Assembly (NCBI GenBank): GCA_030425645.1 | Contig: JAUHZK010000006.1 | Location: 62,001 to 126,000, forward strand | Direction: 5' to 3' | DNA: 64,000 bases | Source: Gammaproteobacteria bacterium | GTDB lineage: Bacteria; Pseudomonadota; Gammaproteobacteria; JAPPPA01 | Part shown: positions 1 through 64,000 of the stretch, piece after piece | Layout: each line of letters begins with the position of its first letter | Numbering within the stretch: the first letter of the stretch is position 1 | The notes under the pieces: model-generated | What the model saw: the letters and a program-made list of their open reading frames with translations, nothing else | What the model was told of the DNA's origin: nothing | The model's database searches: none | Program-made: the position numbers and the translations under genes

Positions 1-1512
1 CTAGAGACGCTAGAAGCGACTAAAGAGCTGATCGTTAATATCAAAGGCCCGCTAACCACGCCGGTAGGCGGTGGTTTCCGCTCGTTAAACGTAGCTCTGC
101 GCCAAGACCTGGATTTGTACTCTTGTGTGCGTCCGGTTGAGCATTTCCCTGGTGTGCCGTCGCCCGTGCGCAAGCCAGAAGAAGTTGACGTGGTGATCTT
201 CCGCGAAAACTCGGAAGACGTGTACTCAGGTATTGAGTACCAAGCCGGCAGTGAAGAGTGCGACAAAGTTACACAGTTCTTGCGTGATGAAATGGGCGCC
301 AAGTTCCATGACGGCAGCGCCATTGGTATTAAACCAATCTCAGAATTCGGCACCAAGCGCCTAGTGCGCAAAGCGATTCGCTATGCTATTGAAAATGGCC
401 GTGAGTCAGTGACCTTGGTGCACAAGGGCAATATCATGAAATTCACCGAAGGCGGCTTCCGTAACTGGGGTTACGAAGTGGCGCGCGATGAATTTGCCGA
501 GTTCACCATTACCGAAGATGAGCTTTACAACGAGTACGGCGGCAAGCAGCCAGAAGGCAAGGTGGTGATTAAAGACCGTATTGCCGACATTATCTTCCAG
601 CTGATGTTGCTGCGCCCAGCCGAATTTGACGTCTTGGCGACCATGAACCTGAATGGTGATTATCTATCTGACGCGATTGCTGCAGAAGTGGGTGGGGTAG
701 GTATTGCACCGGGCGCCAATATTGCCGACCACGTGGCCGTGTTTGAAGCGACTCACGGCACTGCGCCGAAGTATGCCGGCCAAGACAAAGTTAACCCGGG
801 TTCTTTGCTGTTCTCTGGTGTAATGATGTTGGAATACATGGGTTGGAAAGAAGCCTCTGAGCTGATCCGTGCTGCCTATGTGCAAACCCTAGACGACAAG
901 ATTGTGACCTACGATTTTGCTCGCCAAATGGAAGGCGCAACCGAGGTTTCTACCAGTGGTTTCGCTGATGCGATCATCGAGCGCATTAACGGTGATATTG
1001 ATATTGAAGCGCTGCGTGCGCAACGCGAGAAGCAACTAGAGCAAGAGCGTAAAGAGCGCGAAATCAAGCGCTTGCTGCAACCTCTTGAAGAAATGGTTGA
1101 ATCTGGTCGCATGCCGCATGCGGTGGGTGATGTGATGACTCGCAACATCATCAGCATCCCGTCTGACACCATTGTGGACGACGCCATGCACAAAATGCGT
1201 GAGCATAAAATTAGCTCGATTGTGGTTGAGCCAAGTGATGCTTCTGGAGAGTGGGGTGTGATGACTCGTCGCGATGTCTTGTCTCGCGTGGTGACTGCCA
1301 ATCGTTCTACCTCATCTGTGACGGTCGATGAAATTTGCTCACGCCCAGCACTAACCGTTACACCAGAAACCAGCCTGCATGATGCGGCTGATTTCCTAAC
1401 CAAGAACAACATCTCGCGTGCCTTGGTTGAGCAAAACGGCAAGATTATTGGTATCGCTTCTGAAACCGATATTTTTGACGCTGTCGAAACCTTTGGTTGG
1501 ATTCCTGAATAG
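1..1512 (+). CDS. icd: NADP-dependent isocitrate dehydrogenase with C-terminal CBS pair (5' end missing)
   Basis: The gene enters from the left edge, with frame 1 open from base 1. It oxidatively decarboxylates isocitrate to 2-oxoglutarate in the TCA cycle. About 85 N-terminal residues are missing compared with E. coli Icd. The motif RSLNVALRQ (residues 27-35 here) contains the serine that AceK phosphorylates in E. coli. The PKYAG and TYDF motifs fit NADP specificity. The dehydrogenase part ends near residue 335 (FADAIIERI). A charged helical linker follows, then two CBS motifs from about residue 371 (VGDVMTR) to the end at 503. Classical Icd is about 416 residues with no such tail. The tail may sense adenine nucleotides; that is inference from the CBS family. 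Confidence 0.95.
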
Positions 1513-1534
1513 GGCTTTATAACCCTGACTCGAA

Positions 1535-1557
1535 AGGCGCCTGCGGGCGCCTTTTTT
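1535..1557 (+). terminator. Rho-independent terminator after icd
   Basis: AGGCGCC and GGGCGCCT form a GC-rich stem around a short TGC loop, followed by a run of six T. It sits 23 bases after the icd stop. Confidence 0.85.
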
Positions 1558-1594
1558 GTTTCTGGCCAAGCTCAGCATTTACGGGGCGCTTCTG

Positions 1595-1600
1595 CTAAAA
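1595..1600 (+). promoter_or_regulatory. Possible -10 box upstream of the DUF1820 gene
   Basis: TAAAAT is followed by a GC-rich stretch (GCGCGCC), a pattern common at sigma-70 promoters in this window. No good -35 box was found at the right distance, so this is tentative. Confidence 0.35.
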
Positions 1601-1634
1601 TGCGCGCCGTTCCAATATCTGATTTTGCTGTGAC

Positions 1635-1997
1635 ATGACGGACATTCCAGGGCCGCTATTTCGTGTGGTTTTTGCTAATGAAGACAAGCTGTTTGAGGTT
1701 TACGCGCGTAGCGTTGGCCAAAGCGGTTTGTTCGGCTTTATTGAAATCGAAGAACTCGTCTTTGGTGAGCATTCCGGCATGTTGGTAGACCCCGCCGAAG
1801 AGAAGCTTAAAAGCGAATTCAAGGGCGTTAAACGCACTTATGTGCCCATGCATTCGGTAATTCGTATCGACGAAGTCGAAGAGCGTGGCGAGGCCAAAGT
1901 CAGAGAGATGGATACCAGCGCCGGTAACGTGCGTTCCTTCCCGGTATATAAGCCCGGCAGCGGGCCTAGCGGCGGTCAGGCGCCCGCAGGTAAGTAA
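1635..1997 (+). CDS. DUF1820 family protein
   Basis: This is a 120-residue soluble protein with no signal peptide. It has a compact beta-rich N-terminal part (FRVVFANEDKLFEVYARSV) and a Gly/Pro/Ser-rich tail. I recognise it as a member of the DUF1820 family, common in gammaproteobacteria and of unknown function. Its stop overlaps the start of the downstream MBL-fold gene (TAATG), so the two are probably translated together, ahead of purL. Confidence 0.8.
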   Translation: MTDIPGPLFRVVFANEDKLFEVYARSVGQSGLFGFIEIEELVFGEHSGMLVDPAEEKLKSEFKGVKRTYVPMHSVIRIDEVEERGEAKVREMDTSAGNVRSFPVYKPGSGPSGGQAPAGK

Positions 1998-2821
1998 TGA
2001 AGTTTTGTTCGTTAGGCAGCGGCAGTGGCGGTAACGCTACCTTGGTCGAGTCTGGCGAGACGCTGTTATTGATCGATAACGGCTTTAACACCAAGCATTT
2101 TGGTTTGCGTTGGGCGGAGCGCTGTGGCAACCGCCCAATGACCGATATCAGCGCAATTTTGGTGACCCATGAGCATGGCGACCATAGTCGCGGCGTAAAC
2201 CCCTTAGCGCGTAAACACCGTATTCCGGTGTATGCCACTACTGGCACCGCAGCCGGCTCTTCGGGCTTTTCGCATTGGCAGTGTGTGGATCCGCACCAAG
2301 CCTTTGAGATTGGCGATATCCGTGTGGAGCCTTTCCCGGTGGTGCACGACGCCCGTGAACCCTGCCAGTTTGTGTTTGTGGCTGACGGCTACCGCATTGC
2401 CGTGGTTTCTGATCTAGGCTGCGTGACGCCGCATGTGCAAACCATGCTTAACGACTGTGATTTTCTCTTGCTAGAAGCGAATCACGACCCAGAAATGTTG
2501 CGCAACGGCCCATACCCTTGGGCGTTGAAGAAGCGCGTGGGTGGCGATGTTGGCCATTTAGCCAATCATCAAACCGCAGCGCTGTTGCAGGCAATGCCTA
2601 AGGGCAAATTAAAAGGCCTGATTGCGACCCATATCAGCGAGAAAAACAATTGCCCGGCCTTGGTGAAAGAAACCCTCGCGCCAGCGCTCGATTGGCCGCA
2701 GGAATGGATACAATGCGCAACCCAAGACAGTGGCTTTGACTGGCAGACATTGCCCGAAGCCTTTATTAACGATATTACCGATTTAGAACCCCAACACTTG
2801 GACAAGGCAGCTCAATGCTAA
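1997..2821 (+). CDS. MBL-fold metallohydrolase (YycJ/WalJ-like)
   Basis: A 274-residue cytoplasmic metallo-beta-lactamase-fold hydrolase. The metal-binding motif THEHGDH gives H58, H60, D62 and H63. Later motifs VVHD, SDLGC and LLEANHD fit the dinuclear site of the family. The N-terminal [10 protein letters not shown] is typical of the YycJ/WalJ-like group, some of which are reported as 5' exonucleases; the substrate here is unknown. The start overlaps the DUF1820 stop and the end overlaps the purL start, so the three genes look like one transcription unit. Confidence 0.85.
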
Positions 2822-5800
2822 CCCTAACCGGACCTTCCGCTCTTACCCCTTTTCGTCGTTCACGCATGCTCGCGCAGGTGCAGGAAATTCTGCCTAGCGT
2901 GACGGGTTTGCAGGCGTTTTTTGAGCATTACGCTGACGCGCCAGAATTGGCGGCCGAAGCGCTAGAGAAGCTGCAGTTGCTACTGACCTACGACGAGCCA
3001 GCCGAAACCTTGGCCGCGGTTGATCATAGCTTGCGAGTAGTGCCGCGTTTTGGCACGCGTTCGCCGTGGTCGTCAAAAGCCACCGACATTGCCCATGTTT
3101 GTGGTCTCAGCGAAGTAGAGCGCGTAGAGCGCGGCGTTTGCTGGCAGTTTGCTGGCTGGCCTAGCGATGTGACGGAAGCGCAGCAGAAGGCGGTCTATGG
3201 CTTGCTGCATGACCGCATGATGCACGCCCTAGTGTTTGATGAGGCTGAGCTGCCGAAGTTGTTTGAGCATCATCAGCCGCGTAAAGGCGAGACCGTTGAT
3301 GTATTGGGTGGCGGCATCGCTGCCTTGGCGACTGCCAACGTTGAGCTAGGCCTAGCCTTGTCGGAAGATGAAATCGAATATTTGGTTGATGCCTTTAATA
3401 CCCAAGGCCGCAACCCGACTGACGCTGAGTTGATGATGTTTGCACAGGCAAACTCAGAGCACTGCCGTCACAAAATCTTTAACGGTGACTGGGTGATTGA
3501 TGGCGCTGAAATGCCGACCACGCTGTTCAAGATGATTAAAGAAAGTTATGCCGCTAGCCCAGAGGGTGTGCTCTCGGCGTACAAAGACAACGCCTCGGTA
3601 ATTGAGGGTAGCGTTGGTCAGCGTTTCTTGGTGGATCCGATTTCAAATCGCTACAGCTATAGCGAAGAAGATATCCATATCTTGATGAAGGTGGAAACGC
3701 ATAACCACCCAACCGCGATCTCGCCGCATCCTGGCGCTTCTACCGGCTCTGGCGGTGAAATTCGTGACGAGGGCGCCACTGGTCGAGGTAGTAAGCCTAA
3801 AGCCGGCTTAAACGGCTTCTCGGTGTCTAATTTGCGTATTCCCGGTGCTGAGCAACCTTGGGAAAAAGATAACGGCAAACCTAGCCGTATTGCCTCAGCG
3901 CTCGACATTATGCTCGAAGGCCCAATCGGCGCCGCCGCGTTTAACAACGAATTTGGTCGTCCGAACCTAACCGGTTACTTCCGTAGCTTTGAGCTGGATG
4001 CCGACGAGGGTGGCACGCTACGCGGTTACCACAAGCCGATCATGATCGCCGGTGGTGTCGGTAATATCCGCGCCAGCCAAGTTGAAAAGGGCATTGCCCC
4101 AGACGGTTCTAAGCTGATCGTATTGGGCGGCCCAGCGATGTTGATTGGTTTGGGTGGCGGCGCGGCTTCTTCGGTAGCCAGCGGCCAGTCGTCAGAAGAT
4201 TTAGATTTCGCCTCAGTACAGCGTGACAACCCAGAAATTGAGCGTCGTTGCCAAGAGGTGATTGACCGTTGTGCGGCGCTGGGCGAAGACAGCCCGATTA
4301 TCGCCATCCATGACGTGGGTGCCGGTGGTATCTCTAACGCGATTCCTGAGTTGTTTGACGACTCTGGCAAAGGCGGTGTGGTTGAGTTGCGTGAGGTCAA
4401 CTGCGACGAGCCGGGTATGACGCCAATGGAAATTTGGTGCAACGAAGCTCAAGAGCGTTATGTATTAGCGATCTCGCCAGCCGATTTAGAGTTGTTTGAA
4501 AATATCGCTAAACGTGAGCGTGCACCGTACGCCGTAGTCGGCACCTTTACCGATGAGCGTAACCTCAAAGTCACCGACAACTTGCTGAACGAGCCAGTGG
4601 TGGATATGCCAATGGAGGTGTTGCTGGGTAAAGCGCCGAAAACACTGATTAACGGCAAGACCGTAGCGCCGCCGCAGAACAAACTAAATTTCAGTGATGT
4701 CAGCCTAGAAGACGCGATTGATCGTGTTCTGCATCTGCCTTCTGTGGCCAGCAAAGGCTTTTTAATCACCATTGGTGACCGCAGCATTACGGGCCAAGTA
4801 GTACGCGACCAAATGGTTGGTCCTTGGCAAGTGCCGGTGGCTGATGTCGCCGTGACCGCTAGCACCTTTGAGGGTTATAGCGGTGAAGCCATGGCGATGG
4901 GTGAGCGCACGCCATTGGCGATTCTGAACGCCGCTGCCTCAGGCCGTATGGCGGTGGCTGAGTCGATTACTAATATTGCCGCGGCGCCGATTGAAGATAT
5001 CAGCAAAATCCGCCTCTCCGCTAACTGGATGGCCGCTTGCGGCTATGAAGGCGAAGATGCGCGTCTGTATGAGACCGTAAAAGCCGTTGGTTCTGAGCTT
5101 TGTCCTGAGCTAGGCATTGCGATTCCGGTGGGCAAGGACTCTTTGTCGATGCGTACCAAATGGCAGGCTGAGGACGGTGCTGACAAAGAAATGATCGCGC
5201 CCTTGTCGCTAATCGTATCGGCGTTTGCGCCCGCTACCGATGTGCGTAAAACCTTAACTCCTCAGTTACAACGTGACACCAGCAGCAGCCTGCTGTTGAT
5301 TGACCTTGGTGAGATGCGTAACCGTTTGGGTGGTTCGGCCTTGGCGCAGGTGTATAACCAAGTTGGCACCATCGTGCCGGACCTAGACAAACCCGCTCGC
5401 CTAAAAGCGTTCTTTAAGGCCATGCAGCAGCTTGTTCATCAAGACAAGCTTTTGGCTTACCACGACCGCTCAGACGGCGGTTTGCTAGTAACCTTGCTGG
5501 AAATGGCCTTTGCTGGCCGTGTGGGCTTGGATATTGATCTGAAAAACGCCGCTGATGCCTTGCCGGTGCTGTTTGCCGAAGAGCTAGGTGCCGTTATTCA
5601 GGTGGCTGAAAAAGATATGGATGCGGTACGCATTATCTTGACCGCACATGGACTTGCCGATGTGGTTTGGCCTATCGCCAAAGTGCGTGACGATCAGGCG
5701 ATTACCATTCACAAGAAGGGTGAGACCCAAGAAAGCCAAACAATTTTCGCCTCAGATCGCGCCACGCTACAAAGCGCTTGGGCTGAGACCAGCTACCGCA

Positions 5801-6729
5801 TGCAAGCACTGCGTGATAACGCTGATTGTGCCAAACAAGAATTCGAAGCAATCTTGGATGACGCTGATCCAGGCATCAGCCCAGAAGTGACCTTTAACGC
5901 CAATGCCAATATCGCTGCGCCGATCGTGGCGGCCCATCGTGAGCGGCCTAAAGTGGCGATTCTGCGAGAGCAGGGCGTAAACGGTCAGATTGAAATGGCG
6001 GCCGCATTTGACCGCGCCGGCTTTGAGTCGGTAGACGTGCATATGACCGACTTGATCGAAGGCCGAGTCATGCTAGACCAGTTCTCGGGCCTCGTTGCCT
6101 GTGGTGGTTTTAGTTACGGCGACACCTTGGGCGCTGGTGGCGGATGGGCTAAGTCTATTTTGGTAAACAATGACTTACGCGCGCAATTTAAAGCGTTTTT
6201 TGAGAATGAAAAAACCTTTGCGTTAGGCGTCTGTAACGGTTGCCAAATGCTGAGCCAGTTGCGTGACCTGATTCCCGGTGCTGCGCATTGGCCGCGTTTC
6301 CTACGCAACCAATCAGAGCAGTTTGAAGGCCGCGTAGCCACTGTTCAAATTGAAGAATCACCATCGATCTTGCTAAAAGACATGGCTGGCACGCGTATCC
6401 CAGTGGCCATCGCGCATGGCGAAGGCCGCGTGGCCTTTGACCGCGACGGTTCTGCTGAGGCGGCCCAAGGTTCGGCAAGTCGTGGTAATACCATTGCTCT
6501 GCGTTACGTCGACAACCAAGGCCACTTAACCGAGCAATACCCACTCAACCCGAACGGCTCACCGGGCGGCATTACCGGCCTTTGTAATGAAGACGGTCGT
6601 ATCACCATTATGATGCCGCACCCTGAGCGGGTATTCCGTTCTGTGACCAACTCCTACGCGCCAAGCGAATGGGGCGAAGATGGTCCGTGGATGCGGATGT
6701 TCTATAACGCGCGGGCGTTTGTGGGTTAG
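2815..6729 (+). CDS. purL: Phosphoribosylformylglycinamidine synthase (large single-chain form)
   Basis: This enzyme converts FGAR, glutamine and ATP to FGAM in purine synthesis. At 1304 residues it matches the long fused form (E. coli 1295). The synthetase part carries [16 protein letters not shown] and the Gly-rich stretch after it. The C-terminal glutamine amidotransferase domain starts near residue 1045 ([11 protein letters not shown]) and has the nucleophile C1140 in LGVCNGCQM and the His/Glu pair in MPHPERVFR. The start overlaps the preceding gene by 7 bases. All key motifs are intact. Confidence 0.98.
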
Positions 6730-6765
6730 CTTGAACTTTGGCCGTTTAGCGTGTTCAATTAGCTT

Positions 6766-7155
6766 ATGTGCCGATTAATTCCACAACATCGTTTGCTGCT
6801 GCAGCTGTTGGTATTCATCTTCGGGATGAATGCCGCAGTGGGCTATGGCGCTTGTTGTGTAGATATTAGCGACACGCAGAATGGTAGTACTCAGCTTGAA
6901 GAAGTCGCTGTTAGCGATAACTTGCCGCCTTGCCACAAAAAGGCCGTAGAGTCGGTTGCTGAAGAGCTAAGCCTAGATTTGGCTGATGGCGCCTTTGAAA
7001 ACTGTTGCGCCGCTTGCGTAACGGCTATTCCACTAAAACAGTTAGAGTCAGCCCCTACGGATTTCGAGGCGCAGGATTACCTCGCTCCTTTTTCTTTTTA
7101 CGTTTTTAGCAATATCGAAACGCCTTATCGGCCTCCCAGCCGCTCCACCTCTTAG
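6766..7155 (+). CDS. Small secreted Cys/His-containing protein of the copper efflux operon
   Basis: A 129-residue protein. Its N-terminus has a hydrophobic stretch (residues 10-27) that looks like a signal peptide or anchor. The rest has clustered cysteines (ACC, PPCHKKA, ENCCAACV) that could bind metal, and ends in a Pro/Arg-rich tail. I do not recognise a named family. Small exported proteins of this kind often precede CusCBA/CzcCBA genes, and here the cusC-like gene follows after 55 bases. A periplasmic metal-binding role is an inference from cysteines and context. Confidence 0.65.
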   Translation: MCRLIPQHRLLLQLLVFIFGMNAAVGYGACCVDISDTQNGSTQLEEVAVSDNLPPCHKKAVESVAEELSLDLADGAFENCCAACVTAIPLKQLESAPTDFEAQDYLAPFSFYVFSNIETPYRPPSRSTS

Positions 7156-7210
7156 ATAGCTTCCGCCCAGTAGGGGCGGTTTTATTTCTATTTTTTGAGA
7201 GGTGGAAACC

Positions 7211-8515
7211 ATGTTTCCCCAAGTAAATGATTTGAGCCTTGTCTCTGGCAAACGGGCTTTGTTTGGTTTGCTAACAATAGCGTCAATGGCTAGCGCGGGT
7301 GTATCAGCAGAAACCGGTCGTCTGTCAGCGGAGCAGGTTTTACAGCAAGTCGCGGCAGGAAACGTGGAGCTGGCATCAGCTTATGAACTCAGCACTGAGG
7401 CGACGCAGATGGCAGCGACACGAGGGCGCTTGCCCGACCCCCGGCTCACAGTTGGTTTCGCTCCAGAAACGGCGGGCAGCTCACTTGGTAGCCGCGAAAA
7501 CATCAAACTATCACAGGCATTACCGTGGTTTGGGAAGTTAGCTGCGAGCCGTAAAAGCGCTAATAGCAACGCCAGCGCTACCGCTAATACCGTGGCGGCC
7601 TTGCAACGCAATCTCGCACTTGAGGCCAGTAAACACTGGGCCGAGTGGTGGTATGTGCATGAAGCTCTCACCATTAACGAAAACATCGTCAGCAGTTTTG
7701 GTCATTTAACACGGTCGGCTAACACACGCTATCAGAATGGCCAGGGCAAGCAGCAAGATGCCTTGAAAAGTGAAGTACGTTTACTGCATGCGCAGCACGA
7801 GCGGGTTACTTTGCAGCAGCAAAAGCGACGTTTGGCTATACAGTTAAACCGGTTGAGAAACAGACCGTTAGCTAACACCGTATTGCCACCAGCGGCACTG
7901 CCAGCAATGCCGCTGGTGATTAACAGTGAAGACTTGCTGGATCACTTAGAGCAACACCCAGTCTATCTGGCGGCGCTAAGTTCACTAGCGGGGGCTGGTG
8001 CTCGCTTAACCTTGGCGAAACGTGAACGCTACCCCGATTTTGTGGCTGAAGTGGCGCATGTTGGCACTCTGGACCCGGAGGAAAAACGTTGGCAAGTCGG
8101 CCTAGGGCTGAATATTCCTTTTGATCAAGGCAAGCGGCGTCATGGTATTGCCGCGGCAACAGCTAATAAACAAAAGTTGGCGCTCGAAGCTGAAGCCAAA
8201 TTATTGGCGCTAAAAGAGCAATTAGCCTCGCAGTTGTCTCGCTATCAAGAGCATCTACATATTGAAGCGCTGTATATGGAACAACTGTTGCCCTTGGCGA
8301 AACAAAGCCAGCAATCCGCGCAGCAGGATTACGCCAACGGTATCAGTGACTTCGACACCGTGACAGCGGCTATTGCTGACTACCAAACAGCAGCGATGCA
8401 ATTACGTCGGCATCAGGCTGATCGTTTCATGATTTTGGCCGAGATAGAACAATTAATCGGTCGCCAGTTACATGAGCCCAACAGCCTTTCAGGCGGTTTT
8501 GCGGCTAAGCAATAG
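7211..8515 (+). CDS. TolC-family outer membrane efflux protein (CusC/CzcC-like)
   Basis: This is the outer membrane channel of a tripartite heavy metal efflux system, 434 residues. I chose ATG 7211 because GAGAGGTGG sits at a good distance before it; an in-frame GTG at 7202 lies inside that ribosome binding site. A signal peptide is present (ALFGLLTIASMASAGVSA), followed by the two long coiled-coil repeats typical of OEP proteins, Ala/Gln/Leu-rich. The cusB gene starts 10 bases after the stop. Substrate assignment rests on the neighbours, which are copper/silver type. Confidence 0.88.
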   Translation: MFPQVNDLSLVSGKRALFGLLTIASMASAGVSAETGRLSAEQVLQQVAAGNVELASAYELSTEATQMAATRGRLPDPRLTVGFAPETAGSSLGSRENIKLSQALPWFGKLAASRKSANSNASATANTVAALQRNLALEASKHWAEWWYVHEALTINENIVSSFGHLTRSANTRYQNGQGKQQDALKSEVRLLHAQHERVTLQQQKRRLAIQLNRLRNRPLANTVLPPAALPAMPLVINSEDLLDHLEQHPVYLAALSSLAGAGARLTLAKRERYPDFVAEVAHVGTLDPEEKRWQVGLGLNIPFDQGKRRHGIAAATANKQKLALEAEAKLLALKEQLASQLSRYQEHLHIEALYMEQLLPLAKQSQQSAQQDYANGISDFDTVTAAIADYQTAAMQLRRHQADRFMILAEIEQLIGRQLHEPNSLSGGFAAKQ

Positions 8516-8525
8516 GGACATTCCA

Positions 8526-10070
8526 ATGAATATCAAAATTACCATTCCACTGGTGCTGCTGGCAGGTGTTGGGCTGGGTTACTGGGGAGCACAACAGACA
8601 GAGTCTGGTTCAGAAAATATGGCCACAGAGGCCAGCGGCGAGCCTGAAATTCTGTATTGGGTCGCGCCTATGGATGCCAACTTTCGGCGCGATAAGCCCG
8701 GCAAATCGCCCATGGGTATGGATCTCGTGCCAGTGTACGCTGGTGAGCAAGGTCCCGAAGAAAACAGCGTCACAATTAGTGCAGCAACCACTCAAAACCT
8801 AGGGGTAAAAACCGCTGAGGCCGTAGTTCGGCCTTGGGTTAAAAACATCACCGCCATTGGGGAGGTGGTCTGGGATGGCAATCGAATTAATAAGTTGTAC
8901 GCCCGCGCTGAAGGTTGGTTGGAAAATTTCAATCTCAACAGTGTTGGTCAGCTAATTTCAGCAGGAGATTTAGTTTACGGTTTGTATGCGCCGCAATTGG
9001 TTACTGCTCAAGAAGAGTTTTTGCAAGCTTTACGCTCAGGTAATCGAGCGCAAATTAATAATAGTCAGCGCCGTTTGTTGGCCTTGGGGTTAACCGCTAA
9101 ACAAGTTCAGCAGCTCAAAAAGCGCCGCCAAACGCAGCGTCTTGTAGAGCACCGTGCAGAGTCCGGCGCGGTGGTGTTGTCTTTGGCGGTGGCCAAAGGC
9201 AGTTATGTCACGCCGAAAACCGAAATTGCAACCGTGGTGAATACCGACCAAGTGTGGGTAGAGGCTTTCTTGCCAGAAACGGATGCTGTCGGGTTGTCAG
9301 TCGGTGATGCAGTTTCTGTGTCGCTGACAGCGTTTCCGAATGAAGTCTTAGACGCTGAGTTGGACTACATCTATCCCGAACTCGATCGCATGACCCGCAG
9401 CGTTAAAGTGCGGGCGGTGGTCGCTAACCCGACAGGGCGTTTCAGGGCTGGCATGTTTGCCCGTTTGCGTATCCGCTCAACTCGGGAAGCTGCATTGCAG
9501 CTACCCAGCCGAGCGGTTATTCGCATGCGTGATGGTAACCGCGTGGTGGTGGCTCGAGGTGACGGTCAGTTCACGGTAAAACCGGTACGACTTGGCGCGG
9601 AATCGGCAACCTCAGTAGTCATTGCGGAAGGTTTAAATGCTGGCGACCGGGTTGTGACGTCAGGGCAGTTTTTGCTCGATGCCGAGGCGAATGGCCAGCA
9701 AGCACTTGAGCGCCTGGCTGCAGCAAAAACGGCAGAAGGTACCGGCACGATTTGGGGCTTTCCGCGCCGTGGTCAGGTTCGCTTGTTTCATGACGAGATT
9801 GAGTCATTGGCTTGGCCAAGTATGAATATGGTGTTTGCTGTGGCTAGCGACATCAATCTGATGCCGTTCAATAAAGAAGACCGGGTGCGCTTTCATATCC
9901 AAGAAACGCTACATGGTGATTGGTTGCTGACCGCCATCGAGCCGATTGCTAACGATGAAGCTCAGCCAGCAACAGGGGCTTCGACGAAGCCAATGAATCA
10001 TAAAGGTTTGGATCATGGCCATATGCAGCATGAGGGCATAGACCATAAGGGCATGAATCATGATCGATAG
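8526..10070 (+). CDS. cusB: Cu/Ag efflux periplasmic adaptor CusB with fused CusF-like domain
   Basis: A membrane fusion protein of 514 residues linking the RND pump to the outer membrane channel. Domains in order: an N-terminal membrane anchor or signal; a heavy-metal-binding domain ([10 protein letters not shown] then [14 protein letters not shown]); hairpin, lipoyl-like and beta-barrel adaptor parts; a C-terminal CusF-like copper domain near residues 415-485 with the Cu(I) ligand pattern [15 protein letters not shown] (His plus W-P-x-M-x-M); and a His/Met-rich tail ([13 protein letters not shown]). ATG 8526 is preferred over an in-frame start at 8472 inside cusC, because the anchor begins there. 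It overlaps cusA by 11 bases. Confidence 0.92.
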
Positions 10071-13000
10071 CATTATCCAAAAGTCCATTCAGCACCGTAG
10101 TTTGGTGCTGATAGGCGCTGTGCTACTCACCGCATTTGGCTGGTTAAATCTGCGCAGCATGCCCGTTGACGCCATTCCGGACTTGTCTGACGTGCAAGTC
10201 ATTGTCAAAACCAGTTATCCGGGCCAAGCGCCGCAAGTGGTTGAGCAGCAGGTGACATATCCGCTAACCACGGCCATGTTGGCGGTGCCGGGTGCAGAAA
10301 CAGTGCGTGGTTTTTCCTTTTTCGGCGATTCCTTTGTGTACATTATTTTCGCCGATGGCACGGACCCGTATTGGGCGCGCTCGCGCGTGTTGGAATACCT
10401 AAGCCAGATCACACCACGGTTACCGGAAGGCACATCGTCAGCATTGGGGCCTGATGCAACCGGTGTCGGCTGGGTCTATGAGTATGCCTTGGTCGATCAA
10501 ACCGGCCGTCATGACTTGTCCGAGCTTCGAGCCATTCAAGACTGGTTTTTGAAGTATGAGTTGCAGTCCTTACCCGGTGTGTCTGAAGTGGCCAGTGTGG
10601 GTGGGATGGTCAAGCAATACCAAATCATCGTCGATCCAGACTTGCTACGGCACTACAACATCAGCCTCGCAGCCGTTACCCAGGCGGTAAAACGCGGCAA
10701 CGGCGAGGTCGGTGGTTCGGTGATTGAAATGGCTGAAACCGAATTTATGGTTCGAGCTACCGGTTATATCGAAGGCCTAGAAGAGTTACGGCAAATTCCA
10801 TTAATGACGAATGCGCAGGGCGTAGTCGTTACCTTAGCGGATGTGGCTCGTGTGGATGTGGGCCCGCAGCTGCGTCGCGGCATTGCTGAACTGGATGGAG
10901 AAGGCGAAGTCGCTGGTGGCATTATTGTTATGCGCTACGGCGAAAATGCCCAAGCGGTGATTAACGGCGTTAAAACCAAAATAACCGAGTTGGCAGCCAG
11001 CTTGCCCGAGGGTGTTGAGATTGTGCCGACGTACGATCGCAGCGAGTTGATTGGCCGAGCGGTGAGCAACCTATACGTCAAACTACTCGAAGAGTTTTTG
11101 GTGGTGGCCTTGGTCTGCGCCTTGTTCCTATTCCACCTACGGTCGGCCTTGGTTGCCATTTTAGTGCTGCCATTGGGTGTGCTCGCAGCGCTAATGATTT
11201 TGCGCTGGCAGGGCTTGAACGCCAACATCATGTCTTTGGGTGGTATTGCGATCGCGATTGGGGCGATGGTGGATGCCGCTATTGTGATGATTGAAAATGT
11301 GCACAAACATATCGAGCACGACGACGGCAAAACTCCGCATTGGAAGCTGGTGACGAAGGCGTCCATAGAGGTCGGTCCCGCATTATTCTTTTCTTTGATG
11401 ATCATCACCCTGAGCTTTTTACCGGTGTTTTCATTGGAAGCCCAGGAAGGGCGACTGTTTACACCGCTGGCGTACACCAAAACCTGGGCCATGGCGGCTG
11501 GCGCAGCCTTGTCGATTACCTTGGTGCCGGTGTTAATGGGTTACCTCATTCGCGGCAAGATTGTGCCCGAGCATAAAAATCCCATTAATCGGGGCTTGCA
11601 ATGGGTTTATGAACCCGTGATCAAGCTGACCTTACGGCACCCGTGGTGGTTTGTTGCCGGTTCGGTAGTGGTGATGTTGCTGTCGCTTTATCCCGCGTCG
11701 AAGCTGGGTTCTGAATTTATGCCGCCATTGGATGAAGGTGACTGGATGTATATGCCGACCACGCGTCCCGGGCTGTCGATTGGCGAAGCCTCGCAGTTGC
11801 TTCAGCAAACTGACAAGCTGATTAAGTCGGTGCCAGAAGTTAGCCAAGTGTTCGGCAAAGTTGGCCGCGCTGATACCGCGACTGACCCCGCGCCGTTAAC
11901 GATGATTGAAACTGTGATTCGTTTTAAACCAGAGTCAGAATGGCGTCCCGGCATGACGATAGAAAAAATCCGAGCTGAGATTAAATCTCGGGTCGATTTG
12001 CCCGGTGTGACCAATGCTTGGGTAATGCCGATCAAAACCCGTATTGATATGTTGGCCACGGGCATTAAAACGCCAGTGGGTATCAAGATTTCTGGGCCTG
12101 ATCTGGCTGTCATTCAGGCGATTGGTGCTGATATTGAAACCCTGTTGCCAAAGCTAGAAGGCACGGCCTCGGTGTACGCCGAGCGCTCCGCAGGTGGGCG
12201 TTATGTGGTGGTGGATATTGATCGGGCATCGGCAGCGCGTTATGGCTTAAATATCGCTGATGTACAACAGCTGGTAACCACGGCTATTGGCGGAGCTAAT
12301 GTATCTGAGTCAGTAGAAGGCTTGAGGCGTTTTCCTATTAATGTGCGTTATCCGCGCGCAGCCCGAGAGTCAATCTATGACATTCAAAACTTACCGGTGG
12401 TCACTGCGCAAGGTCTGCAGCTAAAACTGCAAGATGTTGCCCGTGTTTTTGTTGACGATGCCCCCCCATGATTAAAAGCGAAAATGCACGCCCAACCGGT
12501 TTTGTGTTTGTTGATATTGCTGACATCGACGTTGGCAGCTACGTCACTGAAGCCAAAACGTTTCTCGCCGACCAGCTAGAACTTCCTGCTGGCTATGCGC
12601 TGATTTGGTCGGGTCAATTTGAGTATATGGAGCGTTCCAAAGCTAAGCTGCAATTGGTGATTCCGGTCACGCTGCTGATTATTCTGTTATTGCTATACGC
12701 AACCTTTGGCAACTGGGCTGAGCCGTTTATGATTTTAAGCACGCTGCCATTTGCCCTGGCGGGTGGTGTGGGCTTGATTTATTTGCTCGGGCATTCCGTT
12801 TCGGTGGCTACCGGCATTGGGTTTATTGCGCTTGCCGGTGTTGCTGCCGAGTTTGGGGTCGTGATGCTTATTTATCTGAATGAGTCGGTTAAAAAATATC
12901 AGGAGCGCACGGCTGTTCCGACTATGGATGGCCTTAAAAAGGCAATTCACGATGGAGCTGTTCTAAGAGTAAGACCAAAAGCTATGACGGTGACGGTAAT

Positions 13001-13172
13001 CATCGCCGGTCTTTTACCCCTCTTCTGGGGTGATGGAACTGGCTCGGAAGTGATGCAACGAATTGCTGCCCCAATGGTTGGAGGAATGGTAACAGCGCCT
13101 TTGCTTTCTATGATAGTTCTGCCTGCTATGTATATGTTGGTTAGAAAAAGAGAGTTCTTCCCAACAAGTTGA
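10060..13172 (+). pseudogene. cusA: Cu/Ag RND efflux pump CusA, split by a one-base frameshift
   Basis: The first open part (10060-12471, 803 codons) ends in VDDAPP and then TGA. The second (12468-13172) resumes at [11 protein letters not shown], exactly where CusA proteins continue after a GPPM-like segment. The break is a run of seven C at 12461-12467; one more C would restore a protein of about 1037 residues (E. coli CusA about 1047). The three Met of the CusA copper site are kept in the contexts [16 protein letters not shown] and RIDMLATG, so the substrate is probably Cu(I)/Ag(I). The protein is a 12-helix inner membrane proton antiporter. A sequencing error, a true mutation or a slippage site are all possible. 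Confidence 0.9.
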
Positions 13173-13195
13173 TAGAACCGTTGTAAATACCGACA

Positions 13196-13222
13196 GACAC
13201 CTTCGCCTGCGAAGGTGTCTTT
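13196..13222 (+). terminator. Terminator after the cus operon
   Basis: A perfect 11-bp stem, GACACCTTCGC with GCGAAGGTGTC and a 2-base loop, followed by TTT. The T-run is short, but the stem is strong and the place between convergent genes fits. Confidence 0.8.
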
Positions 13223-13248
13223 CTAATGGGTGACCTATCCCTTGTGAG

Positions 13249-13806
13249 TTAACGCTCATTTGGGTGTTGCCAAGCATATTTCTGAAAAGCCTTATCAGGC
13301 TCAGTATGGGCAAGCGCATTGGTAAAGTTAGAAATGAGCTTGGATGCCAATCCGGTTAGCACCTCAAGCGCTTGGCGCTTGGTAAACCCCGCGTCCAGAA
13401 AATCCTGTAATTTCTCATTGCCTATATGCCCACGATTATCGAGTAGACCCTTGGAAAAGTCGTGCAGTGCTTGCAACTTTGCATCAGGAATCTGTGTTCC
13501 CTCTCTTAGTGCTCCGATAACAGCCTCTGGCATTTTGGCCGCGTGCATCATCCAAGTATGCCCCGGCACACAGTAGTGACAGTTGTTTTCGAAGTTGGCA
13601 GTCATGAATACAACTTGCTGTTCCAATGGAGACAGGGTTGTATTCTTCATAAATAAGCCAAATGCCGTGTTATAGGTCTCGTAAGTAGCTGGGGCCTCAG
13701 CTAAAACCTTATGCAGATTGGGCAACATGCCCATGTTCTTCTGTGACTGTTCAATTAGCGGTTTGGACTCTGCCGGAGCAGAATCGAGATCGTGGTAGCT
13801 AAACAT
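13249..13806 (-). CDS. Carboxymuconolactone decarboxylase/AhpD-like protein
   Basis: A 185-residue, mostly helical cytoplasmic protein. The motif NCHYCVPGH gives C76, C79 and H83, the redox CxxC-x3-H signature of the AhpD/CMD family, which reduces peroxides or acts in related thiol chemistry. It is the third gene of a putative operon with mdaB and a cupin gene, divergent from an HxlR-type regulator. That context suggests defence against quinones or other electrophiles. The exact substrate is not known. Confidence 0.82.
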   Translation of the reverse strand: MFSYHDLDSAPAESKPLIEQSQKNMGMLPNLHKVLAEAPATYETYNTAFGLFMKNTTLSPLEQQVVFMTANFENNCHYCVPGHTWMMHAAKMPEAVIGALREGTQIPDAKLQALHDFSKGLLDNRGHIGNEKLQDFLDAGFTKRQALEVLTGLASKLISNFTNALAHTEPDKAFQKYAWQHPNER

Positions 13807-13828
13807 AGGTGGCTCCGTAAGTATTTAT

Positions 13829-14194
13829 TTAGGGCTTGTCTTCAACAATGATGGCGATGACATCCGTACTGCCACTATTGCTCACTTGGTGCGCCCAGGC
13901 TTCATGCCACATCACGTGGCCATCAGGCACCTCAACGTCCATAGATTTACCGTCCGGCAGGCGAATCGTTAGCTTGCCGCCTTGTTGGAAGTAGACGGTT
14001 TCATTTTGATGTCGGTGCATGGCATCGGCTTCACCGGGCTTGAGTACCATCTTCAATACCAGTACTTCGTCGTTATGCTCGAGAACTTGATAACGATCTG
14101 GCGATGCTACATGGGCAGCGGGGTAGTCCTGAGCGGACCCTGACAATGAAATTAGCAAGCCAGTTAATACTGATAGTGCGGTTTTTGTGTTCAT
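13829..14194 (-). CDS. Exported small cupin-domain protein
   Basis: A 121-residue protein with a signal peptide ([21 protein letters not shown]) followed by a single cupin barrel. The metal-site motif MHRHQNETVYFQQG and the second motif WHEAWAHQ are visible. The start overlaps the mdaB stop (TAATG), so translation is probably coupled. Its function is unknown; small exported cupins often bind metals or act on small organic compounds. Confidence 0.78.
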   Translation of the reverse strand: MNTKTALSVLTGLLISLSGSAQDYPAAHVASPDRYQVLEHNDEVLVLKMVLKPGEADAMHRHQNETVYFQQGGKLTIRLPDGKSMDVEVPDGHVMWHEAWAHQVSNSGSTDVIAIIVEDKP

Positions 14195-14778
14195 TAAAAG
14201 TGCTCCTTGAGGTGCGCCTCATACCGTCTAAAGTCACTCTCGGCATCTGCCGCCTTCATCACGTCATAGCAGGCGAAGGTGGGCAGCGCTTCCATACCAA
14301 AGAAGCGGAAGTTCATGTGCATAGGGAAGAACAAGTCATCCACGGATTTGCCCTGAAACAGGTACTCCTGCGGGTCGTTAAACGACTCCTCGGGGGCGTT
14401 GAATGTCAGAGACAGCATGTATTGCTTGCCGCTTAAGCTGCCGCCTGCGCCATAGTTCTGCTTCGGTGCGTCACTATGGCGACCATCACCAGCACACAGG
14501 CGGCCATCCATGCCAGCGGTGTAGACCTCGTCCATATACTTTTTGAAAGTCCAGGGCACACCCATCCAGTTCACTGGCGTTTGCAGGAGAACGGTATCGG
14601 CCCATTGGTGGTTTTCGATTTCAGCCTCCACATCCCAACCTTTATCAACCGTTACCACGCGTATTTCATGCCCGCGCTCGGCCAGCTGCTCTGCGGCCTG
14701 TTGGGTTAGTGTCCGATTCAGCCGTCCTTCGGCGAATGGGTATTGATGGTGTGCATTAATAATCAGGATCTTGTTCAT
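14194..14778 (-). CDS. mdaB: NAD(P)H:quinone oxidoreductase, MdaB-like
   Basis: A 194-residue flavodoxin-fold enzyme expected to reduce quinones by two electrons with FAD, avoiding semiquinones. The motifs [24 protein letters not shown] and YTAGM fit MdaB and related NQO-type proteins. I start at the ATG at 14778 because AGAGGAG lies just upstream; an in-frame start 13 codons earlier has no such site. It is the first gene of the operon divergent from the HxlR regulator, which probably controls it. Confidence 0.88.
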
Positions 14779-14842
14779 CTCAACTCCTCTATGGTTCTGC
14801 CATATCGCTGGTTTCAAGTTGAGATGTATTATTTATTTTAGG

Positions 14843-14862
14843 ATACTAATATCAACTAGTAT
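14843..14862. promoter_or_regulatory. Inverted repeat in the mdaB-hxlR divergent region (possible operator)
   Basis: ATACTA and TAGTAT are separated by 8 bases in a short AT-rich divergent promoter region. Nearby GTATACTTTTAGTA may be a related half-site. HxlR/YodB-type regulators bind such symmetric AT-rich sites. No binding data are available from sequence alone. Confidence 0.5.
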
Positions 14863-14898
14863 ACTTTTAGTAACCTATGTGAAACCGGAGGAGATCTC

Positions 14899-15255
14899 AT
14901 GGAAAGTTACGTAGAAACAGACAGTTATGGTCGTAAAAAAACTTTCAATGTTTGCACCGAACCCTGCTCGATTGAGCGCGGTATGAGGCTTATCGGTGGC
15001 AAATGGACGGGATCAATTATCTATCACCTCAAAGATGAACCCGTAAGATTCAATGACTTGACCCGAATGCTTGGCGGCGCCAGCAAAAAGATGATTGACC
15101 AACGTTTAAAGGAACTAGAGGCTCGCGGTATGGTGATTCGTAAGGTGATCAATGATCGGCCAGTAGCCGTGACTTATGAACTCACAGACTTTGGTCGTTC
15201 TGCACTTGATATCCTAGAGCGCCTGCGCAGCTGGTCAGTGTCGAGTGGATTGTAG
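14899..15255 (+). CDS. HxlR-family winged-helix transcriptional regulator
   Basis: A 118-residue DNA-binding protein with the HxlR signature CSIERGMRLIGGKWTGSI followed by the helix-turn-helix and wing. GGAGGAG lies just before the start. C19 and C23 lie in the position used by YodB/HypR-like members to sense quinones, aldehydes or disulfide stress. It is divergent from mdaB-cupin-CMD and probably regulates that operon, and possibly the downstream Rieske gene. The inducer is inferred only from the family. Confidence 0.9.
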   Translation: MESYVETDSYGRKKTFNVCTEPCSIERGMRLIGGKWTGSIIYHLKDEPVRFNDLTRMLGGASKKMIDQRLKELEARGMVIRKVINDRPVAVTYELTDFGRSALDILERLRSWSVSSGL

Positions 15256-15295
15256 CCAATTCCAAATTAGGACTATCTAGAAGGAGAGTGCGAGG

Positions 15296-16459
15296 GTGAC
15301 CCCACAACAAGAACAAGCCTTATTGAAGGCTTGCATAGCAGCTAGGCAGACTAAAACGACTACATCAGGCCCGCCAAGCCAGATTGATACGCAGCGTTAT
15401 CTCAGCGCTAAGCGTTTCCTGCAAGAATTACAGGGCCTATGGCAGCGTGTGCCGACGGTGGTGCTGCATACGTCAGAGTTGCCCCGTAATAGTTATCAAG
15501 CTCGTGATACGGCCCTAGGTCGGGTGATTTTTACGCGCGACGAAGAGGGCGTAGTGCGGGCTTTTCACAATGTCTGTCGGCATCGTGGCAGCCAATTGGT
15601 GACTAATGAAGGTGCTTGTGAAAAACGCCTCGTTTGTCCTTATCACGCATGGACCTATGGCCTTGATGGGCATTTGCAGGGTGTACCGGCTGAGTCGCAA
15701 TGCTTTCCCGACTTAGATAAATCTGCAATGGGTTTGTTGGCGATTCCCTGCGTTGAGAAATATGGTTTTGTCTGGCTCTGTCCTACAGCGACTACCACAG
15801 CGACCGGCGACACCGCCGAGCAAGCCGTAGTGGCGCACGTGGGTGAAATGGCGGCAGATTTGGAATGGCTGCAACTAGATAAGTTGCATGTCTGCGAATC
15901 GGTTCCGAAAACCTGGCAGGCCAATTGGAAGTTGCTGGTAGAGGGCGGTATTGAGACCTATCACTTTGCAGTGGCGCATAAGAAAACCATTGCGCCGTTT
16001 TTCCTTAACAATATTGCCGTGACGGATCAATTAGGCCAGCATTTCCGTACGGTGATTCCCAATCGTGCGATTGATCAAGTTGCCCAATTGCCTGAGTCTA
16101 AACAGCGCCTTCGCGCCTGCACGCATATCAATTACAACGTGTTAGGTAGCGTTGGGCTGTTAGTGCAAGACGAGCATATCGATTGGTTCCGCATGCGCCC
16201 AATCGCCGCTGACCAAACCGAAATTACCATTACCAGCTTGGTACCAACTGCAAAGGATGAGTTAAGCCCAGACCAAGCCGCCCATTGGCAAAAAAATATG
16301 GCCATTACCAATACGGTGCTTGATGAGGACTTTGTAATCGGCGAAGGCATTCAACGCTCGATCGCTCAAGGCGCACTCACGAGTTTGCAGTTTGGTACGG
16401 CTGAGTGGGGCTTAAAAGCCTTTAATGACTCTGTTGATGCTTATATAGGCCCTTTATAG
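15296..16459 (+). CDS. Rieske non-heme iron oxygenase, large subunit type
   Basis: A 387-residue oxygenase. The Rieske [2Fe-2S] ligands are C94, H96 (CRHRG) and C114, H117 (CPYH). The mononuclear iron site includes H223 and H228 in IETYHFAVAH plus a later Asp (VLDEDF). GTG 15296 is taken as the start because AAGGAG lies 9 bases upstream. It resembles the aromatic ring or choline/carnitine-type monooxygenase alpha subunits. No reductase gene is adjacent, so the electron donor must be elsewhere. The substrate is unknown. It follows the HxlR gene by 40 bases in the same direction. Confidence 0.85.
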   Translation: MTPQQEQALLKACIAARQTKTTTSGPPSQIDTQRYLSAKRFLQELQGLWQRVPTVVLHTSELPRNSYQARDTALGRVIFTRDEEGVVRAFHNVCRHRGSQLVTNEGACEKRLVCPYHAWTYGLDGHLQGVPAESQCFPDLDKSAMGLLAIPCVEKYGFVWLCPTATTTATGDTAEQAVVAHVGEMAADLEWLQLDKLHVCESVPKTWQANWKLLVEGGIETYHFAVAHKKTIAPFFLNNIAVTDQLGQHFRTVIPNRAIDQVAQLPESKQRLRACTHINYNVLGSVGLLVQDEHIDWFRMRPIAADQTEITITSLVPTAKDELSPDQAAHWQKNMAITNTVLDEDFVIGEGIQRSIAQGALTSLQFGTAEWGLKAFNDSVDAYIGPL

Positions 16460-16470
16460 GCCATGTGCCT

Positions 16471-17097
16471 TTAAGGTTTGGATTCACCCCAAAGCGTTTC
16501 CAGCCGTTGGTCACGGCCACAAGCCCAGCGGTAATATTTATAGCGCGCGGGGTTTTTGCGGTAATAGTCTTGGTGGTAATCCTCGGCGGCGTAAAAGGTT
16601 GTCGCTTCAGTGACTTCTACCTTGACTGGTTCGGCAAAACGGCCAGATTGGTTGATTGCGTCACGTGATTTCTCGGCGGCGTTACGCTGCTCTGCGTTAT
16701 GCCAAAAGACCCCAGGCCGGTACTGTCTGCCCGTATCGCAGAATTGGCGGTCGTCGGTAGTTGGGTCAACATTCAGCCAAAAGGTCTTGAGTAAGGTTTC
16801 ATAGCTGACTCGTTTGGGGTCGTAGACCACCTCAACCGCTTCGGTATGTCCGGTTTCGCCACGTGCGACTTGTTTGTAGGCTGGGTTGACCTCTTTGCCA
16901 CCGATGTAACCAGAGGTGGTTGAGATGACGCCGTCGAGCTTGTCGAAGGGCGGTTCGACACACCAAAAACAGCCTGCTGCAAAGGTGGCTTTGGCAAAAC
17001 CCTCTGCTGCTGGTGGTGTTGGCATGGTGGCAAATGCTGTGCTGCTGATAACTGCGCTAAGTAATAAGCCAAAGAGGCTGCTGATGGTGTGTTTCAT
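16471..17097 (-). CDS. msrA: Peptide methionine-S-sulfoxide reductase MsrA, exported
   Basis: It repairs the S-epimer of methionine sulfoxide in proteins. 208 residues, with a Sec-type signal peptide (MKHTISSLFGLLLSAVISSTAFA). The catalytic Cys is C43 in GCFWCVEPPF, and SGYIGG and GHTEAVEV are family motifs. It starts immediately after the msrB stop, so the pair is an operon. The signal peptides on both put this repair pair in the periplasm, unlike the usual cytoplasmic forms. Confidence 0.95.
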   Translation of the reverse strand: MKHTISSLFGLLLSAVISSTAFATMPTPPAAEGFAKATFAAGCFWCVEPPFDKLDGVISTTSGYIGGKEVNPAYKQVARGETGHTEAVEVVYDPKRVSYETLLKTFWLNVDPTTDDRQFCDTGRQYRPGVFWHNAEQRNAAEKSRDAINQSGRFAEPVKVEVTEATTFYAAEDYHQDYYRKNPARYKYYRWACGRDQRLETLWGESKP

Positions 17098-17586
17098 TTA
17101 GGCGCGTAGCTCCGGCAGGGTTTCATCTTTTGGCACAAATTCGAGTGCGAGACCGTTGTTGCAATAACGTTTTCCGGTGGGTTTAGGGCCATCATCAAAC
17201 ACATGGCCTTGGTGACCACCGCAGTTACTGCAGTGATATTCCGTGCGTGGCAAAAACAGTTTGAAATCACGCTTGGTGTTTACTGCATTGGCAATCGGCT
17301 GCCAAAAACTAGGCCAGCCAGTGCCGCTTTTGTATTTAGTTTCTGATGAAAACAGCGGTTGATAGCAGGCGGCGCAGATAAACGTGCCGTCGCGGTTTTC
17401 GTTTAGCAGTGGTGAGGTAAAACTACGCTCGGTGCCTTCTTCAAAAAGGATGTGATATTCCTCTTTGCTGAGGAGAGCCTTCCACTCGGCTAGTGTTTTT
17501 GAGGCTTTGGCTGCCAACGCCGCTACGGGTAGCTGCAAAGCAGCCGTCGCGGCGAGGATGGAGCTAATAAAGGTTCTGCGGTTCAT
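17098..17586 (-). CDS. msrB: Peptide methionine-R-sulfoxide reductase MsrB, exported
   Basis: It reduces the R-epimer of methionine sulfoxide. 162 residues. The N-terminus (MNRRTFISSILAATAALQLP) looks like a Tat or Sec signal. Zinc ligands are C71/C74 and C119/C122; the resolving or catalytic motif RYCNNGLALEF carries the catalytic C142. SGTGWPSFW is conserved. The downstream msrA begins with no gap. Both epimers would be repaired in the same compartment. Confidence 0.95.
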   Translation of the reverse strand: MNRRTFISSILAATAALQLPVAALAAKASKTLAEWKALLSKEEYHILFEEGTERSFTSPLLNENRDGTFICAACYQPLFSSETKYKSGTGWPSFWQPIANAVNTKRDFKLFLPRTEYHCSNCGGHQGHVFDDGPKPTGKRYCNNGLALEFVPKDETLPELRA

Positions 17587-17643
17587 AGTCTTTTCAATGT
17601 CTGAATTACCGCATTGGATGTTGGCAGGGGCGGTTAGTTCCCA

Positions 17644-18201
17644 CTAGGCTCGGCCTAGTTTTTTCGCCGCCGCCGCCAGTAACAAACGTGAATACAGAAT
17701 ATGAAAACCACCCAAGAGCGAAAATACAAATCGGGCGAGTGTGGAGCGGTTGGGGCCGCCTTTGATCACCGCAGAACCGAAATACAGCCTTGTTCCGGCG
17801 TCATGATGGTCAGCCATTAACCAATGGCGCGTGCGGCCTTCAATGTCGGCCATTAATAATTGCTCGGTGTTTTGTTCCTCAACACGCCAAGCAGAAAACC
17901 TTGTGGTTTGCTGCCGCGAAAGCGCAACGGCTTCGGCGTCGTCAGAGGCTTGTTTTAGCGCCACGGCCAAAATGTGGCGCTCTAGCTTAAATAACCAAGT
18001 TTGGTAAAACGCTGCTACTAGTTGGGCTTGGGTAACCGCTTGAGGCAGTGAGCAGCAAAAACAATCTGTGTAGTCGCCACTTTGTTGATAGCGATACAGC
18101 AAAGCGCCTCTAGCTAGGCTGACTTGTTTGACCTTAGTGATAAACCACATGGCGGCAATCGATTGATTGATTTCGAGCACCGTAGCATGTGCGGCAAGCA
18201 C
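17644..18201 (-). CDS. Conserved-looking protein of unknown function
   Basis: About 185 residues if started at the GTG at 18201; an ATG at 18147 (MWFITKVKQ) is an alternative start. I do not recognise a family with certainty. Visible features are the acidic/aromatic motif SGDYTDCFCC, a run FYQTWLFKLERHIL, a later GRTRHWLMADHH with TRLYFGSAVI, and a hydrophobic C-terminal segment (ARFVFSLLGGFHILYSRLLLAAAA). This could be a membrane-associated helix. It lies just downstream of the mlaC terminator and upstream of msrBA on the same strand. Confidence 0.6.
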   Translation of the reverse strand: MLAAHATVLEINQSIAAMWFITKVKQVSLARGALLYRYQQSGDYTDCFCCSLPQAVTQAQLVAAFYQTWLFKLERHILAVALKQASDDAEAVALSRQQTTRFSAWRVEEQNTEQLLMADIEGRTRHWLMADHHDAGTRLYFGSAVIKGGPNRSTLARFVFSLLGGFHILYSRLLLAAAAKKLGRA

Positions 18202-18228
18202 AAAAAAGCCGGGCAGTAGCCCGGCTTT
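18202..18228 (-). terminator. Terminator after mlaC
   Basis: On the minus strand GCCGGGC and GCCCGGC form a 7-bp stem with a 4-base loop, followed by six T. It closes the mla operon. Confidence 0.9.
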
Positions 18229-18252
18229 GCTGTCTGAGGAACTAGCAGTTAG

Positions 18253-18891
18253 TTAGCTATTCTTGGCTTTTAAATCAGCGATTAACGCGGCAATACCGTC
18301 GTCTTTCGCTTTTTTGCCAAAGCTGCGGCGGTAGTTGGTGACGAGCGACAAGCCGTCAACAGCAACATCGTACACTTTCCATTTGCCGTCGATACGGTGC
18401 AAGGCGTAGTCGATTGGAATGCTTGGGCCGGCTTGTGGAATGATCTCTACGCCAACTTTGGTGTCGTCGGGGTCACTACCTGCACGCCAAGGTAGGTATT
18501 CGACTTCTTGGTCGCTGTAGTTGGTTAGTGAGTTGGCGTAAGTGCGTACCAGTAGAGTGCGAAACTCGTCAGTAAACTGGCTACGTTCTTCGGCGGTGGC
18601 TTTGCGCCAGTACTTACCCAGTACCAATTGGCTCATATAGGCAAAATCGAAGTTTGGCAGCACGAATTCATTAACGTATTCATTAACCAAGTTCTTGTCG
18701 GTGCCTAGGCGATCTTTGTCTTCGGCGAGTTTGGCAAGTACTTGTTCAGTAACTTCTTTAACCAGCTCGGCAGGGTTTTGCTCGGCCGGATTTTGTGCGC
18801 TGGCGGCGTCTTCAGCGCTAGCAACTTGGCTGCTTAGCAGGCCAACACTTAGCAGTAGGCTGGTGAATAAGGTTTTTAATACGGTGTTCAT
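18253..18891 (-). CDS. mlaC: Periplasmic phospholipid-binding protein MlaC (Ttg2D)
   Basis: It shuttles phospholipids between the outer membrane and the inner membrane MlaFED complex. 212 residues with a signal peptide (TLFTSLLLSVGLLSSQVASA). Family motifs include NEFVLPNFDFAYMSQLVLGKYW and the C-terminal DGKWKVYDVAVDGLSLVTNYR. A TolC-like gene precedes it in the operon. No mlaB (STAS) gene follows; a terminator comes directly. Confidence 0.93.
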   Translation of the reverse strand: MNTVLKTLFTSLLLSVGLLSSQVASAEDAASAQNPAEQNPAELVKEVTEQVLAKLAEDKDRLGTDKNLVNEYVNEFVLPNFDFAYMSQLVLGKYWRKATAEERSQFTDEFRTLLVRTYANSLTNYSDQEVEYLPWRAGSDPDDTKVGVEIIPQAGPSIPIDYALHRIDGKWKVYDVAVDGLSLVTNYRRSFGKKAKDDGIAALIADLKAKNS

Positions 18892-18935
18892 GGTGCGGCT
18901 GACTTCTTAAATACAGTTATTGGTTTACGCGGTGT

Positions 18936-20306
18936 TTATTGAACAAGCAGTGGCTGGCCAGTTAGTCGGCGCAGGTTAATCACGTCATTGTTGTAGTTGT
19001 TCACGGTTAATAAATAGTCTGCGTAGGTGAGCGTATAGGTTTTTAGAGCTTCTAAAGCCTTAGCTGGTTCCCCGGTGCCGGCTTCAAAATCTAAATACGC
19101 TGAAAGCATTGCGCGACGGGCGTCACGAGAGGCGGTGCTGAGTGCCTGTTGGGCTTCATAACCCGCTTCGACTTTGTACCAGGCTTCTTGTACTTGGAAG
19201 GGAATACCACCGCGAGCGAAGTGGCCTTTAGCTTCTAGGGCTTTTAGTTCAGCTTCGGCTTGAGCGATTTGGCCGCTAGTGCGAGCGCCTTGCCACTTCC
19301 ACTGTAGACCGATTAGCGGGCTGGCAGCGTAGTGGTTAAAGGGGTCAACGATATGCGGGTTGTCGAGTTGCTCACGGCCAGGAGCGTAGGCTACTGATGC
19401 GGCAATACCGGCAAATAGGTTAGGGCGGTTTTCTGCGTGTTTCGCTTTAACCAAGGCTTGGCGGGCTTTTAGGCCGGCGGCTAGTTGGCGCATCTCAGGA
19501 CGCTGGTCTAAGGCAAGTTGTTGCAGGGTCTCTAGGCTTTCGCTTGGCAAAGGCAGTGGACGCAAGCGTTTGCTAGCCATCGTCATGGCGCTAGGGTCTT
19601 GGCCCGTTAACAGGGCGAGGCCCGCGTGGGCAGTTTTTTGTAGACCCTTAGCTTGAGCTAGGAATTTTTGGATTAAGCCTTTGCCCGCTTTTAAGGTGTA
19701 AATGTCGGCTTCAGAAATTTCTGAATCATCGTCATCTAGCAGCTCTTCAGCAATGCTTTCGGCAGCAGAAAGACGGTCATTGGCTTCTTCTAAAAGGGCG
19801 ATGCCACCGAGAGCCGCTTGGTTGCCGTACCAAGCTTTGACAACGTCCATACCGGTTTGGTTTTGCTGGATGGTGATGTCTTCTAGTTTGACGTTATGCA
19901 GCTGTTGCGCGGCAGCTTTGTAGTTCTCGATTTTGCCAAAGGTCATTAAGGGCTTAATGAGCATGGCTTTGAGTGCTACAAAAGGCGTATATCCGTCGGG
20001 GTCGTATAGGTCGTCACGGACATTGTCGTTGTCGCAATTGTCGTTGCAGTTATTGTCGAAGAAGCCGCCATCAACGTCGGTGGTAATGGCTAGGGCAGTG
20101 GTCATGTCTAGTAACCAACCCTTGGCTCCATCAGCTTCCTGCACTAAGCCAGCGGCGACTTCGGCTAGATGTTTCTTCTCTAAGGTGCGGTAGTCGTTTT
20201 GCTGGGCCAGTTCAATGGCTCGCTCGAGAGTCAGTTTTTCAGCGTTGGCCTGGCTGCATAGGGTTAACGCCGCAGCAGCGACAAGATATTTTGTGACCTG
20301 TTTCAT
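18936..20306 (-). CDS. TolC-family outer membrane protein inside the mla operon
   Basis: A 456-residue protein with a signal peptide (YLVAAAALTLCSQANA) and two OEP repeats (LTLERAIELAQQNDYRTLEKK near the start; a second starting around residue 255). A loop rich in Asn/Asp (FFDNNCNDNCDNDN) with two Cys lies near residue 83. It is set between mlaD and mlaC with short gaps (19 and 44 bases), so it is co-transcribed with the lipid transport genes. The standard E. coli operon is mlaFEDCB with no such gene. A role in lipid or solvent export across the outer membrane is inferred from context only. Confidence 0.85.
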   Translation of the reverse strand: MKQVTKYLVAAAALTLCSQANAEKLTLERAIELAQQNDYRTLEKKHLAEVAAGLVQEADGAKGWLLDMTTALAITTDVDGGFFDNNCNDNCDNDNVRDDLYDPDGYTPFVALKAMLIKPLMTFGKIENYKAAAQQLHNVKLEDITIQQNQTGMDVVKAWYGNQAALGGIALLEEANDRLSAAESIAEELLDDDDSEISEADIYTLKAGKGLIQKFLAQAKGLQKTAHAGLALLTGQDPSAMTMASKRLRPLPLPSESLETLQQLALDQRPEMRQLAAGLKARQALVKAKHAENRPNLFAGIAASVAYAPGREQLDNPHIVDPFNHYAASPLIGLQWKWQGARTSGQIAQAEAELKALEAKGHFARGGIPFQVQEAWYKVEAGYEAQQALSTASRDARRAMLSAYLDFEAGTGEPAKALEALKTYTLTYADYLLTVNNYNNDVINLRRLTGQPLLVQ

Positions 20307-20325
20307 AATAGCCCCTTAACGGTGG

Positions 20326-20793
20326 TTATTCGTCTTTGGCAGATGCTTGGTTAAAGAGGAATTGGCCGATGACCTGTTCCAATACCAGTGCTGATTCGGT
20401 GAATCGAACGGTATCGCCGTCTTTTAATGTTTTTAGATCACCACCGGCTTCAATGCCAATGTATTTCTCGCCTAAGAGGCCGGCGGTAAGAATGCTGGCA
20501 CTGCTGTCTTTAGGCAGGATTTGATAATCGTTTTGGATGGTTAGCGCGATGCGAGACTCGAAGGTCTGCTCGTCAATGCCGATCTCAGTCACGCGGCCAA
20601 TATTGACGCCAGCTAAGTTGACTGACGAACCCACTTTCAGGCCGCCGGTGTTTTCAAAGTTTGCGTATACGGTGTAGCTGTCGCCATTCACGCCACGTTG
20701 TAGGTCGCTAACCTGAAAGGTCAGCAACAAAATAGCGGCAACGCCAAGGCAAAGGAAAAAGCCAACTACGGCTTCTACGGTACGGTTATGCAT
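20326..20793 (-). CDS. mlaD: MlaD, MCE-domain subunit of the phospholipid transporter
   Basis: 155 residues with one N-terminal membrane helix (VVGFFLCLGVAAILLLTFQV) and a single MCE domain (YTVYANFENTGGLKVGSSVN, VNIGRVTEI). MlaD forms the hexameric periplasmic ring on MlaE. It follows mlaE by two bases. Confidence 0.95.
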   Translation of the reverse strand: MHNRTVEAVVGFFLCLGVAAILLLTFQVSDLQRGVNGDSYTVYANFENTGGLKVGSSVNLAGVNIGRVTEIGIDEQTFESRIALTIQNDYQILPKDSSASILTAGLLGEKYIGIEAGGDLKTLKDGDTVRFTESALVLEQVIGQFLFNQASAKDE

Positions 20794-20795
20794 GT

Positions 20796-21557
20796 TTATA
20801 GGCCTCCGAACAGCAGAGCTGTCAGCACAAAATTAGAACCAAGAATAAAGAGAGAAGATGTCACTACCGTGCGGGTGGTGGCACGGCCAACGCCCTCAGA
20901 TGTGGGCGCAGCGAAATAACCTTGATAGAGGGCAATCCAACCAACACCAAAGGCGAAAACAACGGATTTAATAACGCCGTTGAGGACATCGCCTTGGAAA
21001 TCGACGGCAGCTTTCATTTGTGACCAATACGCGCCGCCATCAACACCCAATAAATCAACGCCGATTAAATGGGCGCCTGCAGCGCCAATCGCCATGCAGC
21101 TAAAAATGGCGGTGAGTAAAGGCAGGCTAATCATCACGGCTAGAAAACGCGGCACTAATAGTCGGCGCACTGGGTCCACGGCCATTAGCTCAAGGCCGTC
21201 AATTTGTTCGGTGGCGCGCATTAGGCCAATTTCTGCCGCCAGTGCAGAGCCAGCGCGGCCCGCGAATAACAGGCCGGTTAGTACCGGGCCTAGCTCACGC
21301 ACAATAGAGAGGCCGACCACCACGCCAAGGGACTCTTCGGCACCAAATGTCACTAGCGTGCGGTAGCCCTGCAGCGCTAACACCATGCCAACGAAAACGC
21401 CGGAGACAACGATGATCACCAGTGATTGATTGCCTACTGACCAAATTTGTTGCGTCAGTAACCGTAGCCGTAGTTTGCCGCTAGTAGGCACTAGCGCGGC
21501 TAGCAGCTGCAGTAGGAATAGGAAGCTGCGGCCGAGGTGGGCAAAAAATGTCGTCAT
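20796..21557 (-). CDS. mlaE: MlaE, permease of the phospholipid ABC transporter
   Basis: 253 residues with about five or six membrane helices. Conserved parts are [44 protein letters not shown] and the C-terminal [10 protein letters not shown]. It overlaps mlaF by ATGA, showing coupled translation. Confidence 0.96.
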
Positions 21558-22360
21558 GCGATGCCCTCCGCGGCAAGGTCATCCTGGTAGCTAGGGCCCG
21601 GGAAGTGGAAGCTGACGGGGCCGTCTGCCTTTCCATTAAGGAATTGCTGTACCCATTCCGATTGGCTCGCTCTCAGGGTGTCGCTATCACCTTGGCAAAT
21701 AACTTTTCCGTCGGCGACGATATAGGCGTAATCAGCGATTGAAAGGACTTCGTCAACATCATGCGAGACCACCACGCTGGTAATGCCGAGGTCGTCATTC
21801 ACGCTGCGAATCAGCTTAATCAGTACGCCCATAGAGATAGGGTCTTGTCCGGTAAACGGTTCGTCGTACATCACAAGATCAGGGCCCAGCGCGATGGCGC
21901 GGGCAAGGGCAACGCGGCGAGCCATGCCGCCAGACAGTTCAGACGGCATCAGGTCTCTAGCGTTGCGTAGCCCAACGGCCTCAAGCTTGTCTAATACAAT
22001 CTTAAAAATTTCTTTTTCGGATTTGCCGCTATGTTCGCGCAGCGGGTAGGCGACATTGTCGAAGACGGTGAGGTCGGTGAGTAATGCGCCGGTCTGGAAC
22101 AACATGCCAAGTCGCTTGCGTAGCTCAAATAGTCCGCTGCGGCTTAATTGGCTGACGTTTTTACCGTCAAACTCAACACTTCCCTGCGAAGCCTTGAGTT
22201 GGCCACTAATTAGTCTGAGCAGGGTGGTTTTGCCTGTACCGCTTGGGCCCAAAATAGCAGTGATTTTGCCGCGACGAATATCAATATCAACGCCGCTATA
22301 AATAGGGCGCTTGCCTCGATAGAAGTGAACGTCACGAACAGTGACTAAATTGCCAGACAC
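21554..22360 (-). CDS. mlaF: MlaF, ATPase of the phospholipid ABC transporter
   Basis: 268 residues. Walker A is GPSGTGKTT (38-46), the signature is [14 protein letters not shown], Walker B is LVMYDEPF, and the H-loop is VVSHD. It powers MlaFEDB-type lipid transport. It is the first gene of the mlaFED-tolC-mlaC operon; the promoter should lie in 22361-22434. Confidence 0.96.
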
Positions 22361-22434
22361 GTTTTATCGTCCCAGATAGAAACAGTGCCGCATTATACGG
22401 CCAAACAAAAAATCGAAACCACCGAAGCGAATAT

Positions 22435-22465
22435 AAAAAACGCCTTAGCAAAGCTAGGGCGCTTT
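22435..22465 (-). terminator. Terminator after the TetR gene
   Basis: On the minus strand GCGCCCTAGC and GCTAAGGCG pair around TTT, followed by six T. It separates the tetR gene from mlaF. Confidence 0.85.
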
Positions 22466-22487
22466 TATCGCTAAAGGGTCTGGCTTA

Positions 22488-23135
22488 CTAAGCGTTTGCG
22501 CTACGAGCAGCCATGCCATCGCGTAGTAGGACTAGCGCTTCGTCGACTAGTTCGTCGCTAGGCATTTCGGCATTCCAAAGACTAAAGCGCATGGCCAACA
22601 TATGGTGCATTCCCATAATGGCCCAAGCGCGTATCTCGTTGTTACCGGCAATGACTTCACCTTGATGCGCGGCTTGATCGAGCCCTTGTGTCCAGTGGCT
22701 GGCAAACTCCATGTAGCATTTTTGGTGCAGTTCAGGGTTGATGAACTGACATTCCATAAATAACTGATATAGCGCTTTGTTCTGATGCACATATTCCCAA
22801 AACGCTTTAAGGCTATTGCGTTCTGCAGCGAGCCGCGATGCTGCGCTTTCGCTGGCCAGCGTTAGCAGGCTGCGGAGCTCGCTAGTAAGCTTGGTGACCA
22901 GTTCGGTGAGCAGGTCGTCTTTGCTTTTGAAATACAAATAAAACGTGCCCTGGCCAACGCCAGCTTGGTTAGTAATGCTGCTAACGGAAGCGGCGTGATA
23001 ACCGTTGTTGCCTATCTCGCTTATAGCAGCCTCTAAAATACGTTTGCGTGTGGCCTCACCTTTGCGGGTTAAAGGTGGAACAGAGCCGGCGGCGGGTTTG
23101 TAGCGACGCATTGAGTTGTAGTGGGCGTTACGCAT
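22488..23135 (-). CDS. TetR/AcrR-family transcriptional regulator
   Basis: 215 residues. The HTH part spans about residues 25-75 (RKRILEAAISEIGNNGYHAASVSS then AGVGQGTFYLYFKSKDDLL). The C-terminal ligand domain is not assignable. Two starts are possible, at residue 1 or at MRRYKPAAG (residue 9); neither has a clear ribosome site. It lies upstream of the mla operon on the same strand but is separated by its own terminator. Its target is unknown. Confidence 0.88.
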   Translation of the reverse strand: MRNAHYNSMRRYKPAAGSVPPLTRKGEATRKRILEAAISEIGNNGYHAASVSSITNQAGVGQGTFYLYFKSKDDLLTELVTKLTSELRSLLTLASESAASRLAAERNSLKAFWEYVHQNKALYQLFMECQFINPELHQKCYMEFASHWTQGLDQAAHQGEVIAGNNEIRAWAIMGMHHMLAMRFSLWNAEMPSDELVDEALVLLRDGMAARSANA

Positions 23136-23240
23136 AGTCGTGGGCCATTTAAAGTAAACGAATGTAATTGTAGATGATTCTAGAGCGATTGCCCGAGCGA
23201 TACAAACCCTGTCAGGGTTTTGTCAAAAAGAGCGTTGGGC

Positions 23241-23852
23241 TTAGAGGCGCTCGGCGAGTGCTTGAATAAGGTTGCGTGCCAGCGCGTTGCTAACCTCGGC
23301 AAAGTCGACTGCCGTGAGTTGCGCACGCATGTCGGTCATTTGCAGGCGGTCATAACCACAGGGGTTAATACGCGAAAAGGGCTCTAGGTCCATGTCGATA
23401 TTGAGCGCAAGGCCGTGATAGCAGCGCCCATTTTTTACCCGCAGACCAATAGAGCCGATCTTTTTCTCGTCAACGTAGACGCCGGGTGCGTCGGCTTTAG
23501 CGGCAGCGGTGATCTCAAATTCGGCCAAGGTGTCTACCATGCTTTGTTCGAGCAAGGTTACTAGGCTACGGATACCGAGCTTATAAGTCTCTAGGGTGAT
23601 GAGTGGGTAAACCACTAGCTGACCGGGGCCGTGATAGGTCACTTGGCCACCGCGGTCGATATTAATGACAGGGATGTCGCCGGGGTTTAAGAGGTGAATC
23701 GGGTCAGCATTTTGACCCATGGTATAAACCGGCGCATGTTGTAAAAACCAAAGCTCATCATCGTGGCTGACTTCGCCGGCGGCCCAGGCCTGCATGGCTC
23801 TCCAAATCGGTTCGTAATCAACGACACCGTGTTGTTTAACCGTCGGCATCAT
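23241..23852 (-). CDS. lipB: Octanoyl-ACP:protein N-octanoyltransferase
   Basis: It moves octanoate from ACP to lipoyl domains. 203 residues. The motif RGGQVTYHGPGQ lies at 67-78; catalytic K131 (EKKIGSIG) and C165 (INPCGYDRL) are present. It follows ybeD by six bases. No lipA lies beside it within this window. Confidence 0.96.
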   Translation of the reverse strand: MMPTVKQHGVVDYEPIWRAMQAWAAGEVSHDDELWFLQHAPVYTMGQNADPIHLLNPGDIPVINIDRGGQVTYHGPGQLVVYPLITLETYKLGIRSLVTLLEQSMVDTLAEFEITAAAKADAPGVYVDEKKIGSIGLRVKNGRCYHGLALNIDMDLEPFSRINPCGYDRLQMTDMRAQLTAVDFAEVSNALARNLIQALAERL

Positions 23853-23858
23853 GGCTAG

Positions 23859-24155
23859 CTACATTGCCATGACGACTAGCGGGTGTCCTTGTAGGGCAGC
23901 GAAAACCGCATCAACTTGTGGTTTGCCAGTAGCGGTAAAGTTTACCGTCAGGGAAATGAACTTACCGGTTCGGCTGACTTTTCGTTGTACCGCGCTGAGG
24001 GGAAGAGCACCGACATGGGGTTCCAGTAGCGTCAGTATTTGTTGGTCAACGTCAGACTCTGGCTTAACGAATACCTTGAGCGGAAAATCACAAGGAAACT
24101 CCATTAAGGTTTCTTGAACGTCGCTGGGTAGGTCGGGCTTGTTGGTGTCGCTCAT
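23859..24155 (-). CDS. ybeD: YbeD-like protein (DUF493)
   Basis: A 98-residue ferredoxin-like-fold protein. The motif EFPCDFPLKVF and the ending LQGHPLVVMAM are typical of YbeD. It is commonly found between dacA/dat and lipB, as here. Its function is not established; a regulatory role in lipoate metabolism has been suggested from the context. It overlaps dat by ATGA. Confidence 0.9.
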   Translation of the reverse strand: MSDTNKPDLPSDVQETLMEFPCDFPLKVFVKPESDVDQQILTLLEPHVGALPLSAVQRKVSRTGKFISLTVNFTATGKPQVDAVFAALQGHPLVVMAM

Positions 24156-25015
24156 GCCTGAAATTGTGCCTTGTATGCTTGGTAGGCCGCGAACAATGTT
24201 GACCAGACAGCGCCGGGTTTGCCGTTGCCGACTGCTTTGCCATCCAGTTCTGTGACCGGATAAAGCTCGCGGGTTGAGCTGGTGATCAGAATCTCAGTCG
24301 CGGTGCGAAGTTCGCTTTCCGTCAAAATACGCTCTTCAACGGCTAGATCAGGTTGCTGACGGGCCAGCTCCAAGACTAGATCGCGAGTAATGCCGGGCAG
24401 CAGTTCTGGCCCCTTCGGCGGCGTTACTAGAACATTGTTAATTAAGGCAAACACGTTGCTGCTGGCGCCTTCGCTGACGTTGCCGTCTCTAACGAGTAGG
24501 GTTTCGTTGCAACCTTCGGCGCTGCCTTCTTCTTTCAGCAAAACATTGGCTAGCAGGGTAATGGCCTTGATATGGCAGCGATGCCAGCGAATGTCCTCGC
24601 GGCTAATGGCGCTAACGCCGTTTTCCTTAACACTGTCGGGCATGGCCGGCAGCGGATTTACGCAGGCGAATACGGTCGGCTCAATGTCGCTAGGAATGCT
24701 GTGGTCGCGTCCGCCGCTGCTGCCGCGGGTGATTTGTAGATAAATAGCGCAGTTTTCGGCATTGTTTTGCAGCAGCAAATTGCAGAACAGCTCACGCCAC
24801 TCTTGCTGGCTATAAGGGTTGCGAATGGCCACTTCGTCTAGGCTATTGGCTAAACGCTCTAGGTGTTCGTCGAGCCTTAGTAAATGGTGGCCATAAACCG
24901 GTAGCACTTCATAGATGCCGTCGCCGAACAGGAAGCCACGGTCAAATACGCTGATCTGCGCATCCGCTGCTGGCAGCCATTTACCATTTAGAAAAACAGT
25001 GTTGAATTCAGTCAT
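24152..25015 (-). CDS. dat: D-alanine aminotransferase (class IV PLP enzyme)
   Basis: 287 residues. The class IV fold is shown by FDRGFLFGDGIYEVLPVY, the PLP lysine K150 in HIKAITLLANVL, and E182 in VSEGASSNVF. It probably interconverts D-alanine and D-glutamate with keto acids for peptidoglycan. It sits two bases after dacA, a D-Ala carboxypeptidase, which supports the D-amino acid assignment over branched-chain or 4-amino-4-deoxychorismate relatives. Confidence 0.88.
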   Translation of the reverse strand: MTEFNTVFLNGKWLPAADAQISVFDRGFLFGDGIYEVLPVYGHHLLRLDEHLERLANSLDEVAIRNPYSQQEWRELFCNLLLQNNAENCAIYLQITRGSSGGRDHSIPSDIEPTVFACVNPLPAMPDSVKENGVSAISREDIRWHRCHIKAITLLANVLLKEEGSAEGCNETLLVRDGNVSEGASSNVFALINNVLVTPPKGPELLPGITRDLVLELARQQPDLAVEERILTESELRTATEILITSSTRELYPVTELDGKAVGNGKPGAVWSTLFAAYQAYKAQFQA

Positions 25016-25017
25016 GG

Positions 25018-26190
25018 TTACTCGTCGTCACCAGCAAACATGAGTAGCACTTTGTCTTTTAAGCGCTGGAAGAGGGTGCCTTCCGGTACTGTCTCTAGCG
25101 CTAGTAGTGGTTGTTTGGTTACCAACTTGTCACCTAACGTGACGGTGACCTCGCCAACCACGGTGCCAGCCTGAATAGGGGCCATTAGCTGCTGCTGGTA
25201 GTTGGTATTAACGGTAAGTGCTTTGGCTTGGCCTCTAGGGATGGTGGCGCTAAGGCCGTTGCCGGTGCCAACGGCTAGGGTTTGCTTGGCGCCTTCCCAG
25301 AGTCGTGGCGACTCAATCACCTGTTTTTCAGTAAATAGCTGGTGGGTTTCAAAAAAGCGGAAACCGTAATTGAGTAGCGCCTGCGACGCGCTGCTGCGAG
25401 CGGCATCGCTGTCGGTGCCAAGCACCACAGACACTAAGCGCATATTGTCTCTTTTAGCAGAGGCGGCTAGGCAGTAACCGGCCGATTCGGTGTGTCCGGT
25501 TTTTAGTCCGTCAACGCTACGGTCGCGACGCAGGAGTTTGTTGCGGTTGTATTGACGAATACCGGCATAGGTAAATTCTAGTTGTGAGTACCAATTGTAG
25601 TATTCCGGAAACTCACGAATGATGGCCGCGGAAAGGGTAGCGATGTCGGCTGCGGTTGTTAGGTGTCCAGCCGCGGGTAAGCCGGTGGCATTGAGGAAGT
25701 TGGTTTGGCTCATGCCCAATGTTTGCGCGTGTTGGTTCATGAGCTGGGCAAAGGTTTCTTCGGTACCGGCAATATGCTCAGCTAATGCAATCGAGGCATC
25801 ATTGCCAGATTGCACAATAATGCCTTGTAGTAAGTCTTCTACTTTGACCTGCTTGCCCACCTCGATAAACATGCGTGAGCCTTCGGTACGCCAAGCTTTT
25901 TTACTAACGGTGACTTTGTCAGTCAGTTGCAGTGTGCCGTTGCGCAGTTCCTGAAAGGCGACATAAACCGTCATCAGCTTAGTAATGCTGGCAGGCTCGG
26001 CCTGCATGGTTGAGTTTTTCTCAGCCAAAATAGCGCCAGTGTTGAAATCCACCAGAATGTAGCTGCTAGCGTCTAAGTTAGGTGCATTGGGAATCAGTGG
26101 TGCCGCGGTGCTCGCTGTTGAAATGGATAACAGCATGGCAAAGCAAAGAACTAGGGCGCTAGGGTAACGCAGCACTGATTTCATGGTCAT
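25018..26190 (-). CDS. dacA: D-alanyl-D-alanine carboxypeptidase (PBP5/6 type)
   Basis: It trims the terminal D-Ala of peptidoglycan pentapeptides. 390 residues with a signal peptide (VLCFAMLLSISTASTAA). Active-site motifs are SITK (S68-K71), SGNDAS and KTGHT. A C-terminal beta domain and amphipathic anchor helix (FQRLKDKVLLMFAGDDE) are present. AAGGA precedes ATG 26190; ATG 26184 is an alternative. Confidence 0.95.
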   Translation of the reverse strand: MTMKSVLRYPSALVLCFAMLLSISTASTAAPLIPNAPNLDASSYILVDFNTGAILAEKNSTMQAEPASITKLMTVYVAFQELRNGTLQLTDKVTVSKKAWRTEGSRMFIEVGKQVKVEDLLQGIIVQSGNDASIALAEHIAGTEETFAQLMNQHAQTLGMSQTNFLNATGLPAAGHLTTAADIATLSAAIIREFPEYYNWYSQLEFTYAGIRQYNRNKLLRRDRSVDGLKTGHTESAGYCLAASAKRDNMRLVSVVLGTDSDAARSSASQALLNYGFRFFETHQLFTEKQVIESPRLWEGAKQTLAVGTGNGLSATIPRGQAKALTVNTNYQQQLMAPIQAGTVVGEVTVTLGDKLVTKQPLLALETVPEGTLFQRLKDKVLLMFAGDDE

Positions 26191-26305
26191 AAAGTCCTTG
26201 GTGACTAGCAGCAGCCAATGATTAGCTGCTGCGATTGGAAAGATTTAACGGCGTCCATTTTAGCGGGCTTCGCCGCTGCCGTCATGGCTACTGGAGCGAA
26301 ACTTT

Positions 26306-27355
26306 TTACGGCGCAGGTGCTTGGATCACAAAGCCTTTGTTAAGACCTTTGTCGCCAAGCGATGCCTGTGCCCAACGTGCATGGGTTTCTATTTCAAATG
26401 GGCCTACGCGCACTTTGTATGCCAACGCACTGCTGCGTGTATTCACAATGCGGTTTGGAAAACCCTGTAGCTGTAGCCGATTGGAAAGCGTCTCGGCGCC
26501 ACTGTGACTGCCGAAAGCGCCCGTTTGCACCCACCAAAGCGGCTTGCTCGGGGTTGTTGCTTGCGGTGCTGTGTTTGGCGCTGCCGTTGGGTAGGCACTG
26601 CGGTAGCTTGGAGCTGTAGCCGGCGCGGCGGGCTCAATAGGCCGCGCTTGGAATTGCGGTGCGGTGTTGACCGCCGCTCCGCGGCTGTTAGTGGTTGCAG
26701 AGCTTTGGCTACGCATGGCGGCTAAATCAGAGCTGGCCTGCGCGCGTTGTGGCGCAGGTACAGTGTCTGGCAGGGAGTGCCAGCGACCATTGCGGCTTAC
26801 TTCGATGCCAGTGACCTCTACGGGCGCGGTGCCATTGCTATAAACGCCTAATTTAACGGCGGCGGCATAGCTCAAGTCGATTTCTCGGCTGTCGATAAAC
26901 GGACCGCGATCATTAATGCGGACAATTGCTTCGCGGCCGTTTTTCAGGTTGCGTACTTTTGCATAGCTAGGAATCGGTAGCGTTTTGTGAGCGGCGGTCA
27001 TGGCGTACATGTCGTAGCGCTCACCATTGGCGGTTTTATTGCCATGAAATTTGCGGCCGTACCAAGAAGCGGTGCCTCGGTTGCGATAGCCTTCGGCTGT
27101 TTTGAGGGTGTAATAGGTCTTGCCCATTACCTTGTATTTGGGGGCGTTGCCGGCGCGGGTGCGTGGCTCCCATTTCGGCTTGGCGTCTTGCAGCTGGCTC
27201 GGGTGCGGTAACCGGCCGGGGCCATCATTGCTGTAGCCACCGGAAAAGGCAGGTCGCTTGCCGCCGCTACCATTGCCGCCCCAGCTGCAAGCCTGCAAGC
27301 AGCAGAGACTGGCGAGCAGGATGATTAAGTATGGTTTTCCGTGAGATTGGCGCAT
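26306..27355 (-). CDS. rlpA: Septal ring lytic transglycosylase RlpA
   Basis: 349 residues, a lipoprotein (lipobox LQAC near residue 22). The double-psi beta-barrel domain lies near residues 90-185 (GTASWYGRKFHGNKTANGE, VRINDRGPF). A Pro/Ala/Thr-rich linker follows, then a C-terminal SPOR domain (from about 272) for binding denuded glycans at the septum. It lies between mltB and dacA, a common arrangement. Confidence 0.94.
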   Translation of the reverse strand: MRQSHGKPYLIILLASLCCLQACSWGGNGSGGKRPAFSGGYSNDGPGRLPHPSQLQDAKPKWEPRTRAGNAPKYKVMGKTYYTLKTAEGYRNRGTASWYGRKFHGNKTANGERYDMYAMTAAHKTLPIPSYAKVRNLKNGREAIVRINDRGPFIDSREIDLSYAAAVKLGVYSNGTAPVEVTGIEVSRNGRWHSLPDTVPAPQRAQASSDLAAMRSQSSATTNSRGAAVNTAPQFQARPIEPAAPATAPSYRSAYPTAAPNTAPQATTPSKPLWWVQTGAFGSHSGAETLSNRLQLQGFPNRIVNTRSSALAYKVRVGPFEIETHARWAQASLGDKGLNKGFVIQAPAP

Positions 27356-27360
27356 TGTTT

Positions 27361-28368
27361 TTAGGGTTGGTGTTGTTTTTTAATGGCGCTGGCGAGCTGG
27401 TGCACGGCTAAGGCGTACAGTTTGCTGTGGTTGTACCGCGTGATGACGTAAAAGTTATTCAGAGGTACGTAGTAAATTTTGCGGTCTTCAAGGTTAAATT
27501 CGAGTAATGAAACTTGCTCGTCCGGCGTGAGCTGATCTTCAACTAGGCTAACGCCTTGTTGGCTCAGATCGCCCCAGCCAATGGCCGGCTTGCCGTGTAG
27601 GCTGAGCGCGTTTTGCCACTGCTGGCCAGTAACGGTGGCCGGGTAAATGACGTCCTCGCCATGTTTCCAGCCGTGTTCGGCAAAGTAGTTGGCAACTGAG
27701 CCAATGGCGTCAATCGGGTTCCACAGGTCAGCGACGTTGTCACCGTCAAAATCGATAGCGTAATGGCGGTAGCTGCTGCTAATAAATTGGCCTAGTCCCA
27801 TAGCGCCGGCATAGGAGCCTTTGAGGCTCAGTGGGTCTAGTTCTTGCTCGCGTGTCATGAGCATAAAGTGCTCAAGTTCGCTGGTAAAAAACTTACCGCG
27901 TTTAGGGTAGTTGAAGCCCAGTGTGGTTAGTGCATCTAATACCCGCCATTTGCCGGTAAAGGTGCCAAAGCGGGTTTCAACACCAATAATGGCGACGATG
28001 TATTCAGCGGGTACGCCAAAGGCTTTTTCTGCTCGAGATAGCGGCTCTGCGTACTGTTTCCAAAACTCAACGCCGCCGTCGATACGTTGTTGCTTTAAGA
28101 ATATTTGGCGGTACTTGTGCCAGTGCAGTACACCCTCGGCAGGGCGGCTAATGGCGTCGATAATGGCTTGCTGGTGCTTTGACTCGCCAATTAATTGGCG
28201 CACCTCTTGTTCGCTGAAACCGTGGCCTTGCATACGCTCAACAAAGGCGTCGACTTGGTCGCTTGGGTAGCCGTTATCAGCGGCGCTGCAAGCAAGGCTT
28301 AGGGCGGCGATTGCGCCGCTTAGGAAAATTTTAGTTACGCGTTTTGAATGCTGGATTAATAGGCTCAT
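27361..28368 (-). CDS. mltB: Membrane-bound lytic murein transglycosylase B
   Basis: 335 residues with a lipobox (LSLAC). The catalytic Glu lies in IIGVETRFG; GAMGLGQFISSSYR and the FDGDNVADLW segment are typical of MltB. It overlaps rodA by ATGA. Confidence 0.95.
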   Translation of the reverse strand: MSLLIQHSKRVTKIFLSGAIAALSLACSAADNGYPSDQVDAFVERMQGHGFSEQEVRQLIGESKHQQAIIDAISRPAEGVLHWHKYRQIFLKQQRIDGGVEFWKQYAEPLSRAEKAFGVPAEYIVAIIGVETRFGTFTGKWRVLDALTTLGFNYPKRGKFFTSELEHFMLMTREQELDPLSLKGSYAGAMGLGQFISSSYRHYAIDFDGDNVADLWNPIDAIGSVANYFAEHGWKHGEDVIYPATVTGQQWQNALSLHGKPAIGWGDLSQQGVSLVEDQLTPDEQVSLLEFNLEDRKIYYVPLNNFYVITRYNHSKLYALAVHQLASAIKKQHQP

Positions 28369-29498
28369 CGGGCGATTAATTTTCGGTGCGTGTGAATAGA
28401 CATGAGAATACCGAAGCCAGCCATCAGCGTCACCATCGACGTCCCCCCGTAACTCACCAATGGCAGAGGTACGCCGACAACCGGTAGTAGGCCGGAGACC
28501 ATGCCGATATTGACAAAGACATAAACAAAAAATGTCAGACCGATACTGCCGGCAACAGTTCGGTTAAAGAGGTTAGTTGCCTGTGCGGCTATGTATAAAC
28601 AGCGGAAGACAATGGCTAAGTACAGCGCTAGCAGGGGTATTACGCCCATCAAACCGTGTTCCTCGGCTAGTACCGCGAAAATAAAGTCAGTTGAACGCTC
28701 TGGTAGAAAGTCCAAATGCGACTGGGTGCCGTTTAGCCAGCCTTTGCCCCAGAAGCCACCGGAGCCGATGGCGATTTTGGATTGAATGATGTGATAGCCA
28801 GAACCGAAGGGGTCAGCTTCGGGGTTTAAGAGGGTGAGAACGCGCTGGCGCTGGTAGTCTTTCATGACATACCACAGTGCAGGTAGTGCTGCCGCGACTA
28901 AGCCCATGCCGCCGAAAATCCAGCGCCAACCAAGGCCGGCCAAAAAGAGTACAAAGATGCCCGAGGCTCCCATCAAAATGGAGGTGCCAAGGTCGGGTTG
29001 TTTAGCAATCAGCAAAACGGGAATTGCAATCAGTGCTAGCGAAATTAGCACTGAACGGCTGGTGGGTGGATTGCTGCGACTCGCCAACCAGGCGGCGGTA
29101 ACTAACGGTAGCGTCAGCTTCATTAGTTCGGAAGGTTGGAATTTAACCACGCCAAGATCCAGCCAGCGTTGCGCGCCGCCGCCTTTACTACCAACTGCGA
29201 GAACCGCAATTAACAGCAAGACTGTGACGATCCAGACAGCGCCTGAATAACGGCGAAAAATACTGGGCGGTATTTGGGCAATCACAAACATGCCGCCAAA
29301 TGCCACCAGCAGGCGAATGCTTTGGCGTACCAGTAGGTCGGCGTTATTGTCGCCAGCGGAATAGAGTACCAACATGCCAAATGCGGCTAACACCGTCAGC
29401 ATCGCTAGCAGCGGTAGATCCAGATGGATGCGTTGGAACTGAACGCTAATCCAAGAGTTGTTACGCCGCTGCTCGCTGTCTAGTGTTGCTAAATCCAT
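28365..29498 (-). CDS. rodA: Peptidoglycan glycosyltransferase RodA (SEDS family)
   Basis: 377 residues with about ten membrane helices. The conserved Asp region is PERSTDFIFAVLAEEHG, and the last loop is PLVSYGGTSM. It polymerises glycan strands in the elongasome with PBP2. Overlap with the mrdA stop (TAATG) indicates coupling. Confidence 0.97.
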   Translation of the reverse strand: MDLATLDSEQRRNNSWISVQFQRIHLDLPLLAMLTVLAAFGMLVLYSAGDNNADLLVRQSIRLLVAFGGMFVIAQIPPSIFRRYSGAVWIVTVLLLIAVLAVGSKGGGAQRWLDLGVVKFQPSELMKLTLPLVTAAWLASRSNPPTSRSVLISLALIAIPVLLIAKQPDLGTSILMGASGIFVLFLAGLGWRWIFGGMGLVAAALPALWYVMKDYQRQRVLTLLNPEADPFGSGYHIIQSKIAIGSGGFWGKGWLNGTQSHLDFLPERSTDFIFAVLAEEHGLMGVIPLLALYLAIVFRCLYIAAQATNLFNRTVAGSIGLTFFVYVFVNIGMVSGLLPVVGVPLPLVSYGGTSMVTLMAGFGILMSIHTHRKLIAR

Positions 29499-31357
29499 TA
29501 TGGGCTCGGGGTCTTAGATGCTGGGCTAGGGCTGCCGTTATCAAGCCACCATTGCATAATGCGGCCGGCAATGGGCGCTGCCACGGCACCGCCGCTGCCG
29601 CCATGCTCAACAATAACGGCGAGAGCGATTTTGGGGTCTTTAATAGGCGCATAACCGACAAAAAGAGCGTGATCTCGCAGGTGTTCTGGGATGTCCTCAC
29701 GAACTTCCGCGTCTTCATCTTCATCGTTTTGGCTAAGCGCATAGACCTGGGCGGTTCCGGTTTTTCCGGCAATATGGAAATGGTGGTTTTCGCTGAGTGA
29801 GCGCGCCGTGCCTAGGCGGCTATTGGTGACCCGGTGCAAGCTGCGTTCAACGTCGCGTAGGTGGCGCTTAGGAATCTTTACTGCAGTAATTGGTTCGGCG
29901 TTTTTGCCTAGGGTGACCTGTGGCTTATAGCCGCTGCCGCCATTGGCAAGAATCGCTGTCGAGTGTGCCAGCTGCAAAGGCGTGGTCAACATAAAGCCCT
30001 GACCAATGCCGGTGATTAGGGTTTCGCCCGGATACCAAATTTCATTTTTGCGCTCTTTCTTCCAGCTGCGTGACGGTAGTAGTCCGCTGCGTTCGCCTAA
30101 GAGGTCGATGCCCGTGCGTTGACCTAGGCCAAATTTAGAAAGGTAGTTGTGCATCCGGTCAATGCCGAGATTGCGTGCTAGGTCATAAAAATAGACATCA
30201 CAAGATTGCACTAAAGCTTTGTCTAAATCTGTGCGGCCGTGGCCCGTACGTTTCCAGTCGCGATAGCGGTGTTCTGAATTAGGGAGCAGGTAGTAACCGG
30301 AGCAGCTAAGGCTGTGGTTACGGCTAATCAGGCCATGCTCTAAACCGGCCAGCCCCACTAGCTGTTTGATGGTGGAGCCGGGCGGGTATTGGCCTTTTAG
30401 GCTGCGGTTAAACAGTGGCCGCTTCTTGTCGGTATTGAGGCGCTTATAGTCAGCGACTGAAATGCCGTTAACAAACAAGTTGGCGTCGTAGGCAGGCAGG
30501 CTAACAAAGGCCAGAACCTCTCCATTGCGCGGGTCCAGTGCGACGACGGAGCCGGCTTTGTCGCCGAGCTGTTGTTCCGCGTAACGCTGTAGCTCAATGT
30601 CGATGCTAAGTTTGATGTCTTCGCCGGGAATAGGCAGCGTGGATTCGACTACCCGCAATTGGCGGCCGGCGGCATTGGTTTCCACGCGCTGCTCGCCAAC
30701 CCAGCCATGCAGCTGATCTTCGTAAGTGCTTTCAATGCCGGTTTTGCCAAAGTGTGTGGTGCCGGCGTAGTTGCTGGGGTCAACTGACTCAAGGTTGCGC
30801 TGATCAATTCGCCCCACATAGCCCACAATATGCGCGGTGCTGGCACCATAGGGGTAGTGACGCGTTAGGTGGGCCGATACCGAAACGCCGGTAAGTCGGT
30901 GTTGGTTGACCGCTAGCCGCGCCAATTGCTGCTGATCGAGTCGGAACTTTAGGGGCACGGGGTTGAAGTTGCCGCGACGCCGTTTCCAAGCTCGGTCAAA
31001 GCGTTTTTCTTCTAATTCAGATAGCGGTACCAGCGCCTTAATCGCCTGCAGTGTTTCCTCAAGGTCGGTAACTTGCTCCGGGATTAACTCGAGCCGGTAG
31101 GTCGGTAGGTTTTCAGCCAGTGCGCGCCCCTCACGGTCAGTAATGAGGCCTCGCGTTGGTGGTAGCGGCAGTACTCGAATGCGATTGTCTTTAGATCGCA
31201 CCGAATAGTGGTCGTGTTGAGTGACCTGTAGGTGAATCATTTGTGCCACTAGGACACCAGCCAAAATTAAGGTGCCTATTACGGCAATCGCAGCACGCGC
31301 TAGGAATAATTGGCGCTCGGCGTGGCGGTTATTAAAAAAGTAACCAGAGGGTCGCAT
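29498..31357 (-). CDS. mrdA: Penicillin-binding protein 2 (elongasome transpeptidase)
   Basis: 619 residues. An N-terminal membrane helix (AVIGTLILAGVLVAQMI) precedes the pedestal domain. Transpeptidase motifs are STIK (PPGSTIKQL), SCD and KTG (AGKTGTAQV). It cross-links peptidoglycan during elongation, together with RodA. It directly follows mreD here; the rlmH and rsfS genes found next to mrdA in E. coli are absent at this site. Confidence 0.97.
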   Translation of the reverse strand: MRPSGYFFNNRHAERQLFLARAAIAVIGTLILAGVLVAQMIHLQVTQHDHYSVRSKDNRIRVLPLPPTRGLITDREGRALAENLPTYRLELIPEQVTDLEETLQAIKALVPLSELEEKRFDRAWKRRRGNFNPVPLKFRLDQQQLARLAVNQHRLTGVSVSAHLTRHYPYGASTAHIVGYVGRIDQRNLESVDPSNYAGTTHFGKTGIESTYEDQLHGWVGEQRVETNAAGRQLRVVESTLPIPGEDIKLSIDIELQRYAEQQLGDKAGSVVALDPRNGEVLAFVSLPAYDANLFVNGISVADYKRLNTDKKRPLFNRSLKGQYPPGSTIKQLVGLAGLEHGLISRNHSLSCSGYYLLPNSEHRYRDWKRTGHGRTDLDKALVQSCDVYFYDLARNLGIDRMHNYLSKFGLGQRTGIDLLGERSGLLPSRSWKKERKNEIWYPGETLITGIGQGFMLTTPLQLAHSTAILANGGSGYKPQVTLGKNAEPITAVKIPKRHLRDVERSLHRVTNSRLGTARSLSENHHFHIAGKTGTAQVYALSQNDEDEDAEVREDIPEHLRDHALFVGYAPIKDPKIALAVIVEHGGSGGAVAAPIAGRIMQWWLDNGSPSPASKTPSP

Positions 31358-31367
31358 GGCGCTGGGT

Positions 31368-31874
31368 TTATCTCACGTGCAAGCTGGTTCTTAGCTTGCG
31401 CAGCAGTGGGAATAGCAGCGGCCATAGCAGCGTGGTGGTGATGACTGGCGTGAAGTAGTGCATCGGCTGCGAGAGTACGCCAGTGGCACCGTCGATCCAG
31501 AGCAGGCTGAGTTGCTGCATAAGTGCTAACAGCCCAACCACAATAGCTTGTTGGCCTAGCGGAAATTGGCGGAACTGTAGATAAAACCGCTGAGCAATCC
31601 AAACAGCAAGCACCAGGCCAATGGTGTGGCGTCCAAGCAGGCCGCCACTGGTTACGTCGAGTAGCAAACCAAACAGCCATGCATAACCAACACTAAAACG
31701 CTGGGGCAGTGCGATGGCCCAGTAGAAACTGACAGGCAGCAACCAGACCGGGCGCAAGTTAACTTCCGGGAATAGGGTGCCATACCAGTCGGGTGCGGGT
31801 GTTAGCGTCAGCAAAAGGGCAACGAACAAGCTTGCCCACAACGGCCATTGGCGTGCCTCTTGATGATGTTTCAT
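31368..31874 (-). CDS. mreD: Rod shape-determining protein MreD
   Basis: 168 residues with four or five membrane helices (ASLFVALLLTLTPAP, VLAVWIAQRFYLQF and others). The family is poorly conserved, but the length, helices and place between mreC and mrdA fit. Overlap with mreC is ATGA. Confidence 0.93.
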   Translation of the reverse strand: MKHHQEARQWPLWASLFVALLLTLTPAPDWYGTLFPEVNLRPVWLLPVSFYWAIALPQRFSVGYAWLFGLLLDVTSGGLLGRHTIGLVLAVWIAQRFYLQFRQFPLGQQAIVVGLLALMQQLSLLWIDGATGVLSQPMHYFTPVITTTLLWPLLFPLLRKLRTSLHVR

Positions 31875-32836
31875 GGTCGTCCAAGCGCCGGCTTGTCGGC
31901 GGCGGCTTCACTGGTTGTTTCGTCTGTCGGTTCGTCGGAGCTGAGCTCGTCCAAGTGCTCGTGCCACGCCAGTAGTACGTGCCGAGACTCGGTCACATGT
32001 GCTGTTGGCTTGGCGTGAATGCTCGCAAACGGTTGGCCGTAATCGCGCTGAATCGAGGTAATCATCGCCACTGGGTAACCAGCCGGGAAACGTCCCCCAA
32101 GCCCTGAGGTAACCAGTAAATCGCCTTCGTCCATATCGCTGTGGTTAGGCACATGCGGTAGCGAGAGTCGATTAGATTGGCCGGTGCCATAAGCCACGGT
32201 GCGTACTCCGCTGCGGTTGTTGGTGACGGGGATGGCGTGGTTGGCGTCGGTAATAAGCACAGCGGTTGATGACATCGCGGCAGCGGTGTCGACTTGGCCT
32301 AATACACCGTAGGCGTCGAGTAGCGGTTGGCCGTCGTAAACCTTGTGCGCGAGCCCTTTATTAAGTGTGATTGCGTGCCGGTAAGGATCCATATCAACCG
32401 CAATGATTTCGGCGACGAGTACTTCGGATTGCAGCCGCGTAGACGACTTCATTAGCTCGCGTAAGCGACGGTTTTCTTCGTCTAGCGCATCCATGCGTTG
32501 TAAGCGCGCATTTTGCAGCAGCAGTTGGCGCTTCAGCTCGCGGTTTTCGTTTTGTAGGTTGTTGCGGCTAGTCAGGCTGCCGGTCATCCAGCGCCAAGAA
32601 GTGCTGGGCAGGGCCGCCAAAATGTCCAGCGGGTAGGTGGCTGTGCTCAGCACTCGTCGAATTGGCTGTAGCTGGTCAGTGCGTTGATCTACACCTAGCA
32701 ATATGACAGATAGCAGGCATAGCAAAATGGCGCGGGCATTTAATGAAAGCCCACGCGGGAAAAGCGGTTTGTCGTCGTTTTGGGGGTATGCAGTTGCCAC
32801 GAGGGCAAGCTTGCTTGGTGAGAACCAGAGCGTCAA
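31871..32836 (-). CDS. mreC: Rod shape-determining protein MreC
   Basis: A bitopic protein scaffolding the elongasome. One membrane helix (ARAILLCLLSVILLGV) precedes a coiled coil (NLQNENRELKRQLLLQNARL) and beta domains. The longest frame starts at TTG 32836, but that codon lies inside an inverted repeat with no ribosome site. A GTG at 32800 (VATAYPQND) gives a more usual length and may be the true start. Confidence 0.93.
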   Translation of the reverse strand: MTLWFSPSKLALVATAYPQNDDKPLFPRGLSLNARAILLCLLSVILLGVDQRTDQLQPIRRVLSTATYPLDILAALPSTSWRWMTGSLTSRNNLQNENRELKRQLLLQNARLQRMDALDEENRRLRELMKSSTRLQSEVLVAEIIAVDMDPYRHAITLNKGLAHKVYDGQPLLDAYGVLGQVDTAAAMSSTAVLITDANHAIPVTNNRSGVRTVAYGTGQSNRLSLPHVPNHSDMDEGDLLVTSGLGGRFPAGYPVAMITSIQRDYGQPFASIHAKPTAHVTESRHVLLAWHEHLDELSSDEPTDETTSEAAADKPALGRP

Positions 32837-32878
32837 CTGTATCGATCAGATAATCGACCGTCTAAACCGATACAGTTG
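32834..32878. repeat. Perfect 11-bp inverted repeat between mreB and mreC
   Basis: CAACTGTATCG (32834-32844) and CGATACAGTTG (32868-32878) enclose 23 bases. No T-run follows in either direction, so it is not a plain terminator. It overlaps the longest possible mreC start and follows the mreB stop by a few bases. It may form a hairpin in the mreB-mreC message or serve as a protein site. Confidence 0.6.
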
Positions 32879-32888
32879 CTGTCGGGTT

Positions 32889-34176
<1,288 letters not shown>

Positions 34177-34464
34177 ATGTCCTTGGACATCGACGCGGTA
34201 AAAAATATCGCGCATCTCGCACGGATTGACGTTAGCGAGAAAGACCTAGAAACCTATACCAAAGATCTATCCAATATCCTCGATATGGTTGATCAAATGA
34301 ACGCCGTGGATGTAACCGGCGTTGAGCCACTTTCAAATGCTCTAGACGCGACTCAGCGCCTGCGTGCAGACGTGGTTACCGAAACCAATAAACGCGAAGC
34401 CTTACAAGCGAATGCGCCAGCTACCGAAGATGGTGTTTTCCTTGTGCCGCGCGTGATTGAGTAG
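34177..34464 (+). CDS. gatC: Asp-tRNA(Asn)/Glu-tRNA(Gln) amidotransferase subunit C
   Basis: 95 residues, MSLDIDAVKNIAHLARIDV at the start and a C-terminal FLVPRVIE typical of GatC. I start at ATG 34177, with GGAG upstream, rather than the in-frame 34069. It stabilises GatAB. It is followed at 12 bases by gatA. Confidence 0.95.
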   Translation: MSLDIDAVKNIAHLARIDVSEKDLETYTKDLSNILDMVDQMNAVDVTGVEPLSNALDATQRLRADVVTETNKREALQANAPATEDGVFLVPRVIE

Positions 34465-34476
34465 GGGATAAGTAGC

Positions 34477-35940
34477 ATGACTTGGCACACTAAAACCCTT
34501 ACCGAGCTATCTAATGCGATTGCCGCCCGTGAAACCACCAGCCGTGAACTTGCCGAGCACTTTATTGCTCGCGTAGAAGCGTTTGATGGCGAACTTAATA
34601 CCTTTGTTACGCGCACTTTTGATGCTGCACTAGCCGCTGCTGATGCTGCCGATGCGCGTCGAGCGGCAGGCGAAAGCTTAGGCCCGCTAGACGGACTGCC
34701 GTTTGCGCATAAAGACATCTTCTGCACCAAGGGCGTAAAAACCACTTGCGGCTCGAAGATGCTAGACAACTTTATCTCGCCGTATGACGCCACCGTGGTT
34801 GAAAAACTGCAAGCGGCCGGCATGGTTTGCCTAGGTAAAACCAACATGGACGAATTCGCCATGGGCTCGTCAAACGAGACCAGTTATTACGGCGATGTTA
34901 AAAACCCTTGGAACACCAGCAAAGTACCTGGCGGTTCTTCTGGCGGCTCGGCCTCAGCGGTTGGCGCACGTTTAGTGCCAGCAACTACCGGCACCGACAC
35001 CGGCGGTTCCATTCGCCAGCCTGCAGCGTTCTGCGGCATTACTGGCATTAAGCCAACCTACGGTCGCGTATCGCGCTACGGCATGATCGCCTTCGCTAGC
35101 AGCTTGGATCAGGCCGGTGTGTTCGCGACGACTGCTGAAGATGCTGCATTAATGCTGCAAGCCATGAGCGGTTTTGACGAGCGTGACTCCACCAGCATTG
35201 AGCGTCCAGTGGATGACTTGGTCACGGGTTTGGGTGAGTCGTTAGCGGGTAAAACCATTGGCTTACCTAAGCAGTTTTTTGCCGACGGCTTAGAGCCGGA
35301 AGTGAAAGATGCAGTAGATGCCGCTATCAATGAATACAAAAACTTAGGCGCAGAAGTTAAAGAAATAGATTTGCCAAATATTGGCTTGTCTGTGCCGGTT
35401 TATTACGTGGTTGCACCAGCAGAAGCCTCGGCTAACCTGTCGCGTTTCGACGGCGTACGTTACGGCCATCGTTGCGACAACCCAGAAGACTTAACCGACC
35501 TTTATAAGCGCACCCGCGCTGAAGGTTTTGGTGACGAAGTGAAGCGCCGAATTATGATGGGTACCTATGCTTTGTCATCGGGTTACTACGATGCCTACTA
35601 CATCAAAGCGCAAAAAATTCGCCGCCTGATTCGCGACGATTTCCTTAAAGCTTTTGAAGAAGTTGACCTGATTGCCGGTCCAACCACGCCAGGCTTGCCG
35701 TTCGGTTTAGGTGAGCAAACCGACGATCCCGTCACCATGTATTTGAACGACATCTTCACCATTGGCGTGAATTTGGCTGGTTTGCCCGGTATGTCGATTC
35801 CGGTAGGTGAGGCCAGTGGGCTGCCCATTGGTCTACAGCTCGTCGGCAAACACTTCGGCGAAGCCGAGCTGCTGAACGCCGCCCATCAATATCAACAAGT
35901 CACCGACTGGCATAAAGCCATTCCGGCGGCATTCCAATAG
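34477..35940 (+). CDS. gatA: Asp-tRNA(Asn)/Glu-tRNA(Gln) amidotransferase subunit A
   Basis: 487 residues. Amidase-signature catalytic triad: K79 in FAHKD, cis-Ser and Ser in PGGSSGGSA and [10 protein letters not shown]. It hydrolyses glutamine to supply ammonia to GatB for tRNA-dependent amidation. A tRNA-Gln gene is present later in the window. Confidence 0.98.
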
Positions 35941-35951
35941 GAGGTTTCACG

Positions 35952-37388
35952 ATGTATTCAAACTGGGAAACCGTTATTGGACTAGAAATTCACGCGCAGC
36001 TAAGCACTAACTCAAAGCTGTTTAGCGGTTCGTCTATCGCCTATGGCGCTGAGCCCAACACGCAGGCGAATGAAGTTGATTTGGCCTTGCCTGGCACCTT
36101 GCCGGTGCTAAACAAAGAAGTGATGAACCTAGCGGCTCGTTTAGGTATTGCGCTTAATGCCACCATCAACAAACGCAGCGTGTTTGAGCGTAAAAACTAC
36201 TTCTATCCAGATTTACCGAAGGGTTACCAAACCAGTCAGCTAGAGCTGCCTATCGTGGAGCACGGTGAGCTGTTTATTAGCGTGAATGGAGAAGAGAAGC
36301 GCATTGGCGTTACACGTGCCCACCTTGAAGAAGATGCCGGTAAATCCATTCACGGCGCCGCTGAAGGCTGCACCGGTATCGATCTAAACCGTGCTGGCAC
36401 ACCGCTACTAGAAATCGTTTCAGAGCCAGAGCTAAGCTCTGCTGCTGAAGCTGTGGCCTATATGAAAAAGCTACATTCGCTGGTGCAATACATCGGTATT
36501 TGCGACGGCAACATGCAGGAAGGCTCGTTCCGTTGCGACGCTAACGTGTCGGTACGCCCTAAAGGTCAGGAAGAACTAGGCACGCGCGCCGAGATCAAAA
36601 ACATCAACTCATTCCGCTTTGTGGAAAAGGCCATCAATTACGAAATTGAGCGCCAAATTGATTTGATCGAAGACGGCGGCGAAGTGGTTCAAGAAACCCG
36701 CCTCTACGACGCCGAGAAGAACGAAACCCGTTCGATGCGCAGCAAGGAAGAAGCCAACGACTACCGTTACTTCCCATGCCCAGACTTGTTGCCAGTGGTA
36801 ATTGACGACAGCTTTATCGACGCCGTGCGTGGCGATATGCCAGAGCTGCCAGACGCCAAGAAAGCTCGCTTTGTTAGCGACTTTGGCTTGTCTGATGAAG
36901 ATGCTGCACAGCTAACCAACAGCCGCCCAATGGCCGACTACTTTGAAGCCGTAGTGGCCGACGGTGTTGAAGCAAAAATGGCCGCTAACTGGTGTAACGG
37001 CGAACTCTCTGCGTGGTTAAACAAAGAAGAGAAAGACGTTGCTGAATCGCCGGTTTCAGCCGCCATGCTGGCTGGCATGTGCAAACGTATTGCTGACAAC
37101 ACCATCTCCAATAAGATTGCCAAAGAAGTCTTCGAAGGTATGTGGAATGGCGAAGGCGATGCTGATGCCGTGATTGACGCCAAAGGCCTCAAGCAAATCA
37201 CCGACACCGGCGCGATTGAAGCCATGATCGACGAGATTATTGCCAATAACGCCGGCCAGGTTGAGCAGTACCGCGCTGGTAAAGAGAAAGTGTTTGGCTT
37301 CTTTGTGGGGCAAGTTATGAAAGCCACGCAAGGCAAGGCCAATCCTGCTCAGGTAAACCAAATCCTGAAGCAAAAGCTGGCCGGTTAA
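35952..37388 (+). CDS. gatB: Asp-tRNA(Asn)/Glu-tRNA(Gln) amidotransferase subunit B
   Basis: 478 residues. [10 protein letters not shown] at the N-terminus, [12 protein letters not shown], and the metal/ATP region around EEDAGKSIH are GatB hallmarks. The C-terminal YqeY-like tRNA-binding domain ends in [15 protein letters not shown]-like site precedes ATG 35952. Confidence 0.98.
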
Positions 37389-37406
37389 GCGCTTAGTAAA
37401 GCCCAA

Positions 37407-37444
37407 TAAAAAAGGCCTACGCGTTGCCGCATAGGCCTTTTTTT
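37407..37444. terminator. Bidirectional terminator between gatB and the LVIVD gene
   Basis: AAAAAAGGCCTA and TAGGCCTTTTTTT form a stem usable on both strands, between convergent genes. Confidence 0.9.
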
Positions 37445-37464
37445 ATGTTCGCAATTTGGGTCGG

Positions 37465-38865
37465 CTAGTTCTCTGGCCAAACGTCGTTGGTTAGCTTTAC
37501 TACAAACAAACCGGCGTAACCATCTGAATACCAGATCTCTTTGCGCTCTGGCACAAAGGCAGGGCCAGACATGGCCCAAGCGCTGGCTTCAAAGTAGGGC
37601 GTCACGCGTGCGTTCTGCGGCGGGTTGAAGTAAGCAATCTCTTTCGGGTTATGCGGGTCGCGGATGTCGTATACGCGCAGGCCAGAAACAATCATGCTGC
37701 AGGCAGCAATGGTCGGGTTAACGCGGGTAGGGATGTTGCAGTAATGTGCCGCATAACCTTGGGCTTGGAAGCTAGCGCCGGGGTCATCGGCAATGGCGTC
37801 AAAGTTTTCTGGGTTGTGCACTTCAAGGCGGATATTCGATACCACTTTGGGGTTGGTTTCGTCATCAATATCAATAATGCGCGCCGCGCCAACTTCTGAA
37901 CCGTGGCCGTATTCGTCTACTTCAAATAAATAGGCTTTGCCGTCACGGGTAAATGGCTCCGCAATTTGCGGAATGCTGACCGGTTCCCAATCCAAGCGCG
38001 CCACTTCGGTCACGTTCGGTATCAACTCGCGGGATTGGATTTCAGATACGTCCAAAATAATTAGTTCAGCCTTAGATAGGCCATTGGCACCAACGGCTGA
38101 GATATATAGCCGATTGCCGTCGTCAGATACCGTCATACCGTGAGCCGAGTAGTTGCCAGCCCATATTGTGCGCGGCAGCAAGGGGTTAGAAATATCCACA
38201 GCGACGGTAGTGGTGCCGCCGGCGGAACCAACGTAATAAGTGTTGCCATCGGGTGCCATGCCGCTTTCATGTCCCAAAATGCCGGCTAGCGAGCTGGATT
38301 GAAACTGCGGGTTTAAGCAATCTTGCGAGACATCCCAAATATCGACAATGCCCGGCGCTGTGGAGAGGTTGCCAGCCACTGCGACTAAAAGGCCGCGTTC
38401 TTGGTTTAAGCGTAAAGACTCATGCGGTGTCAGCATCGCTGGTGTTAGCAAACGTGTGCTAAGCGTCGGATTGCTGGGATCGCTCATATCCATCACGTTC
38501 ACCCCAGACTCTAGGTCGGCCAAGTTGGTCGGGTAGAGCAAGGTGGAGTCGTAGAAAGCACATTCTTGGCCTTGTGCATCAATATAACGATGCACCTGAA
38601 AGCCACCGACTGTGCCAATAGGGTTTGGTACGGCGTAGGAGCCCACCATTTCGGTGTTGCAGTTGTAGCCCTCGGCTGCGCGGCCGTTGTCTTGTTCGGC
38701 GCGCGATACGCGGCCTTGGATACCAATTTCAGGGTTGGAACCGGGGCCGCAAACTGCTTTTGGAGTTGATTGCGAGAGATTGGTGCCACTGCTTTCTTCG
38801 TCTGGGCTACCGCTACAAGCAGCAAGGGTAATCAGTATGGTGGCGGCGGTTGCTATTCTGAGCAT
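37465..38865 (-). CDS. LVIVD-repeat lipoprotein (beta-propeller-like)
   Basis: 466 residues with a lipobox (LITLAAC, C17). Repeats of the LVIVD/propeller type recur (NVMDMSDPSNPTL, VAVDISNPLLPRTI, LIILDVSEI, LRVYDIRDPHNPKEI, LFVVKL). GGAGA precedes the start. It is likely a surface or periplasmic binding protein of unknown ligand. It stands alone between two convergent or divergent units. Confidence 0.82.
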   Translation of the reverse strand: MLRIATAATILITLAACSGSPDEESSGTNLSQSTPKAVCGPGSNPEIGIQGRVSRAEQDNGRAAEGYNCNTEMVGSYAVPNPIGTVGGFQVHRYIDAQGQECAFYDSTLLYPTNLADLESGVNVMDMSDPSNPTLSTRLLTPAMLTPHESLRLNQERGLLVAVAGNLSTAPGIVDIWDVSQDCLNPQFQSSSLAGILGHESGMAPDGNTYYVGSAGGTTTVAVDISNPLLPRTIWAGNYSAHGMTVSDDGNRLYISAVGANGLSKAELIILDVSEIQSRELIPNVTEVARLDWEPVSIPQIAEPFTRDGKAYLFEVDEYGHGSEVGAARIIDIDDETNPKVVSNIRLEVHNPENFDAIADDPGASFQAQGYAAHYCNIPTRVNPTIAACSMIVSGLRVYDIRDPHNPKEIAYFNPPQNARVTPYFEASAWAMSGPAFVPERKEIWYSDGYAGLFVVKLTNDVWPEN

Positions 38866-38991
38866 GCTTAGTCTCCGTGTATCAGGCGCAACTGCTTTCC
38901 ATCTATAAGGCAGTGGCGCGCCCGATTAAGGCTATTTGTATTAGGTTGGGAATACTACCGCAGATGGGCCTGCAGTGGGGAGTCGGTCGAT

Positions 38992-39651
38992 TTACGGAGA
39001 GGTGCTGGCAATCACCGCAAGGGCGCGATGCATATGCAGCAATTCTTCAGCTTGCTCTCTTGCCATTAGCGCGGCGAGTTCGCGCACGGCGTCTACATCG
39101 GCGTTTTGCGCCGCGAACTCGGCCATCGGTAGGCCGCCTTTATGGTGTGCCAGCATTAGCTGCAAAAATTGCCGGTCTTTCGCTTTGCCATTTAGGCGGC
39201 GCAGCTCATCCAGTTCGGCTACGGTCGCCAGACCGGTCATGCCGGTAGGGGAGTTCTCGCAGTCAATCAGATATTGCAGTAAGGCATCTGACGGCGGCTC
39301 TTTGCCTAGCAGCATCCAACCCATACTTTTTGAAGGTGGAAACGAATTCTCCCCCCATATCCTCAACCAGGCTTCCATCTTTCCCAACTCGCGCAGCTGC
39401 GTATAAGCAATGGTTTGCGCCATACGCTTTAACGGTGTGGTCTCGGGGCCGGTCAGCATAATCTGCGCCATGCTAATAGCTTGTTGGTGGTGAATGCTCA
39501 TAAATTGAGCAAAACCAATATCTACAGGGCTAGGGGTTTGAATGGTGTTTTGCGGTTGCGTAAGCGTTTGCCAAGCGCCGTAGCCGATGGTAATACCGGC
39601 AATGAATAAGGCCACAATAGCGACCGCCGGTGCTTTGCTAGGGGCGTTCAT
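38992..39651 (-). CDS. DUF305 protein, membrane-anchored
   Basis: 219 residues with an N-terminal membrane helix (VAIVALFIAGITIGYGAW). The DUF305 domain has paired His/Met motifs IHHQQAISMAQIM and LAHHKGGLPMAEF. Such proteins are ferritin-like and often lie near metal genes. It follows the TetR gene by six bases, so it is probably in the same autoregulated unit next to alkB. Confidence 0.85.
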   Translation of the reverse strand: MNAPSKAPAVAIVALFIAGITIGYGAWQTLTQPQNTIQTPSPVDIGFAQFMSIHHQQAISMAQIMLTGPETTPLKRMAQTIAYTQLRELGKMEAWLRIWGENSFPPSKSMGWMLLGKEPPSDALLQYLIDCENSPTGMTGLATVAELDELRRLNGKAKDRQFLQLMLAHHKGGLPMAEFAAQNADVDAVRELAALMAREQAEELLHMHRALAVIASTSP

Positions 39652-39657
39652 ACGATT

Positions 39658-40248
39658 TTATGGCTTGCTGGATGTTAGAAAGTAAGCCTGGAACAAAGGC
39701 TGAATACCGTCTTTTTTGCCCCATAGTTTTTCGGCGCTGTCGGCCATGGCTATACGGGCAATTTCACCCATTACCAATTGCGCAATGGCAGCGCGTAACT
39801 CATCTGCCGGGTGGCGGGTGGCTGCGCCGGCCATCACGGCGGTGGAGTGAATAACTTCAATTAGCTCGGTTACGCCTTTGGTCACTTCGCCGTCGCGCTC
39901 ATTCAACATGGCGTGCATCAATACGCCACCAACGCCTTTTTCTTCTTCTTCTAACTCCCGCAACACCTTAATGACTGAATTAATGGTGCCTACGTAGTCG
40001 CCTTCGCCCGCGGCAATGGCGCTCAGCAGTCGTTGTCGGGTCTTTTCCAGAATGTCGTTCACTACCGCGCCCACTAGTGCTTGTTTGGATTTGAAGTGAT
40101 GCAGCAGTGAAGGGCGGGTAATACCGCAGCGTTTAGCAATGGCATCTAGTGGTGCGCCAATGCCTTGTTCGCCAAATTCTAGGCGAGCGGCTTTTAAAAT
40201 TTGATCTTGGGTGGCGGGGTCATTCGCGCTTTTTTTAGGGCGGGCCAT
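39658..40248 (-). CDS. TetR-family regulator divergent from alkB
   Basis: 196 residues from ATG 40248 (MARPKKSAND); a TTG four codons earlier is less likely. HTH: DQILKAARLEFGEQGIGAPL then CGITRPSLLHHFKSK. A palindrome lies just upstream of its start and a second similar one lies at the alkB promoter, so it probably represses itself and alkB. The effector may be an alkane, alcohol or fatty acyl compound; this is inference. Confidence 0.88.
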   Translation of the reverse strand: MARPKKSANDPATQDQILKAARLEFGEQGIGAPLDAIAKRCGITRPSLLHHFKSKQALVGAVVNDILEKTRQRLLSAIAAGEGDYVGTINSVIKVLRELEEEEKGVGGVLMHAMLNERDGEVTKGVTELIEVIHSTAVMAGAATRHPADELRAAIAQLVMGEIARIAMADSAEKLWGKKDGIQPLFQAYFLTSSKP

Positions 40249-40262
40249 AGTGAAACTCAAAA

Positions 40263-40283
40263 TAATCTACTAGGTGTAGATTA
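40263..40283. promoter_or_regulatory. Palindromic operator near the tetR start
   Basis: TAATCTAC-5-GTAGATTA is a perfect palindrome (extends to ATAATCTAC/GTAGATTAT), 15 bases from the TetR start codon. It matches in sequence the second site at 40385. Confidence 0.75.
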
Positions 40284-40361
40284 TAAGTAAAGGACTGTTA
40301 AATAAAGGTTTTTAGTGGTTTTTGTTACCTTTTCGCCATCATAAAATCGTTTAGCTTAGTG

Positions 40362-40406
40362 TTGACAGGCTGTTTTTTAGCTCATAACCTACTCATGTGT
40401 AGATTA
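40362..40406 (+). promoter_or_regulatory. alkB promoter with overlapping operator
   Basis: TTGACA (40362-40367), 17 bases, then TAACCT (40385-40390) form a good sigma-70 type promoter. The -10 is inside TAACCTAC-6-GTAGATTA (40385-40406), which differs from the tetR-proximal palindrome by one base in an arm and one in the spacer. A repressor bound here would block RNA polymerase. Confidence 0.7.
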
Positions 40407-40465
40407 ATTGATGTCGCCAATAAACGCCTTGGATATTGAACAAAGGCAGACACGTAGGAGTAAAC

Positions 40466-41638
40466 ATGCAAGCTAGTAACACCCTTAATAATGGGATGAA
40501 CAATACGCCAGCAGAAAGTTGGGTAGACGGTAAGCGCCACCTTTGGTTGTTGGGAATGACCATTCCGCTATTTCCAATGTTGAGTGGTTGGTTTGCCACA
40601 TTCACCAGTTCAGAACTGGTGTGGTGGTTTAGCCCGGTATTTGTATATGGCGCCATTCCGCTGATGGATTGGATTTTTGGCGGCGACCCGCATAACCCGC
40701 CAGAGTCCATCGTTAGCCAGCTAGAAAAAGACAACTACTACCGCCTAGTGGTTTACGCCTTTATTCCGCTGCAATTTATTTCGCTGTTTTGGGCGATGTC
40801 AGTACTCACTAGCGGCACCCTAGGTTGGGTGGGCTCTATTGGTCTAACGCTCTCTATCGGTATGGTCAGTGCGGTTGCCTTCAATACTGCACACGAGCTG
40901 GGCCACAAGCACGAGAAGTTAGATCAGTGGCTTTCTAAGATTTCGTTGATGCCGACGGCTTATGGTCACTTCTTTGTTGAACATAATCGTGGTCACCATA
41001 TCCGCGTGGCGACACCAGAAGATCCAGCCAGCTCACGCTACGGCGAAAGCTACTGGGAGTTTCTACCACGCACCATGCTAGGCAGCCTAAAGAGCGCTTG
41101 GAAAATTGAAGCCACCCGTATGAAAGGCCTAGGCCATTCAGCTATCCATTGGAAGAATGACAACATCCAAGCTTGGGCTATGTCGGTAGTGTTGTTCGCG
41201 GTAATGGTCGCCGTGTTTGGCTGGAAAGTGCTGCCATTTATGGCGGCGCAAGCGTTCTTCTCAATTACCTTGTTCGAGATCATCAACTACCTCGAGCACT
41301 ACGGCCTAAAACGCCAAAAGCTAGAAGATGGCCGCTATGAGCCATGCCAGCCAGAGCACTCTTGGAACAGCAATCATATTGTGACTAACTTGTTCCTATA
41401 CCAGCTGCAGCGTCACTCAGACCACCACGCGAATCCATCGCGTAGTTTCCAAGCGCTGCGTCACTTTGAAGATGTGCCGCAGTTGCCATCTGGTTACGCT
41501 GGCATGATTCCATTGGCCTATATCACGCCACTATGGCGCCGAGTGATGGACCCGAAAGTAAAAGCCCATTATGGCGGTGATCTGTCTAAGGCGAATGTGC
41601 AGCCGCGGGTGGCTAGGAAGTTGGGTTTGGCTGCTTAG
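40466..41638 (+). CDS. alkB: Alkane 1-monooxygenase AlkB
   Basis: An integral membrane di-iron hydroxylase that oxidises medium-chain n-alkanes at the terminal carbon. 390 residues from ATG 40466, which has AGGAG upstream; the longer TTG start at 40436 is not supported. All His clusters are present: HELGHKHEK (about 143), EHNRGHH (about 172), the HYG motif (about 278) and LQRHSDHHA (about 314). Six membrane helices are visible. Rubredoxin is not fused or adjacent. Confidence 0.95.
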   Translation: MQASNTLNNGMNNTPAESWVDGKRHLWLLGMTIPLFPMLSGWFATFTSSELVWWFSPVFVYGAIPLMDWIFGGDPHNPPESIVSQLEKDNYYRLVVYAFIPLQFISLFWAMSVLTSGTLGWVGSIGLTLSIGMVSAVAFNTAHELGHKHEKLDQWLSKISLMPTAYGHFFVEHNRGHHIRVATPEDPASSRYGESYWEFLPRTMLGSLKSAWKIEATRMKGLGHSAIHWKNDNIQAWAMSVVLFAVMVAVFGWKVLPFMAAQAFFSITLFEIINYLEHYGLKRQKLEDGRYEPCQPEHSWNSNHIVTNLFLYQLQRHSDHHANPSRSFQALRHFEDVPQLPSGYAGMIPLAYITPLWRRVMDPKVKAHYGGDLSKANVQPRVARKLGLAA

Positions 41639-41658
41639 TCACTTACCAAGCTTAGATG

Positions 41659-41690
41659 AAAAAGCCCGCTTTTTAGCGGGCTTTTTTTCG
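41659..41690. terminator. Bidirectional terminator after alkB
   Basis: AGCCCGCT and AGCGGGCT pair around TTTT, with A-runs before and T-runs after, between convergent genes. Confidence 0.92.
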
Positions 41691-41750
41691 CACATTAGCG
41701 ACGTCTCTATTCTTCCGGTTAATGTTTCTCTCTTTCGTTCGTGGTTATTG

Positions 41751-42044
41751 CTACAAATATGGCTCGAATAAAATAGGTGCGATATATGGCATGCCTGCAA
41801 TTAGTAGAGCGAGAGCGGCTATCCAAGATAGAACCCCCACTTTGGCTAAGGTGGGTGAGTGGTTAAGCTCCATAAAGTAGTAAGCAACTAGGGAAACTTT
41901 TGCGCCTGCTACCACTGCTAATACGGCAAGTGCGATGCTGCTGCTGGTAATGCTCGTGGTCTCAAAATGCCAATAGGCCATCACGGTGATTAACAGCAAG
42001 CTAATCCAGGCCAGCTCGTAAGTTCTTATGGTTTTGATGTTCAT
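41751..42044 (-). CDS. Cytochrome c oxidase subunit IV-like membrane protein
   Basis: 97 residues with three membrane helices (LAWISLLLITVMAYWHF, SIALAVLAVVAGAKVSLVAYYFMEL, VGVLSWIAALALLIAGM). The KVSLVAYYFMEL segment is typical of prokaryotic subunit IV (COX4_pro) and NorF-like proteins. It lies 12 bases after a subunit III-like gene. No catalytic subunit is near. Confidence 0.8.
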   Translation of the reverse strand: MNIKTIRTYELAWISLLLITVMAYWHFETTSITSSSIALAVLAVVAGAKVSLVAYYFMELNHSPTLAKVGVLSWIAALALLIAGMPYIAPILFEPYL

Positions 42045-42056
42045 AGGTTGCTCGCG

Positions 42057-42620
42057 TTAGGAATAGATCAGCAGGAATAGGAAGATCCAGATCATATCTA
42101 CCAGATGCCAATAAATACCGGCACTTTCTATAAACACCATGCCGGTCGGCGTTAGTGATTGATCTTGGCAATACAGCCGCATACAGACAGTGATGCCTAC
42201 CATGCCAAGAACCACATGGAAAAGGTGCAGACCGGTAAACGAGTAGTAATAAGAGAAAAAGGTGCTGGTGCTGTAAAGGCCTCCTTGTTGAATGACTTCG
42301 TAGTATTCAAAGCACTTCACCAGTACAAAGCTGACGCCGCACATTAAAGTTGCCTGAAACAGGCGTTTGGCTTGCTGTATAGCGCCCGCCCTGGCCAAGC
42401 TAACCGCTTTGGCAAAGAAGTAAGAGCTGCTTAGCAATATCAACGTATTGAGTAGGCCAGTGGAGGATGACAAAAGTGCTTGGCCCTCTCCAAATGCTTG
42501 AGGGCTCGTTACGCGGTAGTAACTCATCACCAAGCAAATGATGGAGAACATAGCCGCATCAATGGCTATGAACATCCAAAAGTCGGGATCGCCAGGCAGT
42601 TTTCTAGTGTTTGGTTTCAA
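42057..42620 (-). CDS. Heme-copper oxidase subunit III-like protein (NorE-like)
   Basis: 187 residues, five membrane helices. Segment GLHLFHVVLGM and the C-terminal ESAGIYWHLVDMIWIFLFLLIY are hallmarks of the CoxIII/NorE group. The start is TTG with AAGG upstream; no nearer ATG is available. It sits between the 6-helix gene and the subunit IV-like gene, in one apparent operon. Subunits I and II are absent. Confidence 0.85.
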   Translation of the reverse strand: MKPNTRKLPGDPDFWMFIAIDAAMFSIICLVMSYYRVTSPQAFGEGQALLSSSTGLLNTLILLSSSYFFAKAVSLARAGAIQQAKRLFQATLMCGVSFVLVKCFEYYEVIQQGGLYSTSTFFSYYYSFTGLHLFHVVLGMVGITVCMRLYCQDQSLTPTGMVFIESAGIYWHLVDMIWIFLFLLIYS

Positions 42621-42630
42621 CCGTATAGCC

Positions 42631-43320
42631 TTACAAATGTTGTTTTACTGCTGGCACCATCACCCTGGGTGACAGAATATAGGCGGCGGAAAACACTACC
42701 AACGCAAACCAGAACACGATCAAGCCGTTCCAAGCGAAGGGCCCAGTTTGGAATGTGATGCATAAGGCGCCGGGAATAATCGCAATCAATACCCACAAAC
42801 AAAGCAGTCCATACCACTTAGGGAGAATATTGAGGCTTTTGTTTTTGGCAATCACGGCAGCCCAGAATAGGCAGATAAATTGAGCAAATAATGCGGGCGC
42901 AGTGGCGAAAAAGTTAAGCCACGCCAAGTCGTTTAGGAGCTGGATTAGCTCCGGTGAGCGGTCGGCGCGAAAAGCGGCCGTGCCCCAAAAAACCGCCGAC
43001 ATCATCTGGATGACCATGCCCAAGGTGGATGAAATGACATAAGCCAGTGTCATGGTGCCGAAATGGCCTTCAATCTTCTGAATCAGCTTGCTGGTAACCG
43101 CAGTGTAAAGGCTTAGAGTGAAACAGCCCATCATGACCAAAATGGCGCCTATTTTCATACCAAGGTTTTGCTGGCTGAATAGCTCGGCAATCTCGGCGGC
43201 GCTGGAAGAGGGGTTGTGCGCCGGAATGGCATCCATCAAAAATATCCAGGCTATGCCCATCATGTTGATATAAATAAAGCCGCACCAGGCGCTGAAGACT
43301 TTAAAATTTGACCCTGCCAT
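42631..43320 (-). CDS. Six-helix membrane protein of unknown function
   Basis: 229 residues from ATG 43320, which is preceded by AGAGGA. About six membrane helices, no catalytic motifs seen. Small conserved-looking patches are WIFLMDAIPAHNPS and MTLAYVISSTLGM. First gene of an operon with the CoxIII- and CoxIV-like genes and divergent from an AraC regulator. I do not recognise a named family. Confidence 0.65.
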   Translation of the reverse strand: MAGSNFKVFSAWCGFIYINMMGIAWIFLMDAIPAHNPSSSAAEIAELFSQQNLGMKIGAILVMMGCFTLSLYTAVTSKLIQKIEGHFGTMTLAYVISSTLGMVIQMMSAVFWGTAAFRADRSPELIQLLNDLAWLNFFATAPALFAQFICLFWAAVIAKNKSLNILPKWYGLLCLWVLIAIIPGALCITFQTGPFAWNGLIVFWFALVVFSAAYILSPRVMVPAVKQHL

Positions 43321-43461
43321 TACGCGTTTCCTCTTCAATAAATTGGTCGGTGACGGGATCCGTCAGCGGTAGTCGCTAGTTAGGCGTTCTAGTGGGCAAA
43401 ATTAAAGCATAGGAGCCGCGTCGCAATAACCTTCTATAAAGACAAAAAAGTAGCCCAAAAG

Positions 43462-43475
43462 GACAACATCTTGTC
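43462..43475. promoter_or_regulatory. Small inverted repeat upstream of the first AraC gene
   Basis: GACAA-CATC-TTGTC is a perfect small palindrome 31 bases before the AraC start, followed by TAGTAT, a possible -10 box. It may be an autoregulatory site. Confidence 0.35.
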
Positions 43476-43506
43476 TAGTATCCTAGTTCTACTTCCTGCG
43501 TAACCT

Positions 43507-44514
43507 ATGAGTATGAGTAAATACGTTCCGGCTAGGTATCTGGACTATGTACCGTCGTTGTGGCCCCTTAATCATTATCAGCAGACATTGGCTGCGCTGG
43601 GTATTGAGGAGAGTGCTTTACAGCAGCCAGGCGCTAGAGTGCCAGTAGGTCTTTTTATTGCCTATCTACACGCCTTAGAAAGCCAATACCACGGGGTGGA
43701 ACCGCCTAGCTTGCTTACCTTGGCGCATTTCAATTCGGCCACGCACGGTTTGTTTGGTATGGCTACGCTGGCCGCGCCAACTGTTAATGACGCATTGGCC
43801 ACGGCCATGAGGTACCTACATTTGGTCATGCCAGCCCTGCGCCTTGACCATGTTGAATGCGACGGCATGGTGTTAGAGCTTTGTGCTGCTGATGGTTTTA
43901 CTAACTTACCGCCTATTTTGGTAGAAGTGGCGGCGGGGGTCGTTAAGCAATTCAGCGACTATGCAATCGGTGATAAAAAGATTATTAGTGCGTCTTTTCA
44001 GCACAACCAACAGTATTCGGCTACTGCCTATAGAGATTTCTTCGGTTGCCCAGTTACGTTTGAAGGTGCGTCAAATCGTTTTGAAATGGAAGGCTTGGAT
44101 TTAAATGCTGCCATGCAAATGGGCGATTCCAGAACGGCTCACCTGTTGGAGAAAGAGCTTATTTCGCAAGCCAATGCCGGCGCTAACGTTAATACCGTTG
44201 AAGGCTCTGTAATGGAATATTTAGAGCAGAATAAGCAGCGTTTGGGTAGCGTAGAAAAAGCTGAGGTGGCTACACAGCTGGGCATGACGACCCGAACTCT
44301 CACGCGTCGGCTGCTAAAGGAAAACGCAGGTTTCCGCGCGCTGCTAAATGGTAAAAAAATAGAGTTGGCTTACGCCCGGTTAGACGGGGAAGCTGATAGC
44401 CTCGGTCAAATTGCAGAAGAGTTAGGGTTTTCAGACGCCAAAGCGTTTAGTCGCTTCTTTAAGCGAGAGGTTGGGAAAACGCCTTCCCAATATCGTCGCC
44501 GGAAGGTGAAGTAA
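43507..44514 (+). CDS. AraC-family transcriptional regulator (first copy)
   Basis: 335 residues: an N-terminal arabinose-binding-type domain of the group linked to alkane and other hydrophobic substrates, and a C-terminal AraC HTH (VATQLGMTTRTLTRRLLKEN; IAEELGFSDAKAFSRFFKRE). It lies between the CoxIII/IV-like operon and the MOSC-fusion gene, so it may control the former as divergent partner. The inducer is not known. Confidence 0.88.
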   Translation: MSMSKYVPARYLDYVPSLWPLNHYQQTLAALGIEESALQQPGARVPVGLFIAYLHALESQYHGVEPPSLLTLAHFNSATHGLFGMATLAAPTVNDALATAMRYLHLVMPALRLDHVECDGMVLELCAADGFTNLPPILVEVAAGVVKQFSDYAIGDKKIISASFQHNQQYSATAYRDFFGCPVTFEGASNRFEMEGLDLNAAMQMGDSRTAHLLEKELISQANAGANVNTVEGSVMEYLEQNKQRLGSVEKAEVATQLGMTTRTLTRRLLKENAGFRALLNGKKIELAYARLDGEADSLGQIAEELGFSDAKAFSRFFKREVGKTPSQYRRRKVK

Positions 44515-44540
44515 CGCTGCGTCACTAAAAGGAGGCTTTA

Positions 44541-46613
44541 TTAAAGCTCAATAACCAAGTCAGACTTAGGTCGCGCGGAACAAAGCAATACTTTGTTTTT
44601 CCCGCCAGGCACTTGCACGTCTTCGGGGTATTGCACTTGGCCGCTGATGAGCGTGCATTCGCAGGCTTGGCAGGCGCCGTAGCGGCAGCCGGATTCGGCT
44701 TCGATGCCTTGTTCTTCGGTGAAGGTGAGTAGGTTTTCTTGGGCTGGGTCCCAGTTAGCGGTTTGTTCGCTTTTGGCGAAGCGAATTTGATATTGGGTTT
44801 GGTCGCTGTCGTCTACGGCTTGGCTGCTGCCAAAGCTTTCGAATTGGATGTTGTCGGCGTTGATACCTTGAGCGGTTAGGTCGTCGTGTAGGGCTTTGCT
44901 AAAGTCAGGTTTGCCACAGAGCATGTAGTGTTGGCCGTTGGGCTGGCCATTCGCGTCTTCTAGCTTGGAAATAATCTGAGCGGCGCTCATACGGCCGGCG
45001 ATGGCGTTATGAACAGGCTCGCCAGTTGGCTGGCTGATAAACAGCTGCAGTTTGAAGTTGTTGAGCCGTGTTTGTAATTGGCTAAGTGCGTCTCTAAAGG
45101 CGAAGTCTTCGCTGCTACGAATGCCGTGGAATAACTGCACCGGACGATTTGGATTTTCCGCAGCGATGGATTCCAGCATGGATAGGAATGGCGTAATGCC
45201 GATGCCGGCGCTGACGAGTGTGAGTGGTGTGTTGTCCGTGGGTACATCGGCGAATTGGCCGCCGGGGTCTTTGATCCAAATTGTGTCGCCTGTGCGTAGG
45301 TTGTCGTGTAAGGCTCCTGAGCCTTTGCCGACAACGGTATTGCTATTGTCTTGGCTGGTTTCGCGTTTCACCGAGATACGGTAGCTGCCGCTGTTATTGG
45401 CGCCAGAAAGCGAGTAGGGGCGGTATACAAAACTACCATCGGTTTGTGGTACGGCAAGCACAATATGTTGGCCGGGCACAAAGCGCGGCAGGCTTTCGCG
45501 GCTTGGGTCTTGGAACCAGAACGAGGTGATGTCGCTGGATTCTGGTTCGCGTTTGATTAGCGTAAATGGACGAAAACCTTTCGGGTGCTGGGATTGGGTT
45601 TTAGCCGAGCTTTCGCTGCGTTTGTCTTGCCATTCGGCCAAGACATTGCCGAGTTTAATAATTTGCGATTTCAGTTTGCGGCCTGTTCCAGTAAGCCAGA
45701 CTGAGAGTTTGTCATTACGCTTTGGCACAAGCTGCACGGTGTCGCCCGCACGAATCACGCCGTTATTACGTGGCGTGGCGTAGGCGCCGAGGTGTTGGTT
45801 AGCGTGTTGCATAACAGCTAGCGGCACTTTCGGGTCTTTGTGTATGCCGGGTTGTTCGGCGCCGGGCATAGAGCAGCGGATGGTGGGGTGGTTGCAGCGG
45901 ACGATGGCATCGCCAATTTTTAAGTCCATGCCACTCCAATCGTTTTCGGCAAGGCCTTCAAATTCCGGCGTGGTTTCGATGACAAAACTCGGACGATAAC
46001 GTTCGGCGCAAAAGTTACCTTCCGGGTAATACCGGTTCATGGTGTCTAGCGTGGCAGTGGTGATGAAGTGCAGCGGGTAGACGTCGTAAAAGGTGCCGGG
46101 AGGAGTCGCGTATTTAGACACGGTGCCGAGCACTTTGAGTGAGAACCAAGAAAAATCCGGATCGGGGTCATCGGCTTTCATGCCCAAGACGTAGCGGGTT
46201 TCGCTAGGCGTCATTGGTTTAGCGAGTTTAAAGGGCTTTTTGTTTTTAGCCGCAGGGCGTTGCAGCAAGCTCACCCGTTTGCCGCAGTACATCGACAAAA
46301 TAGCATCGACATAAGGGTCGTCAGACCGAACCAGGCGGCCGTCTGGGAATTCGATTTCAACTAGCGATCGTGCCTGTGGGCCAAAGCCGTCTTGTGGTTC
46401 GTTGATATAACGCGCCTTCAGCATCATCAGCTTAGGAATGTTTTTGCCGCCGACAATGGCGCCCGTTTCGTCATCACGTATCGCCCAGGTTCGGTCGTCG
46501 GCAAAGCCTGCCGGTTCTAATTGGGCGCTACTAACGGTTTCGCCAAACATGGATTTAACCGGGAAACGCCAAACTTGTTTGATGCGGCCGACGGTGATTG
46601 GGCTGGCTGACAT
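44541..46613 (-). CDS. MOSC domain fused to ferredoxin-NADP(H)-type reductase and [2Fe-2S] ferredoxin
   Basis: 690 residues. Domains in order: MOSC N-terminal barrel (residues 1-120) and MOSC (about 140-300; RCNHPTIRCSMPG carries a conserved Cys, the putative molybdenum or sulfur site); FAD- and NAD-binding reductase (about 345-590; YRPYSLSG, SAGIGITPFLSML, CGKPDF); plant-type [2Fe-2S] ferredoxin at the C-terminus (CRYGACQACECTL plus LLC). AAGGGG precedes ATG. Related to YcbX-type N-hydroxylated base reductases with an added reductase. Its place beside the CYP153 and AlkB genes hints at electron delivery, which is unproven. Confidence 0.9.
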   Translation of the reverse strand: MSASPITVGRIKQVWRFPVKSMFGETVSSAQLEPAGFADDRTWAIRDDETGAIVGGKNIPKLMMLKARYINEPQDGFGPQARSLVEIEFPDGRLVRSDDPYVDAILSMYCGKRVSLLQRPAAKNKKPFKLAKPMTPSETRYVLGMKADDPDPDFSWFSLKVLGTVSKYATPPGTFYDVYPLHFITTATLDTMNRYYPEGNFCAERYRPSFVIETTPEFEGLAENDWSGMDLKIGDAIVRCNHPTIRCSMPGAEQPGIHKDPKVPLAVMQHANQHLGAYATPRNNGVIRAGDTVQLVPKRNDKLSVWLTGTGRKLKSQIIKLGNVLAEWQDKRSESSAKTQSQHPKGFRPFTLIKREPESSDITSFWFQDPSRESLPRFVPGQHIVLAVPQTDGSFVYRPYSLSGANNSGSYRISVKRETSQDNSNTVVGKGSGALHDNLRTGDTIWIKDPGGQFADVPTDNTPLTLVSAGIGITPFLSMLESIAAENPNRPVQLFHGIRSSEDFAFRDALSQLQTRLNNFKLQLFISQPTGEPVHNAIAGRMSAAQIISKLEDANGQPNGQHYMLCGKPDFSKALHDDLTAQGINADNIQFESFGSSQAVDDSDQTQYQIRFAKSEQTANWDPAQENLLTFTEEQGIEAESGCRYGACQACECTLISGQVQYPEDVQVPGGKNKVLLCSARPKSDLVIEL

Positions 46614-46774
46614 GCTGTCCCCTTATTAGTGAACTGGGTGGTGAGCTAGGTTTTGTTAGTTATTAATAGCAATGGGATTTAGCCTAGCAGAATGTGCCTT
46701 GCTGGTAATTGACGGCGAGCGCCAAGCATTAGCTTGAGACGACTAACTGTTGCTCATAACGACTACCCACTGGC

Positions 46775-46802
46775 AAAAAAAGAAGCCCGCTAAACAGCGG
46801 GC
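46775..46802 (-). terminator. Terminator of the CYP153 operon
   Basis: On the minus strand GCCCGC and GCGGGC pair around TGTTTA, followed by TTCTTTTTTT. It lies 29 bases after the ferredoxin reductase stop. The rest of the 217-base gap (46614-46830) shows nothing else. Confidence 0.85.
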
Positions 46803-46830
46803 GTAAGTGACCAACCCCTTGGTGTTTTGA

Positions 46831-48051
46831 CTATTTGGGCAGCAGCTCGTTTACAGCGATGGACTCGTCGGCGAGTTGCTCAGCCGGCACGCTGGCGTGA
46901 TTGGCGATTAGGCGCTTGCTAAGCATGAATTCTTTAGGCCGGTTGACGCAGTCAGCGGCTAATAGCTTGCCTTGTTGTAGATAGAAGGCCGCAAAACCGT
47001 CGTCGCTGTTGATGTCGCCGCGAATCACCACTTGGTCGTAACCTTGACTGAGGCCAGCAATTTGTAACTTTAAGTTGTATTGGTCTGACCAAAACCACGG
47101 CAGGGTGGTGCAGTCTTTTTGTTGGCCGCAGAGCGTGGCAGCGGCGGTTTTGGCTTGCTCAGTCGCATTCGGCACCGACTCCAAACGCAGGCGGCGTTGG
47201 TAAACCTTGCTGACTTGGCTAGTGCAGTCACCGGCGGCGACGATATTGGGGTCGTCGGTGGCGCAGTAGCTATCGACTTTAATGCCATTCTCGATCGCTA
47301 GGCCGGCTTGCTCGGCAAGTTCGGTGTTGGGAATAACGCCAATGCCAATCACCACTAAGCTGGCCTCTAATTCGCGGCCGTCGGTGCAGATTACTTTTTC
47401 TACGCGCTCCGTGCCGACAAAGGATTGCGCGGCCACGCCAGTGAGAACATTAACGCCTTGCTTGCTGTGTACGCGGTGGTAAAACGCCGATACTTCTGGC
47501 GCGGTGACTCGTTGCAATACACGCTCGGCCATTTCCAATACAGTGACTTGCATACCCAGCTTGGTAAGCGAAGCCGCGGTTTCTAGGCCGATATAGCCGC
47601 CACCCACAATCACCGCCTGTTGCCCAGCTACTACGCTGGATTTAATCGCTTCGGCGTCGGCCATGTCGCGTAGGTAATGAATGCTACCCAAGCCAACGCC
47701 GGGAATGTCGGCTTTGCGTACCCGGGCGCCGGTGCACAGCGCCAGTTTGTCGTACTGCAGGGTTTCGCCGCTGGCTAGGCTCAGGCTTTGTTCTTGGCGG
47801 TTAATGCTGGTTACGCGGCCTTGTTTAAATTCGGCCTGTTGTTTTTCATAAAACGCGGCGGGGCGAATGCCAAGGCTGGCGGCGTCTTTTTCGCCGGACA
47901 GATAGGCTTTTGAAAGCGGCGGGCGATGATATGGCAGGTTGGGGTCATCGCTGATAACCAAAATTTCGCCGTCCCATCCTTCTTGGCGAAGGCTTGGAAT
48001 TAACTGGGCGGTAGCGTGGCTAGCGCCGATGATGATGCATCTTTTAGTCAT
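46831..48051 (-). CDS. FAD-dependent ferredoxin (or rubredoxin) reductase
   Basis: 406 residues. Rossmann motifs: CIIIGASHATAQ (FAD), VIVGGGYIGLE (NADH) and VAAGDCT (FAD, C-terminal). It resembles the putidaredoxin/terpredoxin reductase class. Last gene of the CYP153 operon, so it should pass electrons from NADH to the operon ferredoxin and then the P450. It could also serve a rubredoxin for AlkB elsewhere. GGAG precedes the start. Confidence 0.92.
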   Translation of the reverse strand: MTKRCIIIGASHATAQLIPSLRQEGWDGEILVISDDPNLPYHRPPLSKAYLSGEKDAASLGIRPAAFYEKQQAEFKQGRVTSINRQEQSLSLASGETLQYDKLALCTGARVRKADIPGVGLGSIHYLRDMADAEAIKSSVVAGQQAVIVGGGYIGLETAASLTKLGMQVTVLEMAERVLQRVTAPEVSAFYHRVHSKQGVNVLTGVAAQSFVGTERVEKVICTDGRELEASLVVIGIGVIPNTELAEQAGLAIENGIKVDSYCATDDPNIVAAGDCTSQVSKVYQRRLRLESVPNATEQAKTAAATLCGQQKDCTTLPWFWSDQYNLKLQIAGLSQGYDQVVIRGDINSDDGFAAFYLQQGKLLAADCVNRPKEFMLSKRLIANHASVPAEQLADESIAVNELLPK

Positions 48052-48093
48052 GGTTGGGTTTCTCCATAGAAGCGGCCTGGGTTCGATGGCGGC

Positions 48094-49008
48094 TTAGGCG
48101 GCTTGGCGAAAATGTTCCAATAAAATGTCGGCCACGATTTCTGGCTGTTCTGCCTGCAAAAAATGCCCGCATCCGGGCAGTTGTTTGACCGTTAGCTGGC
48201 CCCGAAGGCTGGCCGTCGCGGCGATTTGCTGATGCGTACTCGCGTGCATACAGCCGTCATCAAGCCCGGCCAGCGCAAGCGTTGGTGTTACAAAGGGCTG
48301 CTGCATGAGGCTAATAGCTTGGCGCACACGTGGGTCGTGCCAGCGAAATAGGTTGCGGTAGTAGCGGGTGCTCGCCCAAGCCAACTGCGGATTAGAAAAT
48401 ACCGTTTTGGTAGGTTCAAACTGCGCCGTGCTGAATTCCCAACTCGGCGACCATTTTTGCCATAGGCGGCGAACATAGGCGGCATTGTTGCGCGTTAGTA
48501 AACGGTGCGAGGCCGATAGCTGCATGACGGGCATATACGACGAATACGCTAGCTGCCGAGGTAACTGTGGCAGCAGCTTGCGCCATTGTGCTTTAACGGG
48601 CATCGGTGGCACGGCCAGCAAGCTAACGGTCGTCCACGGCTGTTTATGGTGCTGGTCTTGGTCCTGTTGTTGGCCAGCCAGCACATTGGCTACGGCGGCT
48701 CCCCAATCGTGGCCGACTAAATGTGCTTGATCGGCATTTAGGTGGCGGCGCCAAGCGTCTATATCGGCAGCAACGCTGAGCAAGTCATAGCGCGCCTCAG
48801 CGGTAGCGCTGCCTAGCGTATAGCCGCGTAGCCAAGGGGTTAGTACCCGGTAGCCCGCATCGACCAAGCGGGGCACCACTTGCTGCCAGCTGTGAGGCGT
48901 GTCGGGGAAACCATGTACCAAGATGACGAGAGCTGCCTTGTCGTCCCCGTATAACTCGGCTGACAGGCTGATACCGTCGTGATCTAGAGTGAGTTGTTGC
49001 ATGTTCAT
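48094..49008 (-). CDS. Alpha/beta hydrolase, epoxide hydrolase-like
   Basis: 304 residues. Oxyanion motif HGFPD (32-36), nucleophile D101 in VGHDWGA and a C-terminal catalytic His in PGCGHFLQ. An Asp nucleophile points to epoxide hydrolases or haloalkane dehalogenases rather than esterases. It is inside the CYP153 operon, between the alcohol dehydrogenase and ferredoxin reductase genes. CYP153 enzymes can epoxidise terminal alkenes, so epoxide removal is plausible; the substrate is unproven. Confidence 0.85.
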   Translation of the reverse strand: MNMQQLTLDHDGISLSAELYGDDKAALVILVHGFPDTPHSWQQVVPRLVDAGYRVLTPWLRGYTLGSATAEARYDLLSVAADIDAWRRHLNADQAHLVGHDWGAAVANVLAGQQQDQDQHHKQPWTTVSLLAVPPMPVKAQWRKLLPQLPRQLAYSSYMPVMQLSASHRLLTRNNAAYVRRLWQKWSPSWEFSTAQFEPTKTVFSNPQLAWASTRYYRNLFRWHDPRVRQAISLMQQPFVTPTLALAGLDDGCMHASTHQQIAATASLRGQLTVKQLPGCGHFLQAEQPEIVADILLEHFRQAA

Positions 49009-49042
49009 GGTGGCGTTTCGTGCTTTATCGATCGGGCTAAGA

Positions 49043-50266
49043 CTAGGCCGACTGCAGTAATGGATTTAGCTGTTGGACCAAGGTTTCGCAGCGGCCTTGG
49101 TCCATATAACGCGGTACGCCATAGGTAAAACGGGCTTCGTTAAGAGCGCCGCGCGCAATGTTGGGGATGTCTTTAGCCTTGAGTTTTTCGTAGTGTTGGG
49201 GAATGCCAAAGCTGGCGTTCATTTGCCGAATGCGATCAATAAATAAGTCGGCGAGTTCAAGGTCGCTTTGGGTGGCATTGCCGATATCGCATTGGCGGGC
49301 CAAACGCGCTAAACGGGCGGCGCATTTGCTTTTTGAGTAGTCCAATACATGCGGCATAACGATGGCGTTGGTTAGCCCGTGTGCGGTGTGATAACGCGCC
49401 GCTAGGTTATGCGAAATAGTGTGCACGTAACCTACGCCGGCTTTGGTGATGGCTAGGCCGGCGAGATGCGAGGCCTCGGCCATGTTGTGGCGGGCTTCTA
49501 GATCGCTGCCGTCGGCTACGGCCCGTGGCAGATATTGCATTACCAGCTGCGCAGCCTTTAACGCGTGTTGGTTAGTTGCCCAATAGGCGTTGTTAGACAG
49601 GTAGGCTTCGACCGCGTGGGTGAGCGCGTCCATGCCGGTGGCGGCGGTAATGGTTGCTGGTAGTCCCGTCATTAACGCGCCGTCTAGTGCCGCCTTATGC
49701 GGGATCACGCGGGGGTCAATAATGGTGAATTTTAGGGTCGCCTCGGGGTCTGAAACCACGGCGCCGGGGGTAACTTCTGAGCCGGTGCCGGCGGTAGTTG
49801 GGATGGCGTACATTGGAATCATGCCGCGGGTAATGCGGAACATGCCGGCCATTTTTCGGATTGGCTTGTTATTTTTACTTCTAGCGGCAATTACTTTGGC
49901 GGCGTCTATGGGCGAGCCGCCGCCAATCGCTAGTACAGCCTCCGCCTGTGATTGTTGCAGCTGATAAAGACCAGCCTCAATTTGATCAATGGTTGGGTCG
50001 GGTAATACCCCGTCATAAACGGTTGTGCCGATGCCCGCTGTTTGTAATTGCTGTTCTATTTGACCGACTAGGCCAACTTTTACCAACTGTGCATCGGAAA
50101 CAATCAGTAGTTGCTTAATGCCATCCGCGAGTATGCTTTGGGCCAGCTCTTCTACCGCGGTTTCGCCTTTGAATAGCTGCGGTTTTCGCAGTGGCATCAG
50201 TATCGTCACCAATTTTAGGATAGCGATATAGCTGCGGTAGAAGGTGGCTTGAAGAGCAAATGACAT
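49043..50266 (-). CDS. Iron-type alcohol dehydrogenase
   Basis: 407 residues. NAD(P) motif AIGGGSPIDAAK; metal ligands in GMDALTHAVEAY (Asp and His) and HTISHNLAARYHTAHG (His residues), as in group III alcohol dehydrogenases such as FucO. It is expected to oxidise the alkanol made by CYP153 (or AlkB) to aldehyde. AAGGA before the start supports ATG 50266. The first 24 residues are an extra hydrophobic stretch. Confidence 0.9.
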   Translation of the reverse strand: MSFALQATFYRSYIAILKLVTILMPLRKPQLFKGETAVEELAQSILADGIKQLLIVSDAQLVKVGLVGQIEQQLQTAGIGTTVYDGVLPDPTIDQIEAGLYQLQQSQAEAVLAIGGGSPIDAAKVIAARSKNNKPIRKMAGMFRITRGMIPMYAIPTTAGTGSEVTPGAVVSDPEATLKFTIIDPRVIPHKAALDGALMTGLPATITAATGMDALTHAVEAYLSNNAYWATNQHALKAAQLVMQYLPRAVADGSDLEARHNMAEASHLAGLAITKAGVGYVHTISHNLAARYHTAHGLTNAIVMPHVLDYSKSKCAARLARLARQCDIGNATQSDLELADLFIDRIRQMNASFGIPQHYEKLKAKDIPNIARGALNEARFTYGVPRYMDQGRCETLVQQLNPLLQSA

Positions 50267-50357
50267 GGTTGTTTTCCTTATGCCTTAGCCCCGCAGGGCG
50301 GGGCTTTGCATAGTAACTAGGTTGGCAAGCGTAGGGCTAGGCAGTAATCCGATAGGG

Positions 50358-51752
50358 CTATTTTTTGGCGCTAAGTTGCACCATCATCTTGCTATAGCCT
50401 TTCACAAAGTTGGACTGCACGTGCTCTGGATCTTCTACCACTTTGATATCGTCGAAACGTTCTAGTAGTTCTTCCCAAAGAATACGTAGTTGTAGCTCGG
50501 CTAGGCGGTTGCCCATGCAGCGGTGCACGCCAAAGCCAAACGATAGATGGTTGCGAGCGCTTTTGCGGTCGATGATGAAGTCATCTGGTTTTTCAATTTT
50601 GCGTTCGTCGCGGTTGCCCGACGCATACCACATCACCAGCTTGTCGCCTTTTTTGATGGTTTGGCCATTCAGCTCAACATCTTGTTTGGCCACGCGGCGC
50701 ATATAAGCCAACGGGGTTTGCCAGCGAATGATTTCAGACACCATGTTTGGAATCAGGCTTGGGTCGGCTTTAAGTTTTTTGAACTCATCGGGAAACTGGT
50801 TTAAAGCCAATACACCGCCGGTCATTGAGTTACGCGTGGTGTCGTTGCCGCCAACAATCAGTAGTACCAAGTTGCCAATAAACTCCATTGGGCGGTTAAC
50901 TAGGTCTTTGGTGTCTTCGTTCTGCTGTAGCAGGGTAATTAGGTCAAAGCCCGGCTCTTCACCGGCGTCTAAGCGAGCTTTTTTCTGGTGCCAAAGCTTG
51001 CCAAATTCACGGCTGAATTCTTTGGCGACATCGAATAGTTCTTCGGTGCTGTTTTCGCCGCCGGTAGTTTCGCGGCCGCCGCCGGCAGCGTCAGACCATT
51101 CAACTAGCTTATGGCGTTCTTCGTAAGGGAAGTCTAGTAGCGTTGCCAGCATACGAGCGGTTAGTTCGATAGAAACGGTTTCCACCCAATCGAATGGCTT
51201 GTCTAATGGCAGGTTGTCGAGCACGTCTTGGGTTCGTGCGCGGATCAGACCTTCCATTTCTTTGAGGTTTTTGGGTGCCACTACGCCTTGCACAGCCTGA
51301 CGTTGTACGTCGTGCTTAGGTGGGTCCATGGCAATAAACATTTCAATCGCCAATTCGTCTGGCAGCTTGCCAATAATGATGAATGGCTCGGCCGAGAATA
51401 GGTCGTGGTGCTTATCAACGTAAACAATGTCTTCGTAACGGGTGATTGACCAAAACGGGCCGAATAGGCTGTCTTTTTGGTAGTGCACCGGGGCTTCGTC
51501 ACGCAGGCGCTTGAAGTAAGGGATCCACTGTCCTTGGCGAAACATAAAGGGGTTGCTGACGTCGATGTCTTCTAGCGCCACGCTGGCAACGTCTGGGATA
51601 GGGGTTTCGACAATTTCTGAGGATTTGTCGTAAATACCAACAATCTTTTTGGCGTTGTAAACCATCTCGGCTGCCTGAATTTGCATTGGCATTGGCACAA
51701 TCGCCTGCGCCTTGCTGACGGCCGCCTGTGTAACACTGTCTAAAAGTTTCAT
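50358..51752 (-). CDS. Cytochrome P450 CYP153-type alkane hydroxylase
   Basis: 464 residues. I-helix motif GGNDTTR (301-307), ExxR E340-R343, heme-binding FGFGVHRCMGNRLAE with C412. The overall sequence and context match the CYP153 family, soluble class I P450s that hydroxylate medium-chain alkanes at the terminal carbon. It uses the operon ferredoxin and FAD reductase. GGAG precedes ATG. Second gene of the operon after the ferredoxin. Confidence 0.95.
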   Translation of the reverse strand: MKLLDSVTQAAVSKAQAIVPMPMQIQAAEMVYNAKKIVGIYDKSSEIVETPIPDVASVALEDIDVSNPFMFRQGQWIPYFKRLRDEAPVHYQKDSLFGPFWSITRYEDIVYVDKHHDLFSAEPFIIIGKLPDELAIEMFIAMDPPKHDVQRQAVQGVVAPKNLKEMEGLIRARTQDVLDNLPLDKPFDWVETVSIELTARMLATLLDFPYEERHKLVEWSDAAGGGRETTGGENSTEELFDVAKEFSREFGKLWHQKKARLDAGEEPGFDLITLLQQNEDTKDLVNRPMEFIGNLVLLIVGGNDTTRNSMTGGVLALNQFPDEFKKLKADPSLIPNMVSEIIRWQTPLAYMRRVAKQDVELNGQTIKKGDKLVMWYASGNRDERKIEKPDDFIIDRKSARNHLSFGFGVHRCMGNRLAELQLRILWEELLERFDDIKVVEDPEHVQSNFVKGYSKMMVQLSAKK

Positions 51753-51802
51753 TTAAAGCACTCCGTTGAGGGACTAATGGGAAGCTAGGTTGCTAAAGCC
51801 GC

Positions 51803-52120
51803 TTACATCTGAAATTCAGGTAAGCGCGCAACCATGCCGTCCATGTCATCGGATAAGGTGATTTGGCAGGCGAGGCGAGAGCTGTCTTCGCGTTCCGGGG
51901 TTAGATCGAGCATTTGCAGCTCTTCATCGTTGGCCTGGCCAGTGCCGCCAGTGTTGCCTTCAAGAATGACGTGGCAGGTGCCACAGGCACACTCGCCGCC
52001 GCAGTCGGCGTCGATGCCGGGCACGCCGTTATCTAGCGCCAATTGCATTAATGATTCACCGGCATCAAATGCGACTGAATGCTCGGTGCCGTCGTGTTCT
52101 ACAAAAGTAATCTTGCCCAT
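51803..52120 (-). CDS. [2Fe-2S] ferredoxin of the CYP153 system
   Basis: 105 residues, adrenodoxin/putidaredoxin type. Cluster ligands C40, C46, C49 and C85 (CGGECACGTC and LAC). It carries electrons from the FAD reductase at the end of the operon to CYP153, whose gene follows 50 bases downstream. GGGAG is upstream of ATG. Confidence 0.95.
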   Translation of the reverse strand: MGKITFVEHDGTEHSVAFDAGESLMQLALDNGVPGIDADCGGECACGTCHVILEGNTGGTGQANDEELQMLDLTPEREDSSRLACQITLSDDMDGMVARLPEFQM

Positions 52121-52225
52121 CTTGTTTCTCCCGCTTAGGTCTATCAGTGGGTGCGGCTTGTAGGTTTTGCCTTAGCCAGTGGTAGACAGATTAGTTGGCG
52201 GGCCTTTTGCTTAGCAGGTCATTTT

Positions 52226-52254
52226 TTGACACAAGGGAGTCATTTAAAGACAAT
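52226..52254 (+). promoter_or_regulatory. Promoter of the second AraC gene
   Basis: TTGACA (52226-52231), 17 bases, GACAAT (52249-52254), about 30 bases before the AraC start codon. It fits a sigma-70 promoter in the region divergent from the CYP153 operon. Confidence 0.55.
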
Positions 52255-52286
52255 CTAAACGGGTTTATCTAGTTAACGGGATTGCA

Positions 52287-53297
52287 ATGAGCGCTAATCA
52301 GGCCAATATTCCATCTAATTACAGCCGCTTAATGGCTTATGAGTTAGGCCTTAGCAAGGCACAGCTGCCGAGTTTGTTGGCAGGTACGGGGTTAACCGTG
52401 GCGGAGTTAGTCAGCGAGCAAACCCTGATTACTGCTGAGCAGCAGCTGGTGTTGTTGCGGAATGCGGTGAGGCTGTCCGGCGATACCGGTTTTGGCCTAC
52501 GTCTAGGCCAGCGTTTGATTCCGTCGACGCATGGCGCGCTTGGTTTTATGGCTTTTAGTAGCCGCGATTTATATACCGCCATGCGCGGTATTCAGGCGTT
52601 TGTGCCAATGCGTATGAGCTTGGCAAATGTGCACCTACGCGAAACCGCGGAAACGCTAGAGTGCTGGGCCGACTTTAACGTGCCCGTGGAAGCGCAGCTG
52701 CACCGCACAATTGCTGAGTCGTTTCTGGTGGTGTTGTTTAAGCTTGGGGAATACATTGTTGGCCGCCCCTTAAGCGAAGTGGTGACGACCTTGGATTACG
52801 CTGAGCCTGATTACGCCGAGCAATACCACCAGAATTTTCCAGGGCAGGTGTTGTTTTCGGCTGAACGTTTTGGCGTGTCCTTACCTATGAGTTTATGCCG
52901 AGAGCCGAACGCCTCTGCTAACCATGAAAACTATATGTTGGCCCTGCAACAGTGCCAGAAACAACGTGCGCAGCTGCAGTCAGACAAAGCCAGTTATCAG
53001 CACCGGGTAGAAACCATGTTGCTGGAGCATCCACCCGGCACGATTAACGAAGAAGATGTGGCCGCTGCCTTGTTTATGAGTAAACGTAGCCTAGCGCGGC
53101 GTTTGGCTGAGGAAAGCACGGGCTTTCGCCAGATTAGGGAGCAGTTGCTGGCGGGGCAGGCCGCTAACTATTTGCGTGAAAGCAGTTTGTCTGTAGAGGC
53201 GATTGCTACGCTGTTGGGATATCACGACAGCGCCAACTTTAGGCGGGCATTTAAGCGTTGGTTTGCGGTGACGCCGGCCGACTACCGGGAAAGTTAG
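52287..53297 (+). CDS. AraC-family transcriptional regulator (second copy)
   Basis: 336 residues with the same layout as the first AraC copy: an N-terminal ligand-binding domain (residues about 20-210) and a C-terminal HTH (VAAALFMSKRSLARRLAEES; IATLLGYHDSANFRRAFKRW). Divergent from the ferredoxin-CYP153 operon, and so probably its activator. Similar regulators are found beside CYP153 operons in other alkane degraders. Confidence 0.9.
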   Translation: MSANQANIPSNYSRLMAYELGLSKAQLPSLLAGTGLTVAELVSEQTLITAEQQLVLLRNAVRLSGDTGFGLRLGQRLIPSTHGALGFMAFSSRDLYTAMRGIQAFVPMRMSLANVHLRETAETLECWADFNVPVEAQLHRTIAESFLVVLFKLGEYIVGRPLSEVVTTLDYAEPDYAEQYHQNFPGQVLFSAERFGVSLPMSLCREPNASANHENYMLALQQCQKQRAQLQSDKASYQHRVETMLLEHPPGTINEEDVAAALFMSKRSLARRLAEESTGFRQIREQLLAGQAANYLRESSLSVEAIATLLGYHDSANFRRAFKRWFAVTPADYRES

Positions 53298-53310
53298 TAA
53301 GTGCGCAAAT

Positions 53311-53348
53311 AAAAAAGCCCGGCTAGATTGCTCTAGCCGGGCTTTTTT
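53311..53348. terminator. Bidirectional terminator between AraC and rpmJ2
   Basis: GCCCGGCTAGA and TCTAGCCGGGC form a perfect 11-bp stem around TTGC, with A-run before and T-run after, between convergent genes. Confidence 0.95.
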
Positions 53349-53383
53349 AAAACCGAAACCGGGGTTTCTTAGCTTATTGCCTA

Positions 53384-53509
53384 CTAACGTTGGCGAGCCT
53401 TGAAGCGTGGGTTGGTTTTGCAGATAACGTATACCTTGCCGCGACGACGAACTACTTTGCAGTCCTTGTGGCGAGTCTTGGCGCTTTTTAGTGAAGACAG
53501 TACTTTCAT
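53384..53509 (-). CDS. rpmJ2: Ribosomal protein L36, zinc-independent form
   Basis: A 41-residue basic protein starting [18 protein letters not shown] and ending NPRFKARQR. It matches the YkgO-type L36. Only two Cys (C17, C30) are present; the first Cys and the His of the zinc-binding form are lacking. Such copies usually replace the zinc form under zinc limitation, and are often under Zur. No clear Zur box was seen in 53510-53660. Confidence 0.93.
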
Positions 53510-53660
53510 CGTCTTAAATCCTGTGTTTGGGCCAGTTGCCGTTGGTATGGCCAACAGCCAACCTCTAAAATTCAGCGCGCGATTTTACGGATAAATCCTA
53601 TAAACGCAAGGTTTTGAGGGCTGTAAGCAGTTATTTAGTGCTAACTAAGGCGTTTTTGCA

Positions 53661-53972
53661 CTAAATCTTGAGTTCTACCGGCTGGCGTTCGCCATTTTGG
53701 CCTTGCCAGGCTTGGATCTCTAAGACGCCCTTAGTGTTTAGCGAAAGCACCAATAACAGCTCATGGCTGGCGGCTTGTTCAAGGTCTTCTGCGGTGGGGT
53801 GCGTGTTCTGGTCTGGGTGGGTTACCAACACGGCCCAAGCGTTATCAGGCTCGCTGCGGCTAAAGCCTAAATTGCTAGTGATATAGGCGGTTTGGAAGTC
53901 GTTTGGCTTTTCTTGGGCGAAGGCCATTACTTGCTGGACAGTTTTACGGGGCAGCGTCAGTACGTCAGTCAT
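53661..53972 (-). CDS. Degenerate JAMM/MPN-like protein next to moeB
   Basis: 103 residues, no signal. The start LTLPRKTVQQVMAFAQ resembles the first helix of bacterial Mov34/JAB proteins. The zinc motif HxH-x7-S-x2-D is matched with the right spacing but altered: V50-x-H52-x7-T60-x2-D63. The first His is lost and Ser is Thr, and the upstream catalytic Glu is not evident, so it is probably not an active isopeptidase. It follows moeB, an E1-like gene, where active JAMM partners are often found. Assignment is by eye and moderate. Confidence 0.6.
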   Translation of the reverse strand: MTDVLTLPRKTVQQVMAFAQEKPNDFQTAYITSNLGFSRSEPDNAWAVLVTHPDQNTHPTAEDLEQAASHELLLVLSLNTKGVLEIQAWQGQNGERQPVELKI

Positions 53973-53982
53973 TTTTAAATCT

Positions 53983-54738
53983 TTAGGGTTGGCCGCAGAC
54001 TTGGCAGTGCGCGTCGCGGCGGGCGTTCATTTGGCGCCAGTTCATGGTGGTGGCGTCGAATAGCCATAGTTTACCGGCCCCGCTGGGTTCTTGTCCCAAT
54101 AGTAAGCGCATGGCGGCTAGGGCTTGGAATGAGCCGATCATCCCGGTCACGGGTGCAAGAATACCGGCGGTGGCGCAGTTATCCGCTACGGCGTCGTTTT
54201 CCGGGAACAGACAGTGATAGCAGGGGCTTTCAGCTTGCCAGTCGAAAATATACAGCTGGCCTTCCATGCGCACGGCAGCGCCGCTAATCAACGGTGTTTG
54301 CGTGGCGTGAGCGGCGCGATTTAGTGCGTGGCGGGTGTCGAAGTTGTCTGAGCAGTCCAGAACAATATCTACGTTGTTGCAAAGCTCAACTAGGCGTTCT
54401 TGGTCAGCGCGCTCGGCTAGGGTTTTGCAGCTAACGTTCGGGTTGTTGGCTTGTAGTTTTTCGGCAGCGGCATCGACTTTGTTTTTGTCGATGTCGTTTT
54501 GACCAAACAGAATTTGCCGCTGCAGGTTGGAGAGTGCGACTTTGTCGTCATCTAATAACCACAGCTCGCCAATGCCGCCCGCAGCAAGGTATTGCGCGGC
54601 AGGGCAGCCAAGGCCGCCAACCCCAACGAGCAATACTTTAGCGGCTTTGAGTTTTTCCTGACCGGCTTTACCCACTGGCTGCAGCATTAGCTGGCGGCTA
54701 TAGCGGATGAGTTCGTCTTTTGAGAGTGTGGATGACAT
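53983..54738 (-). CDS. moeB: Molybdopterin-synthase adenylyltransferase MoeB (ThiF/HesA family)
   Basis: 251 residues. ATP motif GVGGLG (39-44), adenylation Arg region (SNLQRQILF), zinc Cys in CYHC and CQVC. It activates the C-terminal Gly of MoaD with ATP for molybdopterin synthesis; sulfur-carrier partners other than MoaD cannot be excluded. The position between prmC and a JAMM-like gene follows Pseudomonas-type order. Confidence 0.9.
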   Translation of the reverse strand: MSSTLSKDELIRYSRQLMLQPVGKAGQEKLKAAKVLLVGVGGLGCPAAQYLAAGGIGELWLLDDDKVALSNLQRQILFGQNDIDKNKVDAAAEKLQANNPNVSCKTLAERADQERLVELCNNVDIVLDCSDNFDTRHALNRAAHATQTPLISGAAVRMEGQLYIFDWQAESPCYHCLFPENDAVADNCATAGILAPVTGMIGSFQALAAMRLLLGQEPSGAGKLWLFDATTMNWRQMNARRDAHCQVCGQP

Positions 54739-54752
54739 CGGTGTTTTTGGGT

Positions 54753-54827
54753 GGGGTCAGCCCCCTCTTCGGATACTTTGTGCTGCTGGATAATACCTGA
54801 GGCTTCTGATCGGCGGGGTCTGACCCC
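54753..54827. repeat. REPIN-like pair of inverted GGGGTC motifs
   Basis: GGGGTCAGCCCC starts at 54753 and GGGGTCTGACCCC at 54815-54827. GGGGTCAG and CTGACCCC are thus inverted around about 59 bases. Motifs of the GGGGTCAGACCCC kind are frequent near REP-associated transposases. This looks like two REP units in opposite orientation in the moeB-prmC gap; no transposase is near. Confidence 0.5.
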
Positions 54828-54828
54828 G

Positions 54829-55674
54829 TTATGGGTTCCAGCGGCCAAGCGTAACGCGCGGCAGGCTGTTTAGGTCGAGCACGGTTTCTACGTCTTTAAA
54901 GCCGGCATCGGTAAACAGCTTTTGTGCTGCGTCGCCTTGGCCATAACCGTGTTCGATTAGCAGCCAACCGCTTTCTTTAAGATGTGGGCGGCTGTTTTCA
55001 ACAATATGGGCAATATCGGCTAAGCCGTCTTCGGCGGCGACAAGCGCTTCTTGCGGCTCTTCGGTGAGGTATTCCAGTTCTAGCTCGTATTCGGCGATAT
55101 AGGGCGGGTTGGAAACAATGATCTCGAATTGATCGCTAGTTGCCAGTGGTTCGAACCAGCTGCCCCAATGCAGTTTTACCGAGGGCGCGAGGCTGTCGAA
55201 ATTGCTTTGGGCAATATCGGCGGCGTCTTGTGAGCGCTCTATCGCGTGAATACGGCTATTGGGTCTTAAACGGGCGAGGGCAGTAGCAATCGCGCCGCTG
55301 CCAGTACCAAGATCAAGAATCTTCCAGTTAGCGGCTTGTGGAACACGCTCAGCCGCCAGCTCTACCAGTAATTCCGTTTCTGGGCGCGGCACTAAGACGC
55401 CGGGGCCGACTTTGAGCATAAAGTCCATAAATCCCCATTCGCCGAGTAGGTAAGCGAGCGGGGTGCCGCCTTCGCGTTTACTGACGAGTTTGAGGAAGTA
55501 GTTAGCGTCGAAATCGCTGACTTCTTTGGTCGGCCAGGTCATTAGCCAGGCGCTGGATTTTTGCAGTACGTGGCCAAGTAGCAAGCCGGCGTCGGCGTTG
55601 GCGTCGTCGGCTTGGCTTTCGTTTTGTTTGAGCTGTGCGACCGCTTGGCTTAACAGCTCAGAAACTGTAGACAT
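54829..55674 (-). CDS. prmC: Peptide chain release factor glutamine methyltransferase
   Basis: 281 residues. SAM-binding LDLGTGSGAIATAL and the catalytic NPPY (SNPPYIAEYE). It methylates the Gln of the GGQ motif of RF1 and RF2. Overlaps prfA stop by TAATG. Confidence 0.97.
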   Translation of the reverse strand: MSTVSELLSQAVAQLKQNESQADDANADAGLLLGHVLQKSSAWLMTWPTKEVSDFDANYFLKLVSKREGGTPLAYLLGEWGFMDFMLKVGPGVLVPRPETELLVELAAERVPQAANWKILDLGTGSGAIATALARLRPNSRIHAIERSQDAADIAQSNFDSLAPSVKLHWGSWFEPLATSDQFEIIVSNPPYIAEYELELEYLTEEPQEALVAAEDGLADIAHIVENSRPHLKESGWLLIEHGYGQGDAAQKLFTDAGFKDVETVLDLNSLPRVTLGRWNP

Positions 55675-56756
55675 TAGTCCTCGGAGCCTAAAGCGGCAAG
55701 CTGGTCTGCTTGGTGCTCTTGTAAGAGCGGGTCTAGCACCTGCTCTAGGCGGCCTTGCATAATCTCATCAAGCTTGTAGAGCGTGAGGTTGATGCGGTGA
55801 TCGGTCACACGGCCCTGTGGGTAGTTGTAGGTACGAATACGCTCGGAGCGGTCGCCAGAGCCAACTTGTAGGCGGCGGGCTTCGCTGTTTTCTTCCGCGG
55901 CTTTGCTGGCTTCAATATCGTTTAGCTTGGTTTTCAGCAATGACAGCGCCTTGGCTTTGTTTTTGTGCTGTGAGCGCTCTTCTTGGCATTCCACCACAAG
56001 GCCAGACGGGTTGTGGGTAATACGGATGGCCGAGTCGGTTTTGTTTACGTGCTGACCACCAGCGCCAGAGGCGCGGAAGGTGTCGATACGCAAATCAGCC
56101 GGATTGATTTCAATCTCTTCGGCTTCCGGCGCTTCTGGCAGGATGGCGACGGTGCAGGCTGAGGTGTGAACGCGGCCTTGGCTTTCGGTTTCGGGGACGC
56201 GCTGTACGCGATGTGCGCCGGATTCGAATTTAAAACGTGAAAATACGCCTTCGCCAATAATGCGGGCTACGACTTCTTTATAACCGCCGTGTTCGCCTTG
56301 GTTTTCATTCACTACTTCGACTTTCCAGCGCTGAGTTTCAGCGTAGCGGCTGTACATGCGGAAGAGGTCGCCAGCAAAGATCGCGGCTTCGTCACCACCG
56401 GTGCCGGCGCGCACTTCTAAGTAAACGTTACTTTCGTCGCGCGGGTCTTTCGGTAGCAGTAATTTCTGTAGCGTTAGGTCGAGTTCGGCGATGCGGTCAT
56501 CGGCGCCGTCAAGCTCCATTTCGGCCAGCTCTTTCATGTCTGGGTCATCGAGCATTTCTTTGGCTTCTTCGATATCCGAATAGACTTTTTGATATTCAGC
56601 CCATGTATCAACTACTGGCTGTAACTGACTGTATTCTTTACCTAAATCACGAAATCTATTTTGATCTGCCATCACGTCTGGGTCAGACAGTAAGACGCCA
56701 ACTTCTTCGTGGCGCGCGGTGATGGTATCAAGTTTGGTGCGAATCGAATCTTTCAT
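55674..56756 (-). CDS. prfA: Peptide chain release factor 1
   Basis: 360 residues. GGQ motif in [15 protein letters not shown], and the stop-codon reading tripeptide PET in [13 protein letters not shown] (PxT type). It recognises UAA and UAG. Overlaps hemA by TAATG. Confidence 0.98.
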
Positions 56757-57994
56757 TATTTGGTATGAGTTTCGTCAAATAGCTTGGCAATCAGCGCCAA
56801 GCTTTGCTGTTGTTCTTCGGCGCCCATTTCACGCAATTTGGTGGTGGGGGCATGGGTGAGTTTGGCAGATAGTTTATGTGCAAACTCGGTTAATACCTGC
56901 TCGGCGTTGTCGCCGTTGCGCAAAGCCTGGATGGCTTTTTCTAGTTCTTGTTGTGTGGCTTCGCTTGCGTGACCACGGAAGTTGCGAATGGCGTCGGTGG
57001 CGCTGCGTTCGCGCGACCAGCGTGTCCAGTTTTCTAATTCAATTTGAACAATATCTTCGGCGTGGGCGGCAGCTTCGCGGCGCGCATCTAGGCCTTGCTG
57101 CGCGATATTTTGCAGGTCATCTACGGTGTATAGGTAAATGTCGTCTAACTCGGCTGTAGCCGGTTCAATATCCCGTGGTACTGCTAGGTCGACCATAAAC
57201 ATAGGTCGGCGCTTGCGTATTTTTAGCGCCTGTTTTACCCAGTTAGCTTGAACGACGGGTTCTGGTGCCGCGGTTGAGCTAATCACGATATCGGCTTGTG
57301 GAATGGCCTGTTCTAGGTTTTCCCAAGCAATGGTGTCGCCGCCATGTTCGGCCGCAAGGTTTTGTGCGCGCTCAATGGTGCGATTGGTTACCAGTAGTTT
57401 GCCAAGGCCCAGCTCAGCTAAATGGCGGGCGAGTAGTTCACCGGTTTCGCCAGCGCCAATGAGTAAGGCTGTGTGACGTTCAAAATTGGAAAAGATTTGC
57501 TGTGCGGTGCGCACCGCGGCAAAGGCTACGGAAACGGGATGGCTGCCGATGCTGGTTTCGGTGCGCACGCGCTTGGCGCAATGGAAAGCATGCTCAAAAC
57601 TATGTGTGACAAGCGGACCGGCGGTATTTGCATGCTGCGCGGCTTCTAGGGCTTGCTTGCATTGACCAAGAATTTGCGGCTCTCCAAGCACCAGTGAATT
57701 AAGGCCACAGGCCACTTTTAATAAGTGTTGTGCCGCATCTTGGTCTTGGTAAATATAAACGTAACCTGCGCTGGTTAGGCTATCGCCCAAGGCTTGTGTA
57801 ACTGCGTTATGCTCGTCAGCAACGAGTAACCATTCGCTGCGGTTGCAGGTAGAGATTAAGCTTGCTTCATGAATGCCGGGCTGCTGAATCAGGCGCTGTA
57901 ATTCCTGCCCAAGCGATTCGCCCACAAACGCATAACGCTCGCGAACGTCAATCGGTGCGGTTTCATGATTGAGGCCAATCAGAAATAAGGGCAT
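56756..57994 (-). CDS. hemA: Glutamyl-tRNA reductase
   Basis: 412 residues. Catalytic C50 in [14 protein letters not shown] motif [10 protein letters not shown]. First committed step of tetrapyrrole synthesis by the C5 pathway. Divergent from the TPR lipoprotein gene. Confidence 0.97.
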
Positions 57995-58112
57995 GGGGTG
58001 CTTAGGCTACCTAAATGGGGTTGATTTGAGGGCGACTTGTACGCCGTGGGGCGGATTTTCAGGCACGACGGCATTGAACTCAAGTGTAGTTCGTCTGACA
58101 AACAGGATTAAG

Positions 58113-59915
58113 ATGGGGTTTATGAGGTTTTATGTAGTGTTGAAACGGCTTTCTAGGCAACCGCTAATGGGCGTGTTTGTGCTGCTTCCGCTGTTCTCTG
58201 CATGCACGCTAACAGCTAAACAGGATGGGGACTTGGAGCCGCCTACTGAAATGTCTTCCCATGATGCGGTCGCGCTCGCTAAGCGCGTTGGCATGGAGGA
58301 AGATATTTACTACAACTTAATTGCGGCGGAACTGGCTGGTCAGCATGAAGATTTAGACAATGCCGCGCGGGCCTACCGTCAGGCGCTGGAATTGTCGGCC
58401 TCTGGAGTCGGTACTGAAAAGACCAAACACCAAATTGCTCGTCGCGCATGGGAGGTTGGTCGCTTTGCCAATAATCCAGAGCTGGCAGAGCAAGCGGCGA
58501 AGGTTTGGCAAGCTCAAGATCAAAGTTTCACGCCGCTATTGGCCAGAATTGTTGCCATAGAAAATGCAGAGCCTGCTCAGCAGCAGGCGGCCTTGGCGTC
58601 GGTGTTTGATTTGCCTGCGGCTAAGCGTGAGGCGATGGCGGCGGTGCTGGCGCAACATTACGCCCAAAGTGCCGATGCCTCGGCAGCGTTAGATTTTATT
58701 GACGATTGGCTGGAAACCTATCCCAATGATGTTGACCTGCTTAAAGCCGGCGCAGTGATTGCTGAGGCGGCCGACGCCAATGCGATGGCATATCAGTGGT
58801 GGTACCGGTTAACCGAGTTGCTGGACGATGGTAAGCAGTTGTATGAGGCGCAGGCGCATGCAGCGGCGAATTTGCGTTTACTGGGCGAGCCGGAGGAAGC
58901 GGCTGCTCGCCTTGCTGGTTTGCATGCCATGCAAGCAGATAACCATTGGGTTGCCTTGGAATATGCGCGTGCACTGCTGCAATCAGAACAATCGGCGGCG
59001 GCTTTGCCGGTTTTAGAGCGCTTGTCGCAGGCGTTGCCCACTAACGCAGAGGTGCTGCATTTAACGGGGTTTGCTGCGTTTGTTGATGAGCGTTATCTAA
59101 AGGCTGCTGATTACTTTGAATTGGCCTTGAACAAGGGCTACAACGATCACGAGGCGCGCTACTGGGTAGGGCTCGCCTATACGCAGGCTGAGCAGCCGAA
59201 ACAGGCCATTGTTTGGCTCGGTACCTTGGGTCAGGGGCCGCGTTGGGATTCTGCCCAGCGTTTGATTGGCGATGCCTTGCTTGAGTTGGATGATTGGGAT
59301 GACTTTGCCAAGCATTATGAAAGTTTGCAGCAAGCCGACAGCAGCGAAGCATGGCGTTGGTATTTGGCTGAAGCGCAATCTCTGATATCGGTGCAGCAGT
59401 TTGCTAAAGCCATTGTAGCGATTGATAAAGCGGTTGCTGCCGATCCAGATGACACTGAGGTGCGCTATCAGCGAGGCCTGCTATTAATAGAAGTGGGACG
59501 CCTTGATGAGGCAATGGCCGATCTGCAGTACGTCATTGATCAGTCGGCAGATAATGCTGAGGCAATGAATGCATTGGGCTACTTGCTGATTGATCGCTTG
59601 GGCGACACTGCCAACGGTTTGCCTTTGGTAAAGCAGGCGCTAGATTTGCGGCCTGATTCTGCGCCGGTCATGGATAGTTATGGTTGGGGTTTGCTAATTA
59701 AAGGCGAGCTAAAGCAAGGCTTGTTTTGGTTGCAAAAAGCCTGGACTAATTTGAAAGATCATGAAATTGGCGCTCACTTAGGGGAAGCGCTTTGGTTAAA
59801 TAAGCGCCGCAAAGAGGCCCGCCGCGTGTGGCAAGAGGCGCAGCAGCTGCCGCGTGGTCATCGTAAAGACAAAATTCTCGAAGCCTATGAGCGTTTAGGT
59901 ATTACGCCGGAGTAA
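58113..59915 (+). CDS. TPR-repeat lipoprotein upstream of lolB
   Basis: 600 residues from ATG 58113; an earlier in-frame start at 57969 would overlap hemA. A lipobox (LPLFSAC) follows the signal helix. Helical TPR repeats fill the rest, for example DAVALAKRVG, YLKAADYFELALNKGYND, DEAMADLQYVIDQSADNAEAM. The same gene lies beside lolB in Pseudomonas. It may help envelope biogenesis, but no catalytic motif is present. Confidence 0.85.
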   Translation: MGFMRFYVVLKRLSRQPLMGVFVLLPLFSACTLTAKQDGDLEPPTEMSSHDAVALAKRVGMEEDIYYNLIAAELAGQHEDLDNAARAYRQALELSASGVGTEKTKHQIARRAWEVGRFANNPELAEQAAKVWQAQDQSFTPLLARIVAIENAEPAQQQAALASVFDLPAAKREAMAAVLAQHYAQSADASAALDFIDDWLETYPNDVDLLKAGAVIAEAADANAMAYQWWYRLTELLDDGKQLYEAQAHAAANLRLLGEPEEAAARLAGLHAMQADNHWVALEYARALLQSEQSAAALPVLERLSQALPTNAEVLHLTGFAAFVDERYLKAADYFELALNKGYNDHEARYWVGLAYTQAEQPKQAIVWLGTLGQGPRWDSAQRLIGDALLELDDWDDFAKHYESLQQADSSEAWRWYLAEAQSLISVQQFAKAIVAIDKAVAADPDDTEVRYQRGLLLIEVGRLDEAMADLQYVIDQSADNAEAMNALGYLLIDRLGDTANGLPLVKQALDLRPDSAPVMDSYGWGLLIKGELKQGLFWLQKAWTNLKDHEIGAHLGEALWLNKRRKEARRVWQEAQQLPRGHRKDKILEAYERLGITPE

Positions 59916-59917
59916 CT

Positions 59918-60517
59918 GTGTATCAATTTATTTTCACCGCCTTGCTGTTAGCTTTGCTGTCGGCTTGTACCACCTTGCCATCAAGATCGAGTAGCGAACA
60001 GTCGCAAACGCCATTGCCTGCTAGTTGGCAACTACAGGGAAAATTGGCCAGCAGCGGATTAGGAGCGGCGGTATTTAATTGGCAGCAACAGCAAGCTGAC
60101 TCAGTAATCACGATATCAGCGCCGCTGGGTGCTGGAGCTGCACGAATTTCTTATCAAGATGGTCAGTTGCTGGTGCGTTCGGGTGAGCATCAGTTGCGGA
60201 ATGCTGACGCCCGTCAGTGGCTGCGTGCCAACGGCCTAACGGTGCCGCTGGATGCCTTGGCCTTTTGGGTGCAGGGGATTCCGGCAGCTGGTATGCCATA
60301 TCGACAGGCGAAAGGCGCTGATTCGTTTGCGCAGGCAGGTTGGAAGATCACGGTGCGCAAGTGGCAAACCCAAGACTGCGCGCGTCTGCCTTCTCGCCTA
60401 AAGGTAGAAAACGGCGAGGGCGCGACTATCAAATTGGGTGGTTTGCGCTGGCGCTGGCAAGCGGATGCGCGGCCTTCTTTGTTTGGCTCTGCGCAGAAGG
60501 GTGCCTGTGATGTCTGA
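59918..60517 (+). CDS. lolB: Outer membrane lipoprotein receptor LolB
   Basis: 199 residues, GTG start, lipobox LLSAC (C17). It receives lipoproteins from LolA at the outer membrane. The segment WQLQGKLASSG and the C-terminal TIKLGGLRWRW fit LolB. Two bases after the TPR gene and overlapping ispE by 8 bases. Confidence 0.93.
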   Translation: MYQFIFTALLLALLSACTTLPSRSSSEQSQTPLPASWQLQGKLASSGLGAAVFNWQQQQADSVITISAPLGAGAARISYQDGQLLVRSGEHQLRNADARQWLRANGLTVPLDALAFWVQGIPAAGMPYRQAKGADSFAQAGWKITVRKWQTQDCARLPSRLKVENGEGATIKLGGLRWRWQADARPSLFGSAQKGACDV

Positions 60518-61409
60518 GTTGGTGTCCTCTGAGACGGTTTGGTGGCCAGCGCCGGCCAAGCTGAATCTGATGTTGCATATTACGGGGCGCCGTAATGACG
60601 GCTATCACGAATTAGAAACAGTATTTCAGATGCTGGACCGCGGCGATGAGCTGGCTTTTCAGGTAAATAACACGGGTGATGTGAATCGTCTGACCTCGAT
60701 TGCCACGGTGGCGGCAGAGGATGATTTGGTCGTGCGAGCGGCAAAGTCCTTACAACAATATGCGGCAGTTGAGCAGGGCGTTGATATTGCTCTGCGTAAA
60801 CGCTTGCCAATGGGCGGTGGCTTGGGAGGTGGTAGTTCTGATGCCGCTACCACATTGGTTGTGCTTAATCAGTTATGGGGCTGTGGCTTAAGTTCCGCCG
60901 AGTTGTGCAGCTTAGGCTTGTCACTTGGCGCGGATGTGCCTGTTTTTGTAAATGGTGTGTCGGCCTTTGCGCGCGGGGTGGGCGAGCAGCTCACGGCTTT
61001 ATCGCTGCCGCCAGCCTGGTATGTGGTACTGACGCCAGATGTGCATATGTCGACCGCGGCGGTATTTTCAGCACCGCAGTTAAGGCGTGATTGCCCGCCG
61101 CTAGGCGAGGATTTCTTAGAAACAATGGCGAATTTTGAGGCCGATAGCTTGCCGCAAGAAAATGTTTGCGAGCCAATTGTGCTTTTGCAGCAAAAAGAGG
61201 TTGCGAATGCCCTAAGCGCTATGGCAGAATTCGCGCCCGCTCGGATGACAGGGACAGGTTCCAGTATCTTTGGACGCTTTGTTTCTGAGCAGAAGGCACA
61301 AGCTTGTGGCCGATATTTTGAGACTTTGGGTTACCAAGTTTTGGTAGCAGAAGGGCTCGACCGTTCGCCACTCATGACAGCCTTGGAAAATTTCCAAAAA
61401 CTGTCATAA
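60510..61409 (+). CDS. ispE: 4-diphosphocytidyl-2-C-methyl-D-erythritol kinase
   Basis: 299 residues from ATG 60510. GHMP-kinase ATP motif GGGLGGGSSDAAT and N-terminal PAPAKLNLMLHI. MEP pathway enzyme. Overlaps the lolB stop. Confidence 0.97.
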   Translation: MSELVSSETVWWPAPAKLNLMLHITGRRNDGYHELETVFQMLDRGDELAFQVNNTGDVNRLTSIATVAAEDDLVVRAAKSLQQYAAVEQGVDIALRKRLPMGGGLGGGSSDAATTLVVLNQLWGCGLSSAELCSLGLSLGADVPVFVNGVSAFARGVGEQLTALSLPPAWYVVLTPDVHMSTAAVFSAPQLRRDCPPLGEDFLETMANFEADSLPQENVCEPIVLLQQKEVANALSAMAEFAPARMTGTGSSIFGRFVSEQKAQACGRYFETLGYQVLVAEGLDRSPLMTALENFQKLS

Positions 61410-61437
61410 AGCTGTCGCTTTCATCTCTCGTCGCGTT

Positions 61438-61443
61438 TAGAAT
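61438..61443 (+). promoter_or_regulatory. -10 box of the tRNA-Gln promoter
   Basis: TAGAAT followed by GCGCGC, a GC-rich discriminator of the stable-RNA type, 13 bases before the tRNA. A -35 is unclear (TCGCTT at the right distance). Confidence 0.5.
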
Positions 61444-61455
61444 AGCGCGCTCTGC

Positions 61456-61531
61456 TGGGCCGTCGCCAAGTTGGTAAGGCACGGGTTTTTGGTATCCGCA
61501 TTCGTAGGTTCGAGTCCTACCGGCCCAGCCA
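61456..61531 (+). tRNA. tRNA-Gln (anticodon TTG)
   Basis: 76 bases, acceptor arms TGGGCCG and CGGCCCA, discriminator G and encoded CCA. Anticodon loop TTTTGGT gives TTG, reading CAA. D-loop GTTGGTAAG and T-arm TAGGTTCGAGTCCTA are normal. Gene order lolB-ispE-tRNA-Gln-prs is the same as in Pseudomonas. Confidence 0.97.
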
Positions 61532-61581
61532 TTTTTTTTCTCCGCTCCGATACAGAAAAAGAATTCACGAGAGGCTTTTCA

Positions 61582-62541
61582 GTGACCACCACTAACATGA
61601 TGATTTTTACCGGCAACGCCAACCCGGCATTGGCCGAGGCTGTTGTTCAGCATCTTGGAATTCCCCTAGGTAAAGCCAAAGTTGGCCAGTTTAGCGACGG
61701 CGAAGTAGCGGTAGAGTTACAAGAAAACGTCCGTGGTAAAGATGTCTTTATTGTGCAGCCAACCTGCGCACCTACTAATGACAGCTTGATGGAAGTGTTG
61801 GTGATGAGCGATGCCTTGCGTCGTGCGTCTGCCGGCCGAGTGACCGCGGTAGTGCCGTATTTTGGCTATGCCCGTCAGGATCGTCGTCCTTGGTCAGCCC
61901 GTGTGCCGATTACTGCGCGCTTAGTGGCAAATATGTTTTCTTCAGCCGGTATTGACCGTGTATTAACGGTTGATCTGCACGCCGATCAGATCCAAGGCTT
62001 CTTTGATGTGCCAGTGGATAACATCTATGCCTCACCATTGCTGATCGAAGACATCAAACAGCAGCATTACGACAATGTCATGGTGGTTTCGCCAGACGTG
62101 GGTGGTGTGGTGCGTGCTCGTGCGATTGCTAAGCGCTTAGACGATTGTGATTTGGCGATTATTGATAAGCGTCGCCCGAAAGCCAACGAAAGCAAGGTCA
62201 TGAACATCATTGGTGATGTTGAAGGCCGTAGTTGCGTGATGGTGGATGACATTGTTGATACCGCCGGCACCTTATGCAAAGCCGCCGAAGCCTTAAAAGA
62301 TGTAGGTGCAACTAAGGTAATGGCTTACGTAACGCACCCGGTATTGTCAGGCAAGGCGATTGATAACCTGCTTAACTCGCAAATGGATGAGTTGGTAGTG
62401 ACTGACACCATTCCGCTGACCGACGAAGCTAAGGCCAGTGGTCGCATCCGTGTGGTTTCAATGGCACGTATGTTGGCCGACTCGATTGTTCGGGTATATA
62501 ACGAAGAGTCCGTCTCTTCACTATTCGACGGCCAAATCTAG
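61582..62541 (+). CDS. prs: Ribose-phosphate pyrophosphokinase
   Basis: 319 residues if begun at GTG 61582 (GAGG seven bases upstream); ATG 61597 is possible. Motifs [10 protein letters not shown], the ATP loop [14 protein letters not shown] and PRPP loop [17 protein letters not shown]. It makes PRPP for nucleotide, His and Trp synthesis. Confidence 0.97.
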
Positions 62542-62604
62542 TTTTTAGCTGCGCCCGCTAGTTTTTGCTAGCGTGGTTGCTTGCTTTTCTGTAGAATCGC
62601 GCGC

Positions 62605-62636
62605 GCTCAAGCCTGCTGGCTTGGGCGTTTTTTATT
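62605..62636 (+). terminator. Terminator between prs and rplY
   Basis: GCTCAAGCC and GGCTTGGGC pair around TGCT, followed by GTTTTTTATTT. A separate small hairpin CGCTAG-TTTTTG-CTAGCG lies at 62556-62573. Confidence 0.85.
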
Positions 62637-62709
62637 TAGCGGGTTCAGGTCGCGGAACTCGCGTCGCTATTCACATTGGGTGAGGGCGGTATAACTAAGG
62701 ATGATTAAG

Positions 62710-63381
62710 ATGTCTGCTGAAGATTTTATTTTGAACGCAGAGCTTCGTGAAGACCAGGGCAAAGGTGCGAGCCGCCGCCTGCGTCATGCCAACAAAGTAC
62801 CGGGTATTATCTACGGTGCTGGTAAAGAAGCTGTTGCGATTTCTGTTGCTCACAACGAGCTGTTCCACCACTTGGAGCACGAAGCGTTTTACTCGCACGT
62901 GCTAGAAATCAAGATTGGTAAGAAAACCGAAAAAGGTATTCTGAAGGACCTACAGCGTCACCCAGCTAAGCCATTGCTTCTGCACTTTGACATCTTGCGT
63001 GTTAAAGCTGGTGAGAAACTGAAGACCAAAGTTCCGGTTCACTTCATTAACGAAGATACCTGTGTTGGCGTTAAAGCTGGCGGTGTGGTTTCTCACAACG
63101 TGACCGAACTTGAGATCGAATGTCTGCCTAAGAACCTACCTGAGTACATCGAAGTAGACTTGGCTAACGTTGAAATTGGCCACGCGGTTCACTTGTCTGA
63201 GCTACAACTGCCAACAGGCGTTGAGCTAGTAAATCACGGTGAACTAGACGCTGCTCACGACCAGCCAGTGGCTAGCGTGAACGAGCCTAAGAAAGTGGTT
63301 GTTGAAGATGATGCGCCAGAAGCACCAGCAGAAGTACCTGTTGGCGACGAAGGCAAAGAAGAGGAAGCTGGCGAGGAGTAA
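62710..63381 (+). CDS. rplY: Ribosomal protein L25 (long CTC/TL5 form)
   Basis: 223 residues from ATG 62710, with AAGG nine bases upstream (62701 is an alternative). It binds 5S rRNA. The N-terminal 5S-binding domain (RLRHANKVPGIIYG) is followed by the CTC-type domain (DLQRHPAKPLLLHFDILRV) and an acidic tail of Glu/Ala/Pro. Confidence 0.97.
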   Translation: MSAEDFILNAELREDQGKGASRRLRHANKVPGIIYGAGKEAVAISVAHNELFHHLEHEAFYSHVLEIKIGKKTEKGILKDLQRHPAKPLLLHFDILRVKAGEKLKTKVPVHFINEDTCVGVKAGGVVSHNVTELEIECLPKNLPEYIEVDLANVEIGHAVHLSELQLPTGVELVNHGELDAAHDQPVASVNEPKKVVVEDDAPEAPAEVPVGDEGKEEEAGEE

Positions 63382-63399
63382 TCCCGCCACTTCGGCTTC

Positions 63400-63441
63400 A
63401 AAAAACGCGCCCTCAGTGCAGACTGTTGGCGCGTTTTTTTT
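63400..63441 (+). terminator. Terminator after rplY
   Basis: CGCGCC and GGCGCG, with an inner CAGT/ACTG stem, flanked by A-run and T-run. Confidence 0.88.
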
Positions 63442-63448
63442 CGCCACT

Positions 63449-63581
63449 CGCTAAAATTGCACCTTGCAGCGCCTGAGCTGCGTTGCGCTCGAGCTTCCGG
63501 TGCTCATGTACAACAAGTACACTGCGCTCCGGCTCTCAAGCGCGCCTTGTCAGCCACTACAATGCACAACTTTAACGAGCG
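63449..63581. repeat. 133-bp imperfect palindrome before pth
   Basis: The centre is TGTAC-AACAA-GTACA at 63507-63521. Arms pair imperfectly out to CGCT at 63449 and AGCG at 63581, including CCGG, TTGCAG/CTACAA and TTGCAC/ATGCAC parts. It resembles ERIC-size intergenic palindromes but not ERIC sequence. Only this copy is seen in the window. Confidence 0.6.
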
Positions 63582-63599
63582 GCTTTCGGCCAAGATTGT

Positions 63600-64000
63600 A
63601 TGACCCAAATCAAAGCCATTGTCGGCTTAGGTAATCCCGGCGACAAATACGCCAAAACACTGCATAACATTGGCTTTTGGTATGCCGATGAGTTGCTGCG
63701 TGCGTACCCGGGCGCAAGTTTTGCTAAGGAAAAGAAGCTACACGGCGAGCAGGCGGTGGTTAGTCATAATGGAGAGCGGCTGATTTTGTTAAAGCCAGAT
63801 ACCTTTATGAATAACAGTGGTCAAGCGGTGGTGGCCTTGTGCCAGTTTTATAAATTTAAGCCAGAAGAAATTTTGGTGGCGCATGACGAGCTCGATTTAC
63901 CACCGGGCACGGTGAAAATGAAGCAGGGTGGTGGTCATGGTGGTCACAACGGCCTGCGTTCCATTATTCAGCACGTTGGTGCCAATTTTCAGCGCCTACG
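63600..64000 (+). CDS. pth: Peptidyl-tRNA hydrolase (3' end missing)
   Basis: The first 133 residues. [17 protein letters not shown] at the N-terminus includes catalytic His20-type residue; HDELDLPPG and [12 protein letters not shown] are conserved. It releases peptides from peptidyl-tRNAs. The gene runs off the right edge. Confidence 0.97.

Follow-up and report, generated by a model that had tools for sequence, protein, structure and literature searches.

The Fusion Gene and Its Domains

The window analyzed here, a 64,000-nucleotide stretch of a gammaproteobacterial contig, encodes a 690-residue MOSC-FNR-ferredoxin fusion protein on its minus strand (44541–46613). The open reading frame runs uninterrupted from ATG to stop, and a ribosome-binding site (AAGGGG) precedes the ATG. 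A promoter scan around the gene detected no sigma-70-like sequence. Five Pfam domains, each passing its curated gathering score, follow one another in the order MOSC_N, MOSC, FAD_binding_6, NAD_binding_1, and Fer2. The initial annotation had described a chain that combines a MOSC module, a flavin reductase, and a [2Fe-2S] domain, and the intact frame, the five domains, and their key residues confirm this description. Because full-length counterparts occur in two other genomes, the fusion is not an artefact of assembly or frame.

The N-terminal half contains the MOSC_N beta-barrel (residues 9–70; 46404–46589, minus strand; PF03476, E 4e-13), with conserved P18-V19-K20 and D40-R41, and the Moco-binding MOSC domain (residues 177–294; 45732–46085, minus strand; PF03473, E 1e-11). 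The R246-C247 pair is invariant in 35 aligned proteins, and C247 (codon 45873–45875, minus strand; motif IRC) aligns with the cysteine of the SRC motif of Escherichia coli YcbX. C247 is the expected Mo ligand. MOSC_N followed by MOSC, together with this invariant and predicted Mo-binding cysteine, places the protein in the mARC/YcbX branch.

A predicted linker helix (residues 302–336; 45606–45710, minus strand; pLDDT about 53–72 in the AlphaFold2 model) connects MOSC to the FNR module. The latter comprises an FAD-binding domain (residues 350–454; 45252–45566, minus strand; PF00970, E 7e-11) with RPYSLS at 398 and an NAD(P)H-binding domain (residues 466–575; 44889–45218, minus strand; PF00175, E 2e-14) with SAGIGITPF at 468. 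A plant-type [2Fe-2S] ferredoxin domain (residues 615–683; 44565–44771, minus strand; PF00111, E 2e-9) closes the chain. All four cluster cysteines are present (C643-x4-C648-x2-C651-x26-C678), and the C-terminal half has the FAD, NAD(P), and C-x4-C-x2-C-xn-C motifs of an FNR-[2Fe-2S] module. The AlphaFold2 model, built with 35 sequences, has a mean pLDDT of 79 and a pTM of 0.55; confidence is high for the MOSC half and across much of the reductase, and low for the ferredoxin domain.

In targeted searches of the genome, the fusion is the only MOSC protein found, and one gene scores over the cut-off for moaA, which acts in Moco synthesis. Moco can therefore be expected in the host.

Genomic Neighborhood

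Upstream of the fusion gene lies a CYP153 operon (46831–52120, minus strand), which forms its context rather than a partner. Based on domain assignments, its co-directional genes, separated by short gaps, encode a [2Fe-2S] ferredoxin (51803–52120), CYP153 (50358–51752), an iron-type alcohol dehydrogenase (Fe-ADH; 49043–50266), an alpha/beta hydrolase (48094–49008), and an FAD ferredoxin reductase (46831–48051). Directly after the stop codon of the ferredoxin reductase, an intrinsic-terminator-like hairpin (46785–46802, minus strand) closes the operon. It consists of GCCCGCTGTTTAGCGGGC, whose 7-bp stem is perfect, and then, on the same strand, TTCTTTTTTT. The terminator scan returned about as many sites as shuffled sequence, and among them this hairpin ranks first on stem, tail, and location. 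About 170 bp separate it from the start of the fusion gene. An AraC-family regulator (52287–53297, plus strand) is divergent from the CYP153 operon; with the NCBIfam CypR model it reaches 480 bits, just short of the cut-off of 500. In Spongiibacter, too, CYP153 has a relative of this regulator in divergent orientation (locus L134).

On the other side, another AraC-family regulator (43507–44514, plus strand; PF12625 and PF12833) is arranged tail-to-tail with the fusion gene across a 26-bp gap. AlkB is encoded farther on (40436–41638, plus strand), with the boxes HELGHK, HNRGHH, and HSDHH. Between AlkB and this regulator, the minus strand (41751–43338) encodes two small membrane proteins of the COX4_pro and COX3 families (97 and 187 aa) and, adjoining them, a hydrophobic protein of 235 aa that matches no Pfam family. 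CYP153 lies about 3.7 kb upstream of the fusion start and AlkB about 2.9 kb past its stop, so the proximity of both hydroxylase genes described in the initial annotation is correct. In a genome of the same genus (G001; 88% complete, 330 contigs), the fusion was not found at the set limit, and CYP153 was not found.

Relatives and Origin of the MOSC Half

A scan of a genome collection covering 84,980 species found no relatives when the full-length fusion protein was used alone. Relatives were recovered with an alignment of the MOSC half, and the comparison takes in the best 80 loci; searches by class and phylum sampled about 370–400 genomes each. The family profile of the MOSC half matches human mARC1 (6FW2) across both domains (E 1.5e-35). 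The top matches are mostly stand-alone proteins of ~290–330 aa. Those of Marinobacter, Alcanivorax, and their kin (L040, L042, L062, and L063) have about 35 extra residues at the C-terminus, which may correspond to the linker helix of the fusion.

A reductase and ferredoxin are attached in 3 of the best 80 loci, belonging to Neomelitea salexigens, Spongiibacter marinus, and the metagenome-assembled genome (MAG) KLAP178. The first two fusions share about 69–70% identity with the window protein in MOSC, 57% in FNR, and 73–76% in the ferredoxin. The distant KLAP178 fusion shares 36, 30, and 44%, respectively.

In the MOSC tree, which took in two YcbX-type fusions and in which KLAP178 forms a long branch, YcbX groups with these one Vibrio and one Aeromonas fusions with 100/100 support, and an AU test rejects a single clade of all fusions (p-AU 4.5e-85). 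The MOSC half of the window fusion falls in another clade, made up mostly of stand-alone proteins of ~290–330 aa and distant from YcbX, and is set apart from YcbX by descent. In the FNR-ferredoxin tree, the Vibrio-type proteins lie across a 99/93 split from the window fusion, and joining them is marginally disfavored (p-AU 0.07). The argument for a separate origin is therefore carried by the MOSC half. Most simply read, the window fusion looks like a second assembly of the Vibrio layout from other parts. It probably arose when a stand-alone MOSC protein and a general FNR-ferredoxin module were joined, in an event distinct from the one behind the Vibrio YcbX fusions. A single origin of the window, Spongiibacter, and KLAP178 fusions fits the trees and is weakly supported.

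The nearest structures of the reductase half in the PDB are the reductase domains of flavohemoproteins, followed by phthalate dioxygenase reductase and the reductase modules of CYP116B-type enzymes (6laa, 6kbh). Similar FNR-ferredoxin modules also appear among plasmid matches (H31–H60) under several annotated names, including MOSC (YiiM type), molybdopterin-dependent oxidoreductase, and pyridoxamine-phosphate-oxidase family. The FNR-ferredoxin half looks like a reductase module that has been reused with many partners.

Gene Context of the Fused Relatives

The two Spongiibacteraceae fusions belong to an operon-like run with very short gaps (L034:6840–12043 and L035:6828–12043), composed of an AraC-like regulator, an alpha/beta hydrolase, a flavin amine oxidase, and the fusion. 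The fusion gene follows 35 bp behind the amine oxidase gene. As the two loci are near-identical, they count as one case. The amine oxidase neighbor suggests nitrogen chemistry.

In KLAP178, a stand-alone MOSC gene and the MOSC-FNR-ferredoxin fusion occur together in one cluster (L082:991–12383), along with genes for an AraC regulator, a dehydrogenase, an SDR, two outer-membrane receptor-like proteins, and a luciferase-like monooxygenase. Conserved AraC regulation between KLAP178 and the window was considered but is not proposed, as the likeness of the regulators covers about a quarter of their length (the helix-turn-helix).

Proposed Function and Alternatives

MOSC enzymes are widespread. Every MOSC protein tested in vitro so far reduces N-oxygenated compounds, and despite this activity the physiological role and substrates of these enzymes are unsettled (PMC10637980). 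We consider it likely that the window fusion is a self-contained Moco reductase of the mARC/YcbX kind that was separately assembled and stands outside the electron chains of CYP153 and AlkB. By homology, its activity is best read as the NAD(P)H-dependent reduction of N-oxygenated compounds. Of the two roles proposed in the initial annotation, the self-sufficient reduction of N-hydroxylated compounds is the one that the relationship to mARC and YcbX best supports. From characterized homologs, we infer both the electron path and the type of reaction. In the flavohemoprotein-like reductase module, FAD would accept a hydride from NAD(P)H and send electrons one at a time to the [2Fe-2S] cluster that the C-terminal ferredoxin domain carries. 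From there they would reduce Moco, held via C247 between MOSC_N and MOSC, and the Mo center would take the oxygen off an N-hydroxylated or otherwise N-oxygenated substrate.

The other proposed role, a supply of electrons to the adjacent monooxygenases, is not supported. It is very unlikely that the FNR-ferredoxin half donates electrons to CYP153, or to AlkB via another carrier, with MOSC activity being secondary. In its favor are the physical nearness of the fusion to both hydroxylases and the likeness of its module to the reductases fused within self-sufficient CYP116B-type P450s. Against it, the CYP153 operon encodes a ferredoxin and a reductase of its own and is parted from the fusion gene by the terminator-like hairpin. 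Nor are the genes linked in the two closely related Spongiibacteraceae genomes compared. Their CYP153 homologs are 63–72% identical to that of the window and are preceded by a ferredoxin gene; the MOSC fusion is absent from the 16 kb examined around them and belongs to another operon. As the initial annotation observed, the window holds no rubredoxin, but the only one found in the genome is encoded outside it, on contig C16, side by side with a rubredoxin reductase that has a rubredoxin-binding domain. With this pair and the ferredoxin and reductase of the CYP153 operon, both hydroxylases have ordinary electron chains available, and AlkB is not left with a missing rubredoxin chain for the fusion to fill. 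Electron transfer from the fusion to CYP153 or AlkB, although possible in the test tube, is not supported by the genome. A literature search found no paper that connects CYP153 to a MOSC fusion. Only position ties the fusion to the alkane-degrading genes, and none of the findings bears on alkane oxidation.

Two further alternatives concern the substrate. Instead of detoxifying broadly, the fusion could serve catabolism by acting on one particular N-oxygenated intermediate in a process coupled to amine oxidation. The hydrolase-amine oxidase-fusion operon of Spongiibacter and Neomelitea argues for such a role, as does the KLAP178 cluster with its second MOSC, dehydrogenase, SDR, receptor-like, and luciferase-like monooxygenase genes. 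We nevertheless regard it as unlikely for the window protein, whose gene lacks such neighbors: the genome's top amine oxidase match reaches 41% identity and lies on another contig, and the two supporting operons amount to the single case described above. A bolder reading, which we regard as quite unlikely, is that Spongiibacteraceae and a few relatives alone have a self-sufficient mARC-like enzyme of separate assembly whose substrate is one specific N-oxygenated intermediate in the breakdown of amines. If so, the amine oxidase and the molybdenum N-reductase would share one pathway, and a MOSC enzyme of this branch would be tied to a natural substrate. A nitrite-reducing, NO-forming enzyme is very unlikely. 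The Chlamydomonas mARC homolog crARC is reported to reduce nitrite to NO with other electron partners (PMC10637980), and the reductase half of the fusion is closest to NO-detoxifying flavohemoproteins. This match, however, covers the common reductase domain alone, without the globin, and no nitrite-specific sequence feature was identified.

If the fusion is the self-contained reductase of N-oxygenated compounds favored here, a single chain that needs just NAD(P)H offers an easy system for substrate screening. Different MOSC types have repeatedly been joined to one kind of reductase module, which suggests selection for a built-in supply of electrons. An initial clue to a pathway for the MOSC branch to which the fusion belongs comes from the Spongiibacter operon.

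Comparison with Known Systems

The fusion architecture is already known, since both YcbX and YiiM-like fusions have been described. In Vibrionales YcbX proteins, one chain combines Mo-binding, NAD(P)H/FAD-binding, and ferredoxin domains, and YiiM-like single-chain versions exist as well (PMC10637980). The Vibrionales examples VCA0924 and VPA0411 are named in the YiiM structure paper (PMC5818509). The window fusion has the same MOSC_N-MOSC-FNR-Fdx order as the Vibrionales YcbX fusions, so that the NAD(P)H-FAD-FeS-Mo path predicted for it is the same as well. To Vibrio and Photobacterium fusions other than VCA0924 and VPA0411, MOSC-half identity is about 22–26%. The YiiM-like "MOSC and FAD-binding oxidoreductase" proteins of Rhizobium, Streptomyces, and Caballeronia have a similar FNR-ferredoxin module (about 31–34% identical), but their MOSC domain is of the YiiM type and lacks MOSC_N.

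Like the window fusion, E. coli YcbX has MOSC_N-MOSC with the invariant cysteine and ends in a [2Fe-2S] domain. In contrast to the fusion, it has no reductase domain and relies on CysJ (PMC10637980). The two proteins are 24% identical in MOSC, and the first cysteine of the YcbX CxxC motif is replaced by threonine in the window fusion (TIRC). Human mARC1 (6FW2) likewise matches in both MOSC_N and MOSC, including the RC motif. Whereas mARC1 receives electrons from a separate cytochrome b5 and its reductase, the window fusion would use a ferredoxin carrier on the same chain. Outside the Spongiibacteraceae, the nearest kin of the MOSC half are the stand-alone MOSC_N-MOSC proteins of Mycobacterium, Marinobacter, Alcanivorax, and many MAGs (32–40% identical), which, unlike the fusion, have no reductase or ferredoxin. 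What differs here is the ancestry that the tree assigns to the MOSC half, not the domain layout. By that layout, the window fusion would work like a single-chain YcbX, yet by the descent of its MOSC half it is no YcbX.
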